Source of the DNA: Solirubrobacter deserti | GTDB taxonomy: Bacteria; Actinomycetota; Thermoleophilia; Solirubrobacterales; Solirubrobacteraceae | Direction: 5' to 3' | Assembly: GCF_027587175.1 (NCBI RefSeq) | Contig: NZ_JAPCID010000029.1 | Location: 1 to 46,596 of the forward strand | DNA length: 46,596 bases | Shown: positions 1-46,596 of the stretch, in pieces | How positions within the stretch are numbered: position 1 is the stretch's first letter | How the letters are laid out: each line of letters starts with the position of its first letter | Notes under the pieces: generated by a model | The model's input: only the letters and a program-made list of their open reading frames with translations | Databases searched by the model: none | What the model was told of the DNA's origin: nothing | Position numbers and translations under genes: made by a program

Positions 1-485
1 CCGCCGTTGGTGGACGGCGTCGGTGCGGGCGGCACGGCGACGGTCTGCGTCGGGGGCGGCGCCGCGGCCGCGGCCATCGCCGGCGCCGGGTGCGCCTTCG
101 GCACGTGCGGCACGTGCGGCTCGTGCACGCCGGCGGCGCGCGCGAACGCGAGCGCGGCGACCTCCTCCGGCTTGAGCTCGACGACGCCGTTGGCCGGCGC
201 CTCCGCTACAGGCGCGGCCTGCGCGACGGGCTGCGGGCGCGGCTGGGCGACGCGCTGCGGCGCCGGAGCGGGCGCGCGGCGCGCCTGCTCGGCCTGCTCG
301 TACGCGTACTCGAGGTCTTCCGCGCGCTCGGGCATGCGCCCCGCCCATTGGCGCAGGCGCTTGACTTCGCGCGCCTGGGCGAAGTAGAGCAGGGACAGAA
401 CGGCCAGGCCGAAGAAGGCGGCGATACCGACGTACGCACCGTACTTCTCGACCTGCTCCTGAAGCGAGAACGCGAGGAAAAGCAT
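1..485 (-). CDS. N-terminal part of a single-pass membrane protein (possible LytR C-terminal-domain protein), runs off left edge
   Basis: Reading leftward from an ATG at 485 gives an uninterrupted frame to the window edge. The protein starts MLFLAFSLQEQVEKYGAYVG. One hydrophobic segment (about residues 20-36, FFGLAVLSLLYFAQ) is followed by the charged stretch AREVKRLRQWAGRMPERAED and then a long Ala/Pro-rich, low-complexity linker. The layout (short N-terminus, one membrane segment, basic/coiled stretch, Pro/Ala spacer) resembles membrane-anchored actinobacterial proteins that carry a LytR C-terminal domain, but that domain would lie outside the window, so the family is a guess. The gene ends just before the sugar dehydratase stop codon region and shares its strand; the gap is 18 nt. 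Confidence 0.6.
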   Translation of the reverse strand, partial: MLFLAFSLQEQVEKYGAYVGIAAFFGLAVLSLLYFAQAREVKRLRQWAGRMPERAEDLEYAYEQAEQARRAPAPAPQRVAQPRPQPVAQAAPVAEAPANGVVELKPEEVAALAFARAAGVHEPHVPHVPKAHPAPAMAAAAAPPPTQTVAVPPAPTPSTNG

Positions 486-503
486 GGAGCCGGGCCGAGA
501 AGT

Positions 504-2402
504 CTAGGAGGCCGTGCCCCCGGAGCGTTCCGCGGGCGCGGTCCGGCCGGTCGAGAATTCGGACACGGCGGCGGCCAGCGCGGCCGCGTCGCCCTCGGCG
601 ACGAGCAGGCCGACCTTGTCGAAGACGTATTCCACCCATGCGGGTTCGACGCTCGGCCGCGCAGCCCTGCGGATCTTCTCCGCGGGCGTCGGCTCGGGCG
701 TCTCGTAGGAGTTGAACAGCTGCTCGTGCAGCTTCTCGCCCGGCCGCCGGCCGACGATCGTGATCCCGATGTCGCGGCCGACCTTGAGTCCGGAGAACTC
801 GATCATCTGCTTGGCCAGCTCCATGATCGAGACCGGCTCGCCCATGTCGAGCGCGTACACCTCGCCGCCGCGGGCCAGCGAGCCCGAGCGGATGACGAGC
901 TGCACCGCCTCCGGGATGGTCATGAAGAAGCGCGTCATCTCCGGGTCGGTCACCGTCACCGGGCCGCCCGCGGCGATCTGGCGGCGGAAGATCGGCACCA
1001 CCGAGCCCGAGGAGCCGAGCACGTTGCCGAAGCGCACCGCGCAGAACGCGGTCTCCGGGAAGCGCGCGTTGGCGGCTTCCACGGCCCACTCCGCGAGCGC
1101 CTTGGACGCACCCATGACCGTCGCCGGCGCCACGGCCTTGTCGGTCGAGATGAGCACGAAGCTCACCACGCCCGCCTCGCCCGAGATCTCCGTCAGCGTC
1201 CGCGTGGCGAGCGCGTTGTTGCGCACGGCCTCGATCGGGTTGGCCTCCATCAGGCCGACGTGCTTGTAGGCCGCGGCGTGGAAGACCACCTCGGGCTGGT
1301 GCTGGGCGAACACCTCCCGCATGCGCTCCTCGTCCTTGACGTCCGCGAGCACGGAGACCGTGGTCTTGACGTGGCGCTCGTCGACGAGCTCGCGCTCGAT
1401 CTCGAACAGGTTCGCCTCGCTGTGGTCGACCAGGACGAGCCGGCTGGGGTTCACCCGGGCGATCTGGCGGCACAGCTCGGAGCCGATCGAGCCGCCGGCG
1501 CCCGTCACCAGCACGCGCCGGCCGGTGAGGTAGCCGCCGACCGACTTCTCCATCGTCACCGGGTTGCGGCCCAGCACGTCCTCGACGCGCACCTCGCGCA
1601 GCTGACGCGTGAGGTGGCTGCCGCCCTGCAGCAACTCGAACACGGTCGGGACGGTCTTGACCGGGACGCCGTGCTCACGGCAGGCGCTGACCACGCGCCC
1701 GCGCAGCTCGCCGGGCGCAGACGGGATCGCGATCATGACCTCGTCGGGCTCGTAGTCCGCGAGCACCTCGTCGAGGTCGTAGGTCGTGCCGAAGACGTCG
1801 CGGCCCGTCTTGTTGTCGTCGACGAAGCCGATCGGGCGCAGCCCGAGCTCCGGGTTCTTGACGAGCTCGTTCTGGAGCAGGTGCCCGCCGTCGCCCGCGC
1901 CGACGATCAGCACGCTGCGCGCGTCGCGGCGCACGCGCCAGCCCGTGATCGGCCGTACGTAGAAGAAGTGGACGGCGTAGCGCGTGCCGGTCAGCAGCGC
2001 GCCCGTGAGCAGGCCGAAGACCAGCAGCACGCCGGACGGGACCGTCAGCGGGCGCAGACCCTCGGACGAGTTGATCAGGACGGGCTGGACGATGACGACG
2101 TAGCCGATCAGCGCGAGGACCGCGAGGACGACGCCCTCGGCGATCTTCAGGTACTCGCGCTGGGACGAGTAGCGCATCCAGTGCCGGTACATGCCGACGA
2201 TGACGAAGCACAGGACCGAACCGCAGACCGCGAACGCGAGCGTCCGCCAGAACAGGTCCGAGTACCGCGCCGGAATCTCGCCGTCGAACCGGAACCAATA
2301 GGCGAGGTAGTAAGCCAGCGCGACCAGCCCCGCGTCCAAGGCCAACTGTGGGGCAGCGTGGCGATGGATCGGAAAGGCCGCGCTACGGAGCCGGCGGCGC
2401 AT
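504..2402 (-). CDS. Membrane-bound NDP-sugar 4,6-dehydratase/epimerase, FlaA1/WbpM (CapD) family
   Basis: A 632-residue protein of the long FlaA1/WbpM/PglF class, whose members make 4-keto-6-deoxy sugars from UDP-GlcNAc at the inner face of the membrane. About four membrane segments fill residues 20-140. A first Rossmann-like motif, VLIVGAGDGGH, follows near residue 160. The catalytic SDR domain begins with VLVTGAGGSIGSE near residue 290. It contains LISTDKA and MGASK, where Met replaces the usual SDR Tyr, as is normal in this subfamily, and RFGNVLGSSGSV. Length and motif order fit a full enzyme. It is followed on the same strand by the partial membrane protein. Substrate is not readable from sequence. 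It could feed a surface polysaccharide or flagellin glycosylation. Confidence 0.9.
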   Translation of the reverse strand: MRRRLRSAAFPIHRHAAPQLALDAGLVALAYYLAYWFRFDGEIPARYSDLFWRTLAFAVCGSVLCFVIVGMYRHWMRYSSQREYLKIAEGVVLAVLALIGYVVIVQPVLINSSEGLRPLTVPSGVLLVFGLLTGALLTGTRYAVHFFYVRPITGWRVRRDARSVLIVGAGDGGHLLQNELVKNPELGLRPIGFVDDNKTGRDVFGTTYDLDEVLADYEPDEVMIAIPSAPGELRGRVVSACREHGVPVKTVPTVFELLQGGSHLTRQLREVRVEDVLGRNPVTMEKSVGGYLTGRRVLVTGAGGSIGSELCRQIARVNPSRLVLVDHSEANLFEIERELVDERHVKTTVSVLADVKDEERMREVFAQHQPEVVFHAAAYKHVGLMEANPIEAVRNNALATRTLTEISGEAGVVSFVLISTDKAVAPATVMGASKALAEWAVEAANARFPETAFCAVRFGNVLGSSGSVVPIFRRQIAAGGPVTVTDPEMTRFFMTIPEAVQLVIRSGSLARGGEVYALDMGEPVSIMELAKQMIEFSGLKVGRDIGITIVGRRPGEKLHEQLFNSYETPEPTPAEKIRRAARPSVEPAWVEYVFDKVGLLVAEGDAAALAAAVSEFSTGRTAPAERSGGTAS

Positions 2403-2483
2403 CCCGAGCAGTGTATTGGGCGCTGCGGCGAGAAGACGTCGTGAACGACCGGGGAAGGGCTGCCGCCCTCCCGGATCCCCCGC

Positions 2484-3470
2484 TCAACGCACGAACAGAT
2501 CCGTGAATACCGCCGGGTCGCGCCGCACGCGCTCCGCGGCGGCCCTTGAGCGCTTCTCGAGCACCACGTCCTCGGCGCGCTGGAGCCGGTGCATCCGGCC
2601 GGACGCGATCAGCGCCTCGTCGACCGCGCCGAGCCGCCCTTCGAACGTCGTCCACACCGGCGTGCCGAGTGCGACCGCCTCGCGGTTCATGGTCCCGCCG
2701 GCGCTGATCACCAGGTCCGCGTACGCGATCAGCGACTGCGCGTCGATCGCCTTCTCCGGCACGATGAACCCGCCCTCGCGCGCGAGCTCGTCCCGCTGGG
2801 AGTCCGTGCGCGGCAGCACGACGACCTGGCTGCCCTTGAGCCGCTGCAGCACCTGGGTGAAGACGGGCGCCTCGAAGCGGTGATAGAGCGAGACCGCGGG
2901 CGGGGTACGGACGATCGCGAGCGGCTGGGAGGCGTCCAGCCCGAGCTCGTCCAGCACGGCCGGGTCGGGCTCGAAGTCCGCCAGGTAGTACTCCTCCTTG
3001 AGCCCTTCGTACGGGCGCCACTTGGCCTGGGTGGTGCCGTACTGGGCGAGCCGGTCGAAGGGGATCGCGTCCGGGACGACCACGCGCGTCGCGAGCCGGC
3101 AGTTGATCGCGTGCTGCTGGCGGGCCCACTCGTAGTCGAACGCGGTCGCCGACGGGATCCGCAGCAGCTTCGCCGCCACCGAGATGTCGTTGGAGCCGTG
3201 ACCGAGCGCGAGGTCGATTCCGCGCCCGCTCGCCCAGCGCACGAGCGCGCCCGAGCGCTGGAAGAGCCCGAGCCCCTTGGCCGCGAGCCGGCCGCCGCGG
3301 TGATGTCCGATCGCCGTGTGGTCGAGCCGGAAGCGCTCGAGCAGGCCGAGCGTCTGCGCGAAGTCCCGCGCGGTGATCAGCACTTCGTCGCCGCGGGCGC
3401 GCAGCGTCTCGATGACGGGCCGCATGACGAGCACGTGCGGCGAATTGGTGAGGTCGATCCAGACGCGCAA
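2484..3470 (-). CDS. DUF354 family protein (glycosyltransferase-like fold)
   Basis: A 328-residue protein starting at a TTG codon (MRVWIDLTNSPHVLVMRPVI), which is the typical opening of DUF354 proteins. The family is found in polysaccharide loci and has a GT-B-like, two-domain look. Supporting stretches are GHGSNDISVAAKLLRIPSA in the first half and YADLVISAGGTMNREAVALG in the second. The latter resembles the nucleotide-sugar binding end of GT-B enzymes. No biochemical function can be assigned. It lies 81 nt upstream of the FlaA1-type dehydratase on the same strand, so the two probably form an envelope-sugar transcription unit. Confidence 0.8.
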   Translation of the reverse strand: MRVWIDLTNSPHVLVMRPVIETLRARGDEVLITARDFAQTLGLLERFRLDHTAIGHHRGGRLAAKGLGLFQRSGALVRWASGRGIDLALGHGSNDISVAAKLLRIPSATAFDYEWARQQHAINCRLATRVVVPDAIPFDRLAQYGTTQAKWRPYEGLKEEYYLADFEPDPAVLDELGLDASQPLAIVRTPPAVSLYHRFEAPVFTQVLQRLKGSQVVVLPRTDSQRDELAREGGFIVPEKAIDAQSLIAYADLVISAGGTMNREAVALGTPVWTTFEGRLGAVDEALIASGRMHRLQRAEDVVLEKRSRAAAERVRRDPAVFTDLFVR

Positions 3471-3616
3471 GGGCGGCCGCGCACTCTAGTGCCCGCGACT
3501 CGCCGCCACCGGCGAAGCCGGTCGGCACGAGTCGACAGCGATCACGTTCGCACGGACGCAGTCCCTCGCAACGTGATTGCCCGCAAGTATTCGTGCTGAC
3601 CGTCGTTCGTGCGGAT

Positions 3617-4420
3617 ATGAACAAGCGCCTCATCGCCGGTCTCGCCGTCGCGTTTGCACTCGTCGGCGCTTCCTCCGCCCAGGCTCAATGGGCCCCGGCC
3701 AGCTCCGCCACGGTTCGTCCGGGCGTTCAGACGTACACCAACGGTGGTCAGTGCACCGCGAACTTCGTCTTCACGGCCGGAAGCGACGTCTACATCGGCC
3801 AGGCCGCACACTGCTCGTCGACGGGCGCGCAGACCGACACGGACGGCTGCATCGCCGAGAGCCTGCCGGACGGAACCGCCGTCGAGGTCACGGGCGCGTC
3901 CAAGCCCGGGACGATGGTCTACAACAGCTGGAACGCGATGCAGGCCGCCGGGGAGACCGACCCCGACACCTGCGCCTACAACGACTTCGCGCTAATCAAG
4001 CTCGACCCGGCCGACCACGGCAAGGTCAACCCGTCCGTCCCGACGATGGGCGGCCCGACCGCGCTCGGCGACACCACGGCGCTCGGCGACACGGTCTACA
4101 GCTACGGCAACTCCTCGCTGCGCCAGGGCATCACGCTGCTCTCGCCCAAGCTCGGCAAGAGCCTCGGCGCGCAGGGCGCGGGCTGGACGCACCTCGTCTA
4201 CACCGTGACGCCGGGGATCCCGGGCGACTCCGGCAGCGGCTTCATGGACGACCGGGGCAACGCGTTCGGCGTGCTCTCGACGCTGCAGCTCGCGCCCGTC
4301 GCGGCCTCCAACGGCGTCTCGGACCTGGCCAAGGCGCTGGCGTACGCGCGCAGCCACGGCGGCCCGGACGTGACGCTGGCCAAGGGCACCGAGCCGTTCA
4401 CCGGCTCGATCATCGGTTGA
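3617..4420 (+). CDS. Secreted trypsin-like serine protease (S1 fold)
   Basis: The start is taken at ATG 3617 because it begins a clean Sec signal peptide (MNKRLIAGLAVAFALVGASS, cleavage after AQA). An in-frame GTG at 3593 would put a charged extension before it. The mature protein keeps a chymotrypsin-type triad: His65 in AAHC, Asp123 in NDFALI and Ser205 in GDSGSG. Four cysteines could make disulphides. At 267 residues it is a compact, single-domain enzyme with no obvious pro-domain or cell-wall anchor. It is transcribed divergently from the DUF354 gene. Substrate unknown. A short palindrome (GTTGAT/ATCAAC) sits at its stop codon. Confidence 0.85.
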   Translation: MNKRLIAGLAVAFALVGASSAQAQWAPASSATVRPGVQTYTNGGQCTANFVFTAGSDVYIGQAAHCSSTGAQTDTDGCIAESLPDGTAVEVTGASKPGTMVYNSWNAMQAAGETDPDTCAYNDFALIKLDPADHGKVNPSVPTMGGPTALGDTTALGDTVYSYGNSSLRQGITLLSPKLGKSLGAQGAGWTHLVYTVTPGIPGDSGSGFMDDRGNAFGVLSTLQLAPVAASNGVSDLAKALAYARSHGGPDVTLAKGTEPFTGSIIG

Positions 4421-4436
4421 TAGATCAACTGCAGGC

Positions 4437-4466
4437 TTGACGGCCCGGCGGCGCGGGACTTACGCT
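4437..4466 (+). promoter_or_regulatory. Probable housekeeping promoter of the STAS gene
   Basis: TTGACG at 4437-4442 and TACGCT at 4461-4466 are separated by 18 nt. This is close to the vegetative sigma factor consensus and lies about 33 nt before the ATG at 4500. Confidence 0.5.
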
Positions 4467-4499
4467 CTCGACAACGGCCCGCGCCGCCCCGTCGAAGCC

Positions 4500-4958
4500 A
4501 TGTTCACCTCTCAATCCCTGCGAGCCGTACCCAAGCCTGGCTCCGTCGGGTTCAAGGAGCACCGGCTCGACGACGTGGTGCACCAGATCGACGTCGCGGG
4601 CGCGCTCGAGGACACCGGCGAGCTGAGCCGCCGCATCGAGGCCGCGCTCGCCGGCGGTGTCCGCTGGCTGATCCTCGACCTCAGCGAGGCGGCCGTGGTG
4701 TCCGACCTCGTACTCGAGGGCCTCGTGGACGCCGCGGGCGCGCTGCGCGCCCGCAAGGGCGAGCTGATCGTCGCCGGCGCCCAGCGCCATGTCGCCCAGC
4801 GGCTCGCCGCCTACGACGTCGCGCACCGCCCGGCGGTGGCGGCGAACGTCGACCAGGCCGTGATGATCCTCAAGATGCTGCGCCCGAAGACCGACATCCG
4901 GCGGGCCAAGCAGCGCATCACGTCGCTGACGCTGCCCCGCATCGAACCCAAGATTTGA
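4500..4958 (+). CDS. STAS-domain protein (anti-sigma factor antagonist-like)
   Basis: A 152-residue protein. ATG 4500 is preferred over the upstream in-frame GTG/ATG-like codons because it lies a plausible distance after a good promoter and just before the conserved domain. The STAS core runs from about residue 20 to 125: HQIDVAGALEDTGELSRRIE, then WLILDLSEAAVVSDLVLEGL, then LIVAGAQRHVAQRLAAYDV. The Ser/Thr phosphorylation site normally found in SpoIIAA-type antagonists would fall at the AAVVSD segment. The local sequence is not a canonical D-S-S/T, so a regulated partner switch is uncertain. A basic C-terminal tail follows. The stop codon overlaps the start of uppP. Confidence 0.75.
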   Translation: MFTSQSLRAVPKPGSVGFKEHRLDDVVHQIDVAGALEDTGELSRRIEAALAGGVRWLILDLSEAAVVSDLVLEGLVDAAGALRARKGELIVAGAQRHVAQRLAAYDVAHRPAVAANVDQAVMILKMLRPKTDIRRAKQRITSLTLPRIEPKI

Positions 4959-5782
4959 AGTCGACCGCGCAGGTCGTGGCCCTGGGGTTGGTCCAGGGCG
5001 TGACCGAGCTGCTGCCGGTGTCGTCGTCGGCGCACATCGGCGCCGTCCCGCGTCTGCTGGGCTGGGAAGTGGCGGACTGGCCGCCGGCGCGCCGCAAGGA
5101 GCTCGAGGTCGCGCTGCATACCGGCGCCGCGCTCGCGCTCGCTCCGTTGTTCTGGCGGTTGCGGCCCGACGCCAAGACGCTCGCGCTCTCGCTCGCCCCG
5201 CCCGTGGTGATCGGGGGCCTGTTCGAGCGCGCGATCGAGGAGCGGCTCGGCGGGCCGACGGCGCTCGCGGCCGGGCTGGTGGGTGGCGGGGTCGTGATGG
5301 TGGTGGCGGATGCGTGGGCGGACTGGTCTGGGCCTCGGCGGGAGGGACAGGGCTGGGCAACCCAGCGCGCAACCGCGTGGTCAGCCCTGCCCCGCGGGGC
5401 GCGGTGTGGCTGGGGCCGCGGCGGGGAGGCGCGGGCGCGGGGGCTCGCGCTCGGCCTTGCACAGGCGGCGGCGCTGGTGCCCGGCGTGTCGCGGTCCGGC
5501 GCGACGCTCGCCTCCGCGCGGGCGCTCGGGTACTCGCGGGCGGAAGCCTCGAAGCTCTCGTTCGGCGTCGCCGGGCCCGTGCTCGTCGGCGCGACCGCGC
5601 TGAAGGCGTGGCGCGGACGCCGCACCGCGGATCGTCGCCTGCTCGCCACCGGGATCGCAGCGTCGTTCGTGGGCACGCGCGCGGCGCTGCGGCTCTTCGG
5701 CCTCGAGCGCGGGCCGCTGTGGCCGTTCGCGCTCGAACGAGCGGCGCTCGCGGGCCTCGTGCGCTACGGTCGGCGGCCGTGA
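4955..5782 (+). CDS. uppP: Undecaprenyl-diphosphatase UppP (BacA)
   Basis: Membrane phosphatase that recycles undecaprenyl diphosphate for cell-wall and surface-glycan assembly. A TTG start overlaps the STAS stop. Both family motifs are present: QGVTELLPVSSSAH (Glu18, His27) and PGVSRSGATL (Arg180). Several hydrophobic segments give a polytopic protein of 275 residues, the usual size. Between the two motifs, residues about 126-160 form a Gly/Arg/Trp-rich loop that does not look like the family and contains third-position A/T codons (GGA, GCA, TCA, TGT) rare elsewhere in the gene. It is encoded by an inverted-repeat-rich stretch. The stop overlaps the purM start by GTGA. Confidence 0.85.
   Translation: MKSTAQVVALGLVQGVTELLPVSSSAHIGAVPRLLGWEVADWPPARRKELEVALHTGAALALAPLFWRLRPDAKTLALSLAPPVVIGGLFERAIEERLGGPTALAAGLVGGGVVMVVADAWADWSGPRREGQGWATQRATAWSALPRGARCGWGRGGEARARGLALGLAQAAALVPGVSRSGATLASARALGYSRAEASKLSFGVAGPVLVGATALKAWRGRRTADRRLLATGIAASFVGTRAALRLFGLERGPLWPFALERAALAGLVRYGRRP
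5328..5434 (+). repeat. Inverted-repeat-rich insert inside uppP
   Basis: An 8-bp perfect inverted repeat (CAGGGCTG / CAGCCCTG, extendable past one mismatch by GGG/CCC) encloses a nested GCTGGG / CCCAGC hairpin. A CCCCGCGGGG palindrome follows directly. The reading frame is kept and adds about 30 residues to a loop of UppP. Origin as a small palindromic element is inferred, not proven. Confidence 0.4.
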
Positions 5783-6831
5783 GCCCCGACGCGTACGCCC
5801 AAGCCGGAGTCGACCAACACGGAGCGGACCGCGCCGTCGCCGCGCTGGTGTCGGTCCTGCGCACGATCGACCCCGGGCGCGCGTCGCGCAGCCGCCTCGC
5901 GAGCGGCCACTACGCCGCCGTGCTCGAGGTGGCGCCGAACCTGGGGATCGCGGTCGGGACGGACGGCGTCGGCTCCAAGCTGATCCTCGCCGAGCAGACC
6001 GGGCGCTACGACACCGTCGGCGTCGACTGCGTCGCGATGAACGTCAACGACGTCGTGTGCGTCGGCGCCGAGCCGATCGCGTTGCTCGACTACCTGGCCG
6101 TCGAACGCGCCGATCCGGACGTGATGGAGCAGATCGGCGTCGGCCTCAAGAAGGGCGCCGAGCTCGCGGGCGTCGAGATCCCGGGCGGCGAGGTCGCGAT
6201 CCTGCCCGAGCTGATCCGCGGCCACCCGTCGCCGAACGGCTTCGACCTCACGGCCACGTGCTTCGGCACGGTCGCGCTCGACCAGCTCGTCACCGGCGAC
6301 AGGATCGCCCCGGGCGACGCGCTGATCGGCGTGCCCAGCAGCGGCCTGCACTCGAACTCCTACACGCTCGCGCGCAAGGTCGTCGAGGACCTGGACCTGA
6401 ACACGCCGTTCGAGGGCGGCACGCTCGCCGACGCGCTGCTCGAGCCGACGGTGATCTACGTGCGCGCCACGCTCGAGCTCATCCGCAGCGACGTGGACGT
6501 CCGCGGGCTCGCCCACATCACCGGCGGCGGGCTGCTGAACCTCACGCGCCTGAACGAGGGCGTCGGCTTCGCGATCGAGGACCCGCTCCCCGTCCCGCCG
6601 ATCGTCGCGTTCGTCATCGAGCGCGGGAAGATCGCGACCTCCGAGGCGTGGGAGGTCTTCAACATGGGCTGCGGCTTCGTCGCGGTCGTGCCCGACGGGG
6701 ACGCCGACGAGGCCACCGAGCGGCTCGCCGCGCACCACCCCGGTGCGCGCCGGATCGGCACCGTCACCGGCGACGCCGGCCGCGTCACCGCGCCCGGCTA
6801 CCCATCGTCGCCGGGCGCCTCCGGCGGCTGA
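5779..6831 (+). CDS. purM: Phosphoribosylformylglycinamidine cyclo-ligase (AIR synthetase)
   Basis: Fifth step of purine synthesis: ATP-dependent ring closure of FGAM to AIR. The GTG at 5779 overlaps the uppP stop and begins MSPDAYAQAGVDQHGADRAV, the expected N-terminus. An upstream extension of the frame overlaps uppP and is discarded. Key segments are GTDGVGSKL, DCVAMNVNDVVCVGAEP, FDLTATCFG, GLHSNSYTLARKV, HITGGGLLNL and FNMGCGF, in family order. The 350-residue length is normal. Its 3' end overlaps the convergent small coiled-coil gene by 34 nt. Only purM is here, with no other purine genes. Confidence 0.95.
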   Translation: MSPDAYAQAGVDQHGADRAVAALVSVLRTIDPGRASRSRLASGHYAAVLEVAPNLGIAVGTDGVGSKLILAEQTGRYDTVGVDCVAMNVNDVVCVGAEPIALLDYLAVERADPDVMEQIGVGLKKGAELAGVEIPGGEVAILPELIRGHPSPNGFDLTATCFGTVALDQLVTGDRIAPGDALIGVPSSGLHSNSYTLARKVVEDLDLNTPFEGGTLADALLEPTVIYVRATLELIRSDVDVRGLAHITGGGLLNLTRLNEGVGFAIEDPLPVPPIVAFVIERGKIATSEAWEVFNMGCGFVAVVPDGDADEATERLAAHHPGARRIGTVTGDAGRVTAPGYPSSPGASGG

Positions 6832-7028
6832 TCGCCGCTCGTGGTCTGATTCGCCTCGGGCGGGAGCCCGCTCTCGGGCGCGGGCGCGCTGGGCATGCTC
6901 TCGTCCTGGCGCATCTGCTCCCAGTTCTCCCTCACGTCGGCGATGTCCTCGCCCAGCTGCTCGTTGCGCTGCTCGAGCTGATCCGCCTCCGCCTCGAGGC
7001 GATCCACCTTGTCCTGGTGCTCGGTCAT
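6798..7028 (-). CDS. Small acidic coiled-coil protein, unknown function
   Basis: A 76-residue protein beginning MTEHQDKVDRLEAEADQLEQ. Residues 5-40 form a heptad-like coiled coil, and the C-terminal half is Pro/Ser/Gly-rich and acidic. No domain is recognised. Amino acid composition (Glu/Asp/Gln helix, no Arg-rich shadow signature) and an ATG following the next small gene on the same strand support a real gene. It overlaps the purM 3' end tail to tail. It lies 10 nt after the 61-residue gene, so the two are probably cotranscribed. Confidence 0.6.
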   Translation of the reverse strand: MTEHQDKVDRLEAEADQLEQRNEQLGEDIADVRENWEQMRQDESMPSAPAPESGLPPEANQTTSGDQPPEAPGDDG

Positions 7029-7038
7029 GGGAGACCGG

Positions 7039-7224
7039 CTACCCGTTTTCCTCCTCCGAGCGCGCGCGCTCGTCGAGCTTGGACTGCAGGTAGGCGTGCT
7101 TGTCGGCGCGCCGCTCGTGGATGCGCTCCTCGCGCAGCACCTCGGAATCCCGGGCCTGCTCGCGCTCGGCGTGCTCGCGCTGCAGCTCCTCGAGCCGCAG
7201 CTCCTCCGTCTTGGGGTCCGCCAT
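7039..7224 (-). CDS. Small charged helical protein, unknown function
   Basis: A 61-residue protein, MADPKTEELRLEELQREHAE..., almost wholly charged (Glu, Arg, Lys) and predicted to be one long helix. No signal peptide or membrane segment. It is followed after 10 nt by the other small coiled-coil gene and preceded by the CHAP hydrolase on the same strand (13 nt). This makes a three-gene unit, possibly read from the sigma-28-like promoter ahead of the CHAP gene. Confidence 0.6.
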   Translation of the reverse strand: MADPKTEELRLEELQREHAEREQARDSEVLREERIHERRADKHAYLQSKLDERARSEEENG

Positions 7225-7237
7225 AGGACGGCGGACG

Positions 7238-7870
7238 TTACCCGAGTCGGACGTACCCGATGGCGGGGCGGGCGCCGGGCGCGTAGGAGCGCCGGGCGAC
7301 CTGGTCGGAGGAGTTGCCCTCGATCGTGTTGATGGTGCCGTCGGGGCCGACGGACTCCACGACGCCGATGTGCTCGTCCCAGACGATCAGGTCACCGGGC
7401 TGCGGCTTGACGTCGCCGCCCGTGTTCGGCACGGCCTTGCCGGACTTCTGCGCCCACGCGTAGACGTCGTCGACGCGGCCGAAGCCCTGGCCGTTGTCGC
7501 CCAGCGGCACGCCCGCCTCGCGGGCGGCCCAGGAGGTGAAGTACGCGCACCACGGGCCGACGCCCGAGCCGGCCGTGGCCTGGCGGAACTGCGCGATCCG
7601 CGGCGAGTCGTTGGAACCCATCGGCTGCTCCTTGACCCCGACCTCCTTGGCGACGAGGTTGACGATGGCCTGGCCGGCGTTCGTCGAGGAGGCGGCCGGC
7701 GTCGCGCTCGCGAGCTGCGCCGTCGTGCCCGCGCTGCTCAAGGCGGTGGAGAACGTGGTCGACGCCGCCGCGGGAGGGGTGGCGGCGGCCGGAGCGGGGG
7801 CCGGAGCCGGCTGCGGCGACATCAGCGCCTGCAGCTGCGACATCCGGGCGAGAACGACGTCGAGGCTCAT
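7238..7870 (-). CDS. CHAP-domain peptidoglycan hydrolase, probably flagellum-linked
   Basis: The start is set at ATG 7870 (longer frames extend through the promoter). The 210-residue protein has an N-terminal motif MSLDVVLARMSQLQAL, an Ala/Pro/Ser linker (residues 18-65), and a CHAP (NlpC/P60-like) amidase/endopeptidase domain from about 66 to 210. Cys108 in GPWCAYF and His167 in DEHIGVVE are the expected catalytic pair, with NTIEGN following. No Sec signal is visible. The N-terminal motif aligns residue for residue with that of the flagellar lytic transglycosylase at 35177-35845, which suggests a shared targeting or export signal. Together with the sigma-28-like promoter, this points to wall remodelling for flagellar assembly. 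Confidence 0.8.
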   Translation of the reverse strand: MSLDVVLARMSQLQALMSPQPAPAPAPAAATPPAAASTTFSTALSSAGTTAQLASATPAASSTNAGQAIVNLVAKEVGVKEQPMGSNDSPRIAQFRQATAGSGVGPWCAYFTSWAAREAGVPLGDNGQGFGRVDDVYAWAQKSGKAVPNTGGDVKPQPGDLIVWDEHIGVVESVGPDGTINTIEGNSSDQVARRSYAPGARPAIGYVRLG

Positions 7871-7879
7871 CTGCAACAC

Positions 7880-7907
7880 GTGTCGGCTCCGGGAGCGCAT
7901 CGCTTTA
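7880..7907 (-). promoter_or_regulatory. Sigma-28-like promoter of the CHAP hydrolase gene
   Basis: On the minus strand TAAA (7904-7907), 16 nt, then GCCGACAC (7880-7887). The ATG follows after 9 nt, so the transcript would be nearly leaderless. The spacing is one nt longer than in most of the other sites but equals that of flagellin gene 4. Confidence 0.55.
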
Positions 7908-7935
7908 GCCCGGTTGTCCGTACGATGAACCGGAC

Positions 7936-8448
7936 ATGGGCGATCAGCAGGGGCGCGCACCGGAGCCCTACCTCGTACCTGACACCGAGCGGCGCTACCA
8001 GACCCCGGGCCGCCGGATCACCGACCAGCGCGCGCACCAGCGCGAGGGCGTCACGGGATGCCGGATCATCGAGCTGCCGCGGCACGCCGACCCGCGCGGG
8101 AACCTCACGTTCATCGAGGGCGGGCAGACGATCCCGTTCGACATCCAGCGCATCTACTACCTCTACGACGTCCCGGGCGGCGAGTTCCGCGGCGGGCACG
8201 CGCACAAGGAGCTCCAGCAGCTGTTCATCGCCGCGTCCGGCTCGTTCGACGTGGTCGTCGACAACGGGACCGAACGCGAGCGCTTCCGCCTGAACCGCTC
8301 CTACTACGGGCTCTACGTCCCGTCGATGATCTGGCGCGAGCTCGACGACTTCTCGTCGGGCTCGGTGTGCCTCGTGCTGGCCTCGACGCACTACGACGCC
8401 GAGGACTACTTCTACGACTACGACGAGTTCAAGGCGGCCGTCACGTGA
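7936..8448 (+). CDS. Sugar 3,4-ketoisomerase, QdtA/FdtA-like cupin
   Basis: A 170-residue single cupin of the WxcM/FdtA/QdtA family, which isomerises dTDP-4-keto-6-deoxyhexose to the 3-keto form ahead of a 3-aminotransferase. Signature segments are HADPRGNLTFIEGG, IQRIYYLYDVPGGEFRGGHA, LQQLFIAASGSFDVVVD and YYGLYVPSMIWREL. The His of GGHAHKEL is the expected catalytic region. The next gene, an aminotransferase, overlaps it by 4 nt (GTGA). This matches the QdtA-QdtB order and predicts a 3-amino-3,6-dideoxyhexose product. The actual nucleotide and stereochemistry are not readable. Confidence 0.88.
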   Translation: MGDQQGRAPEPYLVPDTERRYQTPGRRITDQRAHQREGVTGCRIIELPRHADPRGNLTFIEGGQTIPFDIQRIYYLYDVPGGEFRGGHAHKELQQLFIAASGSFDVVVDNGTERERFRLNRSYYGLYVPSMIWRELDDFSSGSVCLVLASTHYDAEDYFYDYDEFKAAVT

Positions 8449-9548
8449 GCGTCGGGGTCCGCGTCCCGTTTTTGGAGCTGCTGCCCGGGACGCAGGAGCT
8501 GCGGCGGGAGCTGGACGCCGCCGTCGAGCGCGTGCTCGACTCGGGCTGGTACCTGCTCGGCGCCGAGCTGGACGCGTTCGAGGCGGCGTGGGCCGAGCAC
8601 TGCGGCGCGCAGCACTGCGTCGCGGTGGGCAGCGGGCTCGACGCGCTGCGCTTCATCCTCGAAGCCCGCGGAATTGGCCCCGGCGACGAGGTGCTGGTCC
8701 CGGGCCAGACGTTCATCGCCACCTGGCTGGCCGTCAGCGCCATCGGCGCGACGCCGGTTCCGGTCGAGGTGGACGAGGCCCACCACACGCTCGACCACGA
8801 GGCCGCCGCGGCCGCGATCACCGAGCGCACGGCCGCGATCCTCCCGGTCGACCTGTACGGCCATCCCGCCGACCACCGCGCGCTGCGCGAGCTCGCCGAC
8901 GCCAACGGACTGCTGCTCGTCGACGACGCCGCCCAGGCCCACGGCACGCGCCTCCACGGCAAGCCCGTCGGCACGTACGCGGACGCGGCGGCGTGGAGCT
9001 TCTACCCGGGCAAGAACCTCGGCGCGCTCGGCGACGGCGGCGCCGTGACCACCGACGACGCCGACCTGGCGGCACGCGTGCGGCGCCTGCGCAACTACGG
9101 CAGCGCACGCCGCTACGAGCATGTCGAGGTCGGCTACAACAGCCGCCTGGACGAGCTGCAGTGCGCGGTCCTGCGCGTCAAGCTCGGCCACCTGGACGCG
9201 TGGAACGCGCGTCGCGTGGCCGTCGCCGAGCGCTATCTCGCCGACCTCGGCGGGCACGTGACGCTCCCGGTCGTGCGGGCCGGCGCCGACCCGTGCTGGC
9301 ACCTGTTCACCGTCCGTCACGAGCGCCGCGACGCGCTGCGCGACCACCTCGAAGCGGCCGGCGTGCAGACCCTGATCCACTACCCGATCCCGCCGCACCG
9401 CCAGGGGGCGTACGCCGGCACGGCGCTCGCCGACGCCCACCTCCCGGTCTCCGACGCGATCGCCGGCACCATCGTCTCGCTGCCGATCGGCCCGCACCTC
9501 TCCGACGCCGACGTCGACCGCGTGATCGAGGCCGTCGCGTCCTTCTAG
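8445..9548 (+). CDS. DegT/DnrJ/EryC1/StrS PLP-dependent sugar aminotransferase (QdtB/FdtB-like)
   Basis: The GTG at 8445 overlaps the ketoisomerase stop. The 367-residue protein has the family motifs: VGSGLDALRF for cofactor phosphate, LPVDLYGHPAD, LLLVDDAAQAHG with the PLP-nitrogen Asp, and SFYPGKNLGALGDGGA with Lys190 as the internal aldimine. GYNSRLDELQCAVL, HLFTVRH and IHYPIPPHRQ complete the fold. Adjacent to a 3,4-ketoisomerase, it most likely aminates C3 of a dTDP-3-keto-6-deoxysugar. It is followed 6 nt later by a glycosyltransferase, so this is a sugar synthesis and transfer operon. Confidence 0.92.
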   Translation: MSVGVRVPFLELLPGTQELRRELDAAVERVLDSGWYLLGAELDAFEAAWAEHCGAQHCVAVGSGLDALRFILEARGIGPGDEVLVPGQTFIATWLAVSAIGATPVPVEVDEAHHTLDHEAAAAAITERTAAILPVDLYGHPADHRALRELADANGLLLVDDAAQAHGTRLHGKPVGTYADAAAWSFYPGKNLGALGDGGAVTTDDADLAARVRRLRNYGSARRYEHVEVGYNSRLDELQCAVLRVKLGHLDAWNARRVAVAERYLADLGGHVTLPVVRAGADPCWHLFTVRHERRDALRDHLEAAGVQTLIHYPIPPHRQGAYAGTALADAHLPVSDAIAGTIVSLPIGPHLSDADVDRVIEAVASF

Positions 9549-9554
9549 ACATCC

Positions 9555-10958
9555 ATGCTCCAACCGCTCCCTGAGAACCCGACGGTCAGCGTCTACGCGT
9601 TGACCTACAACCACGAGCACTTCGTCGCCGACGCGATCGAGAGCGTGCTGGCGCAGAACTGGCCGCAGGACCGCCTGCAGTTCGTGCTGCTCGACGACGG
9701 CTCCACGGACCGCACACCCGAGCGCGTCGAGCCCTACGCGGACCGGCTGACCTACGTCCGCCAGGAGAACCAGGGCATCAACGCCGCCGTCACGCGCCTC
9801 GTCAGCCTGGTGGACGGCGACGTGCTGATCCCGCTCTCCGGCGACGACATGCTGGCCGCGGACCGGATCGAGCGCACCGTGCGGTACTTCCGCGAGCACC
9901 CGGATGTCGGGATGGTCTACGGCGACATGGAGGTCATCGACGAGCACGGACGGCAGCTGATGCCGTCGGTCAAGGACGAGGAGCCGCCCACCGGGCAGGT
10001 CGCCGGCCGGCTGCTCGGTGGGAACTTCGTCAGCGGCGGCGCGCTCGCCGTGCGCGGCGCGCTCAAGCCGGCGATGCTGGGGATGCCCGCGGAGGCGGCG
10101 TGGGAGGACTGGTGGTTCGCGTGGGCGCTGACGAACGTCGCACCGATCGGCTACATCGACGCGCCGCCCGTCTACCGCTACCGCCGCCACCGCAGCAACT
10201 TCATGTTCGGGCTCGCGCGCCGGGACCCGAAGCAGGCGCTCGACCGGCAGGTCGTGGAGTTCCCGTTCCGCCGCTACCTGCTCGGCAACGCGCGGCCGGG
10301 GACCTGCACCCCGCGTGAGCTGCTGGAGGCCGTCGACCAGTTCCGCCGACTGAACCGGCTCGTGCGTGACGCCGGCCGGCCGCAGGAGGCCATCTTCGCG
10401 GTCACGGACGCCGAACGCGACGCCGCGGATCGCCTGACGGCCATGGCGGCGGCGCTCACGACGCGCGCGCCCGTGCTCGCCGGGTTCGCGGCCGCGGCCG
10501 CGCTCGCCTGCGACCCGCTCCACGCCGGCGCGTACCGCGCGCTGCACGCCGTCGCTGGGCTGCCCAGCACCCCGCCGCGGTTCTTCGACGACGTCCGCAC
10601 CGTCACCGTGTTCGCGGAAGCGGAGGAGCTGGCCGCCGATCCCTCGCTGCTGCGGACCTACGCCGGCGTGATCGGACCCGCCGACGACGTCACGCTCGTG
10701 ACGGTCGCGCGCGAGTGGGACGGCGCGCGCCTCGGCGCGGAGCTCGGCCCGCTGGTCGAGGAGATCACCGGCGAAGCCACGCCGGACATCCTCGCCCTGC
10801 CGGCCGACGCGACGGCCTGGGTCGCGGCGTTGACGCAGACCGACTGTGCGCTCGGCCTCCGGGACTGGCCCATCCCCGGAGTGATCCGCTTCGACGAGGG
10901 CGAGGCCTTGCGCGAGTTCGTCGAGCGGCGCCGCCGGGCGCCGCTGCGCCGCTCGTGA
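9555..10958 (+). CDS. Glycosyltransferase family 2 with C-terminal extension
   Basis: A 467-residue protein. A GT-A domain fills about residues 1-230: VSVYALTYNHEHFVADAIES, FVLLDDGSTD, NQGINAAVTR, and ISGDDM-like LSGDDM as the metal-binding DxD equivalent; WEDWWFAW follows. The second half (from about 290) has Ala-rich helices and no recognised domain. No membrane segment, so it is a soluble transferase. The acceptor is unknown; a surface glycan or flagellin is possible. It overlaps the following ATP-grasp gene by GTGA. Confidence 0.85.
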   Translation: MLQPLPENPTVSVYALTYNHEHFVADAIESVLAQNWPQDRLQFVLLDDGSTDRTPERVEPYADRLTYVRQENQGINAAVTRLVSLVDGDVLIPLSGDDMLAADRIERTVRYFREHPDVGMVYGDMEVIDEHGRQLMPSVKDEEPPTGQVAGRLLGGNFVSGGALAVRGALKPAMLGMPAEAAWEDWWFAWALTNVAPIGYIDAPPVYRYRRHRSNFMFGLARRDPKQALDRQVVEFPFRRYLLGNARPGTCTPRELLEAVDQFRRLNRLVRDAGRPQEAIFAVTDAERDAADRLTAMAAALTTRAPVLAGFAAAAALACDPLHAGAYRALHAVAGLPSTPPRFFDDVRTVTVFAEAEELAADPSLLRTYAGVIGPADDVTLVTVAREWDGARLGAELGPLVEEITGEATPDILALPADATAWVAALTQTDCALGLRDWPIPGVIRFDEGEALREFVERRRRAPLRRS

Positions 10959-11908
10959 CGGACCGGCCGCCGAGCGGCGCCTGCCTGCTCGCGGGAGCGG
11001 CCGGCACCGCCACCGCCTACGGCCTGCTGCGCTCGGTGCGGGAGCGCTGGGGCGCCGCGGTACGGCTCGTCGCCGCCGACATCAACCCGCCGCACCTCGT
11101 GGCCGCGACCACGCTCGCCGACGCTTCCCATCAGGTTCCGCTCGCCGCCGACCCGGGCTTTCAGGCGCGCATCGTCGAGCTGGTCGCGGCCGAGGCGGTG
11201 ACGGTCTGGTGGCCGGTGCTCGACGCCGAGATCGTGATCGCGGCGGACCTGCGCGAACGCGGGCTCCTGCCCGCCGGCGTGGCCGTGGTCGCGCCCGCGC
11301 GCGCCACCGCGGAACTCTGCTTGGACAAGCAGGCGGTCGCGGAACGGCTGCAGGCGCTCGGGCTTCCGACGCCCGCGACCTGGCCGCTGGCGGACGCGCC
11401 GTGGGACCCGGCGGGGATCGTCGTCAAGCCGCGCAGCGGCTTCGGCAGCCGTGGGCTGCGGATCGCCGAGAGCGAGACCGAGCTGGAGGAGATCCGGCGC
11501 GCGGCCGAGCCCGGCCTGGTCGCCCAGCCGCGCCTGCGCGGCGACGAGTACACGATCGACGCGCTGCGCACGCGCGACGGATCGACCCGGGCCGTCGCGC
11601 GCGAGCGGATCGAGACCAAGGCGGGCGTGAGCACGAAGGCGCGCGTGTTCGAGGACGCGGTGCTGACCGAGCTCGCCGCGCGGCTCGCGGACGGCCTCGA
11701 GCTCACCGGCCCGTTCTGCTTCCAGGTCATCGACGGCGCGATCACCGACGTCAACCCGCGCCCGGGCGGCGGCACGCGCATGACCGTGGCCGCGGGCGTC
11801 GACCTGCACTGCGCCGCGCTCGCCGACGTCTGGGGGCACATGCTGGAGCTGCCGCCGCTCCCGCGCGAGCGCTTCGTTGTGCGCCACTGGGAGGAGAACG
11901 TCCTCTGA
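10955..11908 (+). CDS. ATP-grasp enzyme (carboxylate-amine ligase-like)
   Basis: The GTG at 10955 overlaps the GT2 stop; the longer upstream frame is a shadow. The 317-residue protein has an N-terminal Rossmann-like preATP-grasp part, GACLLAGAAGTATAYGLLRS, and WWPVLDAEIVIAADL. An ATP-grasp fold follows: IVVKPRSGFGSRGLRI as the nucleotide lid, VAQPRLRGDEYTIDAL, and VINPR-like TDVNPRPGGGTRMT for metal binding. Members of this group in polysaccharide loci are thought to ligate an amino acid or similar group; the substrate here is unknown. It is directly followed by a HAD phosphatase that is translationally coupled to it. Confidence 0.85.
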   Translation: MTDRPPSGACLLAGAAGTATAYGLLRSVRERWGAAVRLVAADINPPHLVAATTLADASHQVPLAADPGFQARIVELVAAEAVTVWWPVLDAEIVIAADLRERGLLPAGVAVVAPARATAELCLDKQAVAERLQALGLPTPATWPLADAPWDPAGIVVKPRSGFGSRGLRIAESETELEEIRRAAEPGLVAQPRLRGDEYTIDALRTRDGSTRAVARERIETKAGVSTKARVFEDAVLTELAARLADGLELTGPFCFQVIDGAITDVNPRPGGGTRMTVAAGVDLHCAALADVWGHMLELPPLPRERFVVRHWEENVL

Positions 11909-12534
11909 GCGTCCTGGCGCTCGACTTCGACGGGACCCTGGTCGGCTGCCGCGACCGCCAGCTCGCGGCGCTCGAGCGCGCGCTCGACGGCCGGCCCGCA
12001 CCGGACCTCGACGCGTTCTGGCGCGCGAAGACGACCGGCGCCTCGACCGTCGCCGCGCTGACCGGGCTCGGCGTCTCCGAGCCCGACGCGCGCGCGATCG
12101 CGACCCGCTGGGTGGAGGTCGTCGAGGACCGCGACCTGCTGGCGCTGGACCCGCCCGTTCCGGAGCTCGACGCCGCGCTCACGGCGATCGCCGCCGCCGG
12201 GCTCGACGCCGCGATCGTGACCGCCCGCCGCGACGCCGCCGCGGTGCGCGCCCAGATCGACGCGCTGGGCCTGCGGCCGGCGGCGGGCGTCCACGTGGTC
12301 TCCCCCGCGTCCGCGGCCGCCGAGAAGGCCGTCGTGCTGGCCGAGCTCGGCGCGGTCGGCTTTGTTGGCGACACGGAAAGCGACGCGGCCGCCGCGGCGG
12401 CCGCCGGTATACCCTTCGCGGCGGTCGCGGGAGGTCAGCGGGACGAGCAGTGGCTGGCCCGACACGTGGCCGGAGCCGTTCATCCCAGCGTCCTGCACGC
12501 GGTGCGGGCGCTGCTCGAAACGAAAGAACGATGA
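11905..12534 (+). CDS. HAD-superfamily hydrolase, apparent CTG start
   Basis: A 209-residue phosphatase. Motif I DFDGT is at residues 7-11 (nucleophile Asp7, acid/base Asp9), motif II AIVTARR in the middle, the Lys of AAEKAVVLAEL, and motif IV GFVGDTESDAAAA. The frame has no ATG, GTG or TTG between its last upstream open stretch and motif I. The only sensible start is CTG at 11905, which overlaps the ATP-grasp stop as CTGA and is preceded by GGAGGAG (11889-11895) about 9 nt upstream. The stop overlaps the methyltransferase as ATGA. Substrate is probably a phospho-sugar intermediate of the operon; this is inference. Confidence 0.82.
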   Translation: MSVLALDFDGTLVGCRDRQLAALERALDGRPAPDLDAFWRAKTTGASTVAALTGLGVSEPDARAIATRWVEVVEDRDLLALDPPVPELDAALTAIAAAGLDAAIVTARRDAAAVRAQIDALGLRPAAGVHVVSPASAAAEKAVVLAELGAVGFVGDTESDAAAAAAAGIPFAAVAGGQRDEQWLARHVAGAVHPSVLHAVRALLETKER

Positions 12535-13259
12535 CCGATCCCTCCACCGAGACCGAGGCGGAACGCCTCGAACGCGTCGCCGCCGACTCCTGGTACGCCC
12601 AGGGCGTCAACGCCGCCACCATCTACTACAGCGGCCGCATCTTCGCCCGCCACTGGCGCGGCGACAGCTGCCTCGAGCTGGGGCCCGCCGAAGGGCTGAT
12701 GACCGAGCAGATCGCGCCGCACTTCCCGCGCCTGGTGCTCGTGGACGGCTCCGCGAGCTTCGTCGCCCAGCTCAAGGAGCGCTACCCCGACGCCGAGGTG
12801 CACGAGGCCCTGTTCGAGGACTTCACGACCGAGGAGCGCTTCGACACGATCGTGCTCGGCCACGTCCTCGAGCACGTCGAGGACCCGGTCGCGATCCTGC
12901 GCCGCTGCCGCGACGAGTGGCTGGCGCCCGGCGGACGCGTGCTGATGGCGGTCCCCAACGCGCGCTCGCTGCACCGCCAGGCCGCGGTCATCATGGGCCT
13001 GCTCAAGGACGAGTTCGAGTTCAACAAGAACGACCTTCACCACGGGCACCGGCGCGTGTACACGCCGGAGGGCCTGCGCTCGGACGTGCTCGCCGCCGGC
13101 CTGAGAATCGAGATCTTCGGCGGCTACTGGCTCAAGCCGCTGTCGAACTCGCAGCTCGAGCAGGACTGGACGCCCGAGATGATCGAGGCGTTCATGGCCC
13201 TGGGCGAGCGCTATCCGGACATCGCGGGCGAGATCTACATCGTCGCGGGCGCCGACTAG
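12531..13259 (+). CDS. Class I SAM-dependent methyltransferase
   Basis: A 242-residue protein starting at the ATG of an ATGA overlap. SAM-binding motif I is CLELGPAEGLMTEQI (residues about 45-60), then LVLVDGSASFVAQL, FDTIVLGHVLEHVEDPVAIL and LAPGGRVLMAVPNARSLHRQ, as in Methyltransf_11/23 proteins of sugar loci. HHGHRRVYTPEGLRSDV follows. It is the last gene of the rightward sugar operon and could methylate a sugar hydroxyl or amine. A hairpin lies 10 nt after the stop. Confidence 0.85.
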   Translation: MTDPSTETEAERLERVAADSWYAQGVNAATIYYSGRIFARHWRGDSCLELGPAEGLMTEQIAPHFPRLVLVDGSASFVAQLKERYPDAEVHEALFEDFTTEERFDTIVLGHVLEHVEDPVAILRRCRDEWLAPGGRVLMAVPNARSLHRQAAVIMGLLKDEFEFNKNDLHHGHRRVYTPEGLRSDVLAAGLRIEIFGGYWLKPLSNSQLEQDWTPEMIEAFMALGERYPDIAGEIYIVAGAD

Positions 13260-13268
13260 AACGCAGAC

Positions 13269-13290
13269 GGGCGGCCTCGAAAGGCCGCCC
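13269..13290. terminator. Hairpin terminator between convergent operons
   Basis: A 9-bp perfect stem (GGGCGGCCT / AGGCCGCCC) with a CGAA loop starts 10 nt after the methyltransferase stop. There is no T-run on the plus strand. Leftward it is followed by a mildly T-rich stretch. It can serve the rightward sugar operon and also end leftward transcripts. Confidence 0.6.
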
Positions 13291-13416
13291 GCGCGATCCG
13301 TCCCTCGGTGGGGTATGTGTGGGTCGCCCTCCAGCAACCCTGTATGTACCGCGAACCGCGAGTGGAGGGGGGCGGGGAAGCCCGTATTTGACTCCTGCAG
13401 CGCCGTCCGTGGCTAA
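13269..13416 (-). ncRNA. Candidate small RNA in the 200-nt gap (speculative)
   Basis: A sigma-28-like promoter (13423-13449) faces left into a stretch with no reading frame. The expected RNA of about 148 nt contains a 7-bp stem (CCCTCCA at 13330-13336 with TGGAGGG at 13366-13372, enclosing a CGCG/CGCG hairpin). It would end at the hairpin 13269-13290. It could equally be the 3' untranslated region of the glycosyltransferase operon. No known RNA family is recognised. Confidence 0.3.
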
Positions 13417-13442
13417 CCGAGGTATTCGGCAGCCGCGGACGG
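13403..13442. repeat. Long imperfect hairpin downstream of the glycosyltransferase pair
   Basis: A 12-bp stem (CCGTCCGTGGCT with AGCCGCGGACGG) encloses an inner CCGA/TCGG stem. All stem positions pair on the plus strand (one as G-U); one mismatches on the minus strand. It overlaps the putative leftward promoter. Confidence 0.5.
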
Positions 13443-13449
13443 ACCTGTA
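13423..13449 (-). promoter_or_regulatory. Possible sigma-28 promoter reading into the gap
   Basis: Minus strand TACAGGTC (13442-13449), 11 nt, GCCGAATA (13423-13430). Spacing is identical to the flagellin promoters; the last -10 bases deviate. Confidence 0.35.
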
Positions 13450-13459
13450 GGAAGAATTT

Positions 13460-14524
13460 TCAGACGCCGGCGCGGGCGTTCACGGCCTCGCGCAGCACGG
13501 CGGCCCAGGGCTCGGCGGCGCGCGGGAAGCTGCGATGCTCGGCTACGTACTCGCGCGCCGCGCGGCCGATGCGCTCGCGCTCGGCCTGGTCGTCGACCAG
13601 CCGCAGCAGCGCCGCCTCGGCCTCTTCGGGCGTCTCGGCGTGGACGCCGGTGACACCGTCCTCGATGTCGGGATAGACCTCGGGGTGGGCGACCAGCGGG
13701 ACGCCCAGCGCGCTGCACTCGAGCCAGCGCAGGTCGCTCTTGCCGCGGAACTGGTTGTTGCCGGCCGACGGCGCGAACGAGATGTCGAACAGCGTCATGG
13801 ACGCGGGGTAGGTCTCGATCCCGGCAACCGGGTACGAGATCGCCCGCTCCGGGCCGAACTCCTGGACGAAGACCGCCGCGGCGGGATGGCCGACCGAGAC
13901 GAAGCGCACCTCCTCGCGGGCGCGCATGACGTTGCGGATGGCCGGCTCCCAGCGCGCCAGCGACGCCTTGTGGCCGACGCCGCCGGCGAAGCCGAGCGTC
14001 ACGCCCTTGCGCTCGGGCTTGTTCCAGCCGTAGCGAAGCAGGTCGATGCCGTTCGGGCACGCCCACGTGCGCGGGCTGTGCGCCTTGTAGCGGCGCGCGA
14101 TGTAGTCGTTGGTGCCGATCAGGCCGTCCATCGCGCTCATCGCGGTCTCGAGGTCCTGCAGCCGGTCCTTGCCGAACTGGTCCGCGAGCTCGTGCTGCTT
14201 GTTGCGCCGCGCGCCCTGCAGGTAGTCGTCGATCTCGTACAGGAGCGTCACGCCCGCCTCGCGCAGGCGCCGGATGTGGGGCAGCCACGCCTTCGCGCTC
14301 GCGTACTGGATGACGATGACCTCGAAGCTCTCGAAGTCCTCGATGTCCGGCGGCGGGTTGCCGAGGCCGCCGGTGATGACGAGCTTGCGGCCGTCGTTCT
14401 GCGTGCCCCAGGTGGCGTACTCCGCACCGAGCGACGCCGCGGGGAGGAAGCAGCGGTAGTAGGCGACGGCGTTCGCGCCGGCGCCGCCGACGCCGAGGAA
14501 CAGGGTCTTGGGAATGTCCTGCAT
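13460..14524 (-). CDS. Glycosyltransferase, GT4/GT1-like, next to the flagellins
   Basis: A 354-residue protein from ATG 14524 (the longer frame runs through the upstream gene). N-terminal part KTLFLGVGGAGANAVAYYR, then VIVIQYASAKAWLPHI and LLYEIDDYLQGARRNKQ. C-terminal donor-binding domain: VTLGFAGGVGHKASLARWEP, then FRGKSDLRWLECSALGVPLV with the Glu typical of GT4 enzymes, and DIEDGVTGVHAETPEEAEAAL. A soluble GT-B enzyme. It overlaps the upstream GT2-like gene by one base (TGATG) and is cotranscribed with it. It sits directly downstream of five flagellin genes and behind a sigma-28-like promoter, so flagellin glycosylation is the leading idea. Confidence 0.85.
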   Translation of the reverse strand: MQDIPKTLFLGVGGAGANAVAYYRCFLPAASLGAEYATWGTQNDGRKLVITGGLGNPPPDIEDFESFEVIVIQYASAKAWLPHIRRLREAGVTLLYEIDDYLQGARRNKQHELADQFGKDRLQDLETAMSAMDGLIGTNDYIARRYKAHSPRTWACPNGIDLLRYGWNKPERKGVTLGFAGGVGHKASLARWEPAIRNVMRAREEVRFVSVGHPAAAVFVQEFGPERAISYPVAGIETYPASMTLFDISFAPSAGNNQFRGKSDLRWLECSALGVPLVAHPEVYPDIEDGVTGVHAETPEEAEAALLRLVDDQAERERIGRAAREYVAEHRSFPRAAEPWAAVLREAVNARAGV

Positions 14525-15300
14525 CAGACGATCTCCGGGCTCCAGCGTCGGAACGTTACACCCGAGTGCTTGACGCGCAGGCGATGCGCGGACGGCAGCT
14601 CGTCGTGCGGCTCGCTGTCGACGGGCGCCAGCCCACGGGCGCGCACGCTCGGCTCGAGCACGCACTGGCCGCCCGCCTCGCTCACGCGCAGGCAGAAGTC
14701 GAGCGCCGCGTGCGGGCCGTCGAGCAGCTCGTCGTAGCCGCCGACCTCGTCGATCCAGCGCCGGCGCACGAGCTGCAGCTCCGAGCTGACCGGGCACAGC
14801 AGCGGCTCGTGGACGTCCAGCAGCTCCTGCGGGACGTTCCGCAGCCGCGCCGCCCACGTGCGCCGGAACACGGAGAAGAAGTAGCCGGCCTGCCGGATCG
14901 TGCCGCCGGCCTCGGTGACGGCACCGCCGGCGACCGCGGCGAGCTCGCCGTCGGTGCCGGTGCGCGCGCGCAGCCGGTCCAGCCAGCCGCGCGCCTCGAA
15001 GATGAGCCCCGGGTTGACGAGGCAGGCGTCCATGTCGTGCGCGGCGGCGACGCTGAGGCCGACGTTCAGCGCGGCGGAATGGCCTTCGCCGTCCTCCTGG
15101 AGGACGTAGGCGCATTCGAGCTCGTTGGCGGCGACCTCGATCAGCTGCGCCTGCGGAGCGGGCGAGCGATCGTCGATCACGAGGGTCGGAGTGCCGGGCG
15201 CGCTCGCCTGGAGGGAGACGAGCGTCTGGAGGATCGGGTCGATCTCCTCGCTGGTCTCGGCCCGCACGGGGACGACGATGAGGGTCGGATCGGGTTCCAC
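14524..15300 (-). CDS. GT2-like glycosyltransferase, next to the flagellins
   Basis: GT-A fold protein: LIVVPVRAETSEEIDPIL, LVIDDRSPAPQAQLIEVA, VLQEDGEGHSAALNVGLSVA, a metal site region DACLVNPGLIF without a clear DxD, and RRRWIDEVGGYDELLDGPHA. The start is set at GTG 15300, 7 nt after a sigma-28-like -10. An in-frame TTG at 15324 gives eight more residues but would lie upstream of that -10. Neither has a Shine-Dalgarno sequence, which fits a leaderless mRNA. Length is about 258 residues. It is coupled to the GT4-like gene; together they may build a short glycan on flagellin. Confidence 0.75.
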   Translation of the reverse strand: MEPDPTLIVVPVRAETSEEIDPILQTLVSLQASAPGTPTLVIDDRSPAPQAQLIEVAANELECAYVLQEDGEGHSAALNVGLSVAAAHDMDACLVNPGLIFEARGWLDRLRARTGTDGELAAVAGGAVTEAGGTIRQAGYFFSVFRRTWAARLRNVPQELLDVHEPLLCPVSSELQLVRRRWIDEVGGYDELLDGPHAALDFCLRVSEAGGQCVLEPSVRARGLAPVDSEPHDELPSAHRLRVKHSGVTFRRWSPEIV

Positions 15301-15307
15301 GTCTGCA

Positions 15308-15335
15308 ACATCGGATGCCCGCAATGCGGGCTTGA
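15308..15335 (-). promoter_or_regulatory. Sigma-28-like promoter of the glycosyltransferase pair
   Basis: Minus strand TCAA (15332-15335), 16 nt, TCCGATGT (15308-15315). The spacer is a perfect GCCCGCA/TGCGGGC palindrome. GTG 15300 follows after 7 nt. Confidence 0.45.
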
Positions 15336-15357
15336 GAGACGTGAGATTAAGAGATGT

Positions 15358-15389
15358 GTGCGGGCCCCTCCGAAGAGGGACCCGCGCAC
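15358..15389 (-). terminator. Terminator after flagellin gene 1
   Basis: A GC-rich hairpin starting 9 nt after the flagellin stop: about a 9-bp stem with a UUCG tetraloop on the transcript, extended by GTG/CAC past a 2-nt bulge, followed by the moderately T-rich ACATCTCTTAATC. Confidence 0.7.
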
Positions 15390-15397
15390 GAGTGCTA

Positions 15398-16249
15398 CTA
15401 GCGGAGGAGCGAGAGGACGCCCTGCGGGGCCTGGTTGGCCTGCGCCAGCATCGAGGTGCCGGCCTGCTGCAGGATGTTCAGCTTCGTGAACTTGGTCATC
15501 TCAGCCGCCATGTCCACGTCACGGATCCGCGACTCCGCGGCCGTGAGGTTCTCCTGGTAGGTCGCCAGGTTGTTCAGACGGTGCTCCAGGCGGTTCTGAA
15601 TGGCGCCGTAGGTGCCACGCTGCTTGGAGACGTTGTCGATCGCCGACGTGAGGTCGGTCAGCGACATGCCCTCGAGCGCCGAGGCGACCTGCGTCGCCGT
15701 GGAGCCGGAGGCGGAGAACGCCGTGACGTTGGCGATGCCGCTCGCGGTCGAGGCGCCCGACAGCGGAGACGTGGCCATCGAGATGGTCTCGCCCTGGTCA
15801 GCGCCCACCTGGAAGGTGAACGACTGCGTGCCGTCGAGGAGCTTCTTGCCGTTGAACGACGTCTGCGTGAGGATGTTGCTGATCTCCTCGGAGATCTGCT
15901 TGACCTCGGCGCCGATGGCGTCCTTGTCGGACGTGTCGAGCGTGCCGGCACCGATCTGCACGCGCAGATCGCGGACGCGCTCGAGCATGCTGTGCACCTC
16001 GCCGAGGGCGCCTTCCGCGGTCTGGACCAGGGAGATGGCGTCCTGAGCGTTGCGCTGCGCCTGGCCGAGGCCGCTGATCTGGGCACGCATCTTCTCCGAG
16101 ATGCCCAGGCCGGCAGCGTCGTCCGCGGCGCGGTTGATGCGGTAGCCGCTGGAGAGCTTCTCCATGGCCTTCGAAGCCTGCGCGCCGGTGGCGGACAGCG
16201 TGCGGTGCGCGTTGAAGGCTTCGATGTTGTTCTGGATACGGAGGCCCAT
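15398..16249 (-). CDS. Flagellin 1 of 5
   Basis: A 283-residue flagellin, filament subunit exported by the flagellar type III system. Complete D0/D1 ends: [20 protein letters not shown] at the N-terminus and a C-terminus ending [20 protein letters not shown] plus GVLSLLR. The middle (about residues 150-205) is short, so there is little or no D2/D3 domain. This middle is the only part that differs strongly between the five copies; here it reads [20 protein letters not shown] followed by an Ala/Ser-rich segment. Start ATG 16249 has AAGGAG 7 nt upstream. It has its own promoter, leader hairpin and terminator. Confidence 0.97.
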   Translation of the reverse strand: MGLRIQNNIEAFNAHRTLSATGAQASKAMEKLSSGYRINRAADDAAGLGISEKMRAQISGLGQAQRNAQDAISLVQTAEGALGEVHSMLERVRDLRVQIGAGTLDTSDKDAIGAEVKQISEEISNILTQTSFNGKKLLDGTQSFTFQVGADQGETISMATSPLSGASTASGIANVTAFSASGSTATQVASALEGMSLTDLTSAIDNVSKQRGTYGAIQNRLEHRLNNLATYQENLTAAESRIRDVDMAAEMTKFTKLNILQQAGTSMLAQANQAPQGVLSLLR

Positions 16250-16313
16250 GATCTAACTCCTTGTTCGATCGGGTTGCTGAGGGCAGGAAAGCGAGGCGAC
16301 TCCCTGTCGCCTC
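16250..16313 (-). promoter_or_regulatory. Flagellin 1 leader with two GGA sites (candidate CsrA target)
   Basis: Hairpin 1 (16293-16313): 8-bp perfect stem GAGGCGAC/GTCGCCTC with loop AGGGA, giving ACAGGGA across stem and loop. It begins about where transcription should start. Site 2 (16256-16264): ACAAGGAGT over the Shine-Dalgarno, in a weaker stem (AAC/GTT plus one mismatch). Confidence 0.55.
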
Positions 16314-16321
16314 ACACAAAA

Positions 16322-16348
16322 AGATCGGCCCCGAGGGGCCGATCTTTA
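16322..16348 (-). promoter_or_regulatory. Flagellin 1 sigma-28 promoter, also a terminator-shaped palindrome
   Basis: Minus strand TAAAGATC (16341-16348), 11 nt, GCCGATCT (16322-16329). The two boxes are reverse complements. The whole element is therefore a strong hairpin with a short loop, followed by TTTTT, and can end transcription from flagellin gene 2. A second hairpin without T-run (16369-16390) lies between it and that gene. Confidence 0.7.
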
Positions 16349-16368
16349 GGGCACTTTCTGAGATTTTT

Positions 16369-16390
16369 CGGGGGCGCCGAGGCGCCCCCG
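16369..16390 (-). terminator. Hairpin after flagellin gene 2
   Basis: A perfect 10-bp stem CGGGGGCGCC/GGCGCCCCCG with a 2-nt loop, 10 nt after the stop of flagellin 2. It is followed by A-rich rather than T-rich sequence leftward, so it may act as a 3'-end stabiliser in front of the next hairpin. Confidence 0.5.
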
Positions 16391-16400
16391 AGAGTCACTG

Positions 16401-17258
16401 CTAGCGGAGCAGGGAGAGGACGCCCTGCGGGGCCTGGTTGGCCTGCGCCAGCATCGACGTACCGGCCTGCTGCAGGATGTTCAGCTTCGTGAACTTGGTC
16501 ATCTCAGCCGCCATGTCCACGTCACGGATGCGCGACTCCGCAGCCGTCAGATTCTCCTGGTAGGTCGCCAGGTTGTTCAGACGGTGCTCCAGACGGTTCT
16601 GGACCGCGCCGTAGGTGCCACGCTGCTTGGAGACGTTGTCGATCGCCGACGTGAGATCGGTCAGCGACATGGCCTCGAGGGCCGTCGCGACCTGGGTCGA
16701 CGTCGAAGCCGCGGCCGAGAAGGCCGTGACGTTGCCGACGCCGCTGACAGCCGCGCCGCCCGAGAGCGTCGAGGAGGCCAGGGAGATCGTCTCGCTCGCG
16801 TTGGCGCCGACCTGGAACGTGAAGGCCGAGCCGGCCGAGCCGTCGAGCAGCTTCTTGCCGTTGAACGACGTGTTGCTCAGGATGTTGCTGATCTCCTCGG
16901 AGATCTGCTTGACCTCGGCGCCGATGGCGTCCTTGTCGGTCGTGTCGAGCGTGCCGCCGCCGATCTGCACGCGCAGATCGCGGACGCGCTCGAGCATGGA
17001 GTGAACCTCGCCCAGGGCGCCTTCGGCGGTCTGAACCAGCGAGATCGCATCCTGCGCGTTGCGCTGCGCCTGACCCAGACCGGAGATCTGCGAACGCATC
17101 TTCTCGGAGATACCGAGGCCGGCCGCGTCGTCGGCGGCACGGTTGATGCGGTAGCCGCTGGAGAGCTTCTCCATGGCCTTGGACGCCTGCGCGCCGGTGG
17201 CGGTCAGCGTGCGGTGGGCGTTGAAAGCTTCAACGTTGTTCTGGATACGAAGGCCCAT
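16401..17258 (-). CDS. Flagellin 2 of 5
   Basis: A 285-residue flagellin with the same conserved ends as copy 1 ([21 protein letters not shown]-terminus GVLSLLR). The central segment reads [20 protein letters not shown] and is shared with flagellin 5. A 158-nt stretch (17017-17174) and an 89-nt stretch (16777-16865) are base-for-base identical to flagellin 5, a sign of gene conversion. Start ATG 17258 has AAGGAG just upstream, inside a hairpin loop. Separate promoter and leader. Confidence 0.97.
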
Positions 17259-17318
17259 GATTCAACACTCCTTGTTGATCGGGATGTAGGGCTTGTCGAG
17301 GCGACTCCCTGTCGCCTC
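17259..17318 (-). promoter_or_regulatory. Flagellin 2 leader with two GGA-loop hairpins
   Basis: Hairpin 1 (17298-17318): stem GAGGCGAC/GTCGCCTC, loop AGGGA. Hairpin 2 (17262-17278): perfect 6-bp stem TCAACA/TGTTGA with loop AGGAG, which is the Shine-Dalgarno itself; the sequence reads ACAAGGAG. Both match the ACANGGA core that CsrA binds in loops. Confidence 0.6.
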
Positions 17319-17326
17319 ACCCAAGA

Positions 17327-17353
17327 TGATCGGCCCCGAAGGGCCGATCTTGA
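17327..17353 (-). promoter_or_regulatory. Flagellin 2 sigma-28 promoter/palindrome
   Basis: Minus strand TCAAGATC (17346-17353), 11 nt, GCCGATCA (17327-17334). The internal stem GATCGGCCC/GGGCCGATC has a UUCG loop on the transcript. It doubles as the only terminator-like structure after flagellin 3. Confidence 0.65.
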
Positions 17354-17368
17354 GGACAGATGTGTGAC

Positions 17369-18208
17369 TTAGCGGAGCAGGGAGAGGACGCCCTGCGGGG
17401 CCTGGTTGGCCTGCGCCAGCATCGACGTACCGGCCTGCTGCAGGATGTTCAGCTTCGTGAACTTGGTCATCTCAGCCGCCATGTCCACGTCACGGATGCG
17501 CGACTCCGCAGCCGTCAGATTCTCCTGGTAGGTCGCCAGGTTGTTCAGACGGTGCTCCAGACGGTTCTGCACGGCGCCGTAGGTGCCACGCTGCTTGGAG
17601 ACGTTGTCGATCTGCGTCGTGAGGTCGGTCAGCGACATGGCCTCCAGGGCCGACGCGACGGTCGAGGCGGTGCCGGACGACCACGTCGTCACGCTGCCGA
17701 CGCCGGTGGCGGCGGTGGACAGCGTCGAGGACGCCATCGAGATCGTCTCGCCGTTGTCGGCACCGACCTGGAAGGTGAAGCCGTTGCTGCCGTCGAGCAG
17801 CTTCTTGCCGTTGAAGGACGTCTGGGAGATGATGTTGCCGATCTCCTCGGAGATCTGCTTGACCTCGGCGCCGATGGCCTCCTTGTCGGACTGGTCCAGC
17901 GTGCCGCCGCCGATCTGGACGCGCAGGTCACGCACGCGCTCGAGCATGCTGTGGACCTCGCCCAGCGCGCCTTCCGCCGTCTGGACCAGCGAGATCGCGT
18001 CCTGCGCGTTGCGCTGCGCCTGGCCGAGGCCGCTGATCTGGGCACGCATCTTCTCGGAGATGCCGAGGCCGGCGGCGTCGTCGGCCGCGCGGTTGATGCG
18101 GTAGCCGCTGGAGAGCTTCTCCATGGCCTTGGAGGCCTGGTTGCCGGTGGCGGTCAGGGTGCGGTGCGCGTTGAAGGCTTCAACGTTGTTCTGGATGCGA
18201 AGGCCCAT
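17369..18208 (-). CDS. Flagellin 3 of 5
   Basis: A 279-residue flagellin. ATG 18208 is chosen, giving [12 protein letters not shown] as in the other copies; a GTG three codons upstream overlaps the Shine-Dalgarno and is rejected. The centre is the shortest of the five: [20 protein letters not shown], then a Trp-containing stretch [10 protein letters not shown]. The N-terminal conserved half shares 195 identical bases (17909-18103) with flagellin 4. The 72 bases around the start and leader (18198-18269) are identical to flagellin 5. Confidence 0.97.
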
Positions 18209-18268
18209 GGTCAACACTCCTTGTTGATCGTGGTGAGGGCTATTTCAGAAGCGACTCCCTGTCGCCTC
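18209..18268 (-). promoter_or_regulatory. Flagellin 3 leader with two GGA-loop hairpins
   Basis: Hairpin 1 (18248-18268): GAGGCGAC paired with GTCGCTTC (one G-U), loop AGGGA. Hairpin 2 (18211-18227): stem TCAACA/TGTTGA, loop AGGAG carrying the Shine-Dalgarno. Confidence 0.6.
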
Positions 18269-18276
18269 AAACACGA

Positions 18277-18303
18277 AGATCGGCCCCGAGGGGCCGATCT
18301 TTA
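18277..18303 (-). promoter_or_regulatory. Flagellin 3 sigma-28 promoter/palindrome
   Basis: Minus strand TAAAGATC (18296-18303), 11 nt, GCCGATCT (18277-18284). Same palindrome as for flagellin 1. It lies 30 nt after the stop of flagellin 4 and is followed by TTCGTGTTT. Confidence 0.7.
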
Positions 18304-18332
18304 GCGCACTGCGTAAATTGTCGACGCGGGGA

Positions 18333-19187
18333 CTAGCCCTTGAGCAGCGAGAGCACGCCCTGCGGGGACTGGTTGGCCTGCGCGAGCATCGAGGTGCCGG
18401 CCTGCTGCAGGATGTTCAGCTTCGTGAACTTGGTCATCTCAGCCGCCATGTCTACGTCACGGATGCGCGACTCGGCCGCCGTGAGGTTCTCCTGGTAGGT
18501 CGCCAGGTTGTTCAGACGGTGCTCCAGGCGGTTCTGGATCGCGCCGAAGGTGCCACGCTGCTCGGAGACGTTCTCGATCGCCGACGTGAGGTCGGTGAGC
18601 GTCATGGCCTCGAGCGCGGAGGCGACCTGCGAAGCGGTGTTGGCGGAAGCGGAGAGCGTCGTGACGTTGCCGACGCCGTTCTGCGCCAGCGTGCCCGACA
18701 GCGTCGAGGACGCCATCGAGATCGTCTCGCCCTGGTTGGCGCCGACCTGGAACGTGAACGAGTTGCTGCCGTCGAGCAGCTTCTTGCCGTTGAAGGAGGT
18801 GTTCGTGAGGATGTTGCTGATCTCGTCGGCGATCTGCTTGACCTCGGCGCCGATGGCCTCCTTGTCGGAGGTGTCGAGGGTGCCGTTGCCGATCTGGACG
18901 CGCAGGTCACGCACGCGCTCGAGCATGCTGTGGACCTCGCCCAGCGCGCCTTCCGCCGTCTGGACCAGCGAGATCGCGTCCTGCGCGTTGCGCTGCGCCT
19001 GGCCGAGGCCGCTGATCTGGGCACGCATCTTCTCGGAGATGCCGAGGCCGGCGGCGTCGTCGGCCGCGCGGTTGATGCGGTAACCGCTGGAGAGCTTCTC
19101 CATCGCCTTCGAAGCCTGCGCAGACGTGGCGCTGAGCTGACGGTGCGTGTTGAAGGCTTCGATGTTGTTCTGGATGCGAAGACCCAT
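18333..19187 (-). CDS. Flagellin 4 of 5
   Basis: A 284-residue flagellin and the most divergent copy: [20 protein letters not shown] at the N-terminus and GVLSLLKG at the C-terminus, with two changes where the others have [13 protein letters not shown]. The central segment reads [20 protein letters not shown]. Its leader and promoter are also divergent, with no TCAACA hairpin and a degenerate -10. It may be a minor or differently timed subunit. It shares 195 identical bases (18888-19082) with flagellin 3. Confidence 0.97.
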
Positions 19188-19232
19188 TGCGGGAGGACTC
19201 CTTGTGAGGAACTACGGCGACTCCGTGTCGCC
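19188..19232 (-). promoter_or_regulatory. Flagellin 4 leader, divergent but keeps the GGA-loop hairpin
   Basis: Hairpin 1 (19216-19232): 6-bp stem GGCGAC/GTCGCC with loop ACGGA, so the core reads ACACGGA. The variable position of ACANGGA has changed while ACA and GGA are kept. ACAAGGAG precedes the start by about 10 nt, but its flanks pair differently (AGGAGTCCT). Confidence 0.5.
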
Positions 19233-19249
19233 TCTGACGGACACGACAT

Positions 19250-19277
19250 GTGTCGGTCATCCGTCCGAGCTCCTTTA
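19250..19277 (-). promoter_or_regulatory. Flagellin 4 sigma-28-like promoter (weak)
   Basis: Minus strand TAAA (19274-19277), 16 nt, ACCGACAC (19250-19257). The spacing and ACCGACAC/GCCGACAC form match the CHAP gene promoter rather than the other flagellins. Confidence 0.45.
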
Positions 19278-19296
19278 GTCCTCCACAACGACAGCT

Positions 19297-19326
19297 GCCC
19301 CCCGGTCCGCTTTCGGACCGAGGGGC
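19297..19326 (-). terminator. Terminator-like hairpin after flagellin gene 5
   Basis: A 13-bp stem (one G-U pair) with an AAAG loop on the transcript, 22 nt after the stop of flagellin 5. No long T-run follows. Confidence 0.55.
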
Positions 19327-19347
19327 GCTGTGCACTGCTGGCTTGGC

Positions 19348-20211
19348 TTAGCGCAGGAGCGAGAGGACGCCCTGCGGGGCCTGGTTGGCCTGGGCCAGCA
19401 TCGAGGTGCCGGCCTGCTGCAGGATGTTCAGCTTCGTGAACTTGGTCATCTCAGCCGCCATGTCCACGTCACGGATGCGCGACTCCGCAGCCGTCAGATT
19501 CTCCTGGTAGGTCGCCAGGTTGTTCAGACGGTGCTCCAGACGGTTCTGGACCGCGCCGTAGGTGCCACGCTGCTCGGAGACGTTGTCGATCGCCGAGGTG
19601 AGGTTGGTCAGGGACAGACCGGCCGCCTCGAGGGACGTCACGGCCGCGCCGGCGTTCGCCGCGCCCGAGAGCGCCAGGACCTCGGTGAGGCCGCCGCCCG
19701 CGATGGCCGCGGTCGACAGCGTCGAGGACGCCAGGGAGATCGTCTCGCTCGCGTTGGCGCCGACCTGGAACGTGAAGGCCGAGCCGGCCGAGCCGTCGAG
19801 CAGCTTCTTGCCGTTGAAGGACGTGTTGGTGAGGATGTCCTTGATCTCGGTCGCGATCTGGATGACCTCGGCGCCGATGGCCTCCTTGTCGGAGGTGTCG
19901 AGCGTGCCGCCACCGATCTGGACCTTCAGGTCTCGCACCCGCTCGAGCATGGAGTGAACCTCGCCCAGCGCGCCTTCGGCGGTCTGAACCAGCGAGATCG
20001 CATCCTGCGCGTTGCGCTGCGCCTGACCCAGACCGGAGATCTGCGAACGCATCTTCTCGGAGATACCGAGGCCGGCCGCGTCGTCGGCGGCACGGTTGAT
20101 GCGGTAGCCGCTGGAGAGCTTCTCCATCGCCTTGGACGCCTGCACGCCCGTGGCGGTCAGCGTGCGGTGCGCGTTGAACGCCTCAACGTTGTTCTGGATA
20201 CGAAGGCCCAT
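19348..20211 (-). CDS. Flagellin 5 of 5
   Basis: A 287-residue flagellin from ATG 20211 (an upstream GTG overlapping the Shine-Dalgarno is rejected). Conserved ends as in copies 1-3. The central part is the longest of the set, with [20 protein letters not shown] shared with flagellin 2, then a unique stretch AIAGGGLTEVLALSGAANAG. In D1 it differs from the others at [20 protein letters not shown]. First of the five in transcription order. Its promoter lies inside the 3' end of the preceding small gene. Confidence 0.97.
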   Translation of the reverse strand: MGLRIQNNVEAFNAHRTLTATGVQASKAMEKLSSGYRINRAADDAAGLGISEKMRSQISGLGQAQRNAQDAISLVQTAEGALGEVHSMLERVRDLKVQIGGGTLDTSDKEAIGAEVIQIATEIKDILTNTSFNGKKLLDGSAGSAFTFQVGANASETISLASSTLSTAAIAGGGLTEVLALSGAANAGAAVTSLEAAGLSLTNLTSAIDNVSEQRGTYGAVQNRLEHRLNNLATYQENLTAAESRIRDVDMAAEMTKFTKLNILQQAGTSMLAQANQAPQGVLSLLR

Positions 20212-20271
20212 GGTCAACACTCCTTGTTGATCGTGGTGAGGGCTATTTCAGAAGCGACTCCCTGTCGCCTC
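20212..20271 (-). promoter_or_regulatory. Flagellin 5 leader with two GGA-loop hairpins
   Basis: Hairpin 1 (20251-20271): GAGGCGAC/GTCGCTTC, loop AGGGA. Hairpin 2 (20214-20230): TCAACA/TGTTGA, loop AGGAG with the Shine-Dalgarno. The leader is identical to that of flagellin 3 over 72 bases and overlaps the stop of the upstream gene. Confidence 0.6.
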
Positions 20272-20479
20272 AGCCGTAGTAGTCGGTGCCTCTCCGCGGT
20301 TCTTGAGGTGATTTCTTGGGCGGTCGTCTTGCTGACCGCTCGTCCACCTCGCGCCGCTTCTCCTCACGCTGGCGGCGCGCCTCCTCCCGCTCGGCGGGGG
20401 ACAGCAGGCGCGGCTTGTCGACGCGCTCGATCGCGCCCGTGCTGGGGTCGCGGCGGATGACGCGGTAGATCGGGTCCAT
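20270..20479 (-). CDS. Small charged protein, unknown function
   Basis: A 69-residue protein, MDPIYRVIRRDPSTGAIERV..., with a highly basic and acidic C-terminal half (AEREEARRQREEKRREVDER) ending DYYG. ATG 20479 is taken because it overlaps the stop of the previous gene by one base. No known domain; it is not CsrA or FliW. It is the last gene before the flagellins in the flhF-PilZ run, so it may be a flagellar accessory protein. Confidence 0.65.
   Translation of the reverse strand: MDPIYRVIRRDPSTGAIERVDKPRLLSPAEREEARRQREEKRREVDERSARRPPKKSPQEPRRGTDYYG
20280..20306 (-). promoter_or_regulatory. Flagellin 5 sigma-28-like promoter inside the upstream gene
   Basis: Minus strand TCAAGAAC (20299-20306), 11 nt, ACCGACTA (20280-20287). 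It is not palindromic because it must also encode the C-terminus of the 69-residue protein. Confidence 0.45.
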
Positions 20480-20859
20480 CAGGAGGCGGCCTGCTCGGCC
20501 TGGTCGGCGGCGAGCTTCTCCATCCGCTCCTGATGCGCGCGCATCTGCTCGCGGCGGTGCTCGGCGACCTGCTCGAGCTCGTGCATGAGGATGTGGCGCC
20601 AGACCATGATCGCGCAGCGCCAGACGACGATATTCACGACGATACCGGCCACCAGCGCGCGCCAGACGGCGTCGAAGAGCTCCTGGTCGCCGACGACGTT
20701 GAGCACGAAGACGAGCACGAACGCGATCAGTGCGGCGCGCGTGCGGGCGCGGCGGATGCCGGCCTTCGCGCGCGGGTGCTGGGAGAGCGAGACGAGCGCC
20801 TCGGCCTTGGCCTCCTCGCCCTTCTTCGCCTTGTCCTTCTTGTCCTTCTTGTCGGCCAT
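20479..20859 (-). CDS. Small membrane protein with two transmembrane segments, unknown
   Basis: A 126-residue protein. A lysine-rich start (MADKKDKKDKAKKGEEAKAE) is followed by two hydrophobic segments (about 42-58 and 68-85; AALIAFVLVFVLNVV and ALVAGIVVNIVVW), then a coiled C-terminal tail HELEQVAEHRREQMRAHQER. No recognised family. It overlaps the PilZ gene stop by one base and is coupled to the following 69-residue gene. The genomic setting suggests a flagellar or motility role only. Confidence 0.7.
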   Translation of the reverse strand: MADKKDKKDKAKKGEEAKAEALVSLSQHPRAKAGIRRARTRAALIAFVLVFVLNVVGDQELFDAVWRALVAGIVVNIVVWRCAIMVWRHILMHELEQVAEHRREQMRAHQERMEKLAADQAEQAAS

Positions 20860-21479
20860 CAGCGTCCTCGCGCGGCGCGCAGCGCCTGGACCTCACGGTC
20901 GCGGATGTAGCGCATCAGTCGATCTTCGTCGGCGCGGGCGATCCCGTCCATCCGGATGCCCTTCTGCTCGGGCTCGTTGCCCGCGCGCACGACCCGGCCG
21001 AGCGCGCGCAGCGGCGGCCCTTCGGGCAGCTGGAGCTCGACGCGCACGTCGACGCCCAGCGGGAGGTCCCACTTGTCCTGGATCTGGATGCCAGAGCCGG
21101 AGATGTCGACGGTTGTCGTGTCCCCGCCCACGGGCTCGTCGACGCCGCGCACGCTGACGTCCAGGAACGCCTCGATGCGGACGAACTCGCGGCGCTGGAT
21201 GCGCTCGACCTCGCCGCGGAGCGCGATCACGAGCGAGCCGTTGCGGTCGGCCTTGAGCGTGCCCGGATAGCGGAAGATCCCGCGGCCGGACGTGACCTCG
21301 ACGGCCCAGTCGCCGCCGATCGTGCGCGCGATCCGGTCGTCCTTGACGGCCAGGGCGACGGTGACGCTCCCACCGTCCGACTGCTCCACGGTGCCCGGGA
21401 GCATCCCGATGTGGAGGTGACGGACGACGACGTGCTGGCCCGCGGCCAGCTGCGAGACAGGAGCGGTCACAGCAGCCAT
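20859..21479 (-). CDS. YcgR-like PilZ protein (c-di-GMP-responsive flagellar brake candidate)
   Basis: A 206-residue two-domain protein. An N-terminal YcgR-type beta-barrel (about 10-95) is followed by a PilZ domain (about 95-200). Both c-di-GMP binding motifs are present: the RxxxR box in QRREFVRIEAFLDV and the D-x-S-x-x-G box in TTVDISGSGIQI. Known relatives slow or bias the flagellar motor when c-di-GMP is high. It lies 2 nt after flhF in the flhA-flhF run, which supports that role here. Confidence 0.88.
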   Translation of the reverse strand: MAAVTAPVSQLAAGQHVVVRHLHIGMLPGTVEQSDGGSVTVALAVKDDRIARTIGGDWAVEVTSGRGIFRYPGTLKADRNGSLVIALRGEVERIQRREFVRIEAFLDVSVRGVDEPVGGDTTTVDISGSGIQIQDKWDLPLGVDVRVELQLPEGPPLRALGRVVRAGNEPEQKGIRMDGIARADEDRLMRYIRDREVQALRAARGR

Positions 21480-21481
21480 TA

Positions 21482-22990
21482 TCAGGGAAGCAGCTGCGCG
21501 GCCAACGCGCCGGGATCCGCGGGCGACGCGCCGTCACGCGAGCAGACATACGACAGCGGCCGCCCGGCCGACAGTGCGAGCTCGAGCGGAGCGCCCGGGC
21601 GCGACGTCTCGTCGGTGTGCGTGAGCGCGACGTGGGTCGGGGCCAGCGGCGCGAGCGCGGCGGCGACCTCGCCCGCGGCCGCGGAGGAGATCGTGGCCGG
21701 CAGCGCCATGTGCACCTCGGCGCCGAGCGCCTTGAGGTCCGCGGCGAGTGCCTTGACGTCCGCCGCCTTCGAGCTCGGACCCGTCGCCGGCGTGTCGATC
21801 AGCGTGACCAGCGGCTCGCGCGCGGCCAGGCGCTCGATGGCCTGCTCCGCGTCGGCGGCGGCGATCACGCCGACGCCGAGCGGCTGCAGGCGCTGCGCGA
21901 GGCTGCCGCTACCGCGCAGCTCGATCACGGCCACCTCGGCGCCGGCGGCGGCGTAGGTGGCGGCCAGGTGGGCGACGGCCGAGGACTTGCCCGAGCCGCC
22001 ACCGCCGACGATCGCGATCGTGCGCGGGTTCGGGCCGAGCGGCGCCGGCGTCGGGATGCGGCGCGCGAACACGGCCCGGACGAGCCGCTTCATGTTGCGC
22101 GGCGCGGAGAACGGCAGCCCGTGGGTGACGGCCTCGCCGACGACGTCGGCCGCGAGCGCGGGGCTGATGCCGGCGGCGACGAGCCGCTCCTCGGCGGCGT
22201 CCGCGGACGGCGGACGCGGGATGCCGGTGGCGCGCGCGGCGGCGGCAGGAACAGGCGCGGCGGGGATGTCGAAGCGCGGTGCCGCTTCCTCGACCTCGAC
22301 CGTGGGCGACTCGGCCTCGGGCGCCTCGACGACCGGCGGCTCAGGCAGCGGCGGCTCGGCCACCGGCGGCGGCGGGGGCGGCGTGACCGGCTCGTCGGCG
22401 ACGGGCGGCGGCGTCACGGCCTCGGGCTCAGGCGCGGGCGGGACGATCGGCTCCGCCTCCGGCGCCGGGGCGGCGGGCTTGGGCGCGACGTCCTCGATCG
22501 CGGACCGGTTCGGCTGCGGCCCGTACAGGCCGGCCGACGCGGGCGGCTCGGGCTCGGCCGTGGGCGCGGAGCGGTCGCGCATGCGGCGCGGCGGCTCCGG
22601 CTCGGGCGCGAACGACGACGTGTCCGGCGAGAAGCTGGCGGAGAAGGTGTCCTCCTCCATGCGCGAGTCGCGCGCGGCGGCGGCGAGCGCGTCGGCGAAC
22701 GGGGTCGCCTGCTCGAACAGGGCCTGGACGGCGGGTGAGGACAGGCCCTCAGCGGTCGCGCGGTCCGAGCGGATCTCCAGCCCGCGCTCGCTGGGCAGCG
22801 GGGCCCGGGCGTCGACCTCCACGAACGGGCGCTGGAAGAAGCCTCCGGCCTTCTTGTCGCGACCTTCCCGGCGGCGCAGGACGATCGCGTCCGGGCCGAG
22901 TTCGGCCCGGATCTGCGGCAGCAGCTCTTCCAGGCTGCGCCCGCGGAACGTCTTGACGTCGTCGGAACCGTTGCTCGTGGAGGCTTCCAT
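21482..22990 (-). CDS. flhF: FlhF-like SRP-family GTPase with altered nucleotide motifs
   Basis: A 502-residue protein. The N-terminal FlhF signature is VKTFRGRSLEELLPQIRAEL. A Pro/Glu/Ala-rich linker fills residues 125-245, then an N-domain helical bundle and a G domain (about 322-502). The nucleotide motifs deviate: P-loop GGGGSGKSS (329-337) instead of GxTGVGKTT, DTPATG (399) where DTAGR is usual, and THTDE (457) where TKxDE gives guanine specificity. The position after flhA and before the PilZ gene is the normal one for flhF, whose product sets flagellar number and site. GTP binding may be weak or lost; this is inference. Confidence 0.85.
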   Translation of the reverse strand: MEASTSNGSDDVKTFRGRSLEELLPQIRAELGPDAIVLRRREGRDKKAGGFFQRPFVEVDARAPLPSERGLEIRSDRATAEGLSSPAVQALFEQATPFADALAAAARDSRMEEDTFSASFSPDTSSFAPEPEPPRRMRDRSAPTAEPEPPASAGLYGPQPNRSAIEDVAPKPAAPAPEAEPIVPPAPEPEAVTPPPVADEPVTPPPPPPVAEPPLPEPPVVEAPEAESPTVEVEEAAPRFDIPAAPVPAAAARATGIPRPPSADAAEERLVAAGISPALAADVVGEAVTHGLPFSAPRNMKRLVRAVFARRIPTPAPLGPNPRTIAIVGGGGSGKSSAVAHLAATYAAAGAEVAVIELRGSGSLAQRLQPLGVGVIAAADAEQAIERLAAREPLVTLIDTPATGPSSKAADVKALAADLKALGAEVHMALPATISSAAAGEVAAALAPLAPTHVALTHTDETSRPGAPLELALSAGRPLSYVCSRDGASPADPGALAAQLLP

Positions 22991-23008
22991 TCGTGACTAG
23001 CGTCCTTT

Positions 23009-25117
23009 CTACGCTGCGACCGCCTGCTGCTGCAGCGAAGCGGTGATCACACCGGTCGTCTCTACTCCGATACCCGGAGCGATCTCGTTGTACGAGCAGA
23101 CCGCCATCTGCGGGAGACGCTGCTCGCACAGCATCCGCAGGTGCCGGCGCACGCGCGCCGAGCACAGCAGCACGGGGCGGCCGCCCTGAGCGATCGCCAG
23201 CTCGACCTGCTCGGCCGCCGAGTCGACGACCATCGCCGCGAGGTTCGGGTCCATCGCGAGAAATTCGCCGTCGGCCGTCTGCACCAGCGACTCGGCCATC
23301 GTCTGCTCGAGCGTCGGGTCCAGCGCGATCACGCGCAGCGTGCCCTCGTGGTCCAGGAACGGCGCCGTGATCGTGCGGCCCAGCGCCTGGCGGGCGTACT
23401 CGGCGAGCATCGCCGGATCGCGCGTGAGGCGGGCCTTGTCGCCGATCGCCTCCAGGATCGAGCCCAGGTCGCGGATCGAGACGCCCTCGCGCAGCAGCGA
23501 CTGCAGCACGCGCTGGACCTCGCCGAGCGACAGCACGTCCGGCACGACCTCGGTGACGACGGCCTCGTTGAACTCCTTGAGCTGATCGAGCAGCTGGCGC
23601 GTCTCCTGGCGGCTGAGCAGCTCGGAGGCGTGCGCGCGGATCATCTCGGTGAGGTGGGTGACGACGACCGACTCGGAGTCGACGACCGTCCAGCCCAGGG
23701 CCTCGGCCTCGGCGCGGCCGGACTCGGGGATCCAGACCGCCGGCAGGCCGAACGCGGGCTCCGTGGTCGGGATGCCGGCCAGCTGCCCCATGGCGTCGCC
23801 CGGGTTCATGGCCATATGGTGCCCAGCCATCACGCCGCCGCGCGCAACTTCCGTGCCACGCACGCGCATGACGTACTCGTGCGAGTCCAGGGACACGTCG
23901 TCGCGGATGCGGACGGGCGGGATCACCATGCCGAGCTCGGACGCGATCTGGCGGCGGATCGTGCCGACGCGGGCGAGCAGCGTGCCGCCGGCCTGGGTGT
24001 CGACCATCGGCACCAGGCCGAAGCCGATCGCGAGCTCGAGCGGGTCCAGCGCGAGCGCGTCGAGCGCGGCGTCGCGCGGCGCGGCGAGCTGCGCCTGGGC
24101 GGGATCGGGGCCAGCGGCCAGCGCCGCCTCCTTGTCGAGCTTCTCCTGCTCACGCGCGTTGGGCTTGTTGCGCAGCGACCAGCCGACGGCGAAGAACAGC
24201 GCGCCGATGACGAGGAACGGGAGCTTCGGCAGGCCCGGGACGAGGCCGAAGAGCATGACCATCACGCCGGCGACGAGCGGCGCCTTGCGCTGGTCGAGGA
24301 TCTGCTTGGAGACCGTCGAGCCGAGGTCAGACTCAGAACCCTCCGAGCGCGTGACCAGGATGCCGGTCGCGACCGAGATCAGCAGCGCGGGGATCTGCGC
24401 GCACAGGCCGTCGCCGATCGACATCAGCGAGAAGTGGTGGCCGGCCTCGGCGAACGGCATGCCCATCTGGACGACGCCGATGATGATGCCGCCGAGCAGG
24501 TTGATGCCGGTGATCAGGATGCCGGCCATCGCGTCGCCCTTGACGAACTTGGACGCACCGTCCATCGCGCCGTAGAAGTCGGCCTCCTGGGCGACCTCCG
24601 CGCGGCGCTTGCGCGCCTCCTCGTCGGTGATCTGGCCCGTGTTGAGGTCGGCGTCGATCGCCATCTGCTTGCCCGGCATCGAGTCGAGCGTGAAGCGGGC
24701 GCCGACCTCGGCCACGCGGCCCGCGCCGTTGGTGATCACGACGAACTGGATCACGATCAGGATCAGGAAGATCACGAGGCCGACGACGATGTTGCCGCCG
24801 ACGACGAAGTTGCCGAACGCCTCCACCACGTGGCCCGCGTCGCCTTCGAGCAGGATCAGACGCGTCACGGACACGTTGATCGCGAGGCGGAAGAGCGTCG
24901 TGAGGAGCAGGATCGTCGGGAACGACGAGAAGTCCAGCGCGCGCGGCACGTACATCGTGGCCACGACGATCATCAGCGCCGCCGAGATGTTCAGCGTGAT
25001 GAAGAAGTCGATCAGCAGCGGCGGCAGCGGGATGATCAGCATCGCCACGATCAGGACGACGCCGCCGGCGGCGAGCAGGTCGGCCTTCTTGCCGATCTTG
25101 GACAGGGTCGAGTTCAT
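23009..25117 (-). CDS. flhA: Flagellar export apparatus protein FlhA
   Basis: A 702-residue protein of normal length. Eight predicted membrane segments lie in residues 17-320. The FHIPEP signature region FVVITNGAGRVAEVGARFTL and DSMPGKQMAIDADLNTGQIT is intact, followed by the cytoplasmic FlhAC domain from about 345 (ELAIGFGLVPMVDTQAGGTL onward). It forms the nonameric export gate and binds chaperone-substrate complexes. The start overlaps the flhB stop as ATGA; flhF follows after 18 nt. Confidence 0.97.
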   Translation of the reverse strand: MNSTLSKIGKKADLLAAGGVVLIVAMLIIPLPPLLIDFFITLNISAALMIVVATMYVPRALDFSSFPTILLLTTLFRLAINVSVTRLILLEGDAGHVVEAFGNFVVGGNIVVGLVIFLILIVIQFVVITNGAGRVAEVGARFTLDSMPGKQMAIDADLNTGQITDEEARKRRAEVAQEADFYGAMDGASKFVKGDAMAGILITGINLLGGIIIGVVQMGMPFAEAGHHFSLMSIGDGLCAQIPALLISVATGILVTRSEGSESDLGSTVSKQILDQRKAPLVAGVMVMLFGLVPGLPKLPFLVIGALFFAVGWSLRNKPNAREQEKLDKEAALAAGPDPAQAQLAAPRDAALDALALDPLELAIGFGLVPMVDTQAGGTLLARVGTIRRQIASELGMVIPPVRIRDDVSLDSHEYVMRVRGTEVARGGVMAGHHMAMNPGDAMGQLAGIPTTEPAFGLPAVWIPESGRAEAEALGWTVVDSESVVVTHLTEMIRAHASELLSRQETRQLLDQLKEFNEAVVTEVVPDVLSLGEVQRVLQSLLREGVSIRDLGSILEAIGDKARLTRDPAMLAEYARQALGRTITAPFLDHEGTLRVIALDPTLEQTMAESLVQTADGEFLAMDPNLAAMVVDSAAEQVELAIAQGGRPVLLCSARVRRHLRMLCEQRLPQMAVCSYNEIAPGIGVETTGVITASLQQQAVAA

Positions 25118-26181
25118 GCAGCAGCACTCCGGAGGCCGGCGACGCGGTAGACGTAGGCGAGAAGCTGTGCCACGGCGTGGAACAGGTCTTCGGGGATCTG
25201 TCGCCCGATCTCGACGTTGGCGTACAGCGTGCGCGCCAGCGGCGGGTCGGGGACGATCATGACGCCGGCATCCTTGGCGGCCTCACGGATCTTGTGTGCG
25301 AGGTTGTCGACGCCCTTGGCGACGACGATGGGTGCGGAGCTCCCGCTCTCGTACTTGAGAGCGACTGCGAAGTGGGTGGGGTTGGTGACGATCACGTCTG
25401 CAGTAGGAACCGAATCCATCATGCGGGACCGGGACATCTCCATCGCCCGGCGCCGCTGCTGAGACTTGATTTCGGCAGGAAGCTCCTGCTGCTTGAACTC
25501 TTGTTTGAGTTCTTCCTTGTCCATCTTCAGCGACTTCTCGTGCTTGTGCTTCTGCCAGGCGAAGTCCAGGGCCGCGATGAACAGGTACGCCATGGCCGCG
25601 CGCGTGGCGATCGTCATGACCAGGGACGCGATCTCGGGCACGATGTCCTGCGGCGGCGTGCCGACCAGCGCGGCGAACTCGTCCAGCTTCGGGAACACCG
25701 CCATGGCGGCGATCGCGCCCACCGCGACGGTCTTCATGATGTTCTTGACCGTCTCGACCGCGAAGTGCTGCGGATTGAAGAGGTTCTTGAAGCCCGAGAC
25801 CGGGTTGATCTTCTTGAACTCGGGCTTCATGGCGCCCGGCATCGGCTTCAGGCCGACCTGGGCCGCGGACGAGAGGAAGCCGGCCACGAGGCAGATCGCC
25901 ATCACCGGCAGCGCGGCCAGCATGATGTGCTGGCCGACGAGCATGAACAGCTCGCCGATGCCCTTCTGGTCGACGACCTGCGGCGTCTTCATCAGGTCGA
26001 TGACCTGGACCATGGCCAGCTTGCACTGCTCCATGATCTTCGGGCCGAACGCGTTCAGCGCCAGGATCGAGGCGAGCAGGATGGCCGCGCCGTTGACGTC
26101 CTGTGAGCGCGCGACCTGGCCCTTCTTGCGCGCGTCTTCCTTCTTCTTCGGTGTTGCCTTCTCGGTCTTGTCGTTGGCCAT
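25114..26181 (-). CDS. flhB: Flagellar export switch protein FlhB
   Basis: A 355-residue protein. A basic N-terminus DKTEKATPKKKEDARKKGQV, four membrane segments, and the self-cleaving NPTH motif at residues 267-270 (VIVTNPTHFAVALKY) are present. It controls the switch from hook to filament export together with FliK, which is also in this locus. Coupled to flhA; 9 nt after fliR. Confidence 0.97.
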   Translation of the reverse strand: MANDKTEKATPKKKEDARKKGQVARSQDVNGAAILLASILALNAFGPKIMEQCKLAMVQVIDLMKTPQVVDQKGIGELFMLVGQHIMLAALPVMAICLVAGFLSSAAQVGLKPMPGAMKPEFKKINPVSGFKNLFNPQHFAVETVKNIMKTVAVGAIAAMAVFPKLDEFAALVGTPPQDIVPEIASLVMTIATRAAMAYLFIAALDFAWQKHKHEKSLKMDKEELKQEFKQQELPAEIKSQQRRRAMEMSRSRMMDSVPTADVIVTNPTHFAVALKYESGSSAPIVVAKGVDNLAHKIREAAKDAGVMIVPDPPLARTLYANVEIGRQIPEDLFHAVAQLLAYVYRVAGLRSAAA

Positions 26182-26190
26182 GGCGCTGCG

Positions 26191-26979
26191 TCACCCCCCG
26201 AGCGCGGAGAGGGCCTGCGCGACCGACAGCTGCAGCTGATCGGCGATGAAGCCGGAGACGAACGGGAGCGACGCGCCGATCAGCGTCAGGCCGACGATCA
26301 TCTTGGCCGGGAAGCCGACGGCGAAGATGTTCATCTGCGGGACGACCTTGGAGACCACGCCGAACGCGGCGTCCACGATCACGATCGCGATCAGGACCGG
26401 GGCGCAGATCATGAAGGCCGAGGTGAAGATGCTCGAGAACGCGATCTGCGCGCCCTCGACCATCGAGTTGATGGGCGGCGCGCCGAGCAGCGGCACGGCG
26501 TCGTAGGTCTTGGCCATGCCCTTGATGACCCACGTGTCGCCGCCGATCGCGACGAAGATCGCGACGCCGAAGAGCGAGTACATCTGCTGGATCACCGCGG
26601 ACTGCGTGCCCGTGACGGGATCGACGATCGCGCCGAACGAGAAACCGATCAACGTATCCAGCAGGGTGCCCGCGGCCTGCAGGGCCGCGAACATCGCGTG
26701 CAGCGCGTAGGCGAACGCGAGGCCGACGATCAGCTCCTTGACGAGCAGGCCGGCGTAGTTGAGGACGTCGAGGTCGATCTCGCCGTGCTTGACCACCGGC
26801 ATCAGGCCGACGGCCAGGGCGACCGCAACGATCCCCTTCACGCGCGAGTTGATCATCTTCGAGCTGAACAGCGGCGCCAGCAGGAACAGCGGCGAGATCC
26901 GCGCCAGGACGAGGAAGAAGGCCGCGACCGTCTGCTCGGAGAAGTGGGCGAGCAGTGCCTCAGGGGCCATCTGCGCCAC
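26191..26979 (-). CDS. fliR: Flagellar export protein FliR
   Basis: A 262-residue polytopic protein with six hydrophobic segments; characteristic parts are FFLVLARISPLFLLAPLFSS, GFSFGAIVDPVTGTQSAVIQ and VPQMNIFAVGFPAKMIVGLT. A GTG at 26979 gives an overlap of 20 nt with fliQ. An ATG three codons later (26970) is an equal alternative. Core component of the FliPQR pore. Confidence 0.95.
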   Translation of the reverse strand: MAQMAPEALLAHFSEQTVAAFFLVLARISPLFLLAPLFSSKMINSRVKGIVAVALAVGLMPVVKHGEIDLDVLNYAGLLVKELIVGLAFAYALHAMFAALQAAGTLLDTLIGFSFGAIVDPVTGTQSAVIQQMYSLFGVAIFVAIGGDTWVIKGMAKTYDAVPLLGAPPINSMVEGAQIAFSSIFTSAFMICAPVLIAIVIVDAAFGVVSKVVPQMNIFAVGFPAKMIVGLTLIGASLPFVSGFIADQLQLSVAQALSALGG

Positions 26980-27259
26980 CGACGGGCTTGAAATCGACCG
27001 TCTGGGCGATGCCGCCCCAGAGGTTGGAAGTCCAGTCGGTGATGGAGTTGAGCATCCACGGACCGGTCACGACCAACACCACGACGAGCGCCGCGATCTT
27101 GGGGATGAAGGAGAGCGTCTGCTCCTGGATCTGCGTGACGGCCTGGAAGACCGAGATCAGCAGACCCACGATCAGCGCCGCCAGCAGCATCGGCATGGCG
27201 ACCTTCATCGTGATGCCCATCATGTCGACGAGCAGTGAGGTGACGGTGTCCTGGGTCAT
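26960..27259 (-). CDS. fliQ: Flagellar export protein FliQ
   Basis: A 99-residue protein with two membrane hairpin segments: KVAMPMLLAALIVGLLISVF and KIAALVVVLVVTGPWMLNSI. QAVTQIQEQTLSFIPK between them is the family signature. It is about ten residues longer than usual at the C-terminus, the part overlapping fliR. The ATG 27259 overlaps the fliP stop (ATGA-type). Confidence 0.95.
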   Translation of the reverse strand: MTQDTVTSLLVDMMGITMKVAMPMLLAALIVGLLISVFQAVTQIQEQTLSFIPKIAALVVVLVVTGPWMLNSITDWTSNLWGGIAQTVDFKPVGGADGP

Positions 27260-27900
27260 GTGTGGAAGCTCTGGACGAGGGACCCGCAGATGAGGTTCCA
27301 CCCGTCGACGAGGATGAACAGCAAGATCTTGAACGGAAGAGAGATGAAGACCGGTGGGAGCATCATCATGCCCATCGCCATCAAGGTGGACGAGACCACC
27401 AGGTCGATGATCAGGAAGGGCAGGAAGATCAAGAAGCCGATCTGGAAGGCCGTCTTGAGCTCGGAGATGATGAAGGCGGGGATCAGGACCTGCGTCGGGA
27501 CGTCCTTGCGGGTCTTGACGTCCTCCATCTTCATGTCGGCGAGGCCGATGAACAGCTTGAGGTCCTTGCCGCGCGTCTGATCGAACATGAACTCGCGCAG
27601 CGGCGCCTCGGCCTTCTTGAACGCGACCTCCTGCGTGATCGCGCCCTTCTGGAGCGGATCGTAGGCCTCGGCCTTGATCTCCTTGATCGTCGGGCTCATG
27701 ACGAACAGCGTCAGGAAGAACGCGATGCCGACCAGGACCTGGTTCGGCGGCGCCGTCGGCGTGCCGAGGCCCGAGCGGATGAAGCCCAGGACGATCAGGA
27801 TGCGGGTGAAGCCCGTGACCGTGAACAGCAGGGCGGGCACCAGCGAGATGCCGCCGATGAAGAGCAGCAGCTGGACTGCGGACTGGCCGTCGGTCTTCAC
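27256..27900 (-). CDS. fliP: Flagellar export protein FliP, without the usual signal peptide
   Basis: A 214-residue protein. A GTG overlaps the fliO stop as GTGA. It begins MKTDGQSAVQLLLFIGGISL, which is already the first mature membrane segment. Many FliP proteins carry a cleaved N-terminal signal before this point, and none is visible here. The rest is standard: FTRILIVLGFIRSGLGTPTA, PPNQVLVGIAFFLTLFVMSP, ELKTAFQIGFLIFLPFLIID and LPPVFISLPFKILLFILVDG. Pore subunit of the export gate. Confidence 0.95.
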   Translation of the reverse strand: MKTDGQSAVQLLLFIGGISLVPALLFTVTGFTRILIVLGFIRSGLGTPTAPPNQVLVGIAFFLTLFVMSPTIKEIKAEAYDPLQKGAITQEVAFKKAEAPLREFMFDQTRGKDLKLFIGLADMKMEDVKTRKDVPTQVLIPAFIISELKTAFQIGFLIFLPFLIIDLVVSSTLMAMGMMMLPPVFISLPFKILLFILVDGWNLICGSLVQSFHT

Positions 27901-28454
27901 TTCGCCACCGCCTTCGCACGGATGAGGTTCATCAGGCCCTTCGGTGCAGCGGTCTCGGCCTCGAGGCTCGCGAGCGTCATCGCCGGCGGCTCGAGCAGGC
28001 CCAGGGCGGTCGCCTCGGCCTCGCTGTAGCGACGGATCGGCGTGATCTGGTGCTCAGCGGCGCCCAGCAGGACGATCTCGCCGCCGACCCGCACCAGGTG
28101 CAGCGAGCGGTTCGGGGCGAGGTTCAGCGTCGCGACCGTCTCGAGCGAGTCACCGGACTCGTCGGCGTCCTTGGACGTCTTGACCTGCTTGAGAACCCAG
28201 TGCAGCCCGTAGATGACGGCCAGGACGATGGCCAGGCCGACGATCGTGCGGACGATGCTGCCGCCGCTGGTCGCCGAAGCGCCCGTGGCGGCCGAGCCGG
28301 TTTCTTCGGCGAGGTTCAGCTTGGTGCCCTCGCCGTCGGCCGCGAAGGCGACCGGGGCCGTGAGCCCGCAGGCGAGGGTGGCCGTCGTAACGGCAGCGAG
28401 AATGGAGGAGGGAGTGCGCATAACCGAGGTGAGCCGCGGGATCAAGCGGCTCAC
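27897..28454 (-). CDS. fliO: Flagellar biosynthesis protein FliO
   Basis: A 185-residue protein. The start is set at GTG 28454, 5 nt after a sigma-28-like -10. A GTG at 28469 would lie in the promoter, and an ATG at 28421 is another option. A signal-like N-terminus (SSILAAVTTATLACGLTAPV, AFA) is followed by a short linker, one membrane segment IVRTIVGLAIVLAVIYGLHW (about residues 75-95) and a FliO beta domain: ETVATLNLAPNRSLHLVRVG, GGEIVLLGAAEH. It assists FliP assembly. First gene of the fliO-P-Q-R-flhB-A-F run. Confidence 0.85.
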   Translation of the reverse strand: MSRLIPRLTSVMRTPSSILAAVTTATLACGLTAPVAFAADGEGTKLNLAEETGSAATGASATSGGSIVRTIVGLAIVLAVIYGLHWVLKQVKTSKDADESGDSLETVATLNLAPNRSLHLVRVGGEIVLLGAAEHQITPIRRYSEAEATALGLLEPPAMTLASLEAETAAPKGLMNLIRAKAVAK

Positions 28455-28459
28455 GGCTC

Positions 28460-28486
28460 GTATCGGCACCTGGGGTCCAGACCTGA
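28460..28486 (-). promoter_or_regulatory. Sigma-28-like promoter of fliO
   Basis: Minus strand TCAGGTCT (28479-28486), 11 nt, GCCGATAC (28460-28467). The fliJ promoter has the same two boxes and nearly the same spacer (GGACCCCA shared). Confidence 0.6.
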
Positions 28487-28560
28487 AGTCCCTACGCGGA
28501 CCTCAAGCTTTGGCCCGCCGGTCCGATGACCCCCGCGCGAGTAACTGATGGGCTAGCGCG

Positions 28561-29523
28561 CTATGGCTGAGACGAACCCGAGGGCCCGCCCGCCCCGCCA
28601 CCAGGTGTACCCGCGCTCGCCGATGCGCCCGGCTGCGGTGGCAGAGCGACGGGTGGAGCCGTGGCAGCGGGCGGTACCCCCACATCGACAGTTCCCGCGC
28701 GGCGGTGGCGGATCCGCTCATAGCGCAGCTCGTTGACCACCGCGCCCGAGAGCACGATCAGCGCGAGCACGTAGAACCACACGAGCGCGATCAGCACGAA
28801 GACCGCGCTGGTGCCGATCCGCAGCGCCGAGATGTTGGTCAGGTAGACCGGGAACGTGACGTCCACGATCCCGGTCGCCACCGTCGCGCCGAGCGCGCCC
28901 GGCCACACGCACGACCACGGGATGTAGCCCTTCGGCACCGCGGTGTAGGTGATGCACAGCGCGCCGAACAGGATCAGCAGGCCGAGGGCGACGGTCATGA
29001 AGTAGACGAGGTCGCCCGTGTCCTCGAGCCCGAACGGCAGCGTCTGGGCGCTCGAGGCCAGCAGCGCCTGCACCGTCGGCACCGCGACGGACGCCGCGAT
29101 GAAGATCAGCACGACGCCGAGCATCACGAAGCCGAACAGCTTCTGGTGCACCCACGAGCGGCACGGCCGGTGGTAGATGCGGCAGAACGCCGTGTCCAGC
29201 GCGCCCCAGAAGGACGCGCCGACCCACAGCGAGGACACGACGGCGACGATGCCGACGGTCGTGGAGGACTCCTGCAGCCGGCGGATGCCGTCCACCAGGG
29301 TGCTTTCGGCCGCGGTCGGGAAGATCGTGCGCGCGTCCTGGATGACGGACGCGGCGAGCTCCGGGGACCGCAGCACGCGGCTGGCGACGAACAGCGAGAT
29401 CAGCGCCAGCGGGAAGATCGACAGCAGCAGGTTGTACGCCACCATCGCGGCGAGGCCGGTGATCCCGTCCTCGTAGGCCTTGCGCCAGAAGGAGACAACG
29501 GCACGGACGGCGCGTCGGAACAC
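28561..29523 (-). CDS. YihY/BrkB-family membrane protein inside the flagellar run
   Basis: A 320-residue protein with six hydrophobic segments: ITGLAAMVAYNLLLSIFPLA, VGIVAVVSSLWVGASFWGAL, KLFGFVMLGVVLIFIAASVA and later ones, ending with a Pro/Gly/Ala-rich cytoplasmic tail. The family (formerly misnamed RNase BN) has no settled function and is not a flagellar component. It lies 28 nt after fliN and before the fliO promoter, on the same strand. Confidence 0.9.
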   Translation of the reverse strand: MFRRAVRAVVSFWRKAYEDGITGLAAMVAYNLLLSIFPLALISLFVASRVLRSPELAASVIQDARTIFPTAAESTLVDGIRRLQESSTTVGIVAVVSSLWVGASFWGALDTAFCRIYHRPCRSWVHQKLFGFVMLGVVLIFIAASVAVPTVQALLASSAQTLPFGLEDTGDLVYFMTVALGLLILFGALCITYTAVPKGYIPWSCVWPGALGATVATGIVDVTFPVYLTNISALRIGTSAVFVLIALVWFYVLALIVLSGAVVNELRYERIRHRRAGTVDVGVPPAATAPPVALPPQPGASASAGTPGGGAGGPSGSSQP

Positions 29524-29551
29524 GCCGCCCGTTGTAGCCGATATCCCGTTG

Positions 29552-29905
29552 CTAGACGTCGCCCTCGGTGCTGTCGGCGGACTGTGAGCCCGACGGCGCC
29601 AGCACCTCGGTCACCCGCAGGCCGAACTCCTCGTCGATCACGACGACCTCGCCGCGCGCGATCGGCTTGCCGTTGACCAGCAGGTCGACGGGCTCCCCGG
29701 CCAGGCGGTTGAGGGTCACGATCGACCCCGGGCCCAGCGCGAGCGCCTCGCGGATCGTCATCTTCGTGCGACCCACCTCGACGGCGAGCTCTACCGGCAC
29801 GTCGTGCAGGCGGGACAGCTCCTCGGCGGAGACGGGCGCGGGAGCGCTCTCCGCCGGGCCGGCCGTGGTGGTCTCGAAGGGTGCGAAATCGACGTTCTCA
29901 GCCAT
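29552..29905 (-). CDS. fliN: Flagellar motor switch protein FliN
   Basis: A 117-residue protein. An acidic, Ala/Pro-rich N-terminus is followed by a SpoA (SPOA/FliMN_C) domain from about residue 35: [61 protein letters not shown]-ring component that binds the export ATPase complex through FliH. It follows fliL directly (17 nt); fliM, normally between them, is absent. Confidence 0.95.
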
Positions 29906-29922
29906 TGGATCTCTGCCTTGTC

Positions 29923-30381
29923 TTACTGGACGGTCACGTCGGAGAAGATGACGTGCTCGGCCTTGACATCGGTGTGCTTCTTGATCCCCTTGAGGATGTC
30001 GTGCTTGAGGTGCTCACGGCCCTCCTTCTCCAGGAGGTCCTTGTCCTTCGCATCAGTCAGGGTATCCGTGATGACGTCGCGGACAACGCCTTCCTGCAGC
30101 ATCGCGCCGTAGCCCTCGGGCACCTTCGGCGCCGGGCCGTGCCCGCCGGCGGCGGCCTCGGTCGAGTGGTCGTCGTGCGCGAGGATCAGGCCGACCTGCA
30201 GCTTCGCGAAGCGGCCGTCGGCCAGATTGACCAGGAACTCCTTCTGGAGCATGTACACCGTGCCGTGGACCTTGGGCTTGGGCGCCGGCTTCTCGGCCTC
30301 GGCCGGCTTGGCCAGGACGAACTTGTAGGCGCCGCCGAGGACGGCGAGCAGGGCGATGATGGGGACGATCTTCTTGACCAT
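29923..30381 (-). CDS. fliL: Flagellar basal-body-associated protein FliL
   Basis: A 152-residue protein. One N-terminal membrane anchor ([20 protein letters not shown]) precedes a Pro/Lys linker and the periplasm-side FliL domain: [35 protein letters not shown], and [20 protein letters not shown]. It surrounds the MotA/MotB stator. 20 nt after motB. Confidence 0.93.
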
Positions 30382-30401
30382 GGGTTCAGCGCCTCCATGC
30401 G

Positions 30402-31262
30402 CTAGGGATGTGACTCCGTGTCGGATGAATCGGATGAGACCGGTGCGTTGAGCCGTGAGAGCACGATCTCGACCCGCCGGTTCTTCGCACGCCCTTCGGA
30501 CGTCGAGTTGCTGTCGATGGGCTCCTGGCTGGCGTACATGCCGCCGGAGACCCGCCGGGCGTTGACGCCTTCGGCGACAAAGTCCCGGATCACTGCGCCG
30601 GCGCGCGCGCCGGACAGCTCCCAGTTGGATGGGTACTGCGAGCCGGAGATCGGCTGCGAGTCGGTGTGGCCCTCGACGACGACGGGGTGCTCGCGCTCGT
30701 CGCGGACGACCTGAGCGATCTTCTCCACGAGGTGCTTCGCGCCCGGCTTGAGCGTCGCGCGGCCGGAATCGAAGAAGACCTTGTCCGTGAGCAGCTGGAT
30801 CACCAGGCCGCGGCGGCGCACCGTCACCTTGACGCGGCCGTCCAGGCCCGCCTCCTTGGCGAGGTTGTCGATGCGACGCTTGAGGGCGCGGAAGTCCTGC
30901 TCCTCCTCCTTGGACGCCTTGGCCGCCTCGGCGGCCGACTGCTTGGACGTCTCGGCCCGGATGTCGGTGAGCGGGCGAAGCGCCGGCAGCGGCGGCTGCA
31001 CGGAGGACTGCTCGGTCTCGGATGAGCTCGAACCGGTCTGGAGCATCGACTTGCCGCCGTCCAGCACCGCGCCCGAGAACGCGTCATTGAGGGACTTCTG
31101 CAGCGCCTCGAACTTCGACGTGTTCACGGACGAGATCGAGAAGAGCACCATGAAGAGCGCGAACAGGAGCGTCATCATGTCCGCGAAGGACACGAGCCAA
31201 CGTTCCTCGTTCTCGTGCTCCTCCTCGTGGTGCCCGCCCTTATGTCTGCGGTTGCTGGCCAT
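30402..31262 (-). CDS. motB: Flagellar stator protein MotB
   Basis: A 286-residue protein. A charged His/Glu N-terminus is followed by a single membrane segment with the ion-binding Asp28 (WLVSFADMMTLLFALFMVLF), a plug/linker region rich in Ser and Gln, and a C-terminal OmpA-like peptidoglycan-binding domain (about 150-275): VVEGHTDSQPISGSQYPSNW, NWELSGARAGAVIRDF, GRAKNRRVEIVLSRL. Coupled ion cannot be decided by eye. 10 nt after motA. Confidence 0.95.
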   Translation of the reverse strand: MASNRRHKGGHHEEEHENEERWLVSFADMMTLLFALFMVLFSISSVNTSKFEALQKSLNDAFSGAVLDGGKSMLQTGSSSSETEQSSVQPPLPALRPLTDIRAETSKQSAAEAAKASKEEEQDFRALKRRIDNLAKEAGLDGRVKVTVRRRGLVIQLLTDKVFFDSGRATLKPGAKHLVEKIAQVVRDEREHPVVVEGHTDSQPISGSQYPSNWELSGARAGAVIRDFVAEGVNARRVSGGMYASQEPIDSNSTSEGRAKNRRVEIVLSRLNAPVSSDSSDTESHP

Positions 31263-31272
31263 CAGAGGTCAC

Positions 31273-32076
31273 CTACGCGGCGGCCTTGGCGACGGCTTCG
31301 GCGGCGGCCTGCTCCTCCTCGGAGCGGCGCTGCTTGGGCGGAACGAAGGTGATCAGCTTCTCGCGCACGACGCGCGGGTTGTCGCCGGCCTGGATCGAGA
31401 GGATGCCCTCCACCACGAGCGCGCGGGCGTGCAGCTCCTCCTGCGAGAGCTGCTTCAGGCGGGCGCCGGCCGGGAGGAAGATGACGTTGGCGGAGGCGAC
31501 GCCGATCAGCGTGGCGATGAACGCGGCCGCGATCATCGGGCCGAGCGTCTCGGGCTGGTCGAGGTTGCCGAGCACGTGGATGAGGCCGAAGACGGTGCCG
31601 ATGATGCCCATCGTCGGGGCGTAGCCGCCGGCCTTCTCGAACGGCTGCGTGGCGGCCGCGTGGCGGGCGCGCATGGCGTTGTTCTCGGACTCGAGGATGT
31701 CGGCGACCAGGTCGGGGTCCGTGCCGTCGACGACGAGCTGCAGGCCCTTCTTGGTGTAGGTGTCCTCGATCGTGTTGGTGACCTCGTCGAGGGCCAGCAG
31801 GCCGTCGCGGCGGGCGGCCTCGGCGTAGCCGACGAGCTCGTCGACCTTCGCGTTGAGGTCGATCTGGTCCGGCGCGAAGACGCGCTTGTACTGCATCGGG
31901 ATGTTCTTGACGGCGTCGAAGCTCGTGCCCATGATCGTGGCGCCGAGCGTGCCGCCGAGCACGATGAGCATCGCGGGAAGATTCAGGACGGCCATCGGGT
32001 TGGAGCCTTCGAGCGTGGCTCCCAGATAGAGGCCGGCGATTCCGACGACCAGGCCGATGAGTGAAGAGACCTTCAT
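31273..32076 (-). CDS. motA: Flagellar stator protein MotA
   Basis: A 267-residue protein with four membrane segments. LIGLVVGIAGLYLGATLEGS and LNLPAMLIVLGGTLGATIMG form the first pair, and GGYAPTMGIIGTVFGLIHVL and GPMIAAAFIATLIGVASANV the second. The Pro of APTMG is the conserved proline near the ion path. The Ala/Glu-rich C-terminal tail is typical of the actinobacterial/firmicute form. 5 nt after flbD. Confidence 0.95.
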   Translation of the reverse strand: MKVSSLIGLVVGIAGLYLGATLEGSNPMAVLNLPAMLIVLGGTLGATIMGTSFDAVKNIPMQYKRVFAPDQIDLNAKVDELVGYAEAARRDGLLALDEVTNTIEDTYTKKGLQLVVDGTDPDLVADILESENNAMRARHAAATQPFEKAGGYAPTMGIIGTVFGLIHVLGNLDQPETLGPMIAAAFIATLIGVASANVIFLPAGARLKQLSQEELHARALVVEGILSIQAGDNPRVVREKLITFVPPKQRRSEEEQAAAEAVAKAAA

Positions 32077-32081
32077 CGGTC

Positions 32082-32372
32082 TTACTCCTCGTTATCAGGG
32101 TTGGAGGGGGGAGGGGCGGCAGTCGCGGCGACGAGCGTGAGCGCGGAGTCGCTGCGGCGCTTGACGGGGGTGCTGGGCAGCGCGCCGGCGATGATCGAGG
32201 AACGCCATTCCTTGACGGCGTTCACGACGACCTCCGGCGAGTCGGACACCAGCACCTTCTGGTGCGTGGTCAACGTCACCACCGTGTCGGGCGTCGAGTC
32301 GATGGCGACGATCAGATCGGGGTTGAGGTAGAAGACCTCAGCCCGCGTGGATAGACGGTGGAGACGGATCAC
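32082..32372 (-). CDS. flbD: FlbD-family flagellar protein
   Basis: A 96-residue protein, MIRLHRLSTRAEVFYLNPDL, IVAIDSTPDTVVTLTTHQKV, matching the short FlbD (not the NtrC-like regulator) family that sits before motA in many Gram-positive flagellar loci. Function is not settled. The tail is Pro/Ala-rich. The GTG 32372 lies 7 nt after a sigma-28-like -10 with no Shine-Dalgarno, suggesting a leaderless mRNA. First gene of the flbD-motA-motB-fliL-fliN unit. Confidence 0.9.
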   Translation of the reverse strand: MIRLHRLSTRAEVFYLNPDLIVAIDSTPDTVVTLTTHQKVLVSDSPEVVVNAVKEWRSSIIAGALPSTPVKRRSDSALTLVAATAAPPPSNPDNEE

Positions 32373-32379
32373 ACCCCTG

Positions 32380-32406
32380 TCATCGGCAGATGTACGAGGA
32401 GCCTTA
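32380..32406 (-). promoter_or_regulatory. Sigma-28-like promoter of flbD-motAB
   Basis: Minus strand TAAGGCTC (32399-32406), 11 nt, GCCGATGA (32380-32387); lies right after the flgE terminator. Confidence 0.6.
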
Positions 32407-32410
32407 AGCG

Positions 32411-32438
32411 AAAAAGCCCGCCAGAGGCGGGCTTTTTT
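32411..32438. terminator. Rho-independent terminator after flgE
   Basis: An 8-bp stem AGCCCGCC/GGCGGGCT with loop AGA, flanked by an A-run and a T-run, so it can act in both directions. It ends the fliJ-to-flgE run. Confidence 0.85.
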
Positions 32439-32465
32439 GGCTCTACGTAAGGGAAAGTACGCGCG

Positions 32466-33317
32466 TTAACGCTTCAGGTTCACCAGGTCCTGCAGCATCT
32501 CGTCCGCGGTGGAGATCACGCGCGAGTTGGCCTGGAAGCCGCGCTGGGCGGTGATCATGTTGGTGAACGTCTGCGAGAGGTCGACGTTCGACATCTCGAG
32601 CGTGCCCGGCGCGACCATCGAGGCGCCGTCGACGCCCGGCGTGCTGACCGTCTTCTGGCCCGAGTTGGCCGACGGGGTCCAGGAGTTGCCGCCGCTGCGC
32701 TCGAGGCCCGTGGCGTTCGCGAAGTTCGCGATCGTCAGGCGGTAGCCGGTGACGCGCTGGCCGTTCTGGATGTAGGACACGCCGCCGTTGGTGTCGATGG
32801 CGACGTTGGCGGCGTCGTCCGGGATCTTGATCGCGACGCCGGTCGCGATCGGGTTGCCCGTGCCCTGGTCGATCTGGTAGCCGACGACGTACTGGCCGGC
32901 CGAGTTGGTCAGGTAGCCCTCGGTGGAGACCGAGAAGTTGCCCGCGCGGGTGTAGCTCGTCGCGTTGATCGGCGCGTTCGCGGCGCCGTTCGGATTGCCC
33001 TCGCCGATCTGGAAGAAGCCCTCGCCCTGGATCGAGACGTCGAGCGGGTTGCCCGTCGGCTGCGACGTGCCGGTCGACATCAGGTTGTCGATCGAGCCCA
33101 GCTTGACGCCCATGCCGACCTGCGCGGCGTTCGAACCGCCGGTGGCGGTGTTCGCGCCGGCCGCGCCGCGCTGAAGCTGGTTCAGGCTGTCCTGGAACGT
33201 GACGCGGGCGGACTTGTAGCCGACCGTGTTGACGTTCGAGATGTCATTGGCGGTGACATCGAGCATGACCTGGTGCTGCTTCAGACCGCTGATCGCGGAA
33301 AACATGCCTCGCATCAT
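32466..33317 (-). CDS. flgE: Short flagellar hook protein FlgE (hook/rod family)
   Basis: A 283-residue protein with the family N-terminus MFSAISGLKQHQVMLDVTAN followed by DISNVNTVGYKSARVTFQDS, and the C-terminus SQTFTNMITAQRGFQANSRV, ending DLVNLKR. FlgBD and FlgE-like central segments (IQGEGFFQIGEG, SYTRAGNFSVSTEGYLTNSA) are present. Hook proteins are usually 400 residues or more; this one is near the size of the rod protein FlgG. Its place right after fliK and flgD argues for hook. ATG 33317 or the adjacent ATG 33314 may be used. Confidence 0.88.
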   Translation of the reverse strand: MMRGMFSAISGLKQHQVMLDVTANDISNVNTVGYKSARVTFQDSLNQLQRGAAGANTATGGSNAAQVGMGVKLGSIDNLMSTGTSQPTGNPLDVSIQGEGFFQIGEGNPNGAANAPINATSYTRAGNFSVSTEGYLTNSAGQYVVGYQIDQGTGNPIATGVAIKIPDDAANVAIDTNGGVSYIQNGQRVTGYRLTIANFANATGLERSGGNSWTPSANSGQKTVSTPGVDGASMVAPGTLEMSNVDLSQTFTNMITAQRGFQANSRVISTADEMLQDLVNLKR

Positions 33318-33368
33318 GAGAGGGGGTGCTCCTTGGGGAGTTCTGCTTGGAGGAGGGTCGGCCGCGGG

Positions 33369-33800
33369 TTAGGCGGAGACTTCGGCAATGAGGGACGGGT
33401 CGATGCCGGGCTTGCCGGCGATGGTCAGCGTCGCCTGACCATCCTTCGTGGTGGCGACGCGCTCGACCTTGCCGGTCTGGAGGTCACCCTTCGAGTCGAC
33501 GTAGGACACCGTGCGGCCGATCAGGCCGACGGCGGAAGACGTGTTCAGCGACGACGCGATGCTCGTGTTCGTCGCCCGCATGTTGTTCATGCCCTCGACC
33601 ATCGAGAACGAGGCCATCTGCGCGATCGACTCGTTCGTGTCCATCGGGCTCGTCGGGTCCTGGTGCGTGAGCTGGGCCACGAACAGCTTCAGGAAGCCGT
33701 CCTGGTCCATCGTCGCCTTCGGGTTCGACAGCTTGCTCGTGTCGGTCGGCGTGGTGGCCGACGTCTGCGCCGTCGCGGTGGTGGAGGGAATGGAGGTCAT
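33369..33800 (-). CDS. flgD: Flagellar hook-capping protein FlgD
   Basis: A 143-residue protein. A Ser/Thr-rich N-terminus is followed by the FlgD core: MDQDGFLKLFVAQLTHQDPT, SPMDTNESIAQMASFSMVEG, SAVGLIGRTVSYVDSKGDLQ. It is shorter than the enterobacterial protein because the C-terminal Ig-like/Tudor domains are missing or reduced, as in many Gram-positive forms. It caps the growing hook; flgE follows after 51 nt. Confidence 0.93.
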   Translation of the reverse strand: MTSIPSTTATAQTSATTPTDTSKLSNPKATMDQDGFLKLFVAQLTHQDPTSPMDTNESIAQMASFSMVEGMNNMRATNTSIASSLNTSSAVGLIGRTVSYVDSKGDLQTGKVERVATTKDGQATLTIAGKPGIDPSLIAEVSA

Positions 33801-33821
33801 GAGGAGGGAGTGGGCTCCTGA

Positions 33822-35171
33822 TCAGGCGAGAACGTCAACGAGCACGCCGTTGGGGAGGACAAGGCTTGTGTCGGCAGGAGCAGGCGATTCCGTAAGCGCC
33901 GGGTCATCCTGCAGACCCATCCGCACGTTCCGGACGTTGCCCGGCAGCTGGTCGCCGAAGATGTCGGCCTGCTTGGAGCCGGCCTGCTGCTGCTGGTAGT
34001 CCTGCTGCGTGGTCACGTCGAGCGAGAGCAGGTTCACGTCGCGGGACTCGAGGTCCCGGCGCAGGTCGTCGGCGGCCTGCGTGAGCAGCTTCGCCGCGTC
34101 GGCCGAGTCGGCCACCAGCTGGGCGGTGACACCCTGCGGCGTCGTCTGCAGGCGCACCTCGATGCCGCCGAGCTCGACCGGCTTGAGGTTGAGCTTCGCG
34201 TGCGTGATGCCGCGGTCGGCCGCGATCTGGATCAGCTGGGCGGCGCTCTCGGGCGCACGGTAGAGCGGGATGGCGCGCTGCAGGCCGGCCGCGTTGGGCA
34301 TCGGCGTGGCCGGGGCCACCGGCGCGGGCTGCGCGACCGGCTGGGCCGCCGTGGTCGGCGCGGCCGGGGCCGGGGCATCGGCGGGCTTGGTCGCCTGCGT
34401 GGCCGGCGTGGGCGTCTGCGGGTTCGGCTGGGACGGCGTGTCCGAGCCGGCCTGCTCGCCGCCGCCCGCATTGCTCGGAAGCGCGACGGCGACGTCCGGC
34501 TGCGGTGCGTCCAGCGTCTCGGTCGGCAGCTCGACCGCCGGGGCGGCGGGCAGCTCGACGTTCGGGACCTCGGTGTCCGCGACGGGCGTCAGCCCGGCCA
34601 GGAAGGGCAGCGGGATGCCGCCCGGCGTGCCCGGGGCGACGGCCGCGGCGGCCTCGCCCGTCAGCGGCTCGGCGGCCACGGGGGCGGCCGGAGCGACGGG
34701 AGCGGGGGCGCCGCCCAGCAGGTTGAGCGACGGGAACGCCGGGATCGCCGGCGCGCTCTCACCCTCCACCGCCGGGGTGGCGGTGCCGGGGAGCGGCGCG
34801 CCGCCCGTGGGCGCCGCCGGAGCGGGCGTCGCGGGCAGCGGGCTCGCGAGCTGCAGCGCGAAGATGTCGGGCGTCGTCTGCGGACGCGGCGTGGGCTCGG
34901 TCGGCTCCTCCGCGACCTCCGTGGCGGCCTCCGGCTTGGGCTCGTCGGCCGGCTTGGCCTTCGGCTTGGCGTCGTCGGCGCGCTGCGGGCGCTGCGCGTC
35001 GTCGCGGCGCGGACGCGGGGCCGAGGAGCGCGGCGCGTCGTCCGTGCGCGGCGCGGCGGCGCCGAGCAGGGCGGAGAACGCGTCGGCGGGCGGCGCGGAC
35101 TGCGGGCCGGTGGCGCTCGAGCGCGGCGGGAGCGCGGCGGTGCGAGCCGCGGAGGGGCGGTCGGTGGTCAT
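33822..35171 (-). CDS. fliK: Flagellar hook-length control protein FliK
   Basis: A 449-residue protein from ATG 35171; the longer frame covers the upstream gene and is discarded. Residues 1-310 are a disordered, Pro/Ala/Thr-rich ruler. The C-terminal FliK (Flg_hook) domain occupies about 325-420: THAKLNLKPVELGGIEVRLQ, TTPQGVTAQLVADSADAAKL, LTQAADDLRRDLESRDVNLL. It measures hook length and triggers the FlhB switch. 5 nt after the transglycosylase, 21 nt before flgD. Confidence 0.92.
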   Translation of the reverse strand: MTTDRPSAARTAALPPRSSATGPQSAPPADAFSALLGAAAPRTDDAPRSSAPRPRRDDAQRPQRADDAKPKAKPADEPKPEAATEVAEEPTEPTPRPQTTPDIFALQLASPLPATPAPAAPTGGAPLPGTATPAVEGESAPAIPAFPSLNLLGGAPAPVAPAAPVAAEPLTGEAAAAVAPGTPGGIPLPFLAGLTPVADTEVPNVELPAAPAVELPTETLDAPQPDVAVALPSNAGGGEQAGSDTPSQPNPQTPTPATQATKPADAPAPAAPTTAAQPVAQPAPVAPATPMPNAAGLQRAIPLYRAPESAAQLIQIAADRGITHAKLNLKPVELGGIEVRLQTTPQGVTAQLVADSADAAKLLTQAADDLRRDLESRDVNLLSLDVTTQQDYQQQQAGSKQADIFGDQLPGNVRNVRMGLQDDPALTESPAPADTSLVLPNGVLVDVLA

Positions 35172-35176
35172 CGGCC

Positions 35177-35845
35177 TCAGATCTCGGAGGGAGCGTTGGA
35201 GCTGGAGTACGGGGTGGCGGGCGGCGTGGAGGAAGCGGCGGGCGAGCGGAACGACGCGGCGTTCTGCTGGACGATCCGCACGTAGTTCTGGGTCTCGGCG
35301 TACGGCGGGATGCCGCCGAAGCGCTGGACGGCGCCCGGACCGGCGTTGTACGCGGCGAGCGCGAGCGCGGTGTCGCCCTTGAAGGCGTCCAGCTGCTGCT
35401 TGAGGTACTTGGCGCCGCCGTTGAGGTTCTGAACCGGGTCGAGCACGTTGGTGACGCCCAGGCCGGCGGCGGTGGCCGGCATGAGCTGCGTGAGGCCGCG
35501 CGCGCCGGCGGGCGAGCCGGCGTCCGGCTTGAAGCCCGACTCCTGCTTGACCAGGCCGGCCAGCAGCGCCGGGTCGAGGCCGTGGGCCTTCGCGGCGACG
35601 GTGATCTCGGCGGCGTACGGCGTGCCCGCGGGCAGCTCGGAGGTCGTGGGCGCGGCGGCGCTCGCGGGTGCGGCGGCCGCGGCGGCGGCGCTCGCCGGCG
35701 CCATCGTCGCGGCCTGCGCGGTCGCAAGCTGCGACGAGAAGCTCGTCTGCGTCGCCTGCGGCTGCTGCACGGGCTGGGGGACGATCCCGGCGGCGAGCAT
35801 CGACTGGATCTGGCTGATGCGGCTCATGGCCGCTTCGATGCTCAC
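35177..35845 (-). CDS. Flagellar lytic transglycosylase (SLT domain)
   Basis: A 222-residue protein. The GTG 35845 overlaps the fliJ stop (GTGA) and restores the N-terminal motif [16 protein letters not shown], which aligns with the CHAP hydrolase at 7238-7870. An Ala/Pro/Thr linker is followed by an SLT domain from about 72: [20 protein letters not shown] with catalytic Glu102, [38 protein letters not shown], and TQNYVRIV. It opens peptidoglycan for the rod, the role FlgJ has elsewhere. No Sec signal. Confidence 0.92.
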
Positions 35846-36306
35846 GCGGCAACAACTCCTCGGCGGTGCACGGCGAGCGCGAGCTCGTCGAGCGTGTTCT
35901 GGATCCGGACCGCCCATTCGGCGTTGTGCTCGGCCTGCTGGCGCTCCTTGAGCTTCTCGATGGCCTGGCGGTCGCGGGCGGCGGCGGCCAGGTGGTCGCG
36001 CTTGGCCTCGACCTCGGCCTCGCGGCGCGAGAGCTCGATCGCCGCGTGGCTCTGCAGCTGCTCGGTGCGCTCGACGTAGTTCTGGATCGCGCGCAGGTTC
36101 ACGGCGGAGGTGAGGCCGCCGGACGCCATCGCGTTGCGGTTCATCTCGCACGCGGCGCGGACGTCGGCGCGTGCCTCGTCGAGCAGCGTCTGGCCTTCGT
36201 CGCGGTGGCGGATCTCCTGGGTCAGCGCTTCACGCGCTTCTTCTTCGGCGCGCTCACGGAGGGTCCGGACCCGCTCGAGCCGGAACGTGAAGGAGGGTGT
36301 CTCCAC
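35842..36306 (-). CDS. fliJ: Flagellar export chaperone FliJ
   Basis: A 154-residue, almost fully alpha-helical coiled-coil protein: [60 protein letters not shown]. The size and start ([15 protein letters not shown]) fit FliJ, the stalk protein of the FliI ATPase. GTG 36306 begins 7 nt after a sigma-28-like -10 with no Shine-Dalgarno. FliJ normally follows fliI; here fliI lies 5.8 kb away across a block of unrelated genes. Confidence 0.88.
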
Positions 36307-36313
36307 GAGAGGC

Positions 36314-36340
36314 GTATCGGCAGATGGGGTCCAGACCTGA
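36314..36340 (-). promoter_or_regulatory. Sigma-28-like promoter of fliJ
   Basis: Minus strand TCAGGTCT (36333-36340), 11 nt, GCCGATAC (36314-36321). The boxes are identical to those of fliO. Confidence 0.6.
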
Positions 36341-36364
36341 AGTGGGGTTTGGGACTTCTCGTGG

Positions 36365-37123
36365 ATGGTTGCCCGTAGGGCCGGTGTGAACCTCGCTTCG
36401 ATCGCCGTCGTGGCCGGGCTGTCGTGGACACTCCCGGCCGGTTGGACCGCGTTGGATCAACCGCCGGCGCTGGACTGCCCACCGCCGTCCGGGCTCGTCG
36501 CGGCGGCCGGCGAGACGGTGGTGATGGTGGGCGCCGAGCCCGACATCACGCCGCGGGACCTCGCGCGGATGCCGGAGCGTCCGGCGCGCTTGCGAATCAC
36601 GCGCGAGCATCGGTCCGGGTGCTTCGACCACGGCACGGTGCTGAGCTGGCGGGAGCAGGGCCGTGCGCTCTCGGCCTGGGTGCTCAACGGCGCCGCGCGA
36701 CGCCGGGAGGCCGAGGCGTTGCTGAACTCGCTCGTGGTGGAACGCGTCTGGCCTCCGCCGCCGCCCGCGGGCTGGGACACGGCGTACTCGGGCACGGCCG
36801 ATTCGATCCGGGTGCCGCCGCGCTGGTCGGTGCGGGCGTTGCGGCGCCAGCGCGGCGTCGCGCGGCCGCGGACCCTGTACCGGCTCGCGAACCCGTCCGG
36901 GACGGTGGTGCTGCGGGTGCGCGAACACCCGCGCGGGCCGGTGTCGGCGGCGTTCCCGCGCGGACCGCTGACGTTCGACGGCCGTCGGCGGGCCGGGCTC
37001 GGGTTTCGCGGCTACCGCGTGTCCTTCCGGGTCTTCGCGCGCGCGGGCGCGAGCGCGCGCGACATCGAGTGGGCACAGATCGCCGCACGCTCGGCCGGCT
37101 TCTCCTCAGTCGGGCGAGAGTAG
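36365..37123 (+). CDS. Hypothetical protein with N-terminal membrane segment
   Basis: A 252-residue protein; ATG 36365 or an in-frame GTG at 36386 could start it. A hydrophobic stretch VNLASIAVVAGLSWTLPAGW at the N-terminus may be a signal or anchor. The rest is Arg- and Pro-rich with two similar beta-strand-like halves (residues 20-125 and 135-250), each containing a SxxxPxxWxA/SVRAL-like segment (LSWTLPAGWTALDQP; IRVPPRWSVRAL). No known domain. It ends 10 nt before the ECF sigma gene, so the two are probably cotranscribed. Confidence 0.55.
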   Translation: MVARRAGVNLASIAVVAGLSWTLPAGWTALDQPPALDCPPPSGLVAAAGETVVMVGAEPDITPRDLARMPERPARLRITREHRSGCFDHGTVLSWREQGRALSAWVLNGAARRREAEALLNSLVVERVWPPPPPAGWDTAYSGTADSIRVPPRWSVRALRRQRGVARPRTLYRLANPSGTVVLRVREHPRGPVSAAFPRGPLTFDGRRRAGLGFRGYRVSFRVFARAGASARDIEWAQIAARSAGFSSVGRE

Positions 37124-37133
37124 GGTTGGCGCC

Positions 37134-37700
37134 GTGCAGGAAGCCGTCGCGGGCAGGCTGCGCGTGGGACGACCGCTGAGTCGCCGGGGAGAGCCCGCGC
37201 TCGTGCGCGCGGCGCAGGCGGGCTCGGCCGAGGCGGTCGACGAGCTGTTCCGCCGCCACTGGAACGCGGCGCACCGGGCGGCGTGGCTCGTCGTGCATGA
37301 CGCGGCCGCCGCGGAGGACATCGCGCAGGAGGCGTTCCTGTCCGCCTTACGGTCGCTGGACCGCTTCGATCGCCGCCGGCCGCTCGGCCCGTGGCTCCAC
37401 CGGATCGTGGTCAACCGCGCGATCGACTGGTCGCGCGCGCGGGCGCTGCGCCCGGAGACGGCCGCGGACTCGGTGCCCGAGCCGGTGGCGGACGAGGTCG
37501 ACGCGGGCTTCGGCGAGGACGTGATCGCGGCGCTGGCCGCGCTCGGTCCCGAGCACCGCGCGGTGGTCGTGCTGCGGCACCTGCTCGGCTACACGCCGGG
37601 CGAGATCGCTTCGATGCTCGACTTGCCGCGCGGGACCGTGAATTCGCGCCTGCGCCGCGCGCTCGACGCGCTCGCAGTCGCGCTGGAGCGTCGCTCATGA
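37134..37700 (+). CDS. ECF-type RNA polymerase sigma factor
   Basis: A 188-residue protein. Region 2 covers about residues 35-100: AVDELFRRHWNAAHRAAWLV, DAAAAEDIAQEAFLSALRSL, WLHRIVVNRAIDWSRARALR. Region 4 covers about 130-185: LGPEHRAVVVLRHLLGYTPG, EIASMLDLPRGTVNSRLRRA. No extra C-terminal domain. GTG start. The stop overlaps a 21-codon frame that in turn overlaps the beta-propeller gene, so sigma and partner are translationally linked. Confidence 0.93.
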   Translation: MQEAVAGRLRVGRPLSRRGEPALVRAAQAGSAEAVDELFRRHWNAAHRAAWLVVHDAAAAEDIAQEAFLSALRSLDRFDRRRPLGPWLHRIVVNRAIDWSRARALRPETAADSVPEPVADEVDAGFGEDVIAALAALGPEHRAVVVLRHLLGYTPGEIASMLDLPRGTVNSRLRRALDALAVALERRS

Positions 37701-37762
37701 CCGCGCTCGCGCGCGGCGTCTCTCCGGCGCGGCCCATCGCCGGCCAGCGGGGTGCGGCGTGA
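37697..37762 (+). CDS. 21-residue bridging reading frame
   Basis: ATG 37697 overlaps the sigma stop (ATGA), and its own stop overlaps the GTG of the next gene (GTGA). It encodes MTALARGVSPARPIAGQRGA plus one Ala. It may only serve to carry ribosomes between the two genes. A real peptide product is unproven. Confidence 0.35.
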   Translation: MTALARGVSPARPIAGQRGAA

Positions 37763-38841
37763 ACCGGGACGAGCTCGAGCGGGCGTTGCGCGAAGCGGAG
37801 GTGCCGGACGCGGTCGCGGCCCGCGAGCGCGCGCGCCGAACCGTGCTCGCGGCGCACCGGCCGTCGCCGCGGCGGCCGCGCCTGTCGCTCGTGGTCGCGG
37901 CGGTCGCCGTCGCGCTGACGGCGCTCGTCTTCTCCGCGCGCGACACGGGTCCCGCGCGCGCGCTCGAGCGGCGCGTGCGCGAGGTGTTCGTGGCGCCGAC
38001 GCCCACGCCGACGGCGACGCCCGCCGCGCTCGCGGGCCGGCTGCTGGTGACCGACGGCCACGAGCTCTTCCTGCTGCGCGGCGAGAAGCGCACGGCGCTC
38101 GGTCCCTGGCGGGACGCGACCTGGTCGCCGCGCGGGCTCTTCATCGGGGTCGCGTCCGGGAGCACGCTCGCGGCGATCGAGCCCGACGGGACCGTCCGCT
38201 GGCGCCTGCGCCGGCCCGCGCCGGTGCGGTTCCCGCGCTGGGCGCCCGGCGGCCTGCACATCGCCTACCGGTCGGGCGGGAACCTGCGGATCGTCTACGG
38301 CAACGGCGAGCACGATGTGGTCGCGGGGCGCGGCATGGCGCCCGTCCCGCCCGCGTGGCGCCCGAATCACCCGCGCACCGTCGCGTGGGCGGCCCAGGAC
38401 GGCGCGATCACCGTCGAGGACGCGGACACGGCCCAGCGGCAGTGGTGGCACCGCGACGGCCCCGTTCGGCACCTCGCGTGGTCGCCGGACGGGCGCAGGC
38501 TGCTGGTCGCCGGCCGACGCACCGTCACGATCCACGACGTCGCGACCGGCAAGCGGACGCGGACCCGACACGCCGGCGAGGTCGTCGCGGTCGCGTGGGG
38601 CGCGGGAGGGCTGGCGGTGGCGGCGCTCCGTGCTGGGACGACGACCGTGAGCGTCGATGGCGAGCGCGTGCTGACCGCGCCCGGCCGACTGCGCGACCTC
38701 GAGTGGTCACCCGACGGCCGGCGGCTGCTCGCGGGCTGGCCGGGCGCCGATCACTGGCTCGTGGTGCGCGGCGACGAGGTCTCAGCGGTCCGGCACCGGT
38801 TCGCGCCCGATGCGCGAACGCGGGGTTGGGTCACCCGGTGA
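37759..38841 (+). CDS. Membrane-anchored beta-propeller protein, probable anti-sigma partner
   Basis: A 360-residue protein. The N-terminal 35 residues are a helical, cytoplasmic segment (MNRDELERALREAEVPDAVA), followed by one membrane span (SLVVAAVAVALTALVFSA, about 50-67). An extracytoplasmic part follows with WD40/TolB-like blades: RDATWSPRGLFIGVASGSTL, FPRWAPGGLHIAYRSGGNLR, VRHLAWSPDGRRLLVAGRRT, LRDLEWSPDGRRLLAGWPGA. Location after an ECF sigma gene plus this topology suggest an anti-sigma factor with a sensing propeller. No zinc-binding ASD motif (HxxxCxxC) is visible, so this is inference. Its 3' end overlaps the convergent OsmC gene by 11 nt. Confidence 0.75.
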   Translation: MNRDELERALREAEVPDAVAARERARRTVLAAHRPSPRRPRLSLVVAAVAVALTALVFSARDTGPARALERRVREVFVAPTPTPTATPAALAGRLLVTDGHELFLLRGEKRTALGPWRDATWSPRGLFIGVASGSTLAAIEPDGTVRWRLRRPAPVRFPRWAPGGLHIAYRSGGNLRIVYGNGEHDVVAGRGMAPVPPAWRPNHPRTVAWAAQDGAITVEDADTAQRQWWHRDGPVRHLAWSPDGRRLLVAGRRTVTIHDVATGKRTRTRHAGEVVAVAWGAGGLAVAALRAGTTTVSVDGERVLTAPGRLRDLEWSPDGRRLLAGWPGADHWLVVRGDEVSAVRHRFAPDARTRGWVTR

Positions 38842-39400
38842 CCGCGTCGACGGAGATGTTGACGCCGTGGCTGAGCATGTCGTAGATCACCGAGCGGGCC
38901 TGGGCGTGCTCGACGAGCTTGCGCAGGCGCTCATCGGACGCGTCGCCGGCGATCCGGAACGTCACGCGGATCGCCTCGAACCCGTTCCGGAAGCGGCGGT
39001 CCAGGCCGAAGCAGCCGCGCACGTCCATGTCGGCCTCCACCGTGGACTCGATCTCGGTCAGGCGGATCTTGCGCGCCGCGGCGCTGTAGACGATCGTCGT
39101 CGTCAGACAGGCCGCGAGCGCGTGCAGCAGATACTCCGCGGCGGTCGGGCCCGAGTCCGTGCCGAGCAGGACGGTCGGTTCGCCGGCGTCGATCACGAAC
39201 GCCTCGCGGCGGCTGTCATCCTCGCGCCCCGCGCCGTAGAAGTTCTGCATGCGCGAGCGGTTGTGGGCGCCGTTGATCCAGCGGTTCGTGGCGCGGAACG
39301 TGAACGCGCCGAGCGCCGGATTCTCGCGGATGGCATCGAGCGTGCCGAACAGCTGCTGGGTGTCGACCCCGTTGCGGACCGTGGAGATCATCTGCGCCAT
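38831..39400 (-). CDS. OsmC-family protein
   Basis: A 189-residue OsmC/Ohr-fold protein: SGPTAAEYLLHALAACLTTT with the first redox Cys (Cys98), TEIESTVEADMDVRGCFGLD, FRNGFEAIRVTFRIAGDASD, and HAQARSVIYDMLSHGVNISV. The position of the second redox Cys in Ohr/OsmC proteins (CPV region) is occupied by ARSVIY, so a two-Cys peroxidase cycle looks unlikely. It may act on a different thiol chemistry. A triple-heptamer element before the gene matches that of the SARP/flavin reductase pair. Confidence 0.88.
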   Translation of the reverse strand: MAQMISTVRNGVDTQQLFGTLDAIRENPALGAFTFRATNRWINGAHNRSRMQNFYGAGREDDSRREAFVIDAGEPTVLLGTDSGPTAAEYLLHALAACLTTTIVYSAAARKIRLTEIESTVEADMDVRGCFGLDRRFRNGFEAIRVTFRIAGDASDERLRKLVEHAQARSVIYDMLSHGVNISVDAVTG

Positions 39401-39431
39401 GCCGAAACGGTCGCCGACCGCGGTTGAGCAG

Positions 39432-39461
39432 CGGTATACGCGCCGGTAAACGGCTGGTAGC
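39432..39461 (-). promoter_or_regulatory. Candidate SARP operator upstream of the OsmC gene
   Basis: Minus strand heptamers GCTACCA (39455-39461), TTTACCG (39444-39450), TATACCG (39432-39438), spaced by 4 and 5 nt. The 14 bases at 39444-39457 are identical to 41613-41626 in the same orientation relative to the downstream gene. Confidence 0.5.
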
Positions 39462-39536
39462 TACCGCTCACGGAAGCTGGCGGGATGTTCGCCCTCTGGG
39501 CGAACTCCTGGCTGAAGCGAGCCCGCCAGGCGAGCT

Positions 39537-41579
39537 TCAGCGCTCCACCGTGAAGAGGCGCCATTCGCGCGAGGCGCCTGCGAGCGGCAGCTCCACGGCG
39601 CCGCGCTCGGAGAACTCGATCCCGCTGCCCGCCACGAGATCCTGGACGGTGGAGGTGGCCAGGATCTCGCCCGCGACCGCGGCGCGCGCGACCCCGGACG
39701 CGATCTCCAGCGCCGGCCCGGTGAGCCGGCCGTCGAGCAGCTCGCACTCGCCGGTGTGTACCCCGGCGCGCAGGTGCGGGAGCGACTCGGCGAGTGCGCA
39801 CGCACAGCGGACCGCGCGGGCCGGGCCGTCGAAGCTCGCGCGCACGCGCCCGGGCGGCGCGTCGATCAGCTGGCCGCGGAAGCGCGCGACCGCCGAGCGC
39901 ACGAGCCCGTGCTCGCGCTCGGGCACGTCCGCCTCGAGCACGGTCGTGAGGATCAGGTTCGGCTCGGCCGTCTCGTGCCGGAGGCCGTCGAGGAACTGCT
40001 CGATCGCCGCGAGCACCGACGCCTGGTCGCCCTCCCACGGCAGGTGGTCGGCGCCGGGCATCTCGAGCACCTGCGCGCCCGGCAGGCGCGCGCCCATGTA
40101 GCGGCTCGCCTCGCGCAGGTACTCGTGCGCGCGGTAGAGCACGAGCGACGGCACGCGCACGGACGCGAGCACGTGGCGGACGTCGATCTCCTCGTTCATG
40201 TCCGTGATCGCCGCGACCGCCGCGGGCGAGGCGCCGCGCACCAGGTAGGACGTGTACCAGTCGATCGCGGCCTCGTCGGCGGCGATGCTCGGCGCGCGCT
40301 CGGCCAGGAAGCGCTCGGTCGAGTAGCGGCCCCACTGCTCGGCGGTCGGGCGCAGCCACCCGTCCTGCTCGGCGCGGCGGCCGATCGGGTAGTCGGGCGC
40401 CCAGTTGCGGCGCGCGTAGGCGCCGAGGGTGACCAGCGCCTGCGTGCGGTCCGGATGCGTGGCGGCGAACAGCGTGCACATCGGCCCGCCCTCGGAGACG
40501 CCGATCACGACCGCCTTCTCCGCGCCGACCGCGTCCATCACCGCGCGCACGTCGTCCATGCGCTCCTCCAGCGACGCGATCCCGAGCACACGGTCCGAGA
40601 GGCCGGTGCCGCGCTTGTCGAACAGGATCAGCCGGCCGAAGCGGGCGAGCCCGCGGTAGAAGGACGCGAGCGCCGGCCACTCCCAGCCGGGCTGGAACGC
40701 GCAGATGAAGCCGTGGACGAAGATGATGTCGATCGGTCCGTCGCCCACCACCTGGTAGGCGATCGAGTAGCCGCCGACCGACTGCACGTAGCGGATCGGC
40801 TCGAGCTTGAGCGCCGCCTCGTCCGACGTCTCGCCACGGCCGTCGAGCGTCGCGTCCTGGCGCAGGATGCGCCGCTCGAGCTCCCGCATGCGCGGGGAGG
40901 GCTCGAGCCCCAGCTGGCCCGCGAGCGTCTCGCGGTACGCGTGGTAGACGGCGAGCGCGTCGGCCTGGCGGCCCGACCGGTACAGCGCGACCATCAGCTG
41001 CGCGCGCAGCCGTTCCCGCAGCGGGTTGGTGGCCACGAGGCTCTCGAGCTCGCCGACGAGGTCCGCGTGGCGGCCGAGCGCAAGGTCGGCGTCGATCCGG
41101 TCCTCCAGGCACACGTCCTGGCGCTCGCGCAAGTGCGCGGCCTCCACGTGCGCGAACGGCTCGCTGAACTCCTCCAGCGCCGGGCCGCGCCAGAGCTCCA
41201 GCGCCTGCGCGAACCGGTCCGCCGCGGTCTGCGCGTCGCCGTCCTCGAGCGCGACGCGGCCCTCCCGCCGCAGCCGCTCGAAGCGGTCCAGGTCGAGCGC
41301 CTCGTCCGGCAGCTCCAACGCGTACCCCGGCGGCCGCGTGTGCAACGTGCCCGCCGGCAGCGCCTTGCGCAGGGCGGACACGTGAATGTGCACCATCTTC
41401 ACCGCCGACTCCGGGACCTCCTCGCCCCACAGGTCGTCCACGAGCTGCTCGACCGACACGGTCTTGCCCGCCTCCAGCGCGAGCCGCGCCAACAACGCCC
41501 GCGGCTTGCGCCCGCCCAGCTTGAGCGGCACGCCACCACCGTCGATGACCTCGAGCGGACCGAGGAGCCGGAAATCCAC
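39537..41579 (-). CDS. SARP/BTAD regulator fused to an alpha/beta hydrolase and a degenerate cyclase domain
   Basis: A 680-residue protein. Residues 1-95 are an OmpR-type winged helix (MDFRLLGPLEVIDGGGVPLK, GGRKPRALLARLALEAGKTV, VHIHVSALRKALPAG). Residues 95-240 are a BTAD helical repeat (RFAQALELWRGPALEEF, LRAQLMVALYRSGRQADALA). Residues about 265-530 form an alpha/beta hydrolase with Ser362 in VIGVSEGGPM and His512 in GADHLPW. Residues about 545-680 resemble a class III nucleotide cyclase (LRAGVHTGECELLDGRLTGP, ALEIASGVARAAVAGEILAT), but the metal-binding Asp positions are not conserved, so it is probably a sensor remnant. Likely a ligand-responsive transcription activator; divergent from the flavin reductase gene. 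Confidence 0.88.
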   Translation of the reverse strand: MDFRLLGPLEVIDGGGVPLKLGGRKPRALLARLALEAGKTVSVEQLVDDLWGEEVPESAVKMVHIHVSALRKALPAGTLHTRPPGYALELPDEALDLDRFERLRREGRVALEDGDAQTAADRFAQALELWRGPALEEFSEPFAHVEAAHLRERQDVCLEDRIDADLALGRHADLVGELESLVATNPLRERLRAQLMVALYRSGRQADALAVYHAYRETLAGQLGLEPSPRMRELERRILRQDATLDGRGETSDEAALKLEPIRYVQSVGGYSIAYQVVGDGPIDIIFVHGFICAFQPGWEWPALASFYRGLARFGRLILFDKRGTGLSDRVLGIASLEERMDDVRAVMDAVGAEKAVVIGVSEGGPMCTLFAATHPDRTQALVTLGAYARRNWAPDYPIGRRAEQDGWLRPTAEQWGRYSTERFLAERAPSIAADEAAIDWYTSYLVRGASPAAVAAITDMNEEIDVRHVLASVRVPSLVLYRAHEYLREASRYMGARLPGAQVLEMPGADHLPWEGDQASVLAAIEQFLDGLRHETAEPNLILTTVLEADVPEREHGLVRSAVARFRGQLIDAPPGRVRASFDGPARAVRCACALAESLPHLRAGVHTGECELLDGRLTGPALEIASGVARAAVAGEILATSTVQDLVAGSGIEFSERGAVELPLAGASREWRLFTVER

Positions 41580-41608
41580 GTCGCAACGCTATCCGCTCAC
41601 ACCGGACC

Positions 41609-41637
41609 ACTGCCAGCCGTTTACCGAGCGACTACCG
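41609..41637 (+). promoter_or_regulatory. Candidate SARP operator between the regulator and flavin reductase genes
   Basis: Three heptamers ACTGCCA (41609-41615), TTTACCG (41620-41626), ACTACCG (41631-41637), each separated by exactly 4 nt. This is the 11-bp period known for SARP binding sites. Confidence 0.55.
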
Positions 41638-41664
41638 CCATGGGCTCCAATCGCGCCACTCCCC

Positions 41665-42120
41665 ATGCGCTCCTTCCACTCCGCTCTGAACGCCACGGTC
41701 ACCGGTGTCACCGTGGTCACCACCCGCGTCGGCGGCCGACCCCACGGCCAGACCGTGACGACACTCAGCTCGATCTCCGACGAGCCGCCGCAGCTGCTCG
41801 TGGCCGTCTCGCCGGAGCTGGCCGCGGCGATCGTCGAGCGCGGCGCCTTCGCCGCCAACGTCCTCGGCGACGACCAGGCGCGAGTCGCCGAGGCGTTCCG
41901 CGCCTGCGATCCGGAGTTCCTCACGCGCGACTGGTGGCCGTTCGGCGGGGGCCTGCCGCGGTTGAACGGCGCGGCCGCGTGGTTCGAGTGCTCGCTGGCG
42001 CGGGTGGTGCCGGCGGGTGAGCGCGTGCTCGTGATGGGGGACGTGATCCGCGCCGCGCGCGGATCCGCGCGCCCGCTGGCGTACGTGCGCCGCGGCTACG
42101 CCGCGCCGCTCGCCGCGTGA
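41665..42120 (+). CDS. Flavin reductase-like (FMN-binding split barrel) protein
   Basis: A 151-residue protein from ATG 41665: MRSFHSALNATVTGVTVVTT, RVGGRPHGQTVTTLSSISDE, PPQLLVAVSPELAAAIVERG, FAANVLGDDQARVAEAFRAC, AAAWFECSLARVVPAGERVL. This is the HpaC/Flavin_Reduct fold, which supplies reduced flavin to a partner oxygenase or diffuses it freely. No monooxygenase gene is in the window. An ATG at 41639 is in another frame. The gene ends 3 nt before the convergent fliI. Confidence 0.87.
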   Translation: MRSFHSALNATVTGVTVVTTRVGGRPHGQTVTTLSSISDEPPQLLVAVSPELAAAIVERGAFAANVLGDDQARVAEAFRACDPEFLTRDWWPFGGGLPRLNGAAAWFECSLARVVPAGERVLVMGDVIRAARGSARPLAYVRRGYAAPLAA

Positions 42121-42123
42121 CCC

Positions 42124-43608
42124 CTACGACGGGATGTGGAGCGGCGGAATCGCGTTGTGGAGCGGCATGCCGCCGTCCGCGCCGTTGCCGGCCGCGATCG
42201 ACGCGTTCGGGTCGACCAGATAGCCGTCGACGACCGGCGGCTCCCACGTGCCGGACAGCTGTGCGAGCTGGGACAGGGTGGCGTCGGCGGATTCGGCCGA
42301 GCTGGGCTCGGTGACGAGCTGCTTGAGGAAGCCGTCGATCGGGTGGCGGGCCTCGATGGCCGCGTCGATCAGCGGGTCCGAGCCCGGCTGGTAGGCGCCG
42401 ATGGAGATGAGGTCGGCCTTCTCCTTGTAGGTCGCCATCAGCTTGCGGACCTCGTTGCCGGCCGCGCGGACGTCGGGCGTCGTGATCTCGCCGACGAGAC
42501 GGGACACGCTGGCCAACACGTCCACCGCGGGGTAGTGGCCGGCGTGGGCGAGCTTGCGGGAGAGGACGATGTGGCCGTCGAGGATGCCTCGGACGGCGTC
42601 GGCGATCGGCTCGTTCATGTCGTCGCCGTCGACGAGCACGGTGTAGAGCGCGGTGATGGCGCCCTTGGGCGAGGTGCCCGTGCGCTCGAGCAGCTTAGGC
42701 AGCATCGCGAACACGGACGGCGTGTAGCCGCGCGTGGCGGGCGGCTCGCCGATCGCGAGGCCGACCTCGCGCTGGGCCATGGCGAAGCGCGTGACCGAGT
42801 CCATCATCAGCATCACGTTGCGGCCCTGGTCGCGGAAGTACTCCGCGATCGCGGTCGCCGTGAACGCGGCCTTCAGGCGCACCAGCGCGGGCTGGTCGGA
42901 CGTGGCGCAGACGACGACCGAGCGCGCGAGGCCCTCCTCGCCGAGGTCGCGCTGCATGAACTCGAGCACCTCTCGACCACGCTCGCCGACCAGGCAGATG
43001 ACGTTGATCTCCTCCGAGGTCGAGCGGGCGATCATGCCCAGCAGCGACGACTTGCCGACGCCGGAGCCGGCGAAGATGCCGATGCGCTGGCCGCGCCCGC
43101 AGGGCACGAAGGCGTCGAGCGAGCGCACGCCGAGCGACACGCGCTCGTGGATGCGCGGGCGCGACAAGGGATCCGGCGGCGCGGCCTCGGCCGGGCGCCA
43201 CGACGCGTGCTCGATCGGACCCTTGCCGTCGAGCGGACGCCCGAGCCCGTCCAGAGCGCGCCCGAGCAGCGCGTCGGACACGTCGACCTTCAGCGGCTGG
43301 CCGGTCGCGATGACCTTCGCGCCCGGGCCGATGCCGACGGAGTCGCCGAGCGGCATGAGCAGCGTGCGGCCCTGCCGGAAGCCGACGACCTCGGCGGGCA
43401 CCGAAGCACGGCCGCGGCCGGTCTCGATCGTGCACACCTCGCCGACCTCGGCCTCGAGGCCCGTCGCCTCCGTGATCAGACCGATCAGGTCGATCACGCG
43501 GCCGGTGCGGCGGTGAAGGTCCGCCTCGCGGATCGCAAGGTGGGCCTCGTCAAGCAGGTCATCGGAAGCGCCGACCGCGTCGAGCGCGCTCTCCATCAGC
43601 GAGAACAT
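42124..43608 (-). CDS. fliI: Flagellum-specific ATPase FliI
   Basis: A 494-residue export ATPase. Walker A GSGVGKSS at 181-188 (QRIGIFAGSGVGKSSLLGMI), Walker B region RNVMLMMDSVTRFAMAQREV, and EVGLAIGEPPATRGYTPSVF; PLDGKGPIE and VPCGRGQRIG also match. It is about 50 residues longer than usual at the C-terminus (Ala/Ser/Gly-rich tail ending PLHNAIPPLHIPS). ATG 43608 lies 8 nt after a sigma-28-like -10; Met5 is an alternative start. Confidence 0.96.
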   Translation of the reverse strand: MFSLMESALDAVGASDDLLDEAHLAIREADLHRRTGRVIDLIGLITEATGLEAEVGEVCTIETGRGRASVPAEVVGFRQGRTLLMPLGDSVGIGPGAKVIATGQPLKVDVSDALLGRALDGLGRPLDGKGPIEHASWRPAEAAPPDPLSRPRIHERVSLGVRSLDAFVPCGRGQRIGIFAGSGVGKSSLLGMIARSTSEEINVICLVGERGREVLEFMQRDLGEEGLARSVVVCATSDQPALVRLKAAFTATAIAEYFRDQGRNVMLMMDSVTRFAMAQREVGLAIGEPPATRGYTPSVFAMLPKLLERTGTSPKGAITALYTVLVDGDDMNEPIADAVRGILDGHIVLSRKLAHAGHYPAVDVLASVSRLVGEITTPDVRAAGNEVRKLMATYKEKADLISIGAYQPGSDPLIDAAIEARHPIDGFLKQLVTEPSSAESADATLSQLAQLSGTWEPPVVDGYLVDPNASIAAGNGADGGMPLHNAIPPLHIPS

Positions 43609-43616
43609 CTAGGACC

Positions 43617-43643
43617 GTATCGGCCGATCAGCGAGGAACTTGA
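43617..43643 (-). promoter_or_regulatory. Sigma-28-like promoter of fliI
   Basis: Minus strand TCAAGTTC (43636-43643), 11 nt, GCCGATAC (43617-43624), in the 44-nt gap after fliH; the best -35 match to TAAAGTTT in the window. Confidence 0.6.
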
Positions 43644-43652
43644 GGGCGAGCG

Positions 43653-44267
43653 TTACTTGCGCCCCAGCGCGGCCGCAACGACCTCGCTCGCGCGCTCGAG
43701 CTTGGTCTCGATACGCGCGTCGACGTCGCCGACCGGCGTGCGGACGATGCACCCGCCGCGGCCGACGCGGCGCTCGGCTTCGATCACGCAGTGCTCGATG
43801 CCGCCGAGCGTGGCCTTCAGCTCCTCGGCCGCGCCGTGGACGATGTCGAGATCCTCGGGATTGACCATGACGATCACGCGCTCACGCTCGACGATCCCGC
43901 GCAGGGCGCCCTCGACCGAGTTCAGCACCCGCTCGGGCTCGACCGACAGCGCGCCGACCAGCACCTTGGACGCCAGCGCGAGGCCGAGCTCGACCGCCCG
44001 GCGCTCGAGCTCCTCGGCGGCCGCCGCCTGGGAGGCGCGCACCTCCTCGGTGGCGGCGGCGAGCGCCGCCAGCGCGGGAGCCAGCGCTTCCAGAGCCTCG
44101 TGGCGCCCGGCCGTGTAGCCCTCCTCCAGCGCCTGGCGGCGGATCTGGTCGGCCTCCGCGCGCGCCTCGGCGAGCACGTCCATGACGGCCGCGGCCTGAT
44201 CGGCCGGCGCCATCGGCGGCGTGACCGGGTCGAGCGTCTCGAAGTCGTATTCGGCGACGTAGCCCAT
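43653..44267 (-). CDS. fliH: Flagellar assembly protein FliH
   Basis: A 204-residue protein. A helical middle (LAEARAEADQIRRQALEEGY, TAGRHEALEALAPALAALAA) is followed by a FliH/HrpE C-terminal domain: LGLALASKVLVGALSVEPER, RVIVMVNPEDLDIVHGAAEE, VGRGGCIVRTPVGDVDARIE. It inhibits and localises FliI. 3 nt after fliG. Confidence 0.92.
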   Translation of the reverse strand: MGYVAEYDFETLDPVTPPMAPADQAAAVMDVLAEARAEADQIRRQALEEGYTAGRHEALEALAPALAALAAATEEVRASQAAAAEELERRAVELGLALASKVLVGALSVEPERVLNSVEGALRGIVERERVIVMVNPEDLDIVHGAAEELKATLGGIEHCVIEAERRVGRGGCIVRTPVGDVDARIETKLERASEVVAAALGRK

Positions 44268-44270
44268 GAC

Positions 44271-45314
44271 CTACACCAACGCGTCCTCGCCGGACCCGCC
44301 ACCGCGGGAGATGACGATCGCGCCGGCCTCCTCGAGGCGGCGGACGACACCGACGATGCGGCCCTGCGCCTCCTCCACCACGCGCTTGCGCTGGGGCGGC
44401 TGGAACTGGATCTCTTCCTTCAACAGCTCGGCGCCACGCTCGGACATGTTCCCGTAGATCTTGCCCTGAACTTCCTCGTTGACACCACGAAGTGCGATCG
44501 CGAGGTCCTTCTGGTCGACCTCCTTGAGGATCATCTGGATCGACCGGTCGTCGAGCTTGACGACGTCCTCGAAGGTGAACAGCAGCAGGCGGATCTCCTC
44601 GGCCAGCTCGCCGTCGGTCTTGGCCAGCTCGTCGAGCACGTTGCGCTCGGTCGTCCGGTCGGAGCTGTTGAGGATGTCGGCCAGGGACTTGACGCCACCG
44701 GCGGCCGCGTACTCCTGCGAGCCGACGGCGGACAGGCGGGAGCGCATGACCGTCTCGACCTGGGAGACGACCTCCGGCCGGGTCTCGGCCATCAGCGCGA
44801 TCCGCAGGGCCACGTCGGCCTGGATCTCCGGGTCGATGTCCGACAGCACCTGGGCGGCGAGCGCCGTGTGCAGGTTCGAGACCACCAGCGCGATCGTCTG
44901 CGGCGACTCGTTGCGCAGGAAGACCACGATCTGCTCGGCCGGCGTGCGGCGCAGGAACTCGAACGGGCGGCGCTCGATCGTCGCGGCCAGGCGGCCGATG
45001 ATCTCGTCCGCGCGATCCTCGCCCAGCGAGCGCATGAGCACGCTGCGGGCGTAGTCCACGCCACCTTCGGCGAGGTAGTCCTCGGCGAGGACCGACTCGA
45101 CGGCCTCGTGGATGATGTCGCGGCAGACCTCGGTCGGGATCTTCTGGGCCTTGGCCAGCTCCAGCGAGAGCGCCTCGACCTCGGAGTCGCCCAGGAACTT
45201 GAAGATCTCGCCCGCCCGCTGCTCGCCGATGGCGACGAGCAGGGCGGCGGCCTTCTCGATCCCGCGCAGGGAAGCGGCGGTCCGCGCCGGCTTTTCCAGT
45301 TCCTTCGTCGGCAT
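44271..45314 (-). CDS. fliG: Flagellar motor switch protein FliG
   Basis: A 347-residue protein, ATG 45314 (longer frame overlaps fliF and is discarded). N-terminal FliF-binding domain LRGIEKAAALLVAIGEQRAG, middle EHPQ-like segment RRTPAEQIVVFLRNESPQTI, and a C-terminal torque domain with charged helix TFEDVVKLDDRSIQMILKEV, LAIALRGVNEEVQGKIYGNM. Rotor side of the motor; starts 4 nt after the fliF stop. Confidence 0.97.
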   Translation of the reverse strand: MPTKELEKPARTAASLRGIEKAAALLVAIGEQRAGEIFKFLGDSEVEALSLELAKAQKIPTEVCRDIIHEAVESVLAEDYLAEGGVDYARSVLMRSLGEDRADEIIGRLAATIERRPFEFLRRTPAEQIVVFLRNESPQTIALVVSNLHTALAAQVLSDIDPEIQADVALRIALMAETRPEVVSQVETVMRSRLSAVGSQEYAAAGGVKSLADILNSSDRTTERNVLDELAKTDGELAEEIRLLLFTFEDVVKLDDRSIQMILKEVDQKDLAIALRGVNEEVQGKIYGNMSERGAELLKEEIQFQPPQRKRVVEEAQGRIVGVVRRLEEAGAIVISRGGGSGEDALV

Positions 45315-45318
45315 CTGA

Positions 45319-46596
45319 CTAGTCCTCCGCCATCCAGGCCTTGACCTGGGCCGCGACGCGCTCGGGCTCACGCTCCATCAACTGGTCGAGCTGGTTGAGC
45401 GAAGCGTCCGGGGCACGCGGCGGGAGCATCTTGGTGGACGCCTGGTCCAGCGTGAAGCCCGACTCGAGCGCGGCCAGCGAGACCGGCTCCTCGATCTCCG
45501 TCAGCCAGGCCGGCGTCAGGTTCTCGTTCTCGCGCTTCTTCATCCCGCGCATCATCAAGAACAGGAACAGCAGCGCGGCGAGGCCCAGGCCGACCCACTT
45601 GAGCGGACCGAGCAGCGTCGTCGGGACCGGGCCGGCCTTGGGCTCGGCCGGCTTGGCGAACGCCATCTGCGTCGCGGTGATCGTGTCACCGCGCGTCGTG
45701 TCGACGCCGGCGGCCGTCGCGACGGTCTGCTCGAGGGCGTTGAAGACGTCGACCGGGACCGACTTGTCGACCAGCAGGGCGACGTTCATCTTGTTGACCG
45801 TCCCCGGCGCCTTCTGCGTCTTGGTGATGGTCTTGTTGACGCCGTTGTTGCGCGTCTCCGTGCTCTTCTCGTAGTTGCCGCCGCCCGCGGCAGCGTTGTC
45901 GTCGTTGCCCGAGTACGTCGGGACGTTGTTGCCGGTGCCGGCGGCGCCGCCCCTGTTGCCGTTGCCCGCGCCCTCCATCGTCTCGGCCTCGGTCGTCTCG
46001 GTGAGCGGGACGGTCGTGCCGCCGTAGACCAGCTTCTCCTCGGAGGACTGGTCGACGTTGAGGTCGGCGTTGACGGTGACCTTCGCCTTGCCCGGGCCGA
46101 GCGTGGAGTCGAGCATCGCGTTGATGGCGGCCGCCTTCTGGCGGGCGAAGCGCGCCTCGGCGGACTGCTTGGAGCTGCCACCGGTCGCGCCACCGGCCTC
46201 GTCGGACGGCCACAGGATGGCGCCGGTCGAGTCGGTGATGGTGACGTTCTCGGACTTGAGGCCCTTCACGGAGGAGGACACCGTCTGCGCCATGCCGCGC
46301 ACGGCGCCCGGCGCCAGCGCGTCGGAGGAGTTGCCGAGCTGCACCGACGCGGTGGCCGGCGTGGCCTCGTCCTGGAAGAGGTCGTCCTGCGGCATCACGA
46401 TCTGCACCTGCGGGTTCTGGACGCCCTGGACGCCCTGGAGCGTCTTGGCGACCTCGCCCTCCAGCGCACGCTGGTAGGTGACCTGCTGCTGGAACTGCGA
46501 CGCGCCGAGCTTGCTCTCGTCGAGCAGCTCGTAGCCCGGCTGCGTGCCGCCGCCCGTCGCCTGCACGCCCGCCGTGGCGAGCGCGATGCGCGCGTC
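45319..46596 (-). CDS. fliF: MS-ring protein FliF, C-terminal part, runs off right edge
   Basis: The frame is open to the window edge (DARIALATAGVQATGGGTQP at the broken end); the visible part is 425 residues. YscJ/FliF ring-building segments ASQFQQQVTYQRALEGEVAK and VQNPQVQIVMPQDDLFQDEA are followed by KAAAINAMLDSTLGPGKAKV, a Gly/Asn-rich insert (NGNRGGAAGTGNNVPTYSGN), one membrane span (WVGLGLAALLFLFLMM) and the FliG-binding tail ending QVKAWMAED. An internal Met at 46566 is not the start. First visible gene of the fliF-G-H-I run. Confidence 0.96.
   Translation of the reverse strand, partial: DARIALATAGVQATGGGTQPGYELLDESKLGASQFQQQVTYQRALEGEVAKTLQGVQGVQNPQVQIVMPQDDLFQDEATPATASVQLGNSSDALAPGAVRGMAQTVSSSVKGLKSENVTITDSTGAILWPSDEAGGATGGSSKQSAEARFARQKAAAINAMLDSTLGPGKAKVTVNADLNVDQSSEEKLVYGGTTVPLTETTEAETMEGAGNGNRGGAAGTGNNVPTYSGNDDNAAAGGGNYEKSTETRNNGVNKTITKTQKAPGTVNKMNVALLVDKSVPVDVFNALEQTVATAAGVDTTRGDTITATQMAFAKPAEPKAGPVPTTLLGPLKWVGLGLAALLFLFLMMRGMKKRENENLTPAWLTEIEEPVSLAALESGFTLDQASTKMLPPRAPDASLNQLDQLMEREPERVAAQVKAWMAED

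What the first reader, a model, noticed from the sequence alone, without database searches (positions are those of the whole stretch)
16250..20271. All five flagellin leaders carry hairpins with an ACANGGA loop; at three genes the Shine-Dalgarno itself sits in such a loop
Seen: the predicted 5' end of each flagellin mRNA is a stem-loop, GAGGCGAC/GTCGCCTC with loop AGGGA (16293-16313, 17298-17318, 18248-18268, 20251-20271). In flagellin 4 the form is GGCGAC/GTCGCC with loop ACGGA (19216-19232). The variable base changes (G to C) but ACA and GGA stay, and stem changes in copies 3 and 5 keep pairing through G-U. A second hairpin TCAACA/TGTTGA with loop AGGAG holds the Shine-Dalgarno in copies 2, 3 and 5. 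Established: CsrA binds ACANGGA/ARGGA in loops, and in Bacillus the flagellin mRNA has two such sites, one over the Shine-Dalgarno, controlled by CsrA-FliW. Inference: a two-site CsrA switch controls five flagellins in an actinobacterium. Neither csrA nor fliW is in this window. A simple mRNA-protecting 5' hairpin is the rival explanation for hairpin 1, but it does not explain the conserved loop.
Basis: partly seen in the sequence, partly recalled or inferred. Interest (0 to 1): 0.78.

Follow-up and report, generated by a model that had tools for sequence, protein, structure and literature searches.

The report
Two-site CsrA switch on flagellin mRNAs
The five flagellin genes of this soil bacterium start their mRNAs with a small hairpin, and carry a second motif over the ribosome-binding site, that look like the docking sites by which the protein CsrA shuts off flagellin production in Bacillus; the system is known, but here sequence comparison shows it kept across a poorly studied actinobacterial lineage.

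Summary
All five leaders carry an ANGGA-loop hairpin at the predicted mRNA 5' end, and CAAGGAG over the Shine-Dalgarno (in a perfect hairpin in copies 2, 3, 5; one mismatch in copy 1; none in copy 4). The genome (Solirubrobacter deserti CPCC 204708) has fliW-csrA about 11 kb beyond the window and a second csrA elsewhere. In relatives the first stem changes with compensation (94.4% of 301 cells paired; covariation score reached by 0 of 500 shuffles). A GGA-loop hairpin of at least 6 bp is in 62 of 71 stand-alone flagellin leaders, but in 0 of 11 with csrA just upstream. This supports a Bacillus hag-type CsrA-FliW switch; binding is inferred, not tested. It is a new member of a known kind: CsrA control of an actinobacterial flagellin was proposed in 2008 for Kineococcus. 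Less expected: this order has two csrA paralogues. The fliW-linked one keeps the asparagine aligned with N55, needed for FliW binding in Bacillus (18 of 18); the other keeps it in Solirubrobacter (6 of 6) but in 0 of 32 others sampled, suggesting a FliW-gated and a FliW-blind CsrA.

The parts
15398..16249 (-). flagellin 1 CDS (283 aa)
   Evidence: ORF, translation, PF00669
16250..16270 (-). BS2 of copy 1: GATCgAAC-AAGGA-GTTaGATC over the Shine-Dalgarno, one mismatch
   Evidence: sequence, in the MFE
16293..16313 (-). BS1 of copy 1: GAGGCGAC-AGGGA-GTCGCCTC
16324..16348 (-). sigma-28-like promoter TAAAG..GCCGAT, superposed on a terminator-like palindrome
   Evidence: consensus recalled
16401..17258 (-). 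flagellin 2 CDS (285 aa)
17262..17278 (-). BS2 of copy 2: TCAACA-AGGAG-TGTTGA
   Evidence: sequence; SD hairpin in the MFE
17298..17318 (-). BS1 of copy 2: GAGGCGAC-AGGGA-GTCGCCTC
17329..17353 (-). sigma-28-like promoter TCAAG..GCCGAT with palindrome
   Evidence: consensus recalled
17369..18208 (-). flagellin 3 CDS (279 aa from the conserved ATG)
18211..18227 (-). BS2 of copy 3: TCAACA-AGGAG-TGTTGA
   Evidence: sequence; full hairpin not in the MFE
18248..18268 (-). BS1 of copy 3: GAGGCGAC-AGGGA-GTCGCTTC (one G-U)
18279..18303 (-). sigma-28-like promoter TAAAG..GCCGAT with palindrome
   Evidence: consensus recalled
18333..19187 (-). flagellin 4 CDS (284 aa)
19198..19206 (-). Shine-Dalgarno CACAAGGAG of copy 4, no hairpin
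19216..19232 (-). BS1 of copy 4: GGCGAC-ACGGA-GTCGCC
   Evidence: not in the MFE
19252..19277 (-). sigma-28-like promoter TAAAG..ACCGAC, without a palindrome across it
   Evidence: consensus recalled
19348..20211 (-). flagellin 5 CDS (287 aa), first gene of the array
20214..20230 (-). BS2 of copy 5: TCAACA-AGGAG-TGTTGA
   Evidence: sequence; full hairpin not in the MFE
20251..20271 (-). BS1 of copy 5: GAGGCGAC-AGGGA-GTCGCTTC (one G-U)
20282..20306 (-). sigma-28-like promoter TCAAG..ACCGAC of the first flagellin gene
   Evidence: read by eye; not in the scan, where copy 5 had been collapsed onto copy 3

Best explanation
The leaders are hag-type CsrA-binding translational operators. A sigma-28-like promoter starts each flagellin mRNA just before hairpin 1 (BS1), a high-affinity CsrA site with an ANGGA loop. 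One CsrA dimer would bind BS1 and bridge to CAAGGAG (BS2), which is the Shine-Dalgarno, and so block the ribosome. FliW, encoded next to the flagellar csrA, would free the mRNA by binding CsrA; unsecreted flagellin would bind FliW and restore repression. Shown by computation: both sites, their covariation, csrA and fliW in the genome and in nearly all flagellated relatives searched, and the sequence match of the fliW-linked CsrA and of FliW to the solved CsrA-FliW pair. Inferred: the transcription start, CsrA binding, repression, FliW release, and which of the two CsrA proteins acts.
For: csrA twice and fliW once in the genome, in the order flgN-flgK-flgL-fliW-csrA. FliW and the linked CsrA each match a chain of entry 5dmb. 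BS1 covariation: 94.4% of 301 cells paired against 79.3% in shuffles; 36 two-sided cells against 8.8; covariation score reached by 0 of 500 shuffles; 6 of 7 pairs changed on both sides (9 of 500 shuffles reach that); slid structures fall to 31-54% (on 43 of the 54 distinct segments). All 54: 359 of 378 cells paired over 7 pairs, and the free loop base is T 23, A 11, C 11, G 9. ANGGA hairpin with stem of at least 6 bp: 55 of 82 Thermoleophilia leaders against 0.2% of shuffles; 16 of 49 other Actinomycetota and 15 of 49 Bacillota and others against 0.3%. GGA-loop hairpin of at least 6 bp in 62 of 71 stand-alone leaders, 0 of 11 with csrA within 500 bases upstream. The one stand-alone leader of 71 with no ANGGA stem of 3 bp or more (L031) is from G012, where no fliW and only a csrA1-type csrA was found. 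BS2 stem of at least 4 bp in 49 of 82 against 4.4% with the SD held fixed and flanks shuffled, in ten different stems such as CAAC/GTTG, CATC/GATG and CTTC/GAAG. ANGGAN hairpin loops and the two-site hag mechanism are described in PMC7652899 (passages).
Against: No binding or expression data. Fold energies are not unusual (z -0.45 to -2.24); the BS1 hairpin of copy 4 and the full BS2 hairpins of copies 3 and 5 are not in the MFE. Copy 4 has no SD hairpin. 9 of 71 stand-alone leaders miss the 6-bp stem: six have the ANGGA loop on 3 bp, two on 4-5 bp, one not at all. In the wider groups the 6-bp ANGGA hairpin is found in only 16 of 49 and 15 of 49. csrA occurs in 64 of 65 flagellated Actinomycetota, so there is next to no csrA-minus contrast within the phylum. 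PMC7652899 notes that very stable stems may be disadvantageous for CsrA binding, and these stems are 6-8 bp and GC-rich. The strain is described as non-motile on R2A.
Confidence: 0.87

Rival explanations
1. Hairpin 1 is only a 5' stabiliser that protects a long-lived mRNA; the GGA loop is incidental.
For: It sits close behind the sigma-28-like -10 element: 8-11 nt in 19 of 28 Solirubrobacter leaders, 14-17 nt in 5, element not found in 4. Stems are GC-rich and strong.
Against: The loop is not free. Among leaders whose longest hairpin has at least 6 bp, GGA is in the loop in 45 of 74 (shuffles 60 of 687), 20 of 42 (55 of 520) and 14 of 43 (33 of 495) in the three groups. A Thermomicrobium plasmid flagellin has the same kind of hairpin; 10 of 10 Pseudomonadota plasmid flagellins have no ANGGA stem.
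Confidence: 0.07
2. The inverted repeat is a DNA operator for a dimeric transcription factor at the sigma-28 promoter.
For: It is an inverted repeat directly behind the promoter.
Against: Half-sites change with compensation (GGCAAC/GTTGCC, GGCCAC/GTGGCC, GGCCGC/GCGGCC), which an operator would hardly tolerate, while the asymmetric centre ANGGA recurs.
Confidence: 0.03
3. The second hairpin is only a consequence of the Shine-Dalgarno plus flanking composition.
For: An SD core is present in 77 of 82 leaders anyway, and 33 of 82 lack a stem of at least 4 bp. In copies 3 and 5 the full hairpin is not in the MFE.
Against: With the SD kept and flanks shuffled, a stem of at least 4 bp appears in 4.4%; observed 49 of 82, through ten different complementary stems.
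Confidence: 0.1

Closest known systems
Bacillus subtilis hag leader, CsrA-FliW-Hag loop (PMC6529632 and PMC7652899, passages; gene order and promoter class recalled)
   Same: Two CsrA sites, one over the SD; sigma-28-class promoter; fliW-csrA behind flgK-flgL; flagellin as target
   Different: Five tandem targets here; fliW and csrA about 37 kb from the flagellins; a second csrA in the genome
Kineococcus radiotolerans flagellin Krad1626 (PMC2587704, passages)
   Same: Actinobacterial flagellin whose SD region matches B. subtilis BS2 (9 of 12 bases); CsrA control proposed
   Different: Only BS2 is named in the passages that I saw; no hairpins or comparison across genomes there
Clostridioides difficile and Campylobacter jejuni FliW-CsrA control of flagellin (PMC8523840, PMC4894983; search listings with abstract starts only)
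   Same: FliW and CsrA govern flagellin synthesis
   Different: Leaders not compared here

Membership tests
hag-type CsrA-FliW flagellin control | csrA in the genome | tested here: met
   two PF02599 matches over the cut-off
hag-type CsrA-FliW flagellin control | fliW in the genome, next to csrA | tested here: met
   PF02623 at C46:57275-57622, csrA at 57694-57849
hag-type CsrA-FliW flagellin control | A GGA site over the flagellin Shine-Dalgarno | tested here: met
   CAAGGAG in all five copies; hairpin perfect in three, with a mismatch in one, absent in copy 4
hag-type CsrA-FliW flagellin control | Second upstream site, A(N)GGA in a hairpin loop | tested here: met
   five of five; covariation in relatives
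hag-type CsrA-FliW flagellin control | CsrA binds the leader and represses translation | not testable with these tools
   needs gel shift and reporter
hag-type CsrA-FliW flagellin control | CsrA keeps the FliW-contact residue N55 | tested here: met
   both CsrA proteins of this genome have N at the position that I align with N55 (recalled numbering); N55D is deficient in FliW binding in B. subtilis (PMC6529632, passages)
hag-type CsrA-FliW flagellin control | FliW binds flagellin and CsrA | not testable with these tools
   only sequence relationship to the solved pair
A described Rfam family | match over the gathering score | tested here: not met
   0 in the window; one sub-threshold match at 20311-20386, outside the hairpins

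The most novel reading that the evidence does not exclude
In Solirubrobacterales flagellin control is split between two CsrA proteins: a FliW-gated flagellar one (CsrA2, beside fliW) and a FliW-blind one (CsrA1), found also in relatives without a flagellin match and in this genome near genes for enolase, a DivIC-like protein and malic enzyme, which can hold the same GGA leaders off regardless of secretion. In Solirubrobacter CsrA1 carries the N55-aligned asparagine, so both may answer to FliW. Flagellin genes placed just behind csrA have given up BS1 because their synthesis is tied to that of the repressor itself.
Probability: 0.25. Interest if true: 0.6.

Novelty: new member of a known kind. 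Interest (0 to 1): 0.42.

Why it matters
It gives comparative evidence that the two-site CsrA leader is a widely kept flagellin control element (strongest in Thermoleophilia, present in part of the other Actinomycetota and Bacillota leaders sampled, and in one Thermomicrobium leader), with no match over threshold in the Rfam copy searched. It also predicts a division of labour between two CsrA paralogues, testable with purified proteins and short RNAs. The mechanism itself is known from Bacillus.

Tried and rejected
A contrast of csrA-positive and csrA-negative flagellated Actinomycetota was planned but is hardly available: csrA in 64 of 65, fliW in 63 of 65. The one genome without a csrA match (G221) has fliW and its flagellin on a short contig, and its leader was inconclusive. 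I used plasmid flagellins instead: 0 of 10 from Pseudomonadota have an ANGGA stem of any length (two of them have another GGA loop on 4-5 bp); the three stand-alone leaders from other lineages have ANGGA stems of 8 bp (Arthrobacter), 8 bp (Thermomicrobium) and 5 bp (Jeotgalibacillus); a B. licheniformis hag 6 bases behind csrA has 3 bp. These 14 were picked by me from 60 listed rows of 185 records, passing over the many Pantoea, Salmonella and E. coli rows; absence of FliW or CsrA in their hosts was not tested here.

Further genomic sites of the BS1 pattern: counts at up to 3 mismatches match the reversed-pattern control (153/150 against 148/162). Of the 24 listed non-flagellin matches with 1-2 mismatches I looked at 15; each is covered by an open frame of at least 100 codons, a weak test in a GC-rich genome. 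I claim no wider BS1 regulon and have not excluded one. Rfam gave nothing over threshold. A covariance model and structure predictions were not run.

The segments were anchored on CANGGAG, so the loop letters and the closing C-G pair of those tables are fixed by construction; 25 of 82 leaders lacked the anchor. Two anchored rows are not true BS1 sites and were kept (L098 first anchor; L074, behind csrA). In the N55 count 23 loci from outside the order were left out; the four from the same class but other orders (L215, L225, L246, L247) have an asparagine there or next to it.

Full report
Observation. The window lies on contig C46 of a 7.09 Mb genome. The flagellin 2 protein matches Solirubrobacter sp. 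CPCC 204708 with 100% identity, the type strain of S. deserti, described as non-motile on R2A (PMC10722151, passages). Five flagellin genes lie in tandem on the minus strand. Copies 3 and 5 are identical over the last 60 leader bases, so the window holds four distinct leaders. CAAGGAG is the Shine-Dalgarno in all five. It is framed by TCAACA/TGTTGA in copies 2, 3 and 5, and by an eight-position stem with one mismatch in copy 1; copy 4 has no stem.

Chance. In the genome the pattern GGCGACANGGAGTCGCC has six matches with at most one mismatch: the five leaders and one inside a long coding frame. At up to three mismatches the counts match the control. Single-sequence folding does not by itself make the case: z-scores run from -0.45 to -2.24, the MFE of copy 4 lacks BS1 and those of copies 3 and 5 lack the full SD hairpin.

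Comparison. Flagellin genes were found in 18 of 41 relatives and in 50 of 296 genomes drawn from the phylum, and 79 named loci were fetched from genome contigs. From these I extracted 180 distinct leaders, 82 of them in a Thermoleophilia set. A hairpin with an ANGGA loop (5 or 6 nt) and a stem of at least 6 bp, between -110 and -15, occurs in 55 of 82, against 0.2% of dinucleotide shuffles; in 16 of 49 other Actinomycetota and 15 of 49 Bacillota and others, against 0.3%. Fifty-four distinct segments anchored on CANGGAG pair in 359 of 378 cells over seven pairs, and the free loop base is T 23, A 11, C 11, G 9. On 43 of these 54, 94.4% of 301 cells pair, six of seven pairs show changes on both sides (9 of 500 shuffles reach six), and no shuffle of 500 reaches the covariation score. 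The SD hairpin is kept too: a stem of at least 4 bp in 49 of 82 against 4.4% when the SD is held and the flanks are shuffled, through ten different stems. GGA-to-GGA distances are 17-47 nt over 55 leaders.

Natural contrast. Eleven of the 82 flagellin genes have csrA within 500 bases upstream. None has a GGA-loop hairpin of at least 6 bp; 62 of the 71 others do. Of the nine exceptions six have the ANGGA loop on 3 bp, two on 4-5 bp; the last, L031, has none and comes from G012, a genome in which no fliW and only a csrA1-type csrA was found. A B. licheniformis plasmid hag gene 6 bases behind csrA has only a 3-bp stem; Arthrobacter, Thermomicrobium and Jeotgalibacillus plasmid flagellins have 8, 8 and 5 bp; ten Pseudomonadota plasmid flagellins have no ANGGA stem. 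I take this as the best evidence that the element answers to CsrA, with the caveat that I chose these 14 rows and that G012 is one draft genome.

Machinery. fliW and csrA2 lie in the order flgN-flgK-flgL-fliW-csrA2, about 11 kb beyond the window. FliW and CsrA2 each match a chain of entry 5dmb. Among 65 flagellated Actinomycetota 64 have csrA and 63 fliW. A second csrA (csrA1) lies on C30 near genes for enolase (named by eye), a DivIC-like protein and malic enzyme. csrA occurs in 39 of 41 relatives, including 21 of 23 in which no flagellin was found, so CsrA in this order also has work outside the flagellum. In 18 of 18 genomes of the order with a CsrA2, it lies beside fliW. A change of N55 to D makes B. 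subtilis CsrA deficient in FliW binding (PMC6529632, passages). The residue that I align with N55 (recalled numbering) is N in 18 of 18 CsrA2 and 6 of 6 Solirubrobacter CsrA1, but in 0 of 32 CsrA1 of the other sampled genera of the order. That the latter are blind to FliW is inference.

Promoter. A sigma-28-like element TNAAG-N-CCGA (consensus recalled) was found before 36 of 57 anchored hairpins. In 28 Solirubrobacter leaders it ends 8-11 nt before the stem in 19, 14-17 nt in 5 (window copy 4 among them), and was not found in 4.

Prior knowledge. Two CsrA sites on hag, one over the SD, and FliW antagonism are established (PMC7652899, PMC6529632, passages). For Kineococcus radiotolerans a BS2-like SD was noted and CsrA control proposed in 2008 (PMC2587704, passages). 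Actinobacteria are listed among phyla that may use FliW (PMC4682653, passages), and a survey of actinobacterial flagella included CsrA and FliW among its queries (PMC10746217, passages). My searches (CsrA, FliW, flagellin with Actinobacteria; CsrA with Thermoleophilia genera; CsrA, flagellin, leader; CsrA with Actinobacteria) showed me no description of these leaders; the library holds open-licence papers only, and I saw listings and passages, not whole texts.

Verdict. A new member of a known kind, with strong comparative support and no experiment. The paralogue split and the absence of BS1 behind csrA are the parts worth a specialist's time.

Noticed in passing
16324-16348, 17329-17353, 18279-18303 and relatives L058, L059, L077: Between many Solirubrobacter flagellin genes a terminator-like palindrome (AAGATCGGCC..GGCCGATCTT, 9-13 bp) coincides with the -35 to -10 stretch of the sigma-28-like promoter of the next gene. 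A palindrome of at least 8 bp lies inside 17 of 26 such promoters, against 0.7% with the spacer shuffled. Copy 4 lacks it, and copy 5, first of the array, by eye.
   Followed up: partly
G000:C30:106536-106694 (L001, L007): A second csrA outside the flagellar region, near genes for enolase, a DivIC-like protein and malic enzyme; csrA is also present in 21 of 23 relatives without a flagellin match.
   Followed up: yes
L028, L030, L037, L038, L047, L067, L069, L074, L088, L093, L095: Flagellin genes with csrA within 500 bases upstream; none has the upstream GGA-loop hairpin of at least 6 bp.
   Followed up: yes
L031 (G012:C21): The only stand-alone leader of 71 with no ANGGA stem of 3 bp or more belongs to a genome with no fliW match and only a csrA1-type csrA.
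   Followed up: partly
whole genome: The strain is described as non-motile although it carries five flagellin genes, flhA, flgK, flgL, fliW and csrA.
   Followed up: no
13460-15115, minus strand: ORF downstream of the flagellin array; the C-terminal part of its translation resembles a glycosyltransferase by eye, perhaps for flagellin glycosylation; not searched.
   Followed up: no
L058 and L059 (with L057): Two congeners have nine flagellin genes in an array, each with an ANGGA hairpin loop in its leader; a sigma-28-like element was found before eight of the nine in L058.
   Followed up: partly
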